From contig JAKSDO010000015.1 in NCBI GenBank assembly GCA_022360055.1, positions 1-42,215 on the forward strand: DNA of 42,215 nucleotides. The letters run 5' to 3'. Both the position numbers and the translations under genes were made by a program. Shown here one piece after another: positions 1-42,215 of the stretch; within the stretch, counting starts at the first letter, position 1; each line of letters begins with the position of its first letter. The DNA is from Cytophagales bacterium (GTDB taxonomy: Bacteria; Bacteroidota; Bacteroidia; Cytophagales; Cyclobacteriaceae). Under the pieces are notes generated by a model. That model saw nothing but the letters and a program-made list of their open reading frames with translations. It searched no databases and was not told the DNA's origin.

Positions 1-1646
1 GAAATTGTACCTAAAACCGGAATATTTGATATTTTCCTTAAGTCATCCTTATTCCTAATCTTCGTGTTAAAGAAGTCGGTAATTATGATCAGGAGCAGGG
101 GGAAACACGTGCCAAGAAATATAAATATTGCGAAAATTATTTTTTTATTCGGCGAAACCGGCCCGAAACCATCCATTTTTGCCTGCTCGATAATCTTCCA
201 ATTTGAACTGTTCGTTGCCAATACCAATCCGGCATCTGCCTTTTTTTGCAGGAAATTGTCGTATGTATTGCCCGTAAATTCAAATTGCCTTTCTATACCC
301 AGCTTTCTGCGCTCGTTGCTCGGCAGCGCTTTTATCATTTGATTGTTCTGATTTAATCTCACCCTGACATCTTCAATCATGATGTTCGTCGTTTTAATAG
401 AGCCCAGCAAATACTCCTTCAACTGATTTTTAGTCGACCGTATTTCAAGGTCCAACCTCTGAACTACCGGATTTGCTTCCGTTGCCGTCCGACCAACCTG
501 AATGCGTCTATTGGTCAGATCGGTCAGATTGATTAACAGATTGGTAAGCAAAGGCTCGGCAATATCGGTGGAAGAACTTGTTGAAAAGTTGGTTACATCA
601 TTTGCAGATTCCAGGCTGGAAAGGATATTCTTATAGTAATTGAGCTTGACGTTTAAGTTATTTAGCTCGGCGTCAAGCTCGTCTCTTTTTTCATATAGGG
701 CACTGCTTTCGCCAATATTGGTCGTTGAATACTGAAATGATTCCAAGTCTCTTTCTACCTTCGTTAAAGACTCGGAAACACCGGCAAGCTGATAATCTAT
801 AAAATCAATGGTTTTAATGCTTTCCAGGTTTTTTTCATCCAAATCCACTTGGGTGATAACTTCCATTAATGTATCCAAAAAAGTAATCTCTTTTCTGGGA
901 ACTTTTCCCTCTGTACTTAGTGTAAGAATATTTGAATTTAATCCGGCAAGTTCAATATTTAATTTGGAGGAATAAGAATCGATTAAACTGCGCGGATGTC
1001 TGAGGATAAAATAGAATTTTCTATCAATTAATTTGTCGAAATCTCCCAGTAATGTAACGGTAATCCCCAGATTTTCCAATACGATGGGCGCACCGAACTC
1101 CTGCGTATTTTTAATGTTTATTTCCGGAATAATGTTTTCCAGGAGTATGCCCTCTTTAAAATTGTATAGATCGATTTCCTCTCCGTTAATCTCCAATTCG
1201 TAGTGCGTGGCCGATATTACTTTAATATTTATAGGCACTCCGGTAATCTGGTTTATCGATGAGTCGATATTAATAACAAGAGGAAAATTATCCTTAAAGA
1301 ACTCTTTATCAGCAAAATGACTCTTTTCATAGAATGATATTCCAAAATCTAATTTGTCAAGTGTCTTTTTAATGTATTCGGTTGATTTTATTTCAATGAT
1401 TTGATCTTCGAGGTTTAATTTGCTGTCATTGAAAATATCCTGATTCAATATTTTAGAAGCTCCGGATTCTTCCGTTTTCAATTTAATTATGGATTTTACC
1501 TTATATACATTAGGAGTAAACTTTATATTTAGAAATGCAACCAAAACAAAAGAAAAAATTGAAATGAAAAACCAATGCCATTTTGCTAAAATACTCTTTA
1601 TTATTGATCTTAAATCAAAGTAATCTTTTTCGTTTTTTTGTTCCAT
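1..1646 (-). CDS. Wzc-like polysaccharide chain-length determinant / tyrosine kinase, partial (left edge)
   Basis: Reading leftwards from the ATG at 1646, the frame stays open to base 1 (548 codons), so the gene is cut by the window edge. The start is MEQKNEKDYFDLRSIIKSIL, followed by a membrane helix at about residues 23-41. A periplasmic Wzz-type domain follows, with a charged heptad-like stretch near residue 317 (YEKRDELDAELNNLNVKL). A second membrane helix lies at about residues 502-521. The last visible residues are DDLRKISNIPVLG, the usual linker before the cytoplasmic BY-kinase domain, whose Walker motifs must lie outside the window. Proteins of this type control export and chain length of capsule or exopolysaccharide. 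The start is 5 bases after the stop of the export lipoprotein gene, so the two are surely co-transcribed. Whether the kinase domain is present cannot be seen. Confidence 0.9.
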   Translation of the reverse strand, partial: MEQKNEKDYFDLRSIIKSILAKWHWFFISIFSFVLVAFLNIKFTPNVYKVKSIIKLKTEESGASKILNQDIFNDSKLNLEDQIIEIKSTEYIKKTLDKLDFGISFYEKSHFADKEFFKDNFPLVINIDSSINQITGVPINIKVISATHYELEINGEEIDLYNFKEGILLENIIPEINIKNTQEFGAPIVLENLGITVTLLGDFDKLIDRKFYFILRHPRSLIDSYSSKLNIELAGLNSNILTLSTEGKVPRKEITFLDTLMEVITQVDLDEKNLESIKTIDFIDYQLAGVSESLTKVERDLESFQYSTTNIGESSALYEKRDELDAELNNLNVKLNYYKNILSSLESANDVTNFSTSSSTDIAEPLLTNLLINLTDLTNRRIQVGRTATEANPVVQRLDLEIRSTKNQLKEYLLGSIKTTNIMIEDVRVRLNQNNQMIKALPSNERRKLGIERQFEFTGNTYDNFLQKKADAGLVLATNSSNWKIIEQAKMDGFGPVSPNKKIIFAIFIFLGTCFPLLLIIITDFFNTKIRNKDDLRKISNIPVLGTI

Positions 1647-1651
1647 TGCTG

Positions 1652-2407
1652 CTAATTGTTTTGAATGAAATTCAAGATTAGTAAACCGGTTGAAATAGCT
1701 GTAAACGTTACGGTAATAAGCACCAAATTATTTCTAAACAAATTCTCTTTTGAAGTTTCGACATAGATCACATCGTTTGGAAGAAGAAAATAATATGGAG
1801 ATTCAATTATTTTCGGATCCGTTAAATCCATCTTGATCACATACGACTTCCCTTCAATTTGACGTATCAGCCTGACATTCCTTCTGTTTGCTGAAATATT
1901 TGCATCCCCGGCGGCACTCAGCGCTTCGAAAATTGTCGCTTGAGTATTGTATACGAAATTGGTGCCCGGCCTGGCCACATCCCCTAAAACGGAAATCTTA
2001 TAACTGGTCAGTTTTACAAGCACAATCGCATCCAGTAAATACTTGTTTATCTCATCCTGAATCAATTCTCTTATTTGTTCTACCGTCAAACCGCTTACTT
2101 TTATTTCTCCGACAATAGGAAGATTAATTATGCCGTCTTGATTTACAGAATACCCACTTAAGAACAACGAAGCTTCATTTGCCTGGATATTCCGATTTTC
2201 AGTTGATGAAATATTAAAGAAAGCGGATTGTTCAGGATCCAAACTCTGAACGCGAATATTTAGGATATCGTTTGGCTGAACCAAATAGGTAATAGGGTTA
2301 TTGGGTAAAGCCAATACATTTTCTTCGCTCTGCAGGTAAGTTACCTTTTTTACAGAATAGCAGGAAGAAAGAGAAATAATGAATAAAAAGATGAATGCTC
2401 TGTTCAT
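1652..2407 (-). CDS. Polysaccharide export outer-membrane lipoprotein (Wza/Poly_export family)
   Basis: This 251-residue protein has a lipoprotein signal peptide with lipobox LSSC (Cys16). It then has the Poly_export signature region (VQPNDILNIRVQSLDPEQ), an SLBB-like segment (KLTSYKISVLGDVARPG) and a C-terminal hydrophobic helix (about residues 228-246). The C-terminal helix is a variant seen in Bacteroidota export proteins. It should form the outer-membrane channel through which capsule or exopolysaccharide leaves the cell, working with the Wzc-like protein encoded immediately downstream. A -7 promoter element (TACTTTTG) lies about 40 bases upstream. The stop is TAG, which matters when judging the internal TAG in the aconitase gene. 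Family assignment is secure; the exported polymer is unknown. Confidence 0.92.
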   Translation of the reverse strand: MNRAFIFLFIISLSSCYSVKKVTYLQSEENVLALPNNPITYLVQPNDILNIRVQSLDPEQSAFFNISSTENRNIQANEASLFLSGYSVNQDGIINLPIVGEIKVSGLTVEQIRELIQDEINKYLLDAIVLVKLTSYKISVLGDVARPGTNFVYNTQATIFEALSAAGDANISANRRNVRLIRQIEGKSYVIKMDLTDPKIIESPYYFLLPNDVIYVETSKENLFRNNLVLITVTFTAISTGLLILNFIQNN

Positions 2408-2446
2408 GAGAAAAAGTTGGTTATCAATTCAAAATCCAAAACCTCT

Positions 2447-2454
2447 CAAAAGTA
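2447..2454 (-). promoter_or_regulatory. Putative -7 element for the polysaccharide export operon
   Basis: On the minus strand this is TACTTTTG, a full match to the Bacteroidota -7 consensus TAnnTTTG. It lies 40 bases before the ATG of the export lipoprotein. I see no clear TTG at the expected -33 position, so this is a half-supported promoter. Confidence 0.35.
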
Positions 2455-2559
2455 CAAAAAAAAATAAACATAGTTATATATAAACCTATTTAATTATTCT
2501 TTGGAATTTCTTTGCTGAGATCGAAATTTAATATCTATACATTGCTTTTTTATGTTGTC

Positions 2560-2940
2560 CTACTTCATGGTGTTTAATACTGAATTTATCAAATCGTCAA
2601 CAACGGCGGTATTTAGCTTTAAACGAACAGCCAGTTCCTTGCAGATATTAATTTCTTCTTCTTCAATCTTTTTATCTGCCAGTAAAACACTTACCAAATC
2701 CTCCATAAGTTTTACTTTTGCGCTATAACTAGACGGAGGGATGAACTGAATTTCTCTGTGATGCTCCTTGATTGAAATAACTTCCTTTCTGGGGATATCA
2801 AATTTTGCGGCAATGGAAATTATCAGCTCGAGTTCGCGATCATCCAGTTCTCCATCCGATATGGCCACTTCCAGAAGATTTTTTATATGACTTTTATTTT
2901 TTGCTTCTTCGTTTTTATTAAAAACGCTAAACAGGCTCAT
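2560..2940 (-). CDS. TerB-like protein
   Basis: This small, soluble, helical 126-residue protein has two acidic metal-ligand-like segments, SDGELDDRELELI (about residues 29-41) and DKKIEEEEINI (about 89-99). They are separated by about 60 residues, as in the all-helical TerB/DjlA-like fold. TerB family members are known from tellurite-resistance and stress loci, but many stand alone with no known role. There is no signal peptide or membrane segment. It sits alone between the export operon and aconitase with the same orientation, and no other ter genes are visible. The fold assignment is moderately sure; the function is unknown. Confidence 0.7.
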   Translation of the reverse strand: MSLFSVFNKNEEAKNKSHIKNLLEVAISDGELDDRELELIISIAAKFDIPRKEVISIKEHHREIQFIPPSSYSAKVKLMEDLVSVLLADKKIEEEEINICKELAVRLKLNTAVVDDLINSVLNTMK

Positions 2941-3005
2941 GATGAAAATTAACTAATTGAACAGTTTTATATTGAGTTGATCAAGATAAAGATAATAGTT
3001 GAAAT

Positions 3006-3031
3006 AAAAAAAGCAGCCGGATGAGCTGCTT
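3006..3031 (-). terminator. Rho-independent terminator of the aconitase gene
   Basis: On the minus strand a 7-bp stem (AAGCAGC / GCTGCTT, arms 3025-3031 and 3011-3017) with a 7-base loop is followed by a run of seven T (3012 down to 3006). It starts about 20 bases after the aconitase stop. Confidence 0.8.
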
Positions 3032-3052
3032 TCGATCGATGTTTTACGCAAA

Positions 3053-5317
3053 CTATTTCTGTTGTTGTTTGATCAGATTAAGAGCGGAGCCGGCTTTGAA
3101 CCACTCTATTTGATTTTCGTTGTAGGTATGTTTGGCCCTGATCGTATCCGATCTTCCGTCGCTGTGATTGAGCACAACTGTCAGTTGTTTTCCCGGAGCG
3201 AATTCCTTAAGGTCAATTATATCTACGGTATCATCTTCAAGAACCAAATCGTAATCCTTTTCGTTGGCAAAGGTTAAAGCCAGCATACCCTGTTTCTTTA
3301 AGTTTGTTTCATGTATCCTGGCAAATGACTTTACAAGCACCACTTTTACGCCCAAATGTCTTGGCTCCATAGCCGCGTGCTCCCTGGAACTTCCTTCTCC
3401 ATAGTTGTGGTCTCCGACAACAATACTTCCGATCCCTTTCGATTTATAATCTCGTTGGACCATCGGCACGCTTCCATATGCTCCGGTCAACTGGTTTTTT
3501 ACTCGATCTGAGGAATCATTGAAATAATTGATTGCCCCGATTAACATGTTGTTCGAAATATTGTCCAAATGCCCTCGGAACCGGAGCCAGGGACCGGCCA
3601 TGGAAATATGATCGGTAGTGCATTTTCCCTTTGCCTTGATCAGGAGCCGTAGCCCCGTTAGATTTCCGCCATCCCAAGGTTCAAAAGGCGAAAGTAGTTG
3701 TAAGCGTTCGGAATCCGGTTTTACGACGACTTCAATATGGCTTCCATCTTTGGCCGGCGCTTGAAAACCCGCATCTTCTACGTCAAATCCTTTGGGAGGT
3801 AATTCGAATCCGGTTGGCGGATCAAGCATTACTTCTTTGCCGTTTTCATTTACCAACTTGTCTGAAGTGGGGTCGAACGTCAGGTCACCGGCAATCGCCA
3901 TAGCTGTGACAAGCTCAGGAGATCCGACAAAGGCATACGTGTTCGGATTCCCATCGGCACGTTTGGCAAAATTTCTATTGAAAGAATGCACAATTGTATT
4001 TTTTTCTTCTTTGTCCGCACCCGGGCGATCCCACTGACCAATACAAGGACCGCATGCATTGGCAAATACACTTGCTCCGATTTTATTGAAGGTATCAATA
4101 AATCCATCTCTTTCAATGGTATAACGCACTTGTTCTGACCCGGGAGTAATCGTAAATTTGGCTTTGGTCTTTAAATTTTTTGATACGGCTTGTTCTGCCA
4201 GCGAAGCAGCCCTTGATATATCTTCGTAAGAAGAGTTTGTACAAGAGCCAATCAGACCTACCTCAACTTTTGTCGGCCAACCGTTTTTTTCGGCTTCTTC
4301 AGCCATTTTAGAAATAGGCGTAGCCCGGTCGGGAGTAAACGGACCGTTCAGGTGCGGCTCCAGTTCCGACAGGTTTATTTCAATCAGTTGGTCGAAATAT
4401 TTCTCGGGGTTTTCGTAAACCTCCTTATCGGCGGTAAGGTGGCTGGCTATCGCATTTGCAGCATCGGCAACATCACCTCTATCTGTGGAACGAAGATATC
4501 TTTCCATGGATTCATCATACCCGAAGGTAGAAGTAGTAGCTCCAATTTCAGCCCCCATATTGCAAATTGTTCCCTTTCCCGTGCAAGAAAGTGATTTTGC
4601 ACCGTCGCCAAAATACTCGACGATACATCCGGTACCTCCTTTGACCGTGAGAATTCCGGCTACCTTCAATATTACATCTTTTGCGGATGCCCACCCGTTG
4701 AGTTTTCCGCTCAATTTTACGCCGATCAATTTCGGGAATTTCAATTCCCAGGCCATTCCCGCCATTACATCAACCGCATCAGCGCCGCCAACACCTATGG
4801 CAACCATACCGAGCCCTCCCGCATTTACGGTGTGAGAGTCCGTGCCGATCATCATCCCTCCCGGAAAGGCGTAATTTTCCAGAACGACCTGATGAATTAT
4901 GCCAGCGCCCGGTTTCCAAAATCCTATGCCGTATTTGTTGGAAACAGAGGATAAGAAATTGAAAACTTCGTTGTTTCGGTTGATCGAATCCTGCAAGTCC
5001 TGGTTAGCTCCTAATTTTGCTAAGATCAGATGATCGGCGTGTACCGTGCTCGGTACGGCAACTTTGGATTTACCCGCTTGCATGAATTGCAGCAACGCCA
5101 TCTGGGCAGTAGCATCCTGCATGGCCACGCGGTCCGGAGAGAAATCGACCTAAGATTCGCCGCGCTTAAAATCATCGATGGAAGGTTGGCTGTGCAAATG
5201 ACTATATAATATTTTTTCAGTTAACGTAAGAGGTTTGTTTAGTACTTTTCTAGCTGCTTCGATGCGTTCACTCATTCGGCCATAAACAGCTTTGATCATA
5301 TCAATGTCAAATGCCAT
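3053..5317 (-). pseudogene. acn: Aconitate hydratase with an in-frame TAG at codon 56
   Basis: The full frame runs from the ATG at 5317 (MAFDIDMIKAVYGRMSERIE) to the stop at 3053, 754 residues if read through. It matches mitochondrial-type aconitase, the citrate/isocitrate enzyme of the TCA cycle. Iron-sulfur ligands are present (GSCTNSS and ACGPCIGQW), as are [11 protein letters not shown] and the C-terminal swivel domain ([15 protein letters not shown]). Codon 56 is TAG (5152-5150) between GES and [13 protein letters not shown], where relatives have a Tyr. The reading frame is the same on both sides, so this is a substitution and not a frameshift. A restart at the GTG at 5128 would give 691 residues lacking the first 64 and beginning right at the catalytic Gln region. 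It could be a true nonsense mutation, a sequencing error or readthrough. The rest of the gene shows no decay. Confidence 0.88.
5150..5152 (-). other. In-frame amber codon inside aconitase
   Basis: The plus strand reads cta, so the minus-strand codon is TAG. It is in phase with both the upstream ATG (5317) and the downstream aconitase frame. Family alignment recalled from mitochondrial aconitase ([18 protein letters not shown]) puts a conserved Tyr here; one base change from TAC or TAT would give TAG. Confidence 0.9.
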
Positions 5318-5643
5318 ATCGTGTCGGTTTAGAAATTATTATAAATGTTTCACAGTTATTCGAATCGCAAATGTAATAAGAATTCGTAAATCCTTGCCAT
5401 GATGGATTTGCTATTTAAATAACAAGGAAGCATCCAATAAAGTTGGTATTTAGCTAAAGATATTGAGAATTACCTATAAAAAAGCCGATTGATCGTTTCT
5501 AGCCCTTAAATAAAATTAAAAACGACGTTTTTGTCATTTACGTCAGGAGAAATCTGGCTGATTAGTGGCGATCCGGTGTTGATTGAACCAGATTTCTCAC
5601 TCCGTTCGAAATGATACTTTTTACGTAACACACGGAAACTCCT
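5318..5643. other. Intergenic region between aconitase and the DUF6588 gene
   Basis: This 326-base stretch holds the promoter-proximal region of aconitase (right-hand side, minus strand) and a dispersed palindromic repeat at 5547-5622. I see no coding capacity and no clear terminator for the DUF6588 gene other than the repeat hairpin itself. Confidence 0.6.
5547..5622 (-). repeat. REP-like palindromic intergenic repeat, copy 1
   Basis: A perfect 11-bp inverted repeat, GAGAAATCTGG (5547-5557) and CCAGATTTCTC (5588-5598), encloses a 30-base spacer. Read on the minus strand, the outer part is ATTTCGAACGGAGTGAGAAA, which resembles REP units I know from other Bacteroidota genomes. The segment 5566-5622 has a second copy in opposite orientation at 28642-28695 (shared core GGCGATCCGGTGT and CCAGATTTCTCAC). 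It lies about 20 bases past the 3' end of a minus-strand gene, as does copy 2. Confidence 0.75.
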
Positions 5644-6696
5644 TTATCTGAAGCTAAATCCCAATCCTGCGGAAACAATGTGATATGCCTGCCAGGTATA
5701 ATCTCCATGAAGCGTGACGGGACCAAATTTAAATCTTATCCCACCGGTGGCGCGAAACGAGTTCTCGGTATATTTGAGATTTATCGGATCCTGAACGGAA
5801 AAAGTTAGTAAAGGATTTATTTCATCTTCGATTACATAGGTTCCGTTTAGTTTCAGGTTTGATGAAACGGAGCTATATCCGAAGGCCGCATAGATGGTCA
5901 GTACGGAGATCTTCTTTGAGGCAATACCTTGTAATGTCCAATTGTTAATATTGAAAACCGCTTCTTGATTCTCACCGTCCAAATCAAGGTCCGACATATC
6001 CATTGAATTGTCAAAGCCACTGAATCCGGCCAATATGGCCATATCGATCGGAACCCGCTTCATGCCCGGTATCCACTGTTTTATATCATGCTTGATCCCC
6101 ATACCAAAAACGCTCGACTTAAAATCTCCATACCTGATTTCGGGTGTATACCGAATTATAACATCTGTGTTTTTAAAGGTCCCGATACCCATCTGGACCA
6201 TTGGAGAAGGGACGGCATTATATCCGTATTCTTCACCAATTCCCAGTCCGGTCGGCGAAAATGAACCGTTTATCGTCTCACCGGTATGCTCATCAAAATA
6301 TGAGAAAGTCAGTTGCGCTCCGCGATCTTCATCCGATCCCATAATAGTAGGTATTTCATCGGTTTCGCCGGTACTTATTACATTGGAATATTCGGAGGGG
6401 GCAAACCTGAAATACTCCTTTGAGCTCGGTACAGACGTTAGGTTGGCCGTAATCGTAAGATCAAATCCCAATGTTTTGTGCGTTTTGGCTGTATTATACC
6501 AGGAATTGGACATTCCGTAGGAAAAACCGACAACCAGTGGTTCCATATAATATTCTATAAGCTTGCTTGCATCATCGGCTCCTGCCCGCAAAAATGCATC
6601 GAAATCTGTGCTCTGTGCATGGCCGAAAGTAGTAACGGTCATAAATGCGAATGCGAACTTTACATAACTCATACTTAAAAATCGATCTCTTAACAT
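5644..6696 (-). CDS. DUF6588 family outer-membrane protein
   Basis: The start is taken at the ATG at 6696 (350 residues). A shorter start at 6672 gives the signal peptide MSYVKFAFAFMTVTTFGHAQ directly; a TTG at 6711 is less likely. The mature part opens with DFDAFLRAGADDASKLIEYY, then GFSYGMSNSWYNTAKTHKTLGFDL, which I recognise as the DUF6588 pattern in Bacteroidota. Alternating hydrophobic strands and a C-terminal aromatic ending (GLGFSFR) suggest an outer-membrane beta barrel. The function is unknown; porin- or FadL-like transport is only a guess. It has the same orientation as aconitase but is separated from it by a repeat and 326 bases. Confidence 0.75.
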   Translation of the reverse strand: MLRDRFLSMSYVKFAFAFMTVTTFGHAQSTDFDAFLRAGADDASKLIEYYMEPLVVGFSYGMSNSWYNTAKTHKTLGFDLTITANLTSVPSSKEYFRFAPSEYSNVISTGETDEIPTIMGSDEDRGAQLTFSYFDEHTGETINGSFSPTGLGIGEEYGYNAVPSPMVQMGIGTFKNTDVIIRYTPEIRYGDFKSSVFGMGIKHDIKQWIPGMKRVPIDMAILAGFSGFDNSMDMSDLDLDGENQEAVFNINNWTLQGIASKKISVLTIYAAFGYSSVSSNLKLNGTYVIEDEINPLLTFSVQDPINLKYTENSFRATGGIRFKFGPVTLHGDYTWQAYHIVSAGLGFSFR

Positions 6697-6902
6697 ACCT
6701 CTACGTTTCAAAAATTATATTCATGGATACTTATTAAAATCAAATTGTAACTTTGAAAAATCCATAAAATCATACATCCAATCATTCGATGGACCTGTAG
6801 TTCGTCTATGATCTCAATTATTTTTTCGGATATTGTTTTGAAGTATGATCTTTAAGATCTATTATTGTGCGATAAAAATTATCAATTAATAATTATTATT
6901 AT

Positions 6903-7349
6903 TTGGGATTGGATCTTGAAGCTGTAACCGGGGTATTGGCAAGTAAGGGATTAAAAATCACGCATCAGCGCATTGTGGTTTATCAGGCGCTTCTGGCTGC
7001 GAAAAATCACCCGACGGCCGAACAAATCTATGATTCGATTAAGTCGCAGAATCCATCAATCTCATTGGCAACGGTTTATAAAACTTTGGAGACATTGGCT
7101 GAGAACCTGCTCATTCATAAGGTTTCCACACCTCAGGGTACGATGAGATACGATGCCAGAATCGACAATCACAATCATATTTATATATCAAATACCAATG
7201 AAATATTGGATTATGAAGATGAAGAGTTAAGTAAAATCCTGTTGAACTATCTCAAAAAGAAGAACTTTGATAATTTGAGTATTACTGATTTCAAAGTTCA
7301 GATCAAAGGTGAAAAGATTAATCCTGACAAAGGAATATCCATAACGTAA
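6903..7349 (+). CDS. Fur/PerR-family metal-dependent repressor lacking all cysteines
   Basis: This 148-residue protein has a winged helix (KITHQRIVVYQALLAAKNHPTAEQIYDSI, ISLATVYKTLETL) and a short dimerisation domain. It starts at a TTG (6903); a second TTG at 6909 is possible and no ATG is available before the conserved region. Counting from the first TTG, His36, Asp84, His90, His92 and Asp103 match the spacing of the Bacillus PerR regulatory site (37, 85, 91, 93, 104). The two CxxC motifs of the structural zinc site are missing; the usual ICxxCG is IYISNT here and the protein contains no Cys at all. It is followed 25 bases later by a peroxiredoxin gene, so peroxide-responsive control of that gene is likely. 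Confidence 0.85.
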   Translation: MGLDLEAVTGVLASKGLKITHQRIVVYQALLAAKNHPTAEQIYDSIKSQNPSISLATVYKTLETLAENLLIHKVSTPQGTMRYDARIDNHNHIYISNTNEILDYEDEELSKILLNYLKKKNFDNLSITDFKVQIKGEKINPDKGISIT

Positions 7350-7374
7350 ATCTTAAATTTTAAACAAGTAAATT

Positions 7375-8004
7375 ATGTCATTAGTAGGAAAAAAAGCTCC
7401 ACTATTTACTGCAAAAGCAATTATTAACGGAAATGAGATCGTTGATGATTTTTCAATTGAAGATCTGATTGGAAAGAAGGAAATTGTGCTTTTCTTTTAT
7501 CCAAAGGATTTCACATTTGTCTGCCCGACCGAGATCCTGGCATTCCAGGAAATGCTGCCCGAGTTTGAAAAAAGGAATGTGGCGGTAATCGGTGTTTCGA
7601 CTGATACCGAAAACTCTCACCTGGCCTGGCTATCCACTCCTAAGAAACAGGGTGGAATCGAGGGCGTTACTTATCCGTTGGTAGCTGATGTGGCAAAAAC
7701 GATTGCTGCAAATTATGGTGTTCTTGGAGGAGACTGGGATTATAATGATAGCGGAGAGTTGGTTTTTGACGGGGCGCCGATAGCTTTTCGAGGAACATTT
7801 CTCATTGATAAGGAGGGCATTGTTCGACACGAGTACATCAACTTTTTCCCATTGGGCAGAAATATCAACGATACGTTACGAATAGTTGACGCCTGGCAGT
7901 TTACCCAGGAGCACGGAGAAGTTTGCCCGGCAAATTGGGAAGAAGGAAAAGATACCATGAAAGAAACCAGGGAAAGTGTGGCGGAGTATCTTTCGACCCA
8001 TTAA
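7375..8004 (+). CDS. Typical 2-Cys peroxiredoxin (AhpC/Prx1 type)
   Basis: This 209-residue thiol peroxidase reduces hydrogen peroxide and organic peroxides in the cytoplasm. The peroxidatic cysteine is Cys50 in FTFVCPTE; the resolving cysteine is Cys184 in GEVCPANW. Arg139 in AFRGTF fits the active-site Arg. The C-terminal extension (ETRESVAEYLSTH) with a YL-like element is of the kind linked to overoxidation sensitivity. The length is usual for the Prx1 group. It is the second gene of a probable operon with the PerR-like regulator and ends at a strong terminator (8027-8056). No AhpF/TrxR partner is in the window. Confidence 0.95.
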   Translation: MSLVGKKAPLFTAKAIINGNEIVDDFSIEDLIGKKEIVLFFYPKDFTFVCPTEILAFQEMLPEFEKRNVAVIGVSTDTENSHLAWLSTPKKQGGIEGVTYPLVADVAKTIAANYGVLGGDWDYNDSGELVFDGAPIAFRGTFLIDKEGIVRHEYINFFPLGRNINDTLRIVDAWQFTQEHGEVCPANWEEGKDTMKETRESVAEYLSTH

Positions 8005-8026
8005 TTGATAAATCATTTTCAGATTG

Positions 8027-8056
8027 AAAACCCTCTCATTACGGAGGGTTTTTTAT
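8027..8056 (+). terminator. Rho-independent terminator after the peroxiredoxin gene
   Basis: A 9-bp stem AAAACCCTC (8027-8035) / GAGGGTTTT (8044-8052) with an 8-base loop is followed by a T-rich run. It overlaps a nominal TTG start of waaA at 8024, which argues that waaA really begins later, at 8075. Confidence 0.88.
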
Positions 8057-8074
8057 TTTTGTGTAATAGAAATC

Positions 8075-9319
8075 TTGAAAAAAATACTGTACGATATTGC
8101 CCTGGGGAGTCTCCCCGTATTGCTCCGCCTTTCAAGCCCTTTTTATCCTAAGGCAAAGTTGATGACCAGGGGCAGGCGAAACTGGCAAAAAAAATTGTCC
8201 GCCAAGGAATTTACAGGTAAGAAGGTGTGGATCCATTGCGCTTCTCTGGGAGAATTTGAGCAAGGCAGACCTTTGATCGAAAGTGTAAAAAAAAATTATC
8301 CGCACCATTCCGTTATCGTTACTTTTTTTTCTTCATCGGGATACGAAATACAAAAAGATTATAAGCTCGCCGACTTGGTGTGTTATTTGCCGTTTGATGG
8401 AGCCAAATCTTCCAGGCTGTTTATCGATATCCTGGATCCTGATGTGGCAATTTTTGTAAAGTATGAATTCTGGTATTATTACTTGAAAGAGTTAAAATCG
8501 AGAAAAACGCCTACATTTTCAGTATCCTCCATATTTCGTCCCGAGCAACATTTTTTTAAAAAGAACGGGAAATTTTTCAGGGAAATGCTTTTGTGTTTTG
8601 ACCATTTTTTCGTCCAGAACGAAAATTCCAAAGCGCTTTTAAGCGATCTTGATTTGGAAAATGTTACGGTTTCCGGTGATACGCGATTCGATCGAGTGGC
8701 TCAGATATGTTCCGAACCAAAAAGAATTGAATTGGTAGAGAAATTCAAAGGGAGCAGTAAAGTACTGGTAATCGGAAGTAGCTGGCCCGAGGATATGGAG
8801 GTACTCTATCCGGTAATTCACAAGGAAAGGGTCGGCTTAAAATTCGTAATCGCGCCGCATGAAATCGAGCCCGCAAAAATCAAAAATCTATGTAGAGGCT
8901 TGAAGGTCAGATATCAATTGTTCTCCTCTATGGAAAGCAATACGATCTCAGAGGCAAAAGTCCTGATCATTGATAATATCGGGCTTTTATCGTCCCTCTA
9001 TCAGTATGGAGAAATGGCCTATATAGGCGGAGCTTTCGGAGAAGGGCTACACAGCGTATTGGAAGCGGCGACGTTTGGAATCCCCGTTTTTTTTGGAAAA
9101 GGCAAAGACAACCATAAATACCAGGAAGCGGCGGACCTGGTGAAAAGGGGAGGGGCCTTTGAAATCAACCATGTCGGCGAGCTCGAAGCGAATATTGTTC
9201 AATTACTGAGCAATGAGAAAAGAATAAACGAAGTATCGGAAATCAGCAAGGATTATGTCAATTCCAAGGTCGGTGCTACGGACAAAATCATGAACCATCT
9301 GAAGCGTTATTTGTCCTGA
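8075..9319 (+). CDS. waaA: 3-deoxy-D-manno-octulosonic acid (Kdo) transferase
   Basis: WaaA adds Kdo from CMP-Kdo to the lipid A precursor at the inner membrane. The TTG at 8075 is chosen as start (414 residues, LKKILYDIALGSLPVLLRL reads as the membrane-anchor helix) because the in-frame TTG at 8024 lies before and inside the upstream terminator. Conserved motifs are WIHCASLGEFEQGRPLIE (catalytic Glu in SLGEFE), FVKYEFWYYYL, and the C-terminal GT-B nucleotide-sugar region (GGAFGEGLHSVLEAATFGIP). The length is normal. It is followed 88 bases later by rsgA on the same strand. Its presence shows a Kdo-containing lipopolysaccharide. Confidence 0.93.
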   Translation: MKKILYDIALGSLPVLLRLSSPFYPKAKLMTRGRRNWQKKLSAKEFTGKKVWIHCASLGEFEQGRPLIESVKKNYPHHSVIVTFFSSSGYEIQKDYKLADLVCYLPFDGAKSSRLFIDILDPDVAIFVKYEFWYYYLKELKSRKTPTFSVSSIFRPEQHFFKKNGKFFREMLLCFDHFFVQNENSKALLSDLDLENVTVSGDTRFDRVAQICSEPKRIELVEKFKGSSKVLVIGSSWPEDMEVLYPVIHKERVGLKFVIAPHEIEPAKIKNLCRGLKVRYQLFSSMESNTISEAKVLIIDNIGLLSSLYQYGEMAYIGGAFGEGLHSVLEAATFGIPVFFGKGKDNHKYQEAADLVKRGGAFEINHVGELEANIVQLLSNEKRINEVSEISKDYVNSKVGATDKIMNHLKRYLS

Positions 9320-9407
9320 TGGAACCGGCATGGCCGGAGCAAATTTAGGACACGCACGAGCATGATTGTATTTCTCTGTTTGTCAGTAACTTAAAAAAAA
9401 TGAGCGG

Positions 9408-10325
9408 ATGAAAGGATTAGTTACCAAATCGACCGGATCCTGGTATAATGTGAAGACTTCCGATGGAAATTACATCAAATGCAGGGTTAGGGGTAAGCTG
9501 AAGATTTCTGGTATTAAGGTGACGAACCCCCTGGCCGTCGGGGATCATGTTCAATTCGATCTGGAAAAGAGCGGACAGGGAATCATTCATTCCATAATCC
9601 CACGAAGGAATTATCTCATAAGAAGATCGACCAGAAAAACCGCCTTTGGACATATTTTAGCCAGCAACATTGATTTGGCCATCGTAGTAGCCACACTTAC
9701 CTTCCCGAAAACATCTCTGGGATTTATCGATCGTTTTCTTATTTCGGCCGAATCGTTCAGAATTCCGTCTCTTCTTGTATTTAATAAAAGTGATATGTGG
9801 AACAAAGAAGCCCGGGAATTTGTAGAATACCTGCGAGAGGTTTATGCTAAGATAAATGTTGATTATATGCATATGTCTGCAAAAGATGGCGATCATCTGG
9901 AATTGTTCAGATCAAAGATATCCGGAAAGGTATCTCTTTTGGCGGGACATTCCGGCGTTGGAAAATCTACCATATTGAATTTGCTTTCTCCCGAAATCAA
10001 TCAGAAGACGGCCGAAGTATCTACATTCGCAAACAAAGGAAGACACACCACGACATTTGCGGAGATGTTTGAGATCGATAGGAATACCTTTTTGATCGAT
10101 ACGCCCGGAATTAAGGAACTTGGCCTAATGGATATTTATGAGGAGGAGATCAACCATTTTTTTCCGGAAATGCGGAATCTATTCGGAAAATGTAAATTCT
10201 ATAACTGCACACACACACATGAACCGGGATGTGCTGTAATAGAATCGGTGGAAAATGGCAAAATATCAATAAACCGGTATGAAAGCTATATAAGTATGAT
10301 GGAAGGGAGCGACAGCTATCGATAG
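9408..10325 (+). CDS. rsgA: Ribosome small subunit-dependent GTPase A
   Basis: RsgA is a circularly permuted GTPase that checks late maturation of the 30S subunit. The 305-residue protein has an N-terminal OB fold (about residues 1-65), then G4 NKSD (126-129), G1 GHSGVGKST (180-188) and G3 DTPG (231-234) in permuted order. A C-terminal zinc-binding region has Cys262, Cys267, His269 and Cys275. All motifs are intact. The stop codon lies inside the perfect palindrome GCTATCGATAGC (10315-10326), and the convergent DUF1648 gene ends 3 bases away; no terminator with a T-run is visible between them. Confidence 0.96.
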   Translation: MKGLVTKSTGSWYNVKTSDGNYIKCRVRGKLKISGIKVTNPLAVGDHVQFDLEKSGQGIIHSIIPRRNYLIRRSTRKTAFGHILASNIDLAIVVATLTFPKTSLGFIDRFLISAESFRIPSLLVFNKSDMWNKEAREFVEYLREVYAKINVDYMHMSAKDGDHLELFRSKISGKVSLLAGHSGVGKSTILNLLSPEINQKTAEVSTFANKGRHTTTFAEMFEIDRNTFLIDTPGIKELGLMDIYEEEINHFFPEMRNLFGKCKFYNCTHTHEPGCAVIESVENGKISINRYESYISMMEGSDSYR

Positions 10326-10328
10326 CAC

Positions 10329-10826
10329 TTACGGCCTGGTTTTGCTCGCAAGTGCTAAATAGATGATCATCGGGATAAAGGCACTCAGTAAAGCGATTAT
10401 AATAAATCCGGTCCCTAATCCGGTTTGAAACTGCCTGGCAACACCTATGGTTTGCAACTGTATGTAAAGAAAAAGGCCTGTTGTTGTAAGTTTCAAGGTA
10501 GCTAACAGTGATTTCGCAAGCCGATATTGTGCTGCCGCATTGCTTGCTGTGATTGGTACAGGGTAGTTAAAAAGATGAGGGAATCGATTTAGGACAGTTA
10601 ACCCGGCATATAGAATAATGGTTATCACGGGCATCACCAAGAGTGAAGACTTGTTGCTCCATGCATCCGGTTTTCCATTTGCTCCGAAATGGGATGGAAC
10701 TTTTTGCTCCAGCCCCGGATATTCGATGATCAACTGTACAATCATGTAAATGATGCATACCCCAGCCAATACTTCGATAATGATATCAATTTTCCTCAGT
10801 GGCGGATTAATCCTCGGTTTTTCCAT
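10329..10826 (-). CDS. DUF1648 domain membrane protein
   Basis: This 165-residue integral membrane protein has the DUF1648 signature in its first third (VPSHFGANGKPDAWSNKSS) right after the first helix. Three more hydrophobic helices lie at about residues 58-78, 110-130 and 135-158. DUF1648 is the N-terminal module of SdpI-type immunity proteins, but stand-alone short forms like this have no known function. It is convergent with rsgA (3-base gap). The region upstream contains nothing that identifies a partner. Confidence 0.8.
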   Translation of the reverse strand: MEKPRINPPLRKIDIIIEVLAGVCIIYMIVQLIIEYPGLEQKVPSHFGANGKPDAWSNKSSLLVMPVITIILYAGLTVLNRFPHLFNYPVPITASNAAAQYRLAKSLLATLKLTTTGLFLYIQLQTIGVARQFQTGLGTGFIIIALLSAFIPMIIYLALASKTRP

Positions 10827-11013
10827 ATCACCGCTTGTTTATCTGTTTAAACTTCAATGATCTAAATTTATCATTTTCGAGCCCCGATTTTGTTTGTTGC
10901 CGAACTCATATCATAGCAATCAAATAAATTGTCAAATTAATTCTACTTCGACATTTTATCGAGGGATTGATTTTTTCACTTTGTTTATTTTAACCTTGAA
11001 AGGACAAGTTGAA

Positions 11014-11059
11014 AAATTCTCCCACCTCCCCGGCCTTGCCCGGGAAGACAGGAGAATTT
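11014..11059. repeat. Nested inverted repeat
   Basis: The outer arms AAATTCTCC (11014-11022) and GGAGAATTT (11051-11059) pair over 9 bp. An inner CCCGG / CCGGG stem (11029-11033 and 11040-11044) sits inside. It has no T-run typical of a terminator on either side. It could be a degenerate REP-like unit or a transcript-end structure. Confidence 0.5.
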
Positions 11060-11265
11060 CTATACCTCGATCTGTTAAAGCAGATTTCATAAGGATTTAT
11101 CGGATCGGGCCTATTCACCACAAATGCCGATGTTCAATTCTTACATATTTAAGGGGGCTAAATTCCATGCATGAATTTTAACCCGGACTTATTCATCGTC
11201 CATCCGTCAAACTTTGGATCCTTTTCTTGTAAGATGTTGACCTTAAATGCTTTATCAATCCAAAA

Positions 11266-11320
11266 GGCGTCCGTAGGCAGACCTGTTCGTCCCGCAGGAA
11301 AAATTCTGCAAATTTCCGGA
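11266..11320 (+). repeat. GC-rich dispersed repeat, copy 1
   Basis: This stretch runs from GGCGTCCGTAGGCAG to GGAAAAATTCTGCAAATTT. It resembles 20331-20382 in order and spacing of blocks: a G/C block ending in GGCAG, a second CCCG block, then GGAAAAATT(ct)GCAAATTT. It lies just past the 3' end of the minus-strand MFS gene, where the AT-rich palindrome may also act as transcript end. Confidence 0.5.
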
Positions 11321-11321
11321 G

Positions 11322-12650
11322 TTAAGCCGCTTCAGACTTCCCTTTCCTAACGATGATATAAAGTATAATAAACGCTACAATTAATATTAACGGCAAAACA
11401 GACATGTTTCTTAATGTGATCTGGGCACCTGCAGTTTCAATGGATTTTCCCATAATTGGAAGAACCATTGAAGTGGCCACAAAGCCGGCACCACCGAGAA
11501 TCGACATGCCCAAAGCGCCGCTTTTCGGAACATATTCGGAGGTTACTCCGATCATGGTAGGCCAGAAATAACAGACACCGACGGCAAATACCGCTGCTGA
11601 CAAAACCGTCATAATCGGTCCGCCGGAAATGCTCAGCAACAGCAGGCCTGCAAATGAAATGATTGAAGAGCCCAGCAGCACACCGGCCGGATTCAGACGA
11701 TGAATAAGACCGCCTGCAAAGTATCTCCCAACAGCCATGATACCTGTTACAACCGCCAGAATGATCATTGGATGAATTCCATTTTCTGCGAGTAAAGCAT
11801 TGATCCATTGCGTGGTCCCCAATTCTGTGGAGGCAGTGAGCAACATGCAGAAGAAAATAAACGGGAACAGCAAGGTGACCTTATTTACAACTCTTCCTTC
11901 GATAATAATCAATACGGCAATTACCGCTACTATTATTAGTGGTAAGGCGGCCTTGCCAGTGATTTCGTCGGAGATCGACGGGACCGTTGCTACCAAAATC
12001 ATAAAAATTACCGCAATGGTGATGGTAAACGGCGCGCCAACGTTTCGCATCATTTCCTTGTAAGTCACACCTGTGGCAACGCGCTCCGTTTCCGGGATTT
12101 TTTGACCAAGAAATAAGAAACCGTATATGGCCAATGGGATGAACAACATGCTTACCAATACTTGCCAGGGCAGATTCAGTTGATCCATTATTAATGCTGC
12201 CAGCAAGCTTCCGATTACAATGCCTCCGGGAAACCACACGTGGAACCGGTTGAGCATTTTGGTCTTTTGATCAGGGAAAATAGTGGCTACCAATGGGTTA
12301 CAGGCGGCTTCAACACTTCCATTTCCCAATCCGATGAATACGTTGGAAATGAATAGTGAAGTCATGTCTTTGGCGAATAACAAAAGTACGATCCCAACCA
12401 GATGCATGCCAAAAGCCATCCAAACAATGGTTTTGGTTTTCACAATGTCGATGAAATAGCCTCCGACGAACATGGCTACTGCAAACCCCCAGAATGCCGG
12501 GCCAAATGCACGACCAACCTGTTCTTTGGATAATCCATAATCGTCCGTAAAGACACCTTCTATTCTTGCTCTGATAGCGAAGGTAATCGCCGTCACCAAC
12601 AGGGCCAGACAACTGGCTACGAATAGCCTTTTGGTATTTACATTTTCCAT
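11322..12650 (-). CDS. MFS transporter, sugar-type
   Basis: This 442-residue membrane protein has about 12 hydrophobic helices and a central loop near residues 185-205 (GQKIPETERVATGVTYKEM). It has features of the major facilitator superfamily: FGPAFWGFAVAMFVGGYFID after helix 1 and a second-half repeat beginning near TLLFPFIFFCMLL. The substrate cannot be read from sequence. The neighbourhood (DUF1080 protein, Gfo/Idh/MocA oxidoreductase) suggests uptake of a sugar or an oxidised sugar. It has the same direction as those two genes but is separated from them by a terminator and a 338-base gap with a strong palindrome, so it is probably a separately regulated unit. Confidence 0.85.
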   Translation of the reverse strand: MENVNTKRLFVASCLALLVTAITFAIRARIEGVFTDDYGLSKEQVGRAFGPAFWGFAVAMFVGGYFIDIVKTKTIVWMAFGMHLVGIVLLLFAKDMTSLFISNVFIGLGNGSVEAACNPLVATIFPDQKTKMLNRFHVWFPGGIVIGSLLAALIMDQLNLPWQVLVSMLFIPLAIYGFLFLGQKIPETERVATGVTYKEMMRNVGAPFTITIAVIFMILVATVPSISDEITGKAALPLIIVAVIAVLIIIEGRVVNKVTLLFPFIFFCMLLTASTELGTTQWINALLAENGIHPMIILAVVTGIMAVGRYFAGGLIHRLNPAGVLLGSSIISFAGLLLLSISGGPIMTVLSAAVFAVGVCYFWPTMIGVTSEYVPKSGALGMSILGGAGFVATSMVLPIMGKSIETAGAQITLRNMSVLPLILIVAFIILYIIVRKGKSEAA

Positions 12651-12888
12651 AGTTTTGTTTTTTATTAAAAAAAATTCATTCTGTCTTAATATTCAATTAC
12701 AAGGATGATTGATGTCCCCCGACTTTGTTGTTTTGCTTAAGCGATCATCGCTACAGGTGCCCGCTGAAGAACATGTTTTACAATTTTGGGTCTAAAAAAA
12801 TCCGGCCTGAGCGCCACGCCATTTCAAAATTCGGATACATTTAGAACACGTCAGTTAAAGATAGAAAATCAAAGAAAAAATTGAAACA

Positions 12889-12913
12889 ACTTATAGTAAA
12901 ATTTACTATAAGT
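12889..12913. promoter_or_regulatory. 25-base operator-like palindrome upstream of the MFS gene
   Basis: Two perfect 12-base arms, ACTTATAGTAAA (12889-12900) and TTTACTATAAGT (12902-12913), flank a single central A. This length and symmetry fit a dimeric repressor site better than chance in AT-rich DNA. It lies about 240 bases upstream of the MFS start and just downstream of the preceding terminator. No regulator gene is adjacent. Confidence 0.6.
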
Positions 12914-12935
12914 ATTCCGCAGGTGGGGTTTGAGG

Positions 12936-12963
12936 AAAAAAAAGAGCGGTTGAACAACCGCTC
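12936..12963 (-). terminator. Rho-independent terminator of the DUF1080 gene
   Basis: On the minus strand GAGCGGTTG / CAACCGCTC (arms 12955-12963 and 12944-12952) forms a 9-bp perfect stem followed by eight T. It starts about 25 bases after the DUF1080 stop codon. Confidence 0.92.
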
Positions 12964-12988
12964 GTACAATTCCGATATGCGATAAATA

Positions 12989-13729
12989 TTACTTTACTTT
13001 CAGCTTTATGTTTTTGAACCAAACATCGTCACCATGATCCTGAAGGCCGATATATCCTTCCTTGGCAACTTTTGCCCAATTCGCATTTAAGGCAGGGAAT
13101 TTACTATCGGAGACCATAGCTTCCCATTCCGGTGTCCACAGATGATATTCGACAACAACTTTTCCATTTTGTTTATGAATAACTGTTCCTTTGTAACAAA
13201 TGATTTCGACCGAATTCCACTGTCCTGCGGGTTTTGCATTTTGTGGCTTGGCTGAAATTAAATCATACAGGGAGCCCGCTTTCCTGTTGCCGTCGGTTCC
13301 AAGTTCAGCGTCCGGATGCCTTTCGTTATCCAGTACTTGCATTTCAGGGGCGGTTTTCCAGATAAAATCCAGATCATCTCTTTCCTGACCAAGGTAAAAG
13401 ATTCCCGAGTTACCCCCTTCCGAAATTTTCCACTCCAGCTTTAGATGGAAGTTCTCAAATTTTTTATCATACAGGATATCTCCGCCATCTTCAGCTCCGG
13501 CTTCTCCTCGTCCCGAGCCCCTGCACATAAGCGCATTATCATCAATAACCCATCCTTTAGGGAACTCTTTGGTCCCGTATTTTCTCCATCCATCTGTTGT
13601 TTTTCCATTAAAAAGTAAAATCCATCCTTCTTTCTTTTCTTTTTTTGTTAAGGTGTTGTCTCCACCTTTTTTGGCATGGGCGAAAGAGATGACCAGAAAA
13701 AGAGATAACAATAGACTAATCTTTCTCAT
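12989..13729 (-). CDS. Secreted DUF1080 protein (3-keto-disaccharide hydrolase family)
   Basis: The start is taken at the ATG at 13729 (246 residues) because it gives a clean signal peptide, MRKISLLLSLFLVISFAHA; the longer frame upstream has no such feature. The mature protein is a concanavalin-like beta sandwich typical of DUF1080: GWILLFNGKTTDGWRKYG, then NFHLKLEWKISEGGNSGIFY, and the ending GYIGLQDHGDDVWFKNIKLK. Some family members are described as hydrolases of 3-keto-glycosides made by Gfo/Idh/MocA oxidoreductases, and such a gene (13842-15350) lies directly upstream on the same strand. The substrate here is inferred only. Probably periplasmic. Confidence 0.88.
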   Translation of the reverse strand: MRKISLLLSLFLVISFAHAKKGGDNTLTKKEKKEGWILLFNGKTTDGWRKYGTKEFPKGWVIDDNALMCRGSGRGEAGAEDGGDILYDKKFENFHLKLEWKISEGGNSGIFYLGQERDDLDFIWKTAPEMQVLDNERHPDAELGTDGNRKAGSLYDLISAKPQNAKPAGQWNSVEIICYKGTVIHKQNGKVVVEYHLWTPEWEAMVSDSKFPALNANWAKVAKEGYIGLQDHGDDVWFKNIKLKVK

Positions 13730-13841
13730 AATAATTTTTTTGTGTTTGTTAAGTAAACAACCATTAAATCCAAGTGTGAAAAGTAATGGTTCGGCAAGAA
13801 CCATTACTTTGAGAATTTATTAATTAACAACTGTTTTCGGA

Positions 13842-15350
13842 CTATGCGGGCATATCCGGTAATGACCAACCATCTCTGTAGGTATGCTTGATGAGTTCAT
13901 TGGCATAATCCTCTGCGCCTACGGGATCTGTCCAGTCTTTCTTAAACGAAGGATGTCCGTCCTTAATGGTGAACCCGTCTTTAACTACGGTTTTGATTTT
14001 CTCGTTATTGGAAATATTTGTGAACTTCATATTAGCGCCATCCCATTCCAGTGTTTTGTTCAAAGATTGCAACCTTACGGCCAATACACCCATTACGACC
14101 ATTTCATTGAAAGGTCCGGCTTCTACAAAATCGGAAGTACATGGTTTCCTGTTCTCAGGACTTTCCTTACAGGCTCTTAGCCAGTCGGCTTCGTGCGCTC
14201 CGCGGTTCCAGGTTTTGCCGATTTCTTTTTCGACCCTTCGTTCGGTCTGGGCCACTTTTGGAGTCTCTCCACCTATAACTTCCGGTTCTATCCCATAGAA
14301 ACCTGTATGGATCACCCCTTTTGTGCCGTAGAAGAAAGTTCCTCCTCCGCTCTTGTTAGGATTTTTCCCTGCCGGCCAGCCTTTCGGTAAGAAGGGCTTG
14401 ATTCCTCCATCGTACCAGTTCACCTCTACCTCGGGCAATTTGAATTTACCGTGCTTACCTCTTTCGGGGAAAGTTAGTTTTACTGCTTGTGACACCGGTG
14501 CACAATCGTTAAGCAATAAGGAGGAACTCCCCTGAGCTTTTGTTGGGTATCCCAGCTTTAATCCTTCGAACACAGGATGTAAGATATGACAAGCCATATC
14601 TCCAAGGGCCCCGGTTCCATAGTTCCACCAGCCTCTCCAGTTCCAGGGATGATAGATGTGATTGAATGGTACCATCTTAGCAGGTCCGGTAAACAGGTCC
14701 CAATCGAGTGTGTCCGGAACCCAGTCACCTCTTTCGGGCGTATTCAGCCCCTGCGGCCAAATGGGCCTGTCCGTGAAGGCATCAACCCTGGTCACCTCAC
14801 CGATCGCTCCGCTCCAAAGCAATTCACAGGTTTCAGCAACCCCGGCTCCCGAAGCGCCCTGGTTGCCCATCTGGGTGGCAACTTTGTGTTTTGCGGCCAA
14901 TTTAGTAAGCAAACGGGATTCGTAGACGGTGTGTGTTAATGGCTTCTGCACGTAAACGTGCTTACCCATTGCAATAGCCTGAGCGGCAACAATTGCGTGG
15001 GTATGATCTGCGGTAGCGACCATTACGGCATCAATATCATTGCCCATCTCATCGTACATCTTACGAAAATCCTTATACCTTTTTGCCTTGGGGAAATGCT
15101 CGAAACAACCTTTTGCATACTTCCAGTCCACATCGCAAAGACCAACGATATTTTCCGATTGCATATTTCGCAAATTGCCGAATCCCATTCCACCTACTCC
15201 GACTCCGGCAATATTCAGCGTATCGCTGGGAGCTTTGTAACCAACGCCTCCAAGTACGTGCCTCGGCACAATAGAAACACCTGCTGCGGCAGCCATTGAT
15301 CCGCCAATGAACTTCCTTCTTGTCATTCCTGATTTTCCTTTATTTTTCAT
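13842..15350 (-). CDS. Tat-exported Gfo/Idh/MocA family oxidoreductase
   Basis: This 502-residue protein begins with a twin-arginine signal (TRRKFIGGSMAAAAGVSIVP), so it is exported folded with its cofactor. The Rossmann motif is GVGVGGMGFGNLRN, and the family EKP motif appears as VQKPLTHT. The region ADHTHAIVAAQA and the C-terminal alpha/beta part (WNWRGWWNYGTGALGDMACH) match the long exported subgroup common in Bacteroidota and Planctomycetes. The likely role is NAD-dependent oxidation or reduction of a sugar, possibly making 3-keto-glycosides for the DUF1080 protein 112 bases downstream. The cofactor bound in the periplasm and the substrate are unproven. Confidence 0.9.
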   Translation of the reverse strand: MKNKGKSGMTRRKFIGGSMAAAAGVSIVPRHVLGGVGYKAPSDTLNIAGVGVGGMGFGNLRNMQSENIVGLCDVDWKYAKGCFEHFPKAKRYKDFRKMYDEMGNDIDAVMVATADHTHAIVAAQAIAMGKHVYVQKPLTHTVYESRLLTKLAAKHKVATQMGNQGASGAGVAETCELLWSGAIGEVTRVDAFTDRPIWPQGLNTPERGDWVPDTLDWDLFTGPAKMVPFNHIYHPWNWRGWWNYGTGALGDMACHILHPVFEGLKLGYPTKAQGSSSLLLNDCAPVSQAVKLTFPERGKHGKFKLPEVEVNWYDGGIKPFLPKGWPAGKNPNKSGGGTFFYGTKGVIHTGFYGIEPEVIGGETPKVAQTERRVEKEIGKTWNRGAHEADWLRACKESPENRKPCTSDFVEAGPFNEMVVMGVLAVRLQSLNKTLEWDGANMKFTNISNNEKIKTVVKDGFTIKDGHPSFKKDWTDPVGAEDYANELIKHTYRDGWSLPDMPA

Positions 15351-15835
15351 AATTGTTTATTGATTAGATAAAAAAAACGATTTATTAGCATTCGCAAAAT
15401 TAAAAATTTATCTCACAAAATATGTCTCATTTCCTCAAACCGAGCAAATTTTTAGTGCTTCCAAAACGGGAAGCTCTTATTTGTCCTATTTGAGATGGGA
15501 ATATTTCGGTCCGGCTTTGGGTGATGGACCAAAAACGATTTGCCGGGAGAAGGCAATGGCGAGGTAGTATTTTGTATTCTTCCTGAAAGATTTTCATTTG
15601 GATTAATTGTAAAAATACATCAGGTACATCCTCATTCGAAATAGAAAGGGCGCTCATTTATTTGGACCACCTCTTTTTTTGTATAATTTTTTTTATCTTT
15701 AGCACCCAATTGAATGGCAATTTTTAGAATGTAATGTTGCTTATTACCTAAACACATAACTATTTCAAATTTTCCATTCTTTGATCAACACATTTTTTAA
15801 ACAACAAATCGAAAGAAAATTTAAAACTCAAAAAG
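15351..15835. other. Divergent intergenic region between oxidoreductase and sugar porter
   Basis: This 485-base stretch lies between divergent genes. It holds a -7 element for the left gene (15395-15402). A 76-codon minus frame (15427-15657) has no family resemblance and I do not call it. The last 130 bases before 15836 are AT-rich leader. Confidence 0.5.
15395..15402 (-). promoter_or_regulatory. Putative -7 element for the Tat-exported oxidoreductase gene
   Basis: The minus strand reads TAATTTTG, a full match to TAnnTTTG, 45 bases before the ATG at 15350. There is no TTG at the ideal -33 distance. Confidence 0.3.
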
Positions 15836-17287
15836 ATGTCTGAAGGTAAACAAAACAAAGCGCTGGTTATAGTTATTGCAGCTATAGCCTCCACAGGGGG
15901 ATTACTATTTGGTTTTGATACAGGTGTGATTTCCGGTGCGCTTCCCTTTTTAAAGGAAAGCTGGGGATTGACCACGAATGAACAGGAATTAGTGACAACG
16001 GCAGTGCTGGTCGGAGCCGTTTTAGGAGCGCTTGGGTCCGGAAGGATAACTGATATTGTCGGTAGGAAGAAAGTGATCCTTGTAACTTCCCTGATTTTTG
16101 CGTTGGGCTCCATTTTAACAGGCGCTGCTCCGACAATGTGGTTTCTGGCCATTAGCAGGGTGGTATTGGGGATAGCTATTGGAATTTCATCGTTTGCCGT
16201 ACCGTTATATATATCGGAAATATCTCCGGTAAAGGCCAGGGGAGCCTTAGTTTCCTCATTTCAGCTCATGATTACGATTGGAATAGTCGCCTCTTATTTC
16301 AGTGATCTGGCATTTGCGGATGAATCTAATCCGTATTCATGGAGATGGATGTTTTATGTAGGAGTATTCCCCGCAATCGTGCTTTTCATTGGCATGATAT
16401 TTTTACCTGAAACCCCCAGATTTTTAATCGGAAAGGGCAAGGATGATGAGGGCAGAAGGGTACTGGAAAAAGTGGAGGACCCCGCACTGGTTGATTCGGC
16501 TATCGCGAAGATAAAAGAAGAGATCGCCATGGATAAAGAATCCGTCGGATTTGGTGAGTTGTTCAGTAAAACCTGGAGGATTCCCTTGATGATAGCCATA
16601 GGAATTATGTTTGTACAGCAATTTGTCGGTATCAATACGGTAATCTATTATGCGCCCACACTATTCTTAATAGCCGGATTCGAAGGCGCTCGTGCTGCAA
16701 TTGCCGCTACGGTTAGTGTCGGTATCGTAAACGTCCTGTCAACCGTAGTCTCCATGTTTTTAATTGATAAAATCGGGCGGAGGAAATTATATTTTATTGG
16801 CGTAACAGGTATCATGATCTCACTCGCAGCACTCGGTATGTTTTTCTTTATGAAGGATAGTCTGGGAGAGAACCTGAGATTTGTCATTGTCGGAACCGTG
16901 CTGATTTATATCGTGTTCTTTGCAATAAGTCTCGGACCGTTGGGCTGGCTAATTATTTCAGAAATATTCCCATTGAAAATCCGGGGGGTAGGTATGAGCG
17001 TCGGCGCATTGTCCAACTGGTTCTTTAATGGTATTGTGGCATTTACTTTCCTGAAACTGGCCTGGCTGTTTACCGGAGATGGTATGGAAATAACCAAGAC
17101 CGTGATAAAAGATGGAAAGGAGGTAATTGAAAGGGATCCTAACCCGGCCGGCGCGTTCTTGCTTTACGCATGTATTGCAGTTATAGGTATTATCTGGGGA
17201 CTTAAATACATACCTGAAACAAAAGGCATAGAATTAGAAAAGATCGAAGAACACTGGAGACAAGGTAAGGCTCCGAATGAATTATAG
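15836..17287 (+). CDS. Sugar porter family MFS transporter (XylE/GLUT type)
   Basis: This 483-residue inner-membrane proton/sugar symporter-like protein has 12 helices. Sugar porter signatures are all visible: GGLLFGFDTGVISGALPF in helix 1, GRITDIVGRKK between helices 2 and 3, PETPRFLIGKGK after helix 6, QQFVGINTVIYYAP in helix 7, and KYIPETKGIELEKIEEHW at the C terminus. These are the xylose/glucose/arabinose class residues. It is transcribed away from the oxidoreductase gene and ends at its own terminator. It probably imports a monosaccharide; which one is not certain. Confidence 0.95.
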   Translation: MSEGKQNKALVIVIAAIASTGGLLFGFDTGVISGALPFLKESWGLTTNEQELVTTAVLVGAVLGALGSGRITDIVGRKKVILVTSLIFALGSILTGAAPTMWFLAISRVVLGIAIGISSFAVPLYISEISPVKARGALVSSFQLMITIGIVASYFSDLAFADESNPYSWRWMFYVGVFPAIVLFIGMIFLPETPRFLIGKGKDDEGRRVLEKVEDPALVDSAIAKIKEEIAMDKESVGFGELFSKTWRIPLMIAIGIMFVQQFVGINTVIYYAPTLFLIAGFEGARAAIAATVSVGIVNVLSTVVSMFLIDKIGRRKLYFIGVTGIMISLAALGMFFFMKDSLGENLRFVIVGTVLIYIVFFAISLGPLGWLIISEIFPLKIRGVGMSVGALSNWFFNGIVAFTFLKLAWLFTGDGMEITKTVIKDGKEVIERDPNPAGAFLLYACIAVIGIIWGLKYIPETKGIELEKIEEHWRQGKAPNEL

Positions 17288-17311
17288 ATCATATAACTTG
17301 ATCATTGATCG

Positions 17312-17340
17312 AAGGCCGTCAAATTTGGCGGCCTTTTTTA
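17312..17340 (+). terminator. Rho-independent terminator after the sugar porter gene
   Basis: AAGGCCG (17312-17318) pairs with CGGCCTT (17329-17335) and is followed by a T-run. It begins 24 bases after the stop. Confidence 0.88.
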
Positions 17341-17424
17341 TTTCGCGGCAAACCTGAATGCAGGCTAATTTGAATTGGGTAAAAGACGAACAATCGTTTT
17401 GCTTCATAGATAATTTTGAAAGGA

Positions 17425-17637
17425 TCAGGAAAAAACATACTTGAATCGGTCGTAACACTTGATCTCATAGCTTTTCGAATTGTTCTTTGGGCTGAGTACT
17501 TCAAAAATAAAATCTTTGCTCCAGTAAAGAGATACAATGATATTACCTTTGATGATTCGATGGATGAGCGTTGAAGTTTTTTTTAAATAGTCCATCTGAT
17601 TTTTTGGAGTTAATCGAGTAAATCCAGCAGTTGTCAT
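17425..17637 (-). CDS. Small protein of unknown function (70 residues)
   Basis: ATG at 17637 (a GTG at 17643 is also possible). I do not recognise a named family. The composition is protein-like: TRLTPKNQMDYLKKTSTLIH, then IVSLYWSKDFIFEVLSPKN. It recalls small Bacteroidota proteins that have an N-terminal helix followed by a strand pair with the pattern VxLYxxxxFxxEV. It has no signal peptide or membrane helix. It stands alone between a terminator and the quinoprotein gene, on the quinoprotein's strand but downstream of it. It could still be a chance frame. Confidence 0.5.
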   Translation of the reverse strand: MTTAGFTRLTPKNQMDYLKKTSTLIHRIIKGNIIVSLYWSKDFIFEVLSPKNNSKSYEIKCYDRFKYVFS

Positions 17638-17757
17638 GTGCACGTGATTGTATGAAACATCTAAAATTGACAGCTTTGTTGCTGTGGTAGGTGTTTATAC
17701 TGGAATTTGCTGAAAGGTAATCTTTGATTAGTTATATATTTTCTTCAAAAAATTAAT

Positions 17758-19950
17758 TCATCTTACATTGGGAAGCGCGAAGCAATAATATGCATCACCG
17801 GGTTTGGTTTCAGGCTTGCCTCCTCCTCCGGCCGCTATAACGATATATTGTTTGCCATCTACCTCATAGGTGGCAGGAGTTGCATATCCGCCGGCGTCTA
17901 ATTGAAATTCCCAAAGTTGTTGACCATTATTGATATCAAAGGCTCTTATTCTTTCATCCATGGTAGCGGCTATAAACACCAACCCTGATGCGGTGATTAT
18001 TGGTCCGCCCATATTAAAAGTACCGGTGGGGGGTAGGCCACGGGCCTCAAGTTCGGGATAGGTGCCCAATGGGACCTGCCATTTTATTTCACCTTTGTTC
18101 AAGTCAATGGCATTTAGTGTAGCCCAAGGCCTGGTATTTGCCGGAAATCCTTCAGGGTCCTTAAGCGTGCGGTGACCTGTCGCGACGTATGGCACCTGAT
18201 TCGAAAAGCTCATTTTTATTTTATTCGTATCGATTAGCTTATCTTTTCCTTCTTCCCACAAGAAAGCAACCACTGCGTTTTTCTCTTCCCCCGAAAGCGT
18301 GGGAAACTTGGGCATTTGTCCTTTGCCTTCTTGCAGTACGCTCAATACGTCATCTTTGGTCCTTTCTTCCCGGATCTTCCTTAAATTTTCCAGGGATGGA
18401 GAGCCGGGGTTCCTGGGGTTGGCATAGCCGTGGCATACCGAACAGATGCTTTGGTACAAGTGCTGACCGAGGTAGTACTGCGAAATATTTTTTCTTGGAT
18501 TTGATTTCATCATGGAAATCCATTCAACTTCATTGCTTGTATTTACGATCAGTGTGTTGTCATCCGGATGGAATGCAGCGCCTCCCCAATCGGTACCTCC
18601 GTTAAACTGCGGCACAGTGATTGATCCTTCCATACTCGGAGGAATAAAAATATCCCCCAAACGCATGTTTTTTACCCGCTTTCTGATTTCTTCCGCTGCA
18701 ACCGGACTCAAGTCCGTTACATCCTTTTCCGCAAAGGACTGCGTTCCATAGATCAGCGATTTTGGAGGAAAGGGTTGTGTCGGCCATGTTTCTTCGCCCG
18801 GAATATCCGATGGGGGGACCGGCCGTTCTTCGACCGGAAATATCGGTTCTCCGGTTTCCCTGTCCAGAACAAACAGGTGTCCCATTTTGGTGGGCTGAGC
18901 TACCGCATCGATTACTTTACCGCCTTTTTCTATTGTGACCAGATTAGGCTGACAGGGGATATCATAGTCCCAAATGTCGTGGTGAACAACCTGGAAGTGC
19001 CAAATCCTCCGGCCGGTTTCGGCGTTCAGAGCGAGAATACAATTACCAAAAAGATTTTTCCCTTTTCTGTCCCCTCCCCAATGGTCATAGGTCGGCGACC
19101 CTGTGCCACAAAAAACGATCCCCCGTTCTTCATCCAGCGTAAAACCTCCCCAGGCATTTGCCCCTCCGGTTCTTTTCCAGGCATCCTCCGGCCAAGTTTC
19201 ATATCCAAATTCTCCGGGATGAGGGATGGTATGAAAAATCCACGCCATTTCGCCGGTTTTCACGCGATAAGCCCTGATGTGACCCGGAGCGGCAGGAGAT
19301 GGCCCTTCTCCCAGAGTAGTACCCATAATAATCAGATCTCTGTAGACGATTCCCGGAGTAGCAGCAGTAATCCATGTAAAATTCACATCCCTTCCCAGCC
19401 CTTCATAAAGATCAACCTTGCCCGAATCGGCAAATGACTCGATCAGCAGACCACTGTCAGGATTAATGCAATAAAGGTTTGATCCCGCCACATAGAACAA
19501 TCGTTGTTGCATGCCATCCGACCAATAAGTCACGCCTCGATTTACACCATAAGCACTTTCCCCGTCAAACGGATCAAATTTCCAAATTTCCCGGCCGGAG
19601 GCCGCATCCAATGCAATCACCTTCAGTCCGGGAGATGTAATAAACATTTTATCCCCCACTACAATGGGATTGCACTCAATTGTAGTTCTCGGAGCCTCCC
19701 GCATATCCCCGGTCCGATAAATCCAGGCGACCTCCAGGTCTTTCGCGTTCTCTTTATTTATTTGTCTTAAAGATGAGAACTTAGTCCCTTTAGGATCTCC
19801 GCTATAGACTTCCCATGTCTTATAATCCTTATTCGATTCCTGACAATTTGTAAATAAAAAAATGGAAGCGAGTGTAAATGATATCGTAATACTTCCGTGA
19901 AATTTGAATGAAACATTCCCTTTCAACGATTCAAAATACCTTGTTTTCAT
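17758..19950 (-). CDS. Lipoprotein PQQ-dependent dehydrogenase with inserted cytochrome c domain
   Basis: This 730-residue protein has a lipoprotein-type signal (lipobox FTNC, Cys36), so it is likely anchored in a membrane facing the periplasm. It shows a quinoprotein eight-bladed propeller: GDPKGTKFSSLRQINKENAK, VIALDAASGREIWKFDP, and HFQVVHHDIWDYDIPCQPNL as in glucose/alcohol dehydrogenases. Between propeller parts it carries a heme domain with CSVCH (503-507) and a probable distal Met546 in GKGQMPKFP. The heme insertion would pass electrons from PQQ to the respiratory chain. The substrate is probably a sugar or alcohol. No PQQ synthesis genes are in the window. It lies on the opposite strand from the sugar porter. 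Confidence 0.93.
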   Translation of the reverse strand: MKTRYFESLKGNVSFKFHGSITISFTLASIFLFTNCQESNKDYKTWEVYSGDPKGTKFSSLRQINKENAKDLEVAWIYRTGDMREAPRTTIECNPIVVGDKMFITSPGLKVIALDAASGREIWKFDPFDGESAYGVNRGVTYWSDGMQQRLFYVAGSNLYCINPDSGLLIESFADSGKVDLYEGLGRDVNFTWITAATPGIVYRDLIIMGTTLGEGPSPAAPGHIRAYRVKTGEMAWIFHTIPHPGEFGYETWPEDAWKRTGGANAWGGFTLDEERGIVFCGTGSPTYDHWGGDRKGKNLFGNCILALNAETGRRIWHFQVVHHDIWDYDIPCQPNLVTIEKGGKVIDAVAQPTKMGHLFVLDRETGEPIFPVEERPVPPSDIPGEETWPTQPFPPKSLIYGTQSFAEKDVTDLSPVAAEEIRKRVKNMRLGDIFIPPSMEGSITVPQFNGGTDWGGAAFHPDDNTLIVNTSNEVEWISMMKSNPRKNISQYYLGQHLYQSICSVCHGYANPRNPGSPSLENLRKIREERTKDDVLSVLQEGKGQMPKFPTLSGEEKNAVVAFLWEEGKDKLIDTNKIKMSFSNQVPYVATGHRTLKDPEGFPANTRPWATLNAIDLNKGEIKWQVPLGTYPELEARGLPPTGTFNMGGPIITASGLVFIAATMDERIRAFDINNGQQLWEFQLDAGGYATPATYEVDGKQYIVIAAGGGGKPETKPGDAYYCFALPNVR

Positions 19951-20498
19951 TTCAGGTTTATGTATAATATCCGGGGCGAGGTGTCGACTATCCCGGAATT
20001 GATTATTTAAATGATCGTCCTCTGATGGTGCAACAGCGTTACAATGTCTGTGTTTTTATTAATTAATTCAACACGCGGGCTAAAACAATTTGCCCTGTTA
20101 TATCCATCTTTGGGATTGTGGAATGTAAAACTCAAACCGTTTGTTGAAGGAGGTTTATCTCAAATTCGGATTTACCCGTTGTTGTGCGCAACCATAGTGT
20201 CGTTTTTTCGAGCATACTTTTATTGTAGGATCAGTAATCAATTAACATATTTATCCGGAAGAAGAGCGCCAAAGAATACATCCCAAAATGTAGTTCTCGT
20301 AAGTTTAAAGGCAATGATCGACCCTGTGAATGCCTCCGGGCAGGCCCATCTGCCCGGGCGGGAAAAATTGCAAATTTTTCAGGTTAGGTCAAATAATTGA
20401 CTGCAAATCATTTTTTTGTTTTGTGAATGATTCAAATTCCACGAACTTTTATCATTTTTAGGAATGATTCGTTTACTCAAAGAGGATATCCAATTTCA
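19951..20498. other. Divergent intergenic region upstream of phosphofructokinase
   Basis: This 548-base stretch lies between divergent genes. It contains the GC-rich repeat copy 2 (20331-20382). A 118-codon plus frame (20044-20400) has no recognisable features and runs into the repeat. The nominal PFK extension upstream of 20499 is not conserved and is treated as leader. Confidence 0.55.
20331..20382 (+). repeat. GC-rich dispersed repeat, copy 2
   Basis: Two stacked hairpins: CCGGGCAG (20336-20343) / CTGCCCGG (20350-20357), then GAAAAATT (20362-20369) / AATTTTTC (20373-20380). The block order matches 11266-11320. No transposase gene is nearby. Confidence 0.6.
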
Positions 20499-22730
20499 AT
20501 GTCAGAAAATAAGATCAATTGCATAGGAGTGATGACCAGCGGAGGTGATGCTCCAGGAATGAATGCGGCTGTTCGGGCTGTCGTAAAAACTGCTCTAATC
20601 CACGGCATCGATGTTTATGCCTTTTACCAGGGATACCAGGGAATGGTCGACGGAGGCGCCATGATAAAAAAAATGGATTGGGGATCAGTCGGAGGTATCT
20701 TACATAAAGGAGGAACTGTCATCGGAACCGCGAGGTGTATGGAGTTCCGGAAGCGCGAAGGCCGGTTGCGGGCAGCACTCAATTTGATTGAAAGAAAAAT
20801 AGATAACCTGGTGGTCATCGGAGGCGATGGAAGCCTGACGGGAGCAAATCTGTTCAGTGAGGAATGGCCTTCACTTACGGAGGAATTATTAAAGAAGAAA
20901 AAGATTTCAAAAGCGCAAGCCCTGAGCCATCCGAAACTTAGTATTGTAGGATTGGTCGGTTCGATAGATAATGATCTTTCCGGTACGGATATGACCATCG
21001 GTGCCGATACGGCACTCCGGCGAATATCCGAAGCTTTGGATGCCATTGATAGTACAGCTTCCAGTCATCAACGTACTTTTGTGGTCGAGGTGATGGGAAG
21101 AAATTGCGGTTACCTCGCGTTGATCAGCGCTTTGTCATCCGGTGCGGATTATGTTTTCATCCCGGAACGACCTCCTGAATCGGACGATTGGGCCGAAGAG
21201 TTATGTGAAAAAATTACCACCAACAAAAAAGCGGGAAAGAAAAAAAGCCTGGTGCTCATTGCCGAAGGAGCAAAAGATAAAAATGGCACACCGATCCGAA
21301 GTTATGACGTAGTCGATGAACTGAAGAAAAGAATAAACGAAGATGCGAGGTTAACCATCCTTGGTCATGTGCAACGAGGAGGCGCACCAACCGCATTTGA
21401 TCGATACATGAGTACGGTATTGGGCTATGCCGCCGTCAGGTATCTTCTCGAAAAGGATGATGATCAATCAAAGATTATCGCACTGCAAAAGAATAAGGTC
21501 AAGGTGATCCCCTTAATGGAGAGCATTAAAAACACACAATCGATAGCCGATCTGATTGCCGGAAAAGAGTTTGATAAGACCATTCGACTGCGCGGTGGAA
21601 GCTTTAGGGAATCGTTGGAAACATTTAACACCTTGAGCAATGCAAAGCCAAGCAAAAAACGGGATAAAGATCATGCATTAAATATCCTTGTGATGAATTC
21701 GGGAACTTTAGCTCCGGGAATGAATACCGCTGTGCGCACTGCCGTACGGATCGGATTGGATAAAGGCCATAACGTATTCGGAGTCCGAAACGGATTCAAA
21801 GGATTAATTGAGAACCACATCGAGGAGTTCAAGTGGATGGATGTGGAAGATTGGACTTCTGTCGGGGGTTCGGAATTGGGGACCAACAGGAAGCAGCCAA
21901 AGAATCGCGACTTCTATGAGATATCCAAAAACCTGGAGTCCGGAAACATTCACGCAATTCTTATCATTGGCGGTATTTACAGCTATGCCAGTGCGCTGGA
22001 TTTGTTGAAAAAGAGAAGTGAATTTCCGGCATTTGATATTCCCATTGTCTGTCTCCCGGCCAGCATTAATAATAATCTGCCCGGCACTGATTTTAGTGTG
22101 GGCTCGGATACCGCTCTGAATAGCATAATTGAGGCCGTAGATAAAATTAAAGAATCAGCCGTAGCAAGTAACAGGGTTTTTGTAGTGGAAGTAATGGGGA
22201 GGTATTGCGGATTTTTGGCAATGCTCAGTGGTTTGGCGACGGGTGCTGAGCGGATATATCTTCACGAGAAAGGGTTGTCTTTGCAGGATTTACAGGATGA
22301 TGTAAATATGTTTAAAAAAGCCTTTGAAGAAGGTAAACGTATGGGCCTGGTGGTAAAAAGCGAATATGCGAACAAGATATATACCACCCCGTTTATCAGC
22401 GCATTGTATGAAGAAGACGGAGGAGATATCTTTGACGTGCGACAAACCATCCTGGGGCACGTACAGCAGGGAGGCAATCCAAGCCCCTTCGATAGATCCA
22501 TCGCAATAAAGATGGCCGTTAAGGCGATGGATTTTCTAGTTAAAAAAGCCACTAAAAATAAGCATGACGTGGTGAGCATCGGACTTCACGGCGGGCATCT
22601 CGATTATCAGAATATTGAGGATTTGGAAAGACTGGTGGATGTAAATTACCACCGCCCCAAAGATCAATGGTGGACGAAACTTGAGCAGATTATAAACTTA
22701 TTTGGCAGGTCGTCCGCAAAAAAGAGCTAA
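20499..22730 (+). CDS. pfkA: Tandem 6-phosphofructokinase of the eukaryotic layout
   Basis: ATG at 20499 (743 residues); 24 upstream in-frame codons are not family-like. Two PFK domains are fused. The N half (about 1-370) is catalytic: TSGGDAPGMN (13-22), GGDGS (108-112), GSIDND with Asp157 and Asp159, MGR (199-201), GHVQRGG. The C half (about 393-743) keeps the fold but has NSGTLAPGMN (400-409), IGGIYSY in place of GGDGS, and ASINNN (521-526) in place of the catalytic SIDND, while MGR and GHVQQGGNPSPFDR remain. This is the animal/fungal PFK-1 plan in which the C half became regulatory, and it includes the eukaryotic-type ending PKDQWWTKLEQI. It makes fructose 1,6-bisphosphate in glycolysis. 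A GH3 gene follows 21 bases later. Effectors are unknown. Confidence 0.95.
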   Translation: MSENKINCIGVMTSGGDAPGMNAAVRAVVKTALIHGIDVYAFYQGYQGMVDGGAMIKKMDWGSVGGILHKGGTVIGTARCMEFRKREGRLRAALNLIERKIDNLVVIGGDGSLTGANLFSEEWPSLTEELLKKKKISKAQALSHPKLSIVGLVGSIDNDLSGTDMTIGADTALRRISEALDAIDSTASSHQRTFVVEVMGRNCGYLALISALSSGADYVFIPERPPESDDWAEELCEKITTNKKAGKKKSLVLIAEGAKDKNGTPIRSYDVVDELKKRINEDARLTILGHVQRGGAPTAFDRYMSTVLGYAAVRYLLEKDDDQSKIIALQKNKVKVIPLMESIKNTQSIADLIAGKEFDKTIRLRGGSFRESLETFNTLSNAKPSKKRDKDHALNILVMNSGTLAPGMNTAVRTAVRIGLDKGHNVFGVRNGFKGLIENHIEEFKWMDVEDWTSVGGSELGTNRKQPKNRDFYEISKNLESGNIHAILIIGGIYSYASALDLLKKRSEFPAFDIPIVCLPASINNNLPGTDFSVGSDTALNSIIEAVDKIKESAVASNRVFVVEVMGRYCGFLAMLSGLATGAERIYLHEKGLSLQDLQDDVNMFKKAFEEGKRMGLVVKSEYANKIYTTPFISALYEEDGGDIFDVRQTILGHVQQGGNPSPFDRSIAIKMAVKAMDFLVKKATKNKHDVVSIGLHGGHLDYQNIEDLERLVDVNYHRPKDQWWTKLEQIINLFGRSSAKKS

Positions 22731-22751
22731 GGTGAATTTACTGTTTCTCAA

Positions 22752-23864
22752 ATGTTGATTCGACTCACCCTTATATGGTTATTCGTATTTACCGGTTGTA
22801 AACCCGGGGAAAAAAAAGAACCGGAGAGAATACCTTCGTATTCTTTGAGTGATTTTTATAGCAATAACCTTAAGCTGGATCGTTATGTAGATTCCGTATT
22901 TCAGAGACTTCCTCCAAAATTGCGCATCGCTCAAATGATCATTGTGGCCGGAGGCGAGCACGGAAAACCGACATCGACCATAGAAAAACTTATTAGAGAT
23001 CGTGTCGTCGGCGGAGTTTTAATGCTTTCCGGAGAAAAAGAAAATTTGGTCAAATTGATCCGTCGTTTTGATAGCCTGTCAATCCAATATGGGAATCTGC
23101 CTTTGATTTTTAGTTCGGATGCGGAGCCAAGTTTATTTAACAGGAAGATTGAAGGCACCCAATCTGTTCCGAAAACAATTACTTTGAAAACTGAGGCGAA
23201 TTGTGACTCCGTTGCCCGGATAATCAGTGGAGAATTGCTTGAAATGGGGATTTCTCACAATTATGCTCCGGTGGTCGACGTGAGTCCCGATAACGCGGCC
23301 ATCACAAATCGGACGTTTGGCTATGACAGCGCTTCAGTGGTCGGACTATCGGCCGCCTTTATAAAATCTTCGCAAGAAATGGAAGTTGCAGCAACCGCAA
23401 AGCATTTTCCGGGTCACGGACTTGTACGTGGAGACACACATAACCGACTGGTTACAATTGACGGAGAATTGAAGGAGGTAAACCATTATATACCTCTGAT
23501 CGAACAGGGGGTGATCAGCATCATGGTCGGACATATCGCTGTAATCAATAACGCCGAACACGGCACGAATGGATTGCCGGCGAGCTGTTCCGGAAATCTC
23601 GTGACCGATCTTTTGAAGAAGGATCTGGGGTTTAACGGAATCGTAATAACCGATGCTATGAATATGGGGGCTTTGCGCAACATAAAAGATGCTTCGTTCA
23701 TGGCGGTACGGGCCGGCTGCGATATGATCCTAATGGAGCCGGATGAAATGAAACTTGTTGAAGATATTCTTAGAAGCTACAGGGACGATTTGTTATTTAA
23801 ATCTCAAATCGACAATTCTGTGAGGAAAATTCTACGCCTGAAAGTTTGTTTGAACAGAATATAA
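22752..23864 (+). CDS. Glycoside hydrolase family 3 lipoprotein (NagZ-like beta-N-acetylhexosaminidase)
   Basis: This 370-residue protein has lipobox FTGC (Cys16). The single GH3 TIM barrel has KHFPGHG (217-223), the NagZ-type DTH loop (Asp228, His230) that supplies acid/base catalysis, and the nucleophile Asp301 in VITDAMNMGA. There is no second GH3 domain, as in NagZ enzymes that remove beta-1,4-linked N-acetylglucosamine from peptidoglycan fragments. The lipid anchor suggests action in the periplasm and not in the cytoplasm as in enterobacteria. It starts 21 bases after pfkA, so the two are probably co-transcribed. No terminator is visible after it. Confidence 0.9.
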   Translation: MLIRLTLIWLFVFTGCKPGEKKEPERIPSYSLSDFYSNNLKLDRYVDSVFQRLPPKLRIAQMIIVAGGEHGKPTSTIEKLIRDRVVGGVLMLSGEKENLVKLIRRFDSLSIQYGNLPLIFSSDAEPSLFNRKIEGTQSVPKTITLKTEANCDSVARIISGELLEMGISHNYAPVVDVSPDNAAITNRTFGYDSASVVGLSAAFIKSSQEMEVAATAKHFPGHGLVRGDTHNRLVTIDGELKEVNHYIPLIEQGVISIMVGHIAVINNAEHGTNGLPASCSGNLVTDLLKKDLGFNGIVITDAMNMGALRNIKDASFMAVRAGCDMILMEPDEMKLVEDILRSYRDDLLFKSQIDNSVRKILRLKVCLNRI

Positions 23865-24094
23865 CGATCAATCGGTATTCCTTGGGGATTTGGGAAGTCA
23901 TATAAAATACTCGTTCGAACGTCTCGCTCGGATTTCTTCTCAAGAAGTTGTGTTACACTGTGTTTAGTTCTGAGTGTCCCGGCATGCGGATTGCCAAAAA
24001 TATCTCTGTCGACCGGATCTTAAGTCCCGCATGAATTTTATTCATGTGCCTGAATATCAGTTGTATAACTTTTGAGTAGTGCTACAGTAGTTGC

Positions 24095-24110
24095 TACAAA
24101 ATATTTTGTA
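24095..24110. promoter_or_regulatory. Perfect 16-base palindrome
   Basis: TACAAAATATTTTGTA is fully self-complementary. It is preceded by two GCTACA blocks (24081-24086 and 24093-24098), the second of which overlaps it. It lies 270 bases upstream of the TlpA-like gene, too far for simple repression, so its target is uncertain. Confidence 0.4.
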
Positions 24111-24320
24111 TAATATTGAATATGAGGACTGCATGATATTCGAAATTTCATTTTTCGGAACTTGAACCAGGTCTGGAGAAGCTCCTGAAAGCGCGGGTGA
24201 TTAAGCGAATTCCGGCATTGTATCCAAAAGTGCGAACCATCCGTACGGATTGTCCGGATGGAAATGACCCCATGATCCCGATCAATGAAAAATCAGGTTT
24301 TCGTCAAAAAAAACAAATGG

Positions 24321-24354
24321 TTGAAAAGAAATCATATTGGAAAAGTTATTTTTG
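24321..24354 (+). promoter_or_regulatory. Putative Bacteroidota promoter for the TlpA-like gene
   Basis: TTG (24321-24323) and TATTTTTG (24347-24354) are 23 bases apart, at the long end of the known spacing. The second matches TAnnTTTG fully. The start codon is 25 bases further on. Confidence 0.45.
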
Positions 24355-24378
24355 TTCGCAAAATGAAATACGAATATC

Positions 24379-25503
24379 ATGAGGAATACATTACTGATCG
24401 CATCGATCATTGCTTTCGCCTGGGTGGGATGCGACATGAACAACACACCGTCCTTTACCATTGATGCAAAGATTATCGGTCCGGACGAATCTACACTTAT
24501 CTACTTGAACAAGGTAGTTGACGGTAAAATGAAAGTCGTTGATTCGGCTGTTTTAAAAAGTTCAAAGGTGAAGTTCCAAGGTGTTCTGGAGGAACCGGAA
24601 ATGATTTATCTGAGTATTGCCGACACGAGAAAGGCTGTTAATATTTTTTGTGAAAATAGCTCAATCAACGTAGTTGTGAATGTCGATAGCCTGGATAAGG
24701 CCGTGGTTACCGGTTCGTCAATTCACGATGAATTAATGGAGTTTAAGGCATATTTAAAGCCGGTGGATGAAAAGTCCGAAGAGTTGAACCAAAGATATCG
24801 AAACGCCTCCGTCAGGTCCGACGGCGCCGAAATGGAAGAAATACGCGATCTATATGATCAACTTAGGATTGAGCAGGTTCACCGGATCAGGAAATTCGTC
24901 GGTTTAAAACCGTCCTCCTACATTTCACCGTTTATTATTAGAAATTATCTCGCCTACGACATGGAGGTGGAAGATCTGGAAAATATCCTTGCAGACCTGG
25001 ATTCTTCGGTACACGATGCAAGAGCGTACATTGATATGAGCAAAAGGGTAGAAACGATGAATAGTGTGGCCATTGGTAAGCAAGCTGTTGACTTTGCGCT
25101 GAATGATACCACCGGGAATCCTATTGCAATTTCGTCTTTCAGGGGTAAAATACTCCTCATCGACTTTTGGGCTTCCTGGTGCGCTCCGTGCAGAAAAGAA
25201 AATCCCGATGTGGTGAACCTGTACAATGATTTTAAGGACCGCGGATTTGAAATCATCGGCGTCTCCTTTGATGATAACCGGGATCGATGGATCAAAGCCA
25301 TTCTCGACGATGGATTGACATGGCCGCAGGTGAGCGACCTAAAAGGCTGGCAGTCCGCTGCCGGAAAGCTTTATGCAATCAACGCCATTCCCGCCACCGT
25401 TCTGTTGGACCGGGATGGAAGAATAGTCGCAAAAAACCTTCGGGGAGATGCACTTCGTGAAAAACTGGAAGAACTTTATGCCGAAGAAGAAAAAAAAGTT
25501 TAA
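24379..25503 (+). CDS. TlpA-like thioredoxin lipoprotein with N-terminal DUF4369-like domain
   Basis: This 374-residue protein has lipobox VGC (Cys18). The N-terminal part (about residues 24-110) resembles DUF4369 (FTIDAKIIGPDESTLIYLN), a beta-rich domain found before thioredoxin folds in Bacteroidota. A helical linker follows. The thioredoxin domain (about 232-370) has WASWCAPC with Cys268 and Cys271 and the cis-Pro region NAIPATVLLD. Such proteins act as envelope thiol-disulfide reductases, for example in cytochrome c maturation. The small lipoprotein gene 38 bases downstream is probably in the same transcript. The substrate protein is unknown. Confidence 0.92.
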   Translation: MRNTLLIASIIAFAWVGCDMNNTPSFTIDAKIIGPDESTLIYLNKVVDGKMKVVDSAVLKSSKVKFQGVLEEPEMIYLSIADTRKAVNIFCENSSINVVVNVDSLDKAVVTGSSIHDELMEFKAYLKPVDEKSEELNQRYRNASVRSDGAEMEEIRDLYDQLRIEQVHRIRKFVGLKPSSYISPFIIRNYLAYDMEVEDLENILADLDSSVHDARAYIDMSKRVETMNSVAIGKQAVDFALNDTTGNPIAISSFRGKILLIDFWASWCAPCRKENPDVVNLYNDFKDRGFEIIGVSFDDNRDRWIKAILDDGLTWPQVSDLKGWQSAAGKLYAINAIPATVLLDRDGRIVAKNLRGDALREKLEELYAEEEKKV

Positions 25504-25541
25504 TTTGAGTAAAACGATTTTTATAACATAATATCCGTACA

Positions 25542-25904
25542 ATGAAAAAAGTATTATTTTTTATCGTGGTTGCTTTAATCGTCTATGGGTGCGCCCCGTC
25601 GAAGAAAGCGGTTGATCTTTCAATTGGAACTTGGGACTATGTAATTAAAGATACCCCGGAAGGTGACCTGGATGGTCATTTCATCATTGCCAAGGAAGGC
25701 GATGATTATACCGGATCGCTAAATTCCGATCAGGGAAGCATTGTGTTAGAAGATATTACTATTGAGGACGGGAATCTGAAATGTACATTTGATTTCCAGG
25801 GTTATGAAATTCTTATGAAAGGAACTTTTGAAGGCAACTCGTACGCCGGAAATGTATCGGTCGACTACAATGAATTTCCTATGACGGCCACAAGGAGAGA
25901 ATAA
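25542..25904 (+). CDS. Small lipoprotein of unknown function
   Basis: This 120-residue protein starts with MKKVLFFIVVALIVYGC (lipobox YGC, Cys17). The rest is beta-rich: SIGTWDYVIKDTPEGDLDGH, DDYTGSLNSDQGSIVLEDIT, FEGNSYAGNVSVDYNEFPM. This up-down strand pattern of a lipocalin-like or small barrel fold is often found in Bacteroidota lipoproteins. I do not recognise a named family. It is co-oriented with the TlpA-like gene and ends at a strong two-way terminator. Confidence 0.85.
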   Translation: MKKVLFFIVVALIVYGCAPSKKAVDLSIGTWDYVIKDTPEGDLDGHFIIAKEGDDYTGSLNSDQGSIVLEDITIEDGNLKCTFDFQGYEILMKGTFEGNSYAGNVSVDYNEFPMTATRRE

Positions 25905-25922
25905 AAAGTATTTAACAGATTT

Positions 25923-25980
25923 AAAAAACTGTCTCAAAAGTAAAGGACCCTGTCGTCCCGGTATTATGAGACAGTTTTTT
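25923..25980. terminator. Two-way terminator between convergent genes
   Basis: A perfect 14-bp stem (AAAAAACTGTCTCA, 25923-25936, and TGAGACAGTTTTTT, 25967-25980) encloses a 30-base loop. T-runs are present on both strands, so it can end the small lipoprotein transcript and the convergent phosphoglucomutase transcript. Confidence 0.88.
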
Positions 25981-26011
25981 AGTCTGAATAGCTACCGATC
26001 AACGAAACGAT

Positions 26012-27742
26012 CTATTTCAGCGAAAGCTCCTCGATGATATCATCAATTTTCTCTTTCAATGTTTTTTCAACTTTGTCAAATTTCCCGCTTTGCTCTAACG
26101 GCGCTTTCACACTGAAGTAAAACTTGATCTTGGGCTCGGTACCCGATGGGCGAGCAGATATTTTCGTGCCGTCTTTCGTCGTATATTGAAGTACATTGGA
26201 TTTCGGGAAATCAAGTTTCTCTGCTGAGCCCGTCTCCAGGTTCGTAACTTCGGAAGATTGATAATCATATACTTTTACTACGCGGGAACCATGAATGGTT
26301 TTCGGAGGATTCGCCCGCATGTTTTTCATCATCTCCCGGATCTCTTCCGCGCCGGCCCTGCCTTGTCTGGTGATGGAAAGAAGCGATTCCATGTAAAAGC
26401 CAAACTCCTTATACACTTCGGTTAGAAGATCAAAGATTCCCAACCCCTGTTCCTTGGCCCATGCGGCCATTTCGGCCAACATGGCACAGGACGCAATCGC
26501 ATCTTTGTCTCTAACAAAGTCACCGATCAGGTAACCGTAACTTTCCTCACCTCCCACAAGAAACTTTTTCATGCCTTCCAATTCTTTGATTACGGCAGCT
26601 ATGTATTTAAATCCTGTCAATGTTTCATAGGAGTCAACTCCAAACTTTTCAGCGATATCCGCAATTAAATCTGTGGTCACGATGGTTTTGATTACATATT
26701 GACCTCCATCAAGTTTTCCTTGCTCCGCCCGCACTTTCAATATATAATAGACAAGCAGGGAAGCCGCCTGATTTCCATTGATCAACTGGAATTCTCCATG
26801 ATGATTTCTCGCCCCGATGCCGACCCGGTCAGCATCGGGATCGGTGGCCATGATCAGATCGGCATCAATCTCTTTTGCTTTTTTCAATGCCAGACTCATC
26901 GCCTCCGGCTCCTCAGGGTTTGGATAGACCACTGTGGGGAAATTACCGTCCGGCGTAGCTTGCTTTTCGACCACATGTACATTTTCAAAACCAAATCGCT
27001 TTAGAATTTCCGGGACAAGCGTGATCCCGGTTCCGTGAATAGATGAGAATACGATTTTCAGATCTTTCTGCTTTTTGACAATGTCCTGAGACAGGGACAA
27101 TCCCTTTAATTCCCGGAGGTATTTTTCATCGATATCTTCCCCAATTTCTACAACCAAAGACGCATCCCGGTCAAATCTCACTTCATCAGGGTTAGCGATT
27201 TTGTTTACTTCATCAATAATATTCGCATCGTGTGGCGGAGTTACCTGCGCGCCATCGTCCCAATAAGCCTTATAGCCGTTGTACTCTTTTGGATTGTGTG
27301 AGGCCGTTAAAACCACGCCGCTCTGACATCCCAGGAGCCGGATGGCAAAAGACAGTTCCGGCGTCGGTCTCAAGGCCTTAAAGAAGTACACTTTAATTCC
27401 GTTTGCCGAAAATACGGAAGCGGTAGTTTCAGCGAAGAAATCGCTGTTGTTTCGGCTGTCGTGGGCGATGGCTACACAAACCTCCCGGTCCGGAAAAGCC
27501 TTAAGCAGGTAATTGCTTAATCCCTGTGTGGCTTTTCCAACCGTATACTTATTCATTCGATTTGATCCGACGCCCATAATGCCGCGCAACCCTCCTGTGC
27601 CAAATTCAAGATCTTTGTAAAAAGAATCCACCAATTCGGTTTGATCATCGGCATCCAGCATTTCACGGATCCTGTCCTTGGATTCCTGATCAATATTGCT
27701 ATTTAGCCATTCTTCGGCTTTGGTTCTTACTTCATTGTCCAT
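26012..27742 (-). CDS. Phosphoglucomutase/phosphomannomutase family (phospho-sugar mutase)
   Basis: This 576-residue cytoplasmic alpha-D-phosphohexomutase has the phosphoserine loop TASHNP with Ser148, the metal loop DPDADRVG near residue 305, the sugar-binding GGEESYG near 400, and the phosphate-binding RPSGTEPKIKFY near the C terminus. The N terminus FGTGGLRGIMGVGSNRMN is typical of the long Bacteroidota/PGM2-like group. It interconverts hexose 1- and 6-phosphates, linking glycolysis to nucleotide-sugar and polysaccharide synthesis. It is transcribed alone, divergent from the acidic unknown gene. Confidence 0.95.
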   Translation of the reverse strand: MDNEVRTKAEEWLNSNIDQESKDRIREMLDADDQTELVDSFYKDLEFGTGGLRGIMGVGSNRMNKYTVGKATQGLSNYLLKAFPDREVCVAIAHDSRNNSDFFAETTASVFSANGIKVYFFKALRPTPELSFAIRLLGCQSGVVLTASHNPKEYNGYKAYWDDGAQVTPPHDANIIDEVNKIANPDEVRFDRDASLVVEIGEDIDEKYLRELKGLSLSQDIVKKQKDLKIVFSSIHGTGITLVPEILKRFGFENVHVVEKQATPDGNFPTVVYPNPEEPEAMSLALKKAKEIDADLIMATDPDADRVGIGARNHHGEFQLINGNQAASLLVYYILKVRAEQGKLDGGQYVIKTIVTTDLIADIAEKFGVDSYETLTGFKYIAAVIKELEGMKKFLVGGEESYGYLIGDFVRDKDAIASCAMLAEMAAWAKEQGLGIFDLLTEVYKEFGFYMESLLSITRQGRAGAEEIREMMKNMRANPPKTIHGSRVVKVYDYQSSEVTNLETGSAEKLDFPKSNVLQYTTKDGTKISARPSGTEPKIKFYFSVKAPLEQSGKFDKVEKTLKEKIDDIIEELSLK

Positions 27743-27862
27743 ATGAGATAAAGTTATTGGTTTTAAGGTGCTAAAATAATGTATTGAACCCTGATTTTTA
27801 AAAATATTTTTTTGGATTATTTAAAAGCAAACAACGGGTAGAAATCATAAAGAAAATTTGCA

Positions 27863-28327
27863 TTGGAAAGAGAGATTTTGAAGTTTTACGTCTCAAAATA
27901 TGAACACATGGACATAAAAAGACTAAATGAAGACCTTTGCAAATTAGTCAGCCGAAGAAATCTGTTGGCTGCCATTGATTATAACGATGAAGCCTATGAC
28001 GAGGTAGAGCAGGATCTGCATGATTTTGAAGATGATTTTTTGGACGAATACAACGATTACCTGGAGGATGTATTCAAATCGGTTCATGAAAAGTATTGTC
28101 CTGATAACGATGTTTTGTTGCCCATCGCCTACATTGCCAAAAAATACATCGAAAAGACCGACGAAGGCGGTAACGTGTCCTATGGAGTCGGGCCGAATGA
28201 AGGGGTGCTTGTAGAAACCGATGAGTATCCAAAGAGTGATGTCCGATTAATTTTAGTGCCGTCCCCAACCAGGATTGTAATGACGGTCGATAACGCCAAT
28301 CCTGAAATTGTTTGGGAAGCGGGCTAA
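27863..28327 (+). CDS. Acidic protein of unknown function (154 residues)
   Basis: It starts at a TTG (27863); a later ATG at 27908 would drop 15 residues of regular helical sequence. The protein is strongly acidic in the middle (DEAYDEVEQDLHDFEDDFLD, then EYNDYLEDVF) and looks helical, followed by a small mixed domain (VLLPIAYIAKKYI, GVGPNEGVLVETDEYPKSD, RLILVPSPTRIVM). There is no signal peptide and no membrane helix. I do not recognise the family and the flanking genes (phosphoglucomutase, trpS) give no hint. The consistent helical periodicity and normal codon use argue that it is real. Confidence 0.8.
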   Translation: MEREILKFYVSKYEHMDIKRLNEDLCKLVSRRNLLAAIDYNDEAYDEVEQDLHDFEDDFLDEYNDYLEDVFKSVHEKYCPDNDVLLPIAYIAKKYIEKTDEGGNVSYGVGPNEGVLVETDEYPKSDVRLILVPSPTRIVMTVDNANPEIVWEAG

Positions 28328-28726
28328 TTGCCGGTGTACCGGGTTGATTCTGGCGCATTCCTTGTGAGATGATATGAACCTTCTGTAATTATCATAGACG
28401 ATGTATCATTTCCAGGTGATTCCCTAAGCACCAATAATTACGGAATAAAGTCCGCGGACATACCTGCTGTGTGCGTTGTTTTTTTGTATGCCCGGATGAT
28501 TCAAATGGGTGATGTTTGCTCCCGGAGGTACAAAAGCTAACCCTACTTCCCGGATCCCAGGACGTCAGGAAGAGTAGGATCCACCGGTATTTCTGTGGGA
28601 TTTGAAAAATCAGGTATAACTATTTTTTCCAGTATTAAATAAAAAAGTGTATTTCGAACTTGTGAGAAATCTGGTTAATCGACACCGGATCGCCACCAGG
28701 TTTTTACCGGCAACCGGCGCCCGCTC
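28328..28726. other. Intergenic region with an imperfect hairpin and a repeat copy
   Basis: This 399-base stretch lies between convergent genes. It contains CCTACTTCC near 28540 pairing imperfectly with GGAAGAGTAGG near 28570 (possible transcript-end structure) and the REP-like repeat copy 2 (28642-28695). No gene is seen. Confidence 0.55.
28642..28695 (+). repeat. REP-like palindromic intergenic repeat, copy 2
   Basis: This is the reverse complement of 5566-5622 with small gaps: AAAAAGT, ATTTCGAAC, GTGAGAAATCTGG, and ACACCGGATCGCCA are shared in order. The left arm of the 11-bp inverted repeat is kept, while the right arm is degraded (CCAGGTTTTT). It lies about 30 bases past the trpS stop. 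Confidence 0.75.
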
Positions 28727-29695
28727 CTAAAAACCGATCTTCTCCTTAACCCTGGCTAAAACTTTAAGCCCGATCTCTCTGGCTTTGGCTTCTCCTTTTT
28801 CCAGCTTTTTAATAAGTTCCGGGGTATTTTCCATGTAATAATCAAATGTCTCCCGTTCCTGCTCCATTTGACCGATGATCAGCTCAAAAAGCGCCTGCTT
28901 GGCATCACCGTAACCGTAATTTCCACCTTCATAGTTTGTCCGCATTTCAGTTATTTGTTCGTCGTTTGCCAGCAATTTATAAAGCGCAAACACATTGCAG
29001 GTATCCGGATTTTTGGGCTTTTCCAATGGAGTGCTGTCGGTAACGATCGACATAACCTTCTTTCTCAATTGCTTTTGAGGCTGAAATACATCAATGGTGT
29101 TGTTATAGGATTTACTCATTTTATTGCCATCCGTACCGGGAATGGTCATGACGGTTTTGTCAATTTTTGCTTCAGGAATTACAAATGTTTCTCCGTATCT
29201 GTTATTAAAAGTACTTGCAATATCCCGGGTAATTTCGAGGTGTTGCTGCTGATCTTTTCCTACGGGGACATAATTGGCATCGTACATTAGAATGTCGGCG
29301 GCCATCAAAACCGGATAAGTAAATAAGCCGCCGTTGACATCCGAAAGACGATCGGATTTGTCCTTAAAGCTGTGCGCATTTGCCAGCATCGGATAGGGGG
29401 TATAACAGTTTAAATACCAGGTAAGCTCACAGACTTCGGGAATTTGTGATTGCCTGTAAAATATGTTTTTATCGGTATCAAATCCAAAAGCCAGCCATGC
29501 AGCAGCACTGGCTAACGTATTTTCCCGACGCTCCTTATCATCCTTAATCGTTGTAAGCGAATGAAGATCTGCAATGAAGAACAGGGCTTCATTTTCAGGA
29601 TCTTTGGATAATTCAATTCCCGGTTTTATCGCTCCGAGGATGTTTCCAAGATGAGGTCTTCCCGTACTTTGTATTCCCGTCAGTATTCTAGCCAT
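28727..29695 (-). CDS. trpS: Tryptophanyl-tRNA synthetase
   Basis: This 322-residue class I synthetase, a homodimer, charges tRNA-Trp in the cytoplasm. The HIGH-like motif is PHLGN (14-18) in GIQSTGRPHLGNILGAIKP, and the KMSKS motif is intact in GNKMSKSYNNTIDVF. The Trp-binding region has the usual YPVLMAADILMYDANYVPVG and KDQQQHLEITRD. The length is normal for the bacterial enzyme. It is transcribed alone. No leader peptide or T-box is visible in the short upstream gap to the divergent DUF1573 gene. Confidence 0.97.
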   Translation of the reverse strand: MARILTGIQSTGRPHLGNILGAIKPGIELSKDPENEALFFIADLHSLTTIKDDKERRENTLASAAAWLAFGFDTDKNIFYRQSQIPEVCELTWYLNCYTPYPMLANAHSFKDKSDRLSDVNGGLFTYPVLMAADILMYDANYVPVGKDQQQHLEITRDIASTFNNRYGETFVIPEAKIDKTVMTIPGTDGNKMSKSYNNTIDVFQPQKQLRKKVMSIVTDSTPLEKPKNPDTCNVFALYKLLANDEQITEMRTNYEGGNYGYGDAKQALFELIIGQMEQERETFDYYMENTPELIKKLEKGEAKAREIGLKVLARVKEKIGF

Positions 29696-29781
29696 GTAGA
29701 TAAAATTTGCGCAAATTAAACAAACAAATTACAAAGTGACTAAAAAAACATAGGCTAGTTCATTTTTGAGTGTTTAAACTT

Positions 29782-29789
29782 TATTTTTG
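29782..29789 (+). promoter_or_regulatory. Putative -7 element for the DUF1573 gene
   Basis: TATTTTTG matches TAnnTTTG fully, 48 bases before the ATG at 29837. The nearest TTG upstream is only 13 bases away, not the usual 19-23. Confidence 0.3.
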
Positions 29790-29836
29790 CAGGTAAAGCG
29801 GGTTGATCACGTTCTTAAACTAAAAATTACTATTTC

Positions 29837-30922
29837 ATGAAATCCGGCGTATTCTTATCATTAGCATTTTTATTTGTATTCGAGAGTCTTCTTGCGCAAA
29901 AAGCCAAATTTGATTTTGAAGAGGAAACCTTTGATTTTGGAAGTATTAAAGAAGAAAACGGGTCGGTTTCGCATAAATTTGTTTTTTCCAATGTCGGGGA
30001 CACTCCGCTCATCATTCAGGGTGTGCGGGCCTCCTGCGGATGTACGACACCCGCCTGGACCAAAGAACCGGTTCCTCCGGGAGAGCAAGGGTTTATAACA
30101 GCAAAGTATAACCCAAAGAACCGGCCGGGATCATTCAGGAAATCACTGACTGTGACGTCTAATGCTGATCCTGCATCTAAGGTGATCTATATCAAAGGGA
30201 TGGTCGAGACGAGACCAAGGACTGCCGCAGATATGTACAGGTATAAGATCGGCGATCTCAGGTTTAGATACCAGTCTATGAATATGGGAAAAGTGACCAC
30301 CGAGAAACCTTTCACCAGGTCATTTGATGTTTATAATGATAGTGAAAATGAGGTCGCGTTCAAAGATCAGGTGTATAAGCCGGAGCATATTTCGATAAGT
30401 TTTCAACCAAACGTGTTGGCCCCGAAAACAAAGGGAAAGCTTGTCGTTACCTACAACGGGGAAATGAAAAATGATTTTGGATATGTCTCTGACGCTGTAA
30501 AGATCTATACGGATGAAGAAAAGGAAGCCGAGAAATCATTAAGGGTAATAGCCACCATCGAGGAGTATTTCCCTCCTATGACTCAGGAACAATTGGCGCA
30601 GGCTCCAAGAATGAAGTTTGAGGAGATGGTGCATGATTTTGGCAGTATGAAGAAGAATGCCACGGTCCATACGAAATTTACGTTTACAAATACAGGGAAA
30701 TCTCCTCTGAACATAAGAGCTGTGAAACCTAATTGCGGTTGCACCGTGTCAAAATTGGATAAATATGATTTTGCGCCCGGTGAATCAGGATCAATTGAGG
30801 TGGAATTCAATTCGACCGGCAGAAGAGGGAATCAACAAAAATCCATTGTCATTTTTTCCAACGATCCCTCGGCACCAACTCAGCGGCTTATCATTAAGGC
30901 CAAGGTGGCGAACTTGAGCTAG
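29837..30922 (+). CDS. Secreted protein with two DUF1573 domains
   Basis: This 361-residue protein has a signal peptide (MKSGVFLSLAFLFVFESLLA). DUF1573 domain 1 spans about residues 25-120 (FDFGSIKEENGSVSHKF, ASCGCTTPAW) and domain 2 about 255-355 (HDFGSMKKNATVHTKF, PNCGCTVSKL). A middle Ig-like stretch may be a third, degenerate copy. DUF1573 is an ASPM/SPD-2/Hydin-like Ig fold common in Bacteroidota envelope proteins. Its exact role is unknown; adhesion to or scaffolding of other envelope proteins is a guess. The paired CGCT motif in each domain may form a disulfide. It is transcribed alone, divergent from trpS. Confidence 0.9.
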   Translation: MKSGVFLSLAFLFVFESLLAQKAKFDFEEETFDFGSIKEENGSVSHKFVFSNVGDTPLIIQGVRASCGCTTPAWTKEPVPPGEQGFITAKYNPKNRPGSFRKSLTVTSNADPASKVIYIKGMVETRPRTAADMYRYKIGDLRFRYQSMNMGKVTTEKPFTRSFDVYNDSENEVAFKDQVYKPEHISISFQPNVLAPKTKGKLVVTYNGEMKNDFGYVSDAVKIYTDEEKEAEKSLRVIATIEEYFPPMTQEQLAQAPRMKFEEMVHDFGSMKKNATVHTKFTFTNTGKSPLNIRAVKPNCGCTVSKLDKYDFAPGESGSIEVEFNSTGRRGNQQKSIVIFSNDPSAPTQRLIIKAKVANLS

Positions 30923-31076
30923 AGCACCTGGTTTAAAGATTCGTATGACCTCTTCTGAGGTCCCGGTAACTTACCGCCAGATGTTGTGAATATTAGATGA
31001 AGATCGAATTCCAACATTGTCCCCGGCCTTTCTCTGCATGTCAACGGGCCATGGAATTTCTACCGGTAGGGAATTA

Positions 31077-31238
31077 TTACTTCGAAACAATCAATAACAT
31101 TCCGAAACCGAGAACGGACATCCAGTATTTATAAGGGTCTAAAAAACTGATGTTTAATACATCCATTTCCAGCAGGACAGATACCAGCACAATAAGAATG
31201 GCGAAAAACTTGACTAAAAATCTATTACGTCTGCTCAT
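31077..31238 (-). CDS. Small membrane protein (53 residues)
   Basis: The ATG at 31238 is preferred to the upstream in-frame start at 31283, because MSRRNRFLVKFFAILIVLVS is a natural positively charged start of a membrane protein. Two hydrophobic helices (about residues 8-25 and 34-51) are joined by a short loop LNISFLDPYK. The positive-inside pattern suggests the N terminus is in the cytoplasm. I recall similar short proteins in Cytophagales genomes but know no function. It stands alone between the DUF1573 and Sua5-type genes. Confidence 0.72.
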   Translation of the reverse strand: MSRRNRFLVKFFAILIVLVSVLLEMDVLNISFLDPYKYWMSVLGFGMLLIVSK

Positions 31239-31535
31239 CTTTAAACGGTTTTTGATTTGAACAAATGTAATTCGAAAAATCATTAATCCTTCATCAAATT
31301 GGGTGATAATCGCAACATATCTTACTTGGCCGTCTAATGGTCGCTTTTTCCTGAAAAAGAAACGAATTCAAATGAACGTTTAATGGGATTAACCCGGTTT
31401 TGAGATATTGAAATATCTATTTGGGGAGGCGATCGCAGTCAACATACTCAACAATCCATATAAATTCCTGATATCTATCATCTAATAATAAGTAATTAAA
31501 TTTTACTTTCGCGGAAGTTTTAACCGACGAGTGAA

Positions 31536-32498
31536 TTGGCACGCATAGGATCTGATATCAAACATGTAATAGAATTGCTAAATCGGAATCAACTGGTAGG
31601 CATACCTACGGAGACGGTTTACGGATTGGCCGGAAATGCCTTCAACGCCAATGCTGTCGCAAAAATATTTGAAGTGAAGGATCGTCCTTCTTTTGATCCA
31701 TTGATTGTACACGCTCCGGATCTCAATAGAGTTGGTGAATTTGTTGAAGAGATCCCTGAAAAAGCCAGGGAGTTGGCCAGGAGCTTCTGGCCTGGCCCTT
31801 TGACACTTATTTTTAAAAAGAAACAAATTATTCCGGACCTGGTCACTTCCGGACTTCAAACAGTAGCTGTCCGGATACCCAATCATCCGTTTACACTGAA
31901 AGTGCTGGAAAGTATCGATTTTCCATTGGCAGCTCCAAGTGCAAATCCCTTTGGATATGTAAGTCCAACAAAGGCCGAACATGTTGATAAACAACTGGGA
32001 GATAAAATTCCCTACGTACTGGATGGAGGAGATTGTAGTGTGGGGATCGAGTCAACAATCGTTAGTTTTGAGGAGGGTGATACGACAATCCTTAGAATCG
32101 GCGGTTGTAAAATAGAAAGTATAGAGAAAATAGTCGGCAAAGTAAAAATCAAGCCCTACTCCAATTCCAATCCGATGGCTCCCGGTATGATGGATAGCCA
32201 TTATTCACCGTTGACGCCATTCGAAGTGGGTAATTTAAATGTTTTGATCGAGAAATATAAAGGCAAAAACATTGGAATATTATCTTTTGATAAATACTAT
32301 GAATATGTCGAAAAATCTCATCATTTTGTGCTTTCGGAAAAAAGCGATCTGAGCGAAGCCGCGACCAGGCTTTTTACTGGTTTAAGGCATTTGGATAACT
32401 TAAATTTGCAGCTCATTGTAAGTGAGTACGTGCCGGATGAAGGACTGGGCAGAGCGATTAATGACCGGCTAAAACGAGCGGAAGCAAAACGAAATTGA
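31536..32498 (+). CDS. L-threonylcarbamoyladenylate synthase (Sua5/YrdC type)
   Basis: This 320-residue protein begins at a TTG (31536), the only start that keeps the conserved N terminus. The YrdC domain (about residues 5-195) has IPTETVYGLAGNAFN, KDRPSFDPLIVH and LAAPSANPFGYVSPT. A C-terminal Sua5 domain begins near residue 220 after the linker SNPMAPGMMDSHYSPLTP, which is the hallmark of the two-domain Sua5 form. It makes threonylcarbamoyl-AMP from threonine, bicarbonate and ATP for the t6A37 modification of tRNAs reading ANN codons. It is followed 28 bases later by pgk, so the two are likely co-transcribed. Confidence 0.94.
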   Translation: MARIGSDIKHVIELLNRNQLVGIPTETVYGLAGNAFNANAVAKIFEVKDRPSFDPLIVHAPDLNRVGEFVEEIPEKARELARSFWPGPLTLIFKKKQIIPDLVTSGLQTVAVRIPNHPFTLKVLESIDFPLAAPSANPFGYVSPTKAEHVDKQLGDKIPYVLDGGDCSVGIESTIVSFEEGDTTILRIGGCKIESIEKIVGKVKIKPYSNSNPMAPGMMDSHYSPLTPFEVGNLNVLIEKYKGKNIGILSFDKYYEYVEKSHHFVLSEKSDLSEAATRLFTGLRHLDNLNLQLIVSEYVPDEGLGRAINDRLKRAEAKRN

Positions 32499-32526
32499 AT
32501 AATTTTTAGTCCAAACAATATATATC

Positions 32527-33714
32527 ATGAAAACAGTTGATAATTATAATTTTTCAGGGAAGCGAGCCCTGATCCGGGTGGATTTTAATGTCCCTCTAAA
32601 TGAGAAATTTGAAATCACCGACGACAACAGGTTAAAAGCTGCCATGCCTACCATCAAAAAGATATTGGCAGATGGTGGTTCTGTCGTATTGATGTCGCAT
32701 TTGGGCCGGCCGAAGCAGGGTCCTGAAGATAAATTTTCGCTGAGACACGTGGTTCCTTATCTAACTGAAAAGTTGAAAATTGATGTCCAGTTTGCCGGTG
32801 ATTGCATTGGCGAGGAAGCTGCCGAAAAATCGGCGGCATTGAAACCGGGGGATGTGCTGGTTTTGGAAAACCTCCGATTCTATAAAGAGGAGACCAAGGG
32901 CGATGTGGATTTTGCCAGGAAGCTTTCAGTGCATGGCGATGTATGGGTAAATGATGCCTTTGGAACTGCCCACAGAGCGCATGCTTCTACGGCTGTTATT
33001 GCTCGGTTTTTTGAAGATAAAGTCTGCGGTTACGTGATTGAGGCGGAGTTGGTAAATGCCGAGAAAGTATTGAAGTCCGGAGAAAGGCCATTGACTGCGA
33101 TCATGGGAGGGGCAAAGATTAGCGATAAGATTTTGATCATCGAAAACCTGATGGATAAAGTGGATAACCTGATTATTGGAGGCGGAATGGCGTTTACGTT
33201 CTTTAGGGCTCAGGGAGGAAATATTGGCAAGTCGCTGTGTCAGGAAGAAAACCTGGATCTGGCATTGAAACTCATGGAAAAGGCCAAAGCAAAGGGCGTT
33301 AATTTGCTGATGCCCGCCGACACCCTGGCTGCAGATTCTTTTGATAATAATGCTCAGACAGAAGTGGCGGACACTATGAATATCCGGGATGATTATCAGG
33401 GCTTGGACATCGGGCCCAAATCAATTGAATCTTTCAGGGAAGTAATCGTAAAGTCGAAAACAATTCTCTGGAACGGCCCGATGGGCGTGTTCGAATTTGA
33501 GAATTTTGCAGGAGGGACCAATGCTATTGCCGCTGCCGTTGTGGAAGCTACGAAGGAGGGGGCATTTTCATTGATCGGTGGCGGTGACTCTGCTGCTGCG
33601 GTAAACATTCTTGGTTATGGCGATCAGGTGAGTTATATATCGACCGGTGGCGGAGCTTTGTTGGAATACATGGAAGGAAAAGTCTTGCCCGGGGTTGCGG
33701 CCCTGGAAGAGTAG
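32527..33714 (+). CDS. pgk: Phosphoglycerate kinase
   Basis: This 395-residue monomeric glycolytic enzyme makes ATP from 1,3-bisphosphoglycerate. The start is [20 protein letters not shown]. Substrate-binding residues lie in [19 protein letters not shown] and [18 protein letters not shown]. The nucleotide site has [17 protein letters not shown] and GGGDSAAAV. All motifs are intact and the length is normal. It follows the Sua5-type gene by 28 bases and ends at a clear terminator. Its stop codon is TAG. Confidence 0.98.
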
Positions 33715-34087
33715 TTTTAACTTTTCCCAAAAAAAATCAGGCCCTGCTTTCATATGAATTCAGGGCTTTTTTACAAAAAGCCCAAATTCATACGGCTACT
33801 TTTTATCTCAAAAAACTATTCGATCGGATCCTTTCAATGGAAAGGGGAGGCCCACGTCCGGACTATTCATATGTTTCAATTCATTTGTGGTCGATAAACA
33901 AGTGGTCTGCGGGCGTTGTCTGCCTTTTAAAGGTCAATCGATCCGTAGGCAACCATCAACTGCTGCCCATCCTTGAGTGTTTAAAGTCAGTGTCTTACAA
34001 GTATGGTCTTCGAACTTCGGGGATTGAGTAACAAATCATAGCGGTTAAGAGCATCTCCAGGTTTGTAATCTGGAGCGCCGGCCCGTC
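33715..34087. other. Intergenic region after pgk
   Basis: This 373-base stretch between convergent genes contains the pgk terminator and a short perfect hairpin CCTTTC-aatg-GAAAGG (33831-33846) of unknown meaning. No gene is seen; a 64-codon frame near 33837 starts inside that hairpin and has no protein-like pattern. Confidence 0.5.
33741..33772 (+). terminator. Rho-independent terminator after pgk
   Basis: GCCCTG (33741-33746) pairs with CAGGGC (33761-33766) across a 14-base loop, which itself contains TTCATATGAA. Six T follow. Confidence 0.82.
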
Positions 34088-35080
34088 TTAATCCATGGGC
34101 ATGATACCTGCAATTTTCAGGTCAATAGCATAAATTCCGGTGCGGCAAGTCATAAAGAGTGTTTTCCCATCGCTACCACCCCATCCGATGTTGGAAGGTT
34201 GCTGTGGGGGGCTTATGGTTCCGAGGTGTTCGCCTTTTGAGCTGATTACCAATACACCACCCGGGCCGGTAAAATAGCAATTCCCATTTTTATCGACTTT
34301 TATGCCATCCGGACTTCCTTTTGCTCCAAGGGCGGAGGCATCAAAAAACAGCAATTTATCAGATACATTACCTTCTTCATCGACAGCATATTTAAAGTAT
34401 TGTTTTTTTTCTCCATTTGTCTCAGCAACATAAAGCCACTTTTCATCCGGCGACAGCGCTATGCCGTTTGGCAACATCAGTTCTCGGTCGATCAATTCCA
34501 GGCTTCCATTTCTCAGACGATATACGCCCTGGAAGTCGAGCTCTTTAGCCGGATCATCAATGTTTTTTGGAAGCCCCCAGGGAGGATCGGTAAAGAAGAT
34601 GATCCCGTTCGACATCACGACTGCATCGTTTGGACTGTTTAATCTTTTTCCTCCAAACTGTCTGGCAACAGGGACAAGGTTCCCGGCTCTGTCAAATTTT
34701 ACTACTTGTCTGGCGCCGTGTTGACAAATAATCAGATTTCCGCTTTTATCAAATGTCAGCCCGTTAGACCCCGGGCCGCTGGCCACAATGCCGGTTCCTG
34801 CAAACCCGCTGTTTTCCATGAACATCGAGACGGCCTTACCCGGTTCGTATTTCATAATTTTATTCGCAGGGATATCACTGAATAGCAAGTATCCATCCTT
34901 ATGCCATACCGGGCCTTCTGTAAATTTAAACCCGTCTGCTACCTTTTGAATTCTGCTGCCTTTGGAAGCAATCCTTGACATGCCGTTTTTCAAAAAAACG
35001 ACTTTTCCGTTTTCTTGCGCATTTGTATGAATACATATAAAAGGTAGATAAATAATTAAAAAAAAATGTCTCAATTTCAT
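34088..35080 (-). CDS. Secreted SMP-30/gluconolactonase family protein
   Basis: This 330-residue protein has a signal peptide (MKLRHFFLIIYLPFICIHTNA). The six-bladed propeller pattern of the family is clear: KFTEGPVWHKDGYLLFSDIP (metal-ligand Glu in EGPVW), GSNGLTFDKSGNLIICQHG, SPNDAVVMSNGIIFFTDPPW and GSPDGIKVDKNGNCYFTGPG. The Glu, Asn and Asp ligands of the metal site appear to be present. Family members hydrolyse sugar lactones such as gluconolactone. It follows the DUF6807 gene but a terminator separates them. It may handle the lactone products of periplasmic sugar oxidation, such as those a quinoprotein glucose dehydrogenase makes; that link is inference. Confidence 0.9.
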   Translation of the reverse strand: MKLRHFFLIIYLPFICIHTNAQENGKVVFLKNGMSRIASKGSRIQKVADGFKFTEGPVWHKDGYLLFSDIPANKIMKYEPGKAVSMFMENSGFAGTGIVASGPGSNGLTFDKSGNLIICQHGARQVVKFDRAGNLVPVARQFGGKRLNSPNDAVVMSNGIIFFTDPPWGLPKNIDDPAKELDFQGVYRLRNGSLELIDRELMLPNGIALSPDEKWLYVAETNGEKKQYFKYAVDEEGNVSDKLLFFDASALGAKGSPDGIKVDKNGNCYFTGPGGVLVISSKGEHLGTISPPQQPSNIGWGGSDGKTLFMTCRTGIYAIDLKIAGIMPMD

Positions 35081-35123
35081 CTATGAGTAGCCGTATTCAC
35101 ATTTTTTGTTTAAAAATGCAAAT

Positions 35124-35156
35124 AAAAAAAGGGAACTGAAAAAGTAAACAGTTCCC
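35124..35156 (-). terminator. Rho-independent terminator after the DUF6807 gene
   Basis: On the minus strand GGGAACTG / CAGTTCCC (arms 35149-35156 and 35131-35138) forms an 8-bp stem with a 10-base loop and is followed by seven T. It separates the DUF6807 gene from the gluconolactonase-like gene. Confidence 0.9.
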
Positions 35157-35178
35157 CTTGAAAAATACATTTTATATC

Positions 35179-36270
35179 TTATTCAGCAGAAAACGCCTTA
35201 AATTTTCCGTCTAAAACTTCCTTATTCAGCTTTGAGCCGGATACGATCAGCACCCGGTGTTTCCAGGTGGCAGAGGTATTTGGAGCCAGCTTGAATTCCA
35301 ACACATCTTTTCCTTTGCTGAACACGGCCTGACCTAAGGGATTAGCTGAAAATAAGCCATACGTTCGGGCATGCCAGTAGGTTGGATAACCTACATTGGA
35401 CGGGTGATCCATGATCACCAGGGAGATGTCTTCATTGCCAATTGTCGAAGTCAGATTTACCCATTCCGCGCGTTTGCCCCAGCAATCGCCACCTTCATCG
35501 CCCAGACTGTTGTAATACAGACCATTTACGCCTTCATTGTTGAGCGTTTTTACTTTTGTCGCAATTCCGTTGGCGTCGGTAAATATTTCCGGTTTTTCAG
35601 ATGGATGTTCCAGAGCCCGGGTAACCCGAATGGCGAATACCCCTTCCTTATTGTCCTTAAAATCCACTTCTTTGTCCTTCGCTGTAAGTTTGGTTATGCG
35701 GTCTATCGATCGTTCATTGCCATTGGCACGGAAAACGAAAGTAGTATTTTCAACCAGCAGCGTCTCGCCGGACGGGGCATTCCAATTCATAACCACACTC
35801 AGCTCGGCTTTTTCGTCACCACTCTCGATTTTGCTGATTTCCTTATGTACGATCGTCCCGTAACGGTCGCGTTTCTCAGTTTTTATCGAATCTGAGTTAT
35901 TCCAAAAGTCCAGGCCGTTTACGTCCCCGTAATTAAACCACATGCCAACATGATGTGGATGATCAACCCGTTCACCGGGAACCTTTTCAAGAGGAAATCC
36001 CCGTGTGATCTTTGTCCCTTTTGAGGTTTTTAAAGGATAGAGCACAGGTTTCTTGATGGTGCTGGGATAGATGTATGAAGTAAACAATTCTCCTTCGATC
36101 AGGACATCCACTTTCTTTTCCGCATCATTTCGCACGAGCCGGATTTTTTTTGTTTCCACTTTATCTGATTTGGTGCTTTCGGCTTTTCCCTTCTCGGATG
36201 AGCAGGATACCATGATTATTGGCGAAAATACGATCGCCGTTACAATTGAATATTTTAAAAATAGTTTCAT
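35179..36270 (-). CDS. DUF6807 (PmoA-like) lipoprotein
   Basis: This 363-residue protein has lipobox VSC (Cys23). The body matches the DUF6807 family, annotated as PmoA-like in many Bacteroidota and Planctomycetes: YPLKTSKGTKITRGFPLEKV, then DHPHHVGMWFNYGDVNGLDF, and VIMDHPSNVGYPTYWHARTY. The conserved His/Asp-rich segment HPHH suggests metal or sugar binding. Despite the name it is unrelated to membrane methane monooxygenase. Its gene starts 9 bases after the stop of the Gfo/Idh/MocA gene, so they form an operon, and the two proteins probably act on the same sugar-derived substrate. Function is unproven. Confidence 0.88.
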   Translation of the reverse strand: MKLFLKYSIVTAIVFSPIIMVSCSSEKGKAESTKSDKVETKKIRLVRNDAEKKVDVLIEGELFTSYIYPSTIKKPVLYPLKTSKGTKITRGFPLEKVPGERVDHPHHVGMWFNYGDVNGLDFWNNSDSIKTEKRDRYGTIVHKEISKIESGDEKAELSVVMNWNAPSGETLLVENTTFVFRANGNERSIDRITKLTAKDKEVDFKDNKEGVFAIRVTRALEHPSEKPEIFTDANGIATKVKTLNNEGVNGLYYNSLGDEGGDCWGKRAEWVNLTSTIGNEDISLVIMDHPSNVGYPTYWHARTYGLFSANPLGQAVFSKGKDVLEFKLAPNTSATWKHRVLIVSGSKLNKEVLDGKFKAFSAE

Positions 36271-36279
36271 AATTATTTA

Positions 36280-37638
36280 TTAATATTTAAATACTTTTCC
36301 TCCTGCAAGCACCTCCTGGTTTTTCTCGTCGAAAGTTACAAATTCTCCCGTACGCAAAGCCGCAGTGGTCATGATATTTGCAATCGAATGGTTATATCCC
36401 GCTTCTACCGGTGCATTTGCCTGTTTCCTGCTTCGAATACTTTCCATCCAGTTCAGCATGTGCATGCTCGTCGTGTTGTCTGCGCCGGTATTGGCGCTCG
36501 TCACTACTTTCACATCGCTGTCGGTGAGCTTATACTCCTCCAACAGGTTTGGCTTCATGCCCATTCTGCTTGCGTATTTATCCGTTAAACCACCATTGGG
36601 CGTGACCATGTTGGTCTTTAAGTTCAGCTCTCCACTATTGGAGTAATAAATCTCCTTGGTGCCTCCGGCAGAATTTGTGAATCGAGAAGAATACACGACC
36701 TGAAACCCTTTTGATTTATCATTTAAAGGGCCATAATCAAACACGGCGGTCATTGTATCAAAATTCTTACGCCCGTCTTTCCAGAGATATATACCCCCAT
36801 TTGCAGCTACGCTTCGAGGGTGAGGTAAATCGGTAAACCAATGAACAGTATCGATCTGGTGTGCCATCCATTGTCCCGGAATACCGGATGAATAAGGCCA
36901 GAATAACCTGTACTCAAGATATTTACGAGGATCCCACGCCTCATACGGCCGGTTCATCAGGTAGCGCTTCCAGTCCGTATCGCTTTCTTTAATTTCCGAC
37001 ACCTCTTCCGGTCTTCTCCATCGTCCGGGTTGGTTGACATTCCAGGTCATCTCAACCATAACAATCTCACCGAACTTGCCTTCATCTATAAACTTTTTTG
37101 CGGCATGGTAATTCTTTCCACTTCTTCGCTGCGATCCTACCTGCAGGATAATGCCCGCTTTTTTTACCGCAGCTTTAGCCTTTCTATTATCTTCCATGGT
37201 TTCTGCGAAAGGTTTTTCCACGTAAACGTCCTTGCCGGCTTCCGCCGCTTCAACGGTATGCAAGGCATGCTGAAAATCAGCCGTGGAAATAATCACTGCA
37301 TCGATTTTGTTGTCTTCATAGAGCTCCTCATTGTTCCTGTACGCCTTGACCTTATGACCGACATCTTGCGATAACATAGCCTGTCCCTGGGCCCTTCTTT
37401 TGTTCCAAATATCCGAAACACCGACAAAATCAAAGTTCATCGCATCCTTGTGCTTTAGAAATGCTTTTCTTAAAGATCCGCTGAATCTTCCCGAATACCC
37501 AACTACGCCAACGTTTACGCGGTCGTTGGCGCCAAGGATCCTTCCGTAACTTCCGGCTGTCATACCGAGTGACAATGCTCCGGCTCCAAGAGCTGTTTTT
37601 TTCATGAATTCTCTTCGAGAGTTCTCCTTGATATCCAT
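36280..37638 (-). CDS. Tat-exported Gfo/Idh/MocA family oxidoreductase (second copy)
   Basis: The ATG at 37638 is chosen (452 residues) because it gives MDIKENSRREFMKKTALGAG, a twin-arginine signal; the longer frame upstream has no such logic. The Rossmann region is NVGVVGYSGRFSGSLRKAF and the catalytic-loop motif is VEKPFAETMEDN (intact EKP, unlike VQKP in the copy at 13842-15350). The C-terminal part has IPGQWMAHQIDTVHWFTDLP. It is in an operon with DUF6807 (9-base gap). It likely oxidises or reduces a sugar in the periplasm. It is clearly paralogous to but divergent from the first copy, so a different substrate is likely. Confidence 0.9.
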   Translation of the reverse strand: MDIKENSRREFMKKTALGAGALSLGMTAGSYGRILGANDRVNVGVVGYSGRFSGSLRKAFLKHKDAMNFDFVGVSDIWNKRRAQGQAMLSQDVGHKVKAYRNNEELYEDNKIDAVIISTADFQHALHTVEAAEAGKDVYVEKPFAETMEDNRKAKAAVKKAGIILQVGSQRRSGKNYHAAKKFIDEGKFGEIVMVEMTWNVNQPGRWRRPEEVSEIKESDTDWKRYLMNRPYEAWDPRKYLEYRLFWPYSSGIPGQWMAHQIDTVHWFTDLPHPRSVAANGGIYLWKDGRKNFDTMTAVFDYGPLNDKSKGFQVVYSSRFTNSAGGTKEIYYSNSGELNLKTNMVTPNGGLTDKYASRMGMKPNLLEEYKLTDSDVKVVTSANTGADNTTSMHMLNWMESIRSRKQANAPVEAGYNHSIANIMTTAALRTGEFVTFDEKNQEVLAGGKVFKY

Positions 37639-37779
37639 AGTAATTAACTTTGTGTTTATAAGATTTAAATTTTTAAGTGTCGCCAAAATGCTATACCAAA
37701 AGAAATAACCAGTTAGTGATTGTACTGGAAAATTTGGGTGCATTACTATTTTGATACACTTCGAATCGCTATTCCCAAA

Positions 37780-37787
37780 CAAATTTA
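37780..37787 (-). promoter_or_regulatory. Putative -7 element for the oxidoreductase/DUF6807 operon
   Basis: The minus strand reads TAAATTTG, a full match to TAnnTTTG, giving a leader of about 135 bases. The LacI-type palindrome lies about 40 bases upstream of it. There is no good -33 TTG. Confidence 0.3.
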
Positions 37788-37827
37788 TCACAAAAAAATC
37801 CACGGAGAAAGTAAATTCTGCTATTTC

Positions 37828-37841
37828 TGCAAACGTTTGCA
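37828..37841. promoter_or_regulatory. LacI-family operator-like palindrome
   Basis: TGCAAACGTTTGCA is a perfect 14-base palindrome with the central CG typical of LacI/GalR and cre-type sites (TGnAAnCGnTTnCA). It lies between the divergent oxidoreductase operon and the thioesterase gene. No lacI-type gene is in the window. Confidence 0.6.
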
Positions 37842-37919
37842 TTATATGATATTCGATGGGTTGATTGCTTTGTTTAAGGATTATTTTTGGCCGGACATAG
37901 AATACAGGATATCATGTCG

Positions 37920-37927
37920 TAACTTTG
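37920..37927 (+). promoter_or_regulatory. Putative -7 element for the thioesterase gene
   Basis: TAACTTTG matches TAnnTTTG fully, 22 bases before the ATG at 37950. The only nearby TTG upstream is 30 bases away. Confidence 0.38.
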
Positions 37928-37949
37928 CCGGCTAAATTGGTAATAGGTT

Positions 37950-38327
37950 ATGGAAGAAGTAAAACCAGGTATTTCACTGGAATTGGCACAGGAAATAACG
38001 CCGGATCAAAGCGCTGCCAGGGTGGGGTCCGGAGCGTTGGATGTATTCAGTACCCCGTCCATGATTGGATTGATGGAAAAGACTTCAATGAAATGTATTG
38101 AACCATTTTTAGAGGAATCCGAATCAACCGTTGGCGGTGCGGTAAATGTTCGGCACTATATGCCTACCGCTATTGGAAAGCGAGTAACTTGCAAAAGCGA
38201 AGTTATTTCCGTAAAAGGCCGGAAAATAGACTTTAAGGTAGAGACCTTTGAAGACGGGAAATTGATTGGTGACGGTAACCATGTTCGGTTCGTAGTCGAC
38301 AAGAATGATTTTATGAACAAAATCTAG
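37950..38327 (+). CDS. FlK-like hot-dog thioesterase
   Basis: This 125-residue single hot-dog domain protein belongs to the family that contains fluoroacetyl-CoA thioesterase. Thr35, Glu43 and His69 have exactly the spacing of the FlK catalytic residues Thr42, Glu50 and His76 (8 and 26). The surroundings also fit: VFSTPSMIGLMEKTSM and VGGAVNVRHYMPTAIG. It would hydrolyse a small acyl-CoA in the cytoplasm; fluoroacetyl-CoA is unlikely to be the natural substrate. It is transcribed from its own -7 element and is not tightly linked to neighbours. No terminator is visible. Confidence 0.88.
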   Translation: MEEVKPGISLELAQEITPDQSAARVGSGALDVFSTPSMIGLMEKTSMKCIEPFLEESESTVGGAVNVRHYMPTAIGKRVTCKSEVISVKGRKIDFKVETFEDGKLIGDGNHVRFVVDKNDFMNKI

Positions 38328-38481
38328 CGTTATGTCCAATGTCGTCACGAATAAGGCGGTAGGGTGCGAAAGACCTATCTTCAGCGGCGCAAAAAGTCAG
38401 GTTCTCGCCCGGAGCCGATCCCGCTTCGGCAGAAACGATATTATGCATACGTTTACACCCGACACGACGTCTTTGGTTCAA

Positions 38482-38512
38482 TTGGGCCGTCCGACCGAAA
38501 TATCTATATTTG
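38482..38512 (+). promoter_or_regulatory. Promoter for the cysH-epimerase operon
   Basis: TTG (38482-38484) and TATATTTG (38505-38512) are separated by 20 bases, matching the Bacteroidota -33/-7 arrangement on both elements. The TTG start codon of cysH lies 20 bases downstream of the -7 element. This is the best promoter match in the window. Confidence 0.6.
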
Positions 38513-38532
38513 TCCTTTAAAATTGTTTTCAG

Positions 38533-39189
38533 TTGACTTTCGAACAGATTAAGAAGAGGATCGAAGAATACCAGGCTCAGGGAAAGAAAATCTTTACGAG
38601 TTCTTCTTTTCAGACACATAGCATCCCGTTATTACATATTATAAGCAGAATCGATAAGACCATTCCGGTCTATTTTTTAAATACAGGTTATCATTTTCCC
38701 GAAACTTTGGAATTTCGCGATCAAATCAGCCATGCCCTTGATTTGAATCTGATTAATCTGAAGCCCGATACTCCGAAAAATATGCAGCTTGACGCCGATG
38801 GGAAATTACTATTCACTTCCGACCCCGATCATTGTTGTTATTTGAATAAAACCCAGCCGATGGAACAAGTGCTGATGTATCATGATGTTTGGATCAATGG
38901 CATCCGAGCAGAACAAAATACATACCGGAGCGCTTTGAAGATGGAAGAAATTGCCAAACACAATGTAATTCGTTTTCACCCCCTGATCGGGTGGACGAAT
39001 AAAGACGTATATGCTTATCGCAAGGAATATGATCTGCCGGAACATCCGCTGGAGTCCAAAGGCTATTTCAGTATTGGATGCGAACCCTGCACCCGTAAAC
39101 TTGACCTGGAAATGCAGGAAAGAGAGGCTCGGTGGTATGGCTTGAATAAAACCGAATGCGGATTAAACACAGATTTAGTAAGCCATTGA
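38533..39189 (+). CDS. cysH: Iron-sulfur APS/PAPS reductase family protein
   Basis: This 218-residue protein begins at a TTG (38533). It has the modified P-loop TSSSFQTHSIPLLHI and FLNTGYHFPETLEF as in sulfonucleotide reductases. The [4Fe-4S] ligand pattern is complete: Cys101-Cys102, then 80 residues, then Cys183-x-x-Cys186 (GCEPCTRK). The catalytic Cys209 lies in KTECGLN, where most relatives have ECGLH. The double-Cys plus CxxC pattern marks the APS-type enzyme, which reduces adenylyl sulfate to sulfite in sulfate assimilation using thioredoxin. The epimerase gene starts 1 base after its stop, so they are in one operon. No ATP sulfurylase gene is visible, so the sulfate pathway must be completed elsewhere, or the protein has a different substrate. 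Confidence 0.88.
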   Translation: MTFEQIKKRIEEYQAQGKKIFTSSSFQTHSIPLLHIISRIDKTIPVYFLNTGYHFPETLEFRDQISHALDLNLINLKPDTPKNMQLDADGKLLFTSDPDHCCYLNKTQPMEQVLMYHDVWINGIRAEQNTYRSALKMEEIAKHNVIRFHPLIGWTNKDVYAYRKEYDLPEHPLESKGYFSIGCEPCTRKLDLEMQEREARWYGLNKTECGLNTDLVSH

Positions 39190-39190
39190 T

Positions 39191-40111
39191 ATGAAGGTTT
39201 TAATTACCGGGGGAGCAGGATATATCGGAACAGTTCTAACAAAACACCTCGTTCAATATCCGGAAATAGATGAAATTGTCATTTATGATAATTTGAGCAG
39301 AAAGAACTCAAATCTCTTCTTGGGAGACAGGTTGCCCAATGCCGAAAAGGTGGAGCTGGTTGTTGGGGATATTCTGGACCTTAGGAAGTTGAACAAAATA
39401 CTTTCAGATGTCGATGTCGTTTTTCATCTGGCGGCAAGGGTTTCTACCCCGTTTGCAAATGTCGATGCCGATTTTCACGAACAGGTCAATCATTGGGGGA
39501 CCTCCGAATTGGTATCGGCAGTCGAAGAGAGTAATGTAGAGAAATTTATCTTTACGAGCAGCACTTCGGTTTATGGCGCTTCAGACGGACTTATTGATGA
39601 AAACCAGGAGCCAAATCCGAAAACATTTTATGGCATTTCGAAATATAGAGGTGAAGAACATGTAAAAAGACTTCAAAAGAAGAGAAATGCGCTTATCCTA
39701 AGGTGCGCCAATGTTTATGGTTACAGCAGAAGTATGCGGTTTGATGCTGTCATAAATCGATTTATGTTCGATGCAAATTTTACAAATCGCATACAAATTC
39801 ATGGAAATGGAAAACAAAACAGGGCATTTGTCCATGTTAACGTTTTGATTAGGGCGCTTATAGGATGCCTTTTGAATGATGTTCCTTCCGGTATCTATAA
39901 TGTCGTAGATAAAAATCTGCAAATACTGGATATTGTAGACATTTTGAAAGAGATCTATCCCACACTCGAATTCATTTTTGTAAATCAGCATCTGGAACTG
40001 CGTCAAATGCAGGTCGATCGAAACTCGGTGTTAAGAAATTATATTGATTTCGAAAACACCTTCTCGCTTAAAGATGAGTTGTTGGAATTTAAGGAGAGAT
40101 TTTCGTTTTAA
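39191..40111 (+). CDS. NAD-dependent sugar-nucleotide epimerase/dehydratase (extended SDR)
   Basis: This 306-residue cytoplasmic protein has the Rossmann motif GGAGYIGTVL at residues 7-16. The acidic residue ending strand 2 (YDNLSRKN) indicates NAD. The active-site Ser/Thr is in FTSSTSVYGA and the catalytic YxxxK is in YGISK. The C-terminal substrate domain is short. It acts on a nucleotide-activated sugar, most likely for LPS or exopolysaccharide, but the exact reaction cannot be told. It is separated by a single base from the cysH-type gene. A hairpin without a T-run lies about 140 bases downstream (40251-40279). Confidence 0.9.
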   Translation: MKVLITGGAGYIGTVLTKHLVQYPEIDEIVIYDNLSRKNSNLFLGDRLPNAEKVELVVGDILDLRKLNKILSDVDVVFHLAARVSTPFANVDADFHEQVNHWGTSELVSAVEESNVEKFIFTSSTSVYGASDGLIDENQEPNPKTFYGISKYRGEEHVKRLQKKRNALILRCANVYGYSRSMRFDAVINRFMFDANFTNRIQIHGNGKQNRAFVHVNVLIRALIGCLLNDVPSGIYNVVDKNLQILDIVDILKEIYPTLEFIFVNQHLELRQMQVDRNSVLRNYIDFENTFSLKDELLEFKERFSF

Positions 40112-40634
40112 CTCGTGTAATCGGCCTTATTTAATTGTAAAATTTTTAGCAAAATCTATACTTGAGTTGCATTTTGATGCAAACTTAACGTTTTACTTAA
40201 AGTATAAATTGCCTAATAATCAATAATTGATTGTTTTTGAGGTGATTATGTTCTTGGGGCGGTCGAACGGCCCCGAGAATGTACGAAGGTAAGCCTGAAT
40301 TTTTAGCCTCCAATCCCGATTGGTTTGTCCGTTGATCCAAATTACAGCAAATATTATTAGTAAAGGAGTCTCATTTCTTACATGTCGAAATGAAATGTCT
40401 TAATATCTAAGAAGTTACGATTTACTATAATAAAAGTCAAATGCTTAATTTCGATGAGAATACAGGTATTCTTAGAATGCTTAAAATGAACAAGTTGAAT
40501 GGCTTTTTATTTGATTGCTAATATACTTAGTAAACGAATCGCGGTATGAATAAATGTTATTTTTTGATTCCGGTATTACAAATCGATCAGGGTTATTCGA
40601 CGGTTACCAATAACAACTTTACTAAATCAAAAAG
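40112..40634. other. Intergenic region upstream of the surface-protein genes
   Basis: This 523-base stretch holds a hairpin TTGCAT-tttg-ATGCAA (40167-40182) and a strong GC hairpin (40251-40279). The remaining 350 bases before 40635 are AT-rich and show no gene or certain promoter. Confidence 0.55.
40251..40279. other. Strong hairpin without a T-run
   Basis: TTCTTGGGGC (40251-40260) pairs with GCCCCGAGAA (40270-40279) over 10 bp with one G-T pair and a 9-base loop. It has no T-run on the plus strand, so it is more likely a transcript-stabilising or attenuating structure than an intrinsic terminator. Confidence 0.45.
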
Positions 40635-41012
40635 ATGAGATCAATGGGAAAAAGTATTACTAGGATATCAGGATTGTTACTGGCTTTTGCTTTGGTGTTT
40701 ATTTCATTCGAGGCGATTAGGGCACAGTGTGATCTCAGTTTTAAATATAAAGTCGAGCACACATCGGGAGGGAATCATAATGGCAAAATCCTGTTGCAAC
40801 TGGAAAGCGGAGAAGGGCCGTTTACGATCAGATTATTTGATCTGAATGCAGGTACAAGTGAATTCTTAGCTACAAAAAAATATACTACTTTTTCTTCTAC
40901 GGGGTATAAAGTTGTTTTCGACAAGCTAAAGCCAAGTGATTATCTGGTGAGAATAGAAAATAATGAGTGTAAAAAGTCTTTGACTGGAATTGAAGGCCTT
41001 CAAATTAAGTAG
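40635..41012 (+). CDS. Secreted single-module SprB-like protein
   Basis: This 125-residue protein has a signal peptide (about residues 1-30, ending AIRAQ) and then one Ig-like module: CDLSFKYKVEHTSGG, NGKILLQLESGEGPFTIRLF, and LKPSDYLVRIENNEC. The module has the same order of conserved blocks as the N-terminal module of the large protein encoded 1 base downstream (NGTIDIVFNDGVPPYSIAL, PPGIYLIRVNC). It resembles the SprB-type repeat of Bacteroidota surface proteins. It contains no C-terminal sorting domain that I can see. It is probably co-transcribed with the large protein; it may be a secreted partner or a broken-off domain. Confidence 0.8.
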   Translation: MRSMGKSITRISGLLLAFALVFISFEAIRAQCDLSFKYKVEHTSGGNHNGKILLQLESGEGPFTIRLFDLNAGTSEFLATKKYTTFSSTGYKVVFDKLKPSDYLVRIENNECKKSLTGIEGLQIK

Positions 41013-41013
41013 A

Positions 41014-42215
41014 ATGAAGATTTTGAAGTATTCATTGGCATTATTTTTTGCTTTTGAGGTAATGATGCAATTGCCTGCATCCGCCCAATGCCCATCAAAT
41101 AGCAATACTACATTTACAACAACGGATGAAGTATGTCTTGGTGATAATAATGGGACAATAGACATAGTCTTTAATGATGGAGTCCCACCGTATTCCATAG
41201 CTTTGATATACGATGTGTCAACTCCGAAGTTTCTTTTGCCCGGTTTCGATTTTACGGTAACTCAAAATGCTCCGAATGATTTCACATTGTCTGACGTGCC
41301 CCCGGGAATTTATTTAATCAGAGTAAACTGTTCTGATGCAGATAATGTTAATCTTGGAGATACAACCACAAACGGCGATACACACGTTCGTCCCGGAATC
41401 GATGTAGTCGCCAATGACCAGACGCCTGCAGTTTGTGAAGATGTGGCCGGCGGTGGCACGTCAGCGGTGAACCTGACGGCCTTGAACGCCGCCATTGACG
41501 GCGGTGCCGGGCATACGATCACGTGGTACAGCGATGCGGGCCTGACAACTCCGGTGGGAGATCCGACGAATGAGACGGTGAGCACCGGTTCGGTATATTA
41601 TGCGGAAGTGGATGACGGAACATGTACGGATGTGGCTACGGTAACCTATACGGTGAATGCCTCTCCGGCAGCGAATGATCAGACACCTGCGCCCTTGTGC
41701 GAGGACGTATCCGGAGGAGGTACGGTGGCGGGTGTGAATTTAACCGGTTTGAATTCCGCGATCGACGGCGGTGCCGGGCATACGATCACATGGTACAGCG
41801 ATGCGGGCTTAACGACTCCGGTGGGAGATCCGACAAATGTAACGGTGAGTAACGGCTCGGTATATTATGCGGAAGTAGATGACGGGACATGTACAAATGT
41901 GGCTACGGCGACCTATACGGTCAACAGTTTGCCTGCGGCGAATGACCAGACGCCTGCAGTTTGTGAAGATGTGGCCGGTGGCGGCACGTCAGCGGTAGAC
42001 CTGACGGCATTGAACGCAGCCATCGATGGCGGCGCGGGCCATACGATCACGTGGTACAGCGATGCGGGCCTGACGACTCCGGTGGGAGATCCGACGAATG
42101 AGACGGTAAGCACCGGTTCGGTATATTATGCGGAAGTGGATGACGGGACATGTACGGATGTGGCTACGGTAACCTATACGGTGAATGCAACACCGCCTGA
42201 TGCTGCAAATCCGTC
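41014..42215 (+). CDS. Large tandem-repeat Ig-like surface protein, partial (right edge)
   Basis: The frame opens at the ATG at 41014, 1 base after the previous stop, and stays open to the edge (400 codons). It has a signal peptide ending PASAQ at about residue 25, then a SprB-like module (about 26-110), then Ig-like tandem repeats from about residue 133. Each repeat has CEDVAGGG, NAAIDGGAGHTITWYSDAGL, TTPVGDPTN, and VYYAEVDDGTCT. I associate this pattern with Ig-like domains of the CHU_C-associated type. Such proteins are usually exported by the type IX system and act in adhesion or gliding, but the sorting domain would be at the C terminus, outside the window. Confidence 0.9.
   Translation, partial: MKILKYSLALFFAFEVMMQLPASAQCPSNSNTTFTTTDEVCLGDNNGTIDIVFNDGVPPYSIALIYDVSTPKFLLPGFDFTVTQNAPNDFTLSDVPPGIYLIRVNCSDADNVNLGDTTTNGDTHVRPGIDVVANDQTPAVCEDVAGGGTSAVNLTALNAAIDGGAGHTITWYSDAGLTTPVGDPTNETVSTGSVYYAEVDDGTCTDVATVTYTVNASPAANDQTPAPLCEDVSGGGTVAGVNLTGLNSAIDGGAGHTITWYSDAGLTTPVGDPTNVTVSNGSVYYAEVDDGTCTNVATATYTVNSLPAANDQTPAVCEDVAGGGTSAVDLTALNAAIDGGAGHTITWYSDAGLTTPVGDPTNETVSTGSVYYAEVDDGTCTDVATVTYTVNATPPDAANP
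41410..42204 (+). repeat. Tandem 87-89-codon repeats in the surface protein
   Basis: Three full units are visible: 41410-41670 (261 bases), 41671-41937 (267) and 41938-42204 (267); a fourth begins at 42205. Unit 2 has two inserted residues (the Leu of APLCED and the Gly of VAGVNL) and more substitutions. Units 1 and 3 are nearly identical at the protein level. Confidence 0.93.

What the first reader, a model, noticed from the sequence alone, without database searches (positions are those of the whole stretch)
20499..22730. A bacterial phosphofructokinase with the full eukaryotic two-domain design
Seen: two fused PFK domains in 743 residues. The N half has intact GGDGS, SIDND and MGR. The C half has ASINNN and IGGIYSY at the matching catalytic places, yet keeps GTDFSVGSDTALN, MGRYCG and GHVQQGGNPSPFDR. 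Known: animal and fungal PFK-1 arose by duplication, with the C half turned into an allosteric site; the N-half stretch GLVGSIDND...GTDMTIG and the ending PKxQWW are like human PFK. Inferred: this gene either shares the eukaryotic duplication (ancestral or transferred) or repeats it, and the C half may bind an allosteric ligand. It could be a bacterial model for the origin of fructose 2,6-bisphosphate control.
Basis: partly seen in the sequence, partly recalled or inferred. Interest (0 to 1): 0.78.

Follow-up and report, generated by a model that had tools for sequence, protein, structure and literature searches.

The report
Eukaryotic-type phosphofructokinase in Bacteroidota bacteria
A small group of Bacteroidota bacteria carries the same doubled glycolysis enzyme that animals and fungi use, sharing the very same ancient gene doubling, apparently in place of the usual bacterial enzyme; its second half keeps a sugar-binding pocket but not a working active site.

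Summary
In detail: 20499-22730 (+) encodes a 743-aa, two-domain phosphofructokinase. It passes NCBIfam's eukaryotic PFK-1 model (993.7 bits, cut-off 708.4) and aligns along nearly its whole length with mammalian and yeast PFK-1. Trees of the halves put bacterial N with eukaryotic N and bacterial C with eukaryotic C (each 100/100); an independent bacterial duplication is rejected (p-AU 4e-60). So the duplication is shared. The bacterial clade falls beside animal plus yeast; direction of transfer is unresolved, as no other eukaryotes were available. Contamination is very unlikely: 7 of 7 held genomes of the genus carry it, 12 of 295 sampled in its family (5 of 84 genera), with one conserved neighbour in 7 of 10 stretches. 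Outside the family, 0 of 386 genomes in the phylum draw have it. The short pfkA of 7 of 8 non-carriers tested was found in 0 of 12 carriers. The catalytic site is intact in N; C lost the nucleotide site but keeps the sugar-phosphate pocket. Fructose 2,6-bisphosphate control is unsupported: no convincing PFK-2 gene. Best reading: an old interdomain transfer that replaced native pfkA.

The parts
20499..22730 (+). two-domain, eukaryotic-type 6-phosphofructokinase (743 aa)
   Evidence: orthologues in 7 of 7 held genomes of the genus
20499..21674 (+). N half (residues 1-392): predicted ATP-dependent catalytic domain
   Evidence: 22 of 22 checked active-site positions (list recalled) identical to rabbit PFKM; N halves of bacteria and eukaryotes form one clade 100/100
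20820..20834 (+). GGDGS (108-112), nucleotide/Mg loop of the N half
20961..20975 (+). SIDND (155-159), catalytic Asp157
21675..22730 (+). C half (residues 393-743): predicted non-catalytic, sugar-phosphate effector domain
   Evidence: C halves form one clade with eukaryotic C halves 100/100; conservation pattern
21966..21986 (+). IGGIYSY (490-496), decayed counterpart of GGDGS
   Evidence: positions variable among the 12 bacterial sequences
22059..22076 (+). ASINNN (521-526), counterpart of GSIDND with both Asp replaced by Asn
22194..22202 (+). MGR (566-568) of the C half; the third position is Arg in 10 of 12 bacterial C halves (one Cys, one Lys) and Gly in the 5 eukaryotic ones used
22455..22475 (+). 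GHVQQGG (653-659), retained phosphate/sugar pocket of the C half
22656..22673 (+). PKDQWW end motif, shared with rabbit PFKM (PKEQWW) and not with the four yeast sequences
22752..23864 (+). glycoside hydrolase family 3 gene directly downstream (21-base gap); conserved neighbour, not part of the enzyme
   Evidence: PF00933; homologue downstream of the long pfk in 7 of 10 fetched stretches, 4 genera

Best explanation
The gene encodes a true member of the eukaryotic PFK-1 family: an ATP-dependent 6-phosphofructokinase made of two fused PFK domains that descend from the same duplication as animal and fungal PFK-1. The N half catalyses F6P + ATP -> FBP + ADP (inferred from intact residues). The C half has lost the nucleotide site and the catalytic Asp but keeps the sugar-phosphate pocket, and most likely acts as an allosteric or structural sugar-phosphate site; with no PFK-2 found, FBP or F6P is a likelier ligand than fructose 2,6-bisphosphate (inferred). 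An ancestor of one sub-clade of a Bacteroidota family most likely obtained the gene once, from a eukaryotic lineage at or outside the animal-fungal split; it settled at a new locus beside a GH3 gene and the native short pfkA was lost (pattern shown, order of events and direction inferred).
For: Family model 993.7 bits vs cut-off 708.4. Identity 47.9% to rabbit PFKM and 42.4-45.0% to four yeast subunits, about the level of rabbit vs yeast (43.4-45.9%). Trees: bactN+eukN 100/100, bactC+eukC 100/100 with 7 bacterial long proteins and with 12; independent duplication rejected, lnL 176 lower, p-AU 4e-60. Vertical inheritance: 7 of 7 held genomes of the genus, 12 of 295 sampled in the family, GH3 homologue downstream in 7 of 10 fetched stretches, carriers clustered on a quick rpoB tree of 30 chosen genomes (2 changes; shuffled mean 9.1, 0 of 500 as low). 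Replacement: the 325-336 aa pfkA type in 0 of 12 carriers, 7 of 8 non-carriers; in 6 non-carriers examined that gene lies among other neighbours. Rarity outside the family: 0 of 386, 0 of 178, 0 of 386, overlapping draws. Function: N-half active site intact; C-half sugar positions 11 of 15 invariant in the 12 bacterial sequences (8 of 10000 random sets as conserved), C-half nucleotide positions 1 of 5 (8495 of 10000). The F regulatory sites of human PFKP are reported to hold FBP in structure 4XZ2 (PMC12203962, section 7).
Against: Donor and direction are not shown. The bacterial clade falls outside rabbit+yeast (97/87 N, 99/90 C), but a sister relation to rabbit is not firmly rejected (p 0.169 N, 0.047 C; 0.053 concatenated), nor one to yeasts (0.051). 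No non-opisthokont eukaryote was in any tree. Three of the 12 carriers are under 90% complete, so absence of pfkA there is weak. Four carriers (G000, G910, G913, G989) hold another, distinct 342-352 aa PFK and 10 of 12 a 411-435 aa one, so the long enzyme is not the only PFK in most carriers. G910 also has a cut-off PFK frame and a PFK-GH130 frame. The Arg matching PFKM 735 is not kept in place in most (an Arg sits one residue later). One carrier, G989, has Asp at the first C-half catalytic place. No activity or ligand was measured; the structure prediction did not finish.
Confidence: 0.66

Rival explanations
1. Bacteria-to-eukaryote: the duplication arose in a bacterium related to this clade and eukaryotes received the finished two-domain gene.
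For: The bacterial clade is not nested among the eukaryotes sampled. 10 of 12 bacterial C halves have Arg in the MGx motif, as 32 of 39 short PFK rows do, where the 5 eukaryotic C halves have Gly.
Against: The gene is confined in these samples to 5 of 84 genera of one family and was seen in 0 of 386, 0 of 178 and 0 of 386 genomes outside it (overlapping draws). Carriers lack the native pfkA type, as a recipient would. Divergence from the window's protein within the clade is modest (57-80% identity).
Confidence: 0.15
2. Transfer from an animal-side (holozoan) eukaryote after the split from fungi.
For: PKxQWW end and Met at PFKM 573 are shared with rabbit and not with the yeasts; bits higher to mammals than yeasts; p-AU 0.169 for the N half.
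Against: The tree puts bacteria outside rabbit+yeast in both halves; p 0.047 for C, 0.053 concatenated; these groups were named after the tree was seen. The shared end motif may be ancestral and lost in yeasts.
Confidence: 0.15
3. Independent duplication and fusion in bacteria, convergent with eukaryotes.
For: None found.
Against: Rejected by the tree and AU test (lnL 176 lower, p 4e-60).
Confidence: 0.01
4. Contamination: a eukaryotic contig or a mis-binned sequence.
For: The two relatives with public names are metagenome-assembled.
Against: Uninterrupted frame among bacterial genes; present in 7 of 7 held genomes of the genus and in 5 genera with conserved neighbours; gene GC 45.6% vs flanks 42.3%.
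Confidence: 0.01
5. The C half is only a structural scaffold without an effector site.
For: Nucleotide loop and catalytic Asp lost in the window; no convincing PFK-2 found.
Against: Sugar-pocket residues are far more conserved than the C-half background; dN of the C half is lower than that of the N half in 9 of the 10 genus pairs computed, of 21.
Confidence: 0.2

Closest known systems
Animal PFK-1 (rabbit muscle PFKM, PDB 3o8l; best PDB match 4omt, muscle type)
   Same: Two fused PFK domains, 47.9% identity; intact N active site; C half with the sugar pocket kept and nucleotide loop lost; PKxQWW end.
   Different: In a bacterium; ends 7 residues after the position aligned with residue 753, where the 4omt chain has 780, so without most of the C-terminal tail that the review calls T-state stabilising; C half has NNN for SNN and MGR for MGG; no convincing PFK-2 gene found.
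Yeast PFK-1 alpha and beta subunits (PDB 3o8o, 3opy)
   Same: Same two-domain family; 42.4-45.0% identity.
   Different: No N-terminal extra domain (described for yeast in PMC12203962, section 5); C half has Met at PFKM 573 and the PKxQWW end that the four yeast sequences lack.
Short bacterial ATP-PFK (pfkA; Geobacillus PFK, and the 325-336 aa pfkA of the same family)
   Same: Same catalytic motifs as the N half; N half 38-44% identical to nine short PFKs of that family.
   Different: One domain; in the trees neither half of the long enzymes falls among the short PFKs.

Membership tests
Eukaryotic-type PFK-1 (TIGR02478, two-domain) | Score over the curated cut-off across the whole model | tested here: met
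   993.7 bits vs 708.4, model 2-739 of 744
Eukaryotic-type PFK-1 (TIGR02478, two-domain) | Halves descend from the eukaryotic duplication (N with N, C with C) | tested here: met
   independent duplication rejected
Eukaryotic-type PFK-1 (TIGR02478, two-domain) | Catalytic N half: GGDGS, SIDND, MGR, Arg201, Arg292, Glu264, His298 | tested here: met
   22 of 22 checked positions identical to rabbit PFKM (position list recalled)
Eukaryotic-type PFK-1 (TIGR02478, two-domain) | C half without nucleotide site but with the former F6P pocket (F' site) | tested here: met
   by sequence only. Arg735 is displaced by one residue, Ser530 and Gly575 differ
Eukaryotic-type PFK-1 (TIGR02478, two-domain) | Activation by fructose 2,6-bisphosphate | not testable with these tools
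   needs enzyme assay; no convincing PFK-2 gene in 12 carriers, a search without a positive control over the cut-off
Eukaryotic-type PFK-1 (TIGR02478, two-domain) | C-terminal regulatory tail of about 20 residues (mammalian) | tested here: not met
   protein ends 7 residues after the position aligned with residue 753 of a 780-residue chain; a feature of the mammalian branch, not of the whole family
Short bacterial ATP-PFK (TIGR02482) | Single-domain chain of about 320 residues among the short PFKs | tested here: not met
   743 aa; both halves outside the short PFKs, although the sequence does score over the TIGR02482 cut-off (558 vs 371.35 for the whole protein, several stretches)
PPi-dependent PFK | PPi-type model over cut-off | tested here: not met
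   TIGR02477 112.2 of 587.95 bits, NF041103 209.3 of 550

The most novel reading that the evidence does not exclude
The bacterial enzymes preserve a stage before fructose 2,6-bisphosphate control: a two-domain PFK-1, branching before the animal-fungal split, whose C half already serves as a sugar-phosphate sensor answering to FBP or F6P, so the effector pocket came first and the dedicated signal molecule later.
Probability: 0.2. Interest if true: 0.8.

Novelty: new member of a known kind. Interest (0 to 1): 0.52.

Why it matters
PFK-1 duplication is the textbook case of an active site turned into a regulatory site, usually told as a eukaryotic event. A bacterial clade that shares the same duplication gives an outside branch on which to test when the C half lost catalysis and what it first sensed, in cells without an evident fructose 2,6-bisphosphate system. 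It also looks like an interdomain replacement of a central glycolytic enzyme.

Tried and rejected
Rejected: independent duplication; contamination; in-place replacement at the native pfkA locus (in the 6 non-carriers examined the short pfkA lies among other neighbours; the only window homologues within about 8 kb were weak matches to genes far from pfk, in 2 of the 6); a PFK-2 gene (the G911 hit of 38.4 bits scores better as KTI12; the G977 hit, over the cut-off only with its neighbours in the frame was not followed up).

Led nowhere: viral contigs (none; one PFK-like match of about 900 bases, 38%); plasmids (75 records matched, all under 60% identity; the 15 rows listed are single-gene pfkA-like matches of about 1 kb); Rfam (none). 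dS between genus members was mostly saturated, so no dN/dS; 11 of 21 pairs failed because two minus-strand loci were cut wrongly in the script. Of 36 short-PFK loci in hand 25 went into the first tree; L023 was then dropped for its long branch, and 15 of the remaining 24 served in the concatenated tree. The 411-435 aa PFKs were left out of all trees. The structure prediction accepted was still unfinished. Literature: no paper on a bacterial two-domain eukaryotic-type PFK showed in searches (listings); two main phylogenies (Bapteste 2003; Rada 2015) are not held, so a mention there cannot be excluded. Papers seen: PMC12203962 (abstract, sections 5 and 7, passages), PMC7702303 and PMC1665464 (passages only).

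Full report
Observation. Pfam finds two PFK stretches. NCBIfam's eukaryotic PFK-1 model TIGR02478 scores 993.7 bits against a cut-off of 708.4, end to end. The best PDB matches are mammalian PFK-1 (714-750 bits), then yeast and Pichia PFK-1 (624-673); all others reach at most 247.

It is a bacterial gene. The window is G000:C42, in a genome of 7.5 Mb, 98% complete, 2.5% contamination. All 7 of 7 held genomes of the genus carry the long gene, with 75-80% identity to the window's in the other six, one of them cut by the contig end. Two relatives found by name are Bacteroidetes/Bacteroidia MAGs; by contig place they are genomes G912 and G914 of the genus. In a draw of 295 genomes of the family, 12 genomes and 5 of 84 genera carry it (57-80% identity among the other carriers). 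Outside the family none was found: 0 of 386 in the phylum draw, 0 of 178 in the order draw, 0 of 386 in the class draw, counting family members from the listings; a larger order draw gave only the window's own genome among 390. These draws overlap, and no other phylum could be searched this way: the one scan of 84,980 species used short patterns that find close relatives only, and returned two loci, both in this genus.

Neighbours. A GH3 homologue follows the long pfk in 7 of 10 fetched stretches from 4 genera; of the other three, two end at the contig edge and one (G919) shows no homologue. G977 has homologues of 7, and G918 of 5, of the 9 window genes taken between 22752 and 33714. On a quick rpoB tree of 30 chosen genomes the 11 carriers need 2 changes (shuffled mean 9.1, 0 of 500 as low); deeper forks there are weakly supported. 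This fits one entry into a sub-clade and vertical descent.

Replacement. The usual short pfkA (325-336 aa) is present in 7 of 8 non-carriers tested and in 0 of 12 carriers; three carriers are under 90% complete. Four carriers have a further 342-352 aa PFK of another clade, 10 of 12 also have a 411-435 aa PFK, which in the window's genome is nearest to a PPi-type model, below cut-off, and G910 has two more PFK-like frames. The short pfkA of six non-carriers sits in another neighbourhood; five of the six share a neighbour of about 300 residues. So the long gene sits at a different locus and the old gene is missing; the order of events is inferred.

Origin of the two domains. Halves were cut at residue 393 and aligned with rabbit PFKM and four yeast subunits (letters) and short PFKs. 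With 7 bacterial long proteins (49 rows) and with 12 (58 rows), bacterial N and eukaryotic N form one clade (100/100) and bacterial C and eukaryotic C another (100/100). Holding bacterial N and C together lowers the likelihood by 176 (p-AU 4e-60). The duplication is therefore shared with eukaryotes. Within each half the bacterial clade (100/97 N; 96/83 C) and the rabbit+yeast clade (97/87; 99/90) are sisters. A bacteria+rabbit clade is not firmly rejected (p 0.169 N, 0.047 C; 0.053 concatenated), nor bacteria+yeast (0.051); these groups were named after the tree was seen. No eukaryote other than mammals and two yeasts was at hand, so donor and direction rest on inference: the narrow bacterial distribution and the missing native pfkA favour a eukaryotic donor.

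How it probably works. All 22 checked active-site positions of the window's N half equal those of rabbit PFKM (the position lists for both halves are recalled from UniProt, not fetched). In the C half the positions matching the nucleotide loop vary freely (1 of 5 invariant among 12 bacterial sequences; 8495 of 10000 random sets as conserved), while those matching the sugar pocket are conserved (11 of 15; 8 of 10000). Both catalytic Asp are Asn in the window; one relative (G989) has Asp at the first of these places. [quoted passage not shown] in structure 4XZ2 it holds FBP (PMC12203962, section 7 read in full). The bacterial pocket differs at Ser530 (Asn in 10 of 12) and Gly575 (Arg in 10 of 12), and the Arg matching 735 is displaced: an Arg just after it is nearly invariant. 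A PFK-2 gene was not convincingly found: 0 of 3 genomes at E 0.001; in 12 carriers two genomes had a hit over the Pfam cut-off, of which the stronger is nearer to another P-loop family and the other was not followed. No control genome passed the cut-off, so the negative is uncalibrated. My reading is a C-half sugar-phosphate site that answers to FBP or F6P, or that serves structure only. The protein also lacks most of the C-terminal tail that the review describes as stabilising the T state in human PFKL.

Known or new. The review (sections 5 and 7 read in full, other passages by search) describes the tandem duplication as eukaryotic and reports frequent horizontal transfer of pfk genes to and from bacteria; no bacterial two-domain member is mentioned in what I read. 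My literature searches found no description, but the two main phylogenies are not held, and NCBI's own model would already name such proteins. I file it as a new member of a known kind, in an unexpected host.

Noticed in passing
L074 2411-4663 (+), G910:C98: A 750-aa frame joins a PFK domain (GGIGT in place of GGDGS) to a GH130 glycoside phosphorylase domain. May be a contaminating contig.
   Followed up: partly
window 20499-23864: Long pfk and a GH3 gene lie 21 bases apart on one strand; the order is kept in 4 genera. Why a GH3 enzyme should travel with PFK is unexplained.
   Followed up: partly
G000:C282:80642-81493 (L004) and G000:C14:9165-10130 (L006): The window's genome has two further PFK genes: a 352-aa one of a clade apart from native pfkA and a 415-aa one nearest to a PPi-type model, below cut-off.
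   Followed up: partly
L067 8733-10979 (+), G989: The G989 long PFK has Asp where the other 11 have Asn (10) or Ser (1) at the C-half catalytic place, and Lys for the Arg matching PFKM 471: a differently decayed C half.
   Followed up: no
window 17758-19950 (-): PQQ-dependent dehydrogenase with a cytochrome c domain next to the pfk; a homologue lies there in two genus relatives (L053, L072).
   Followed up: no
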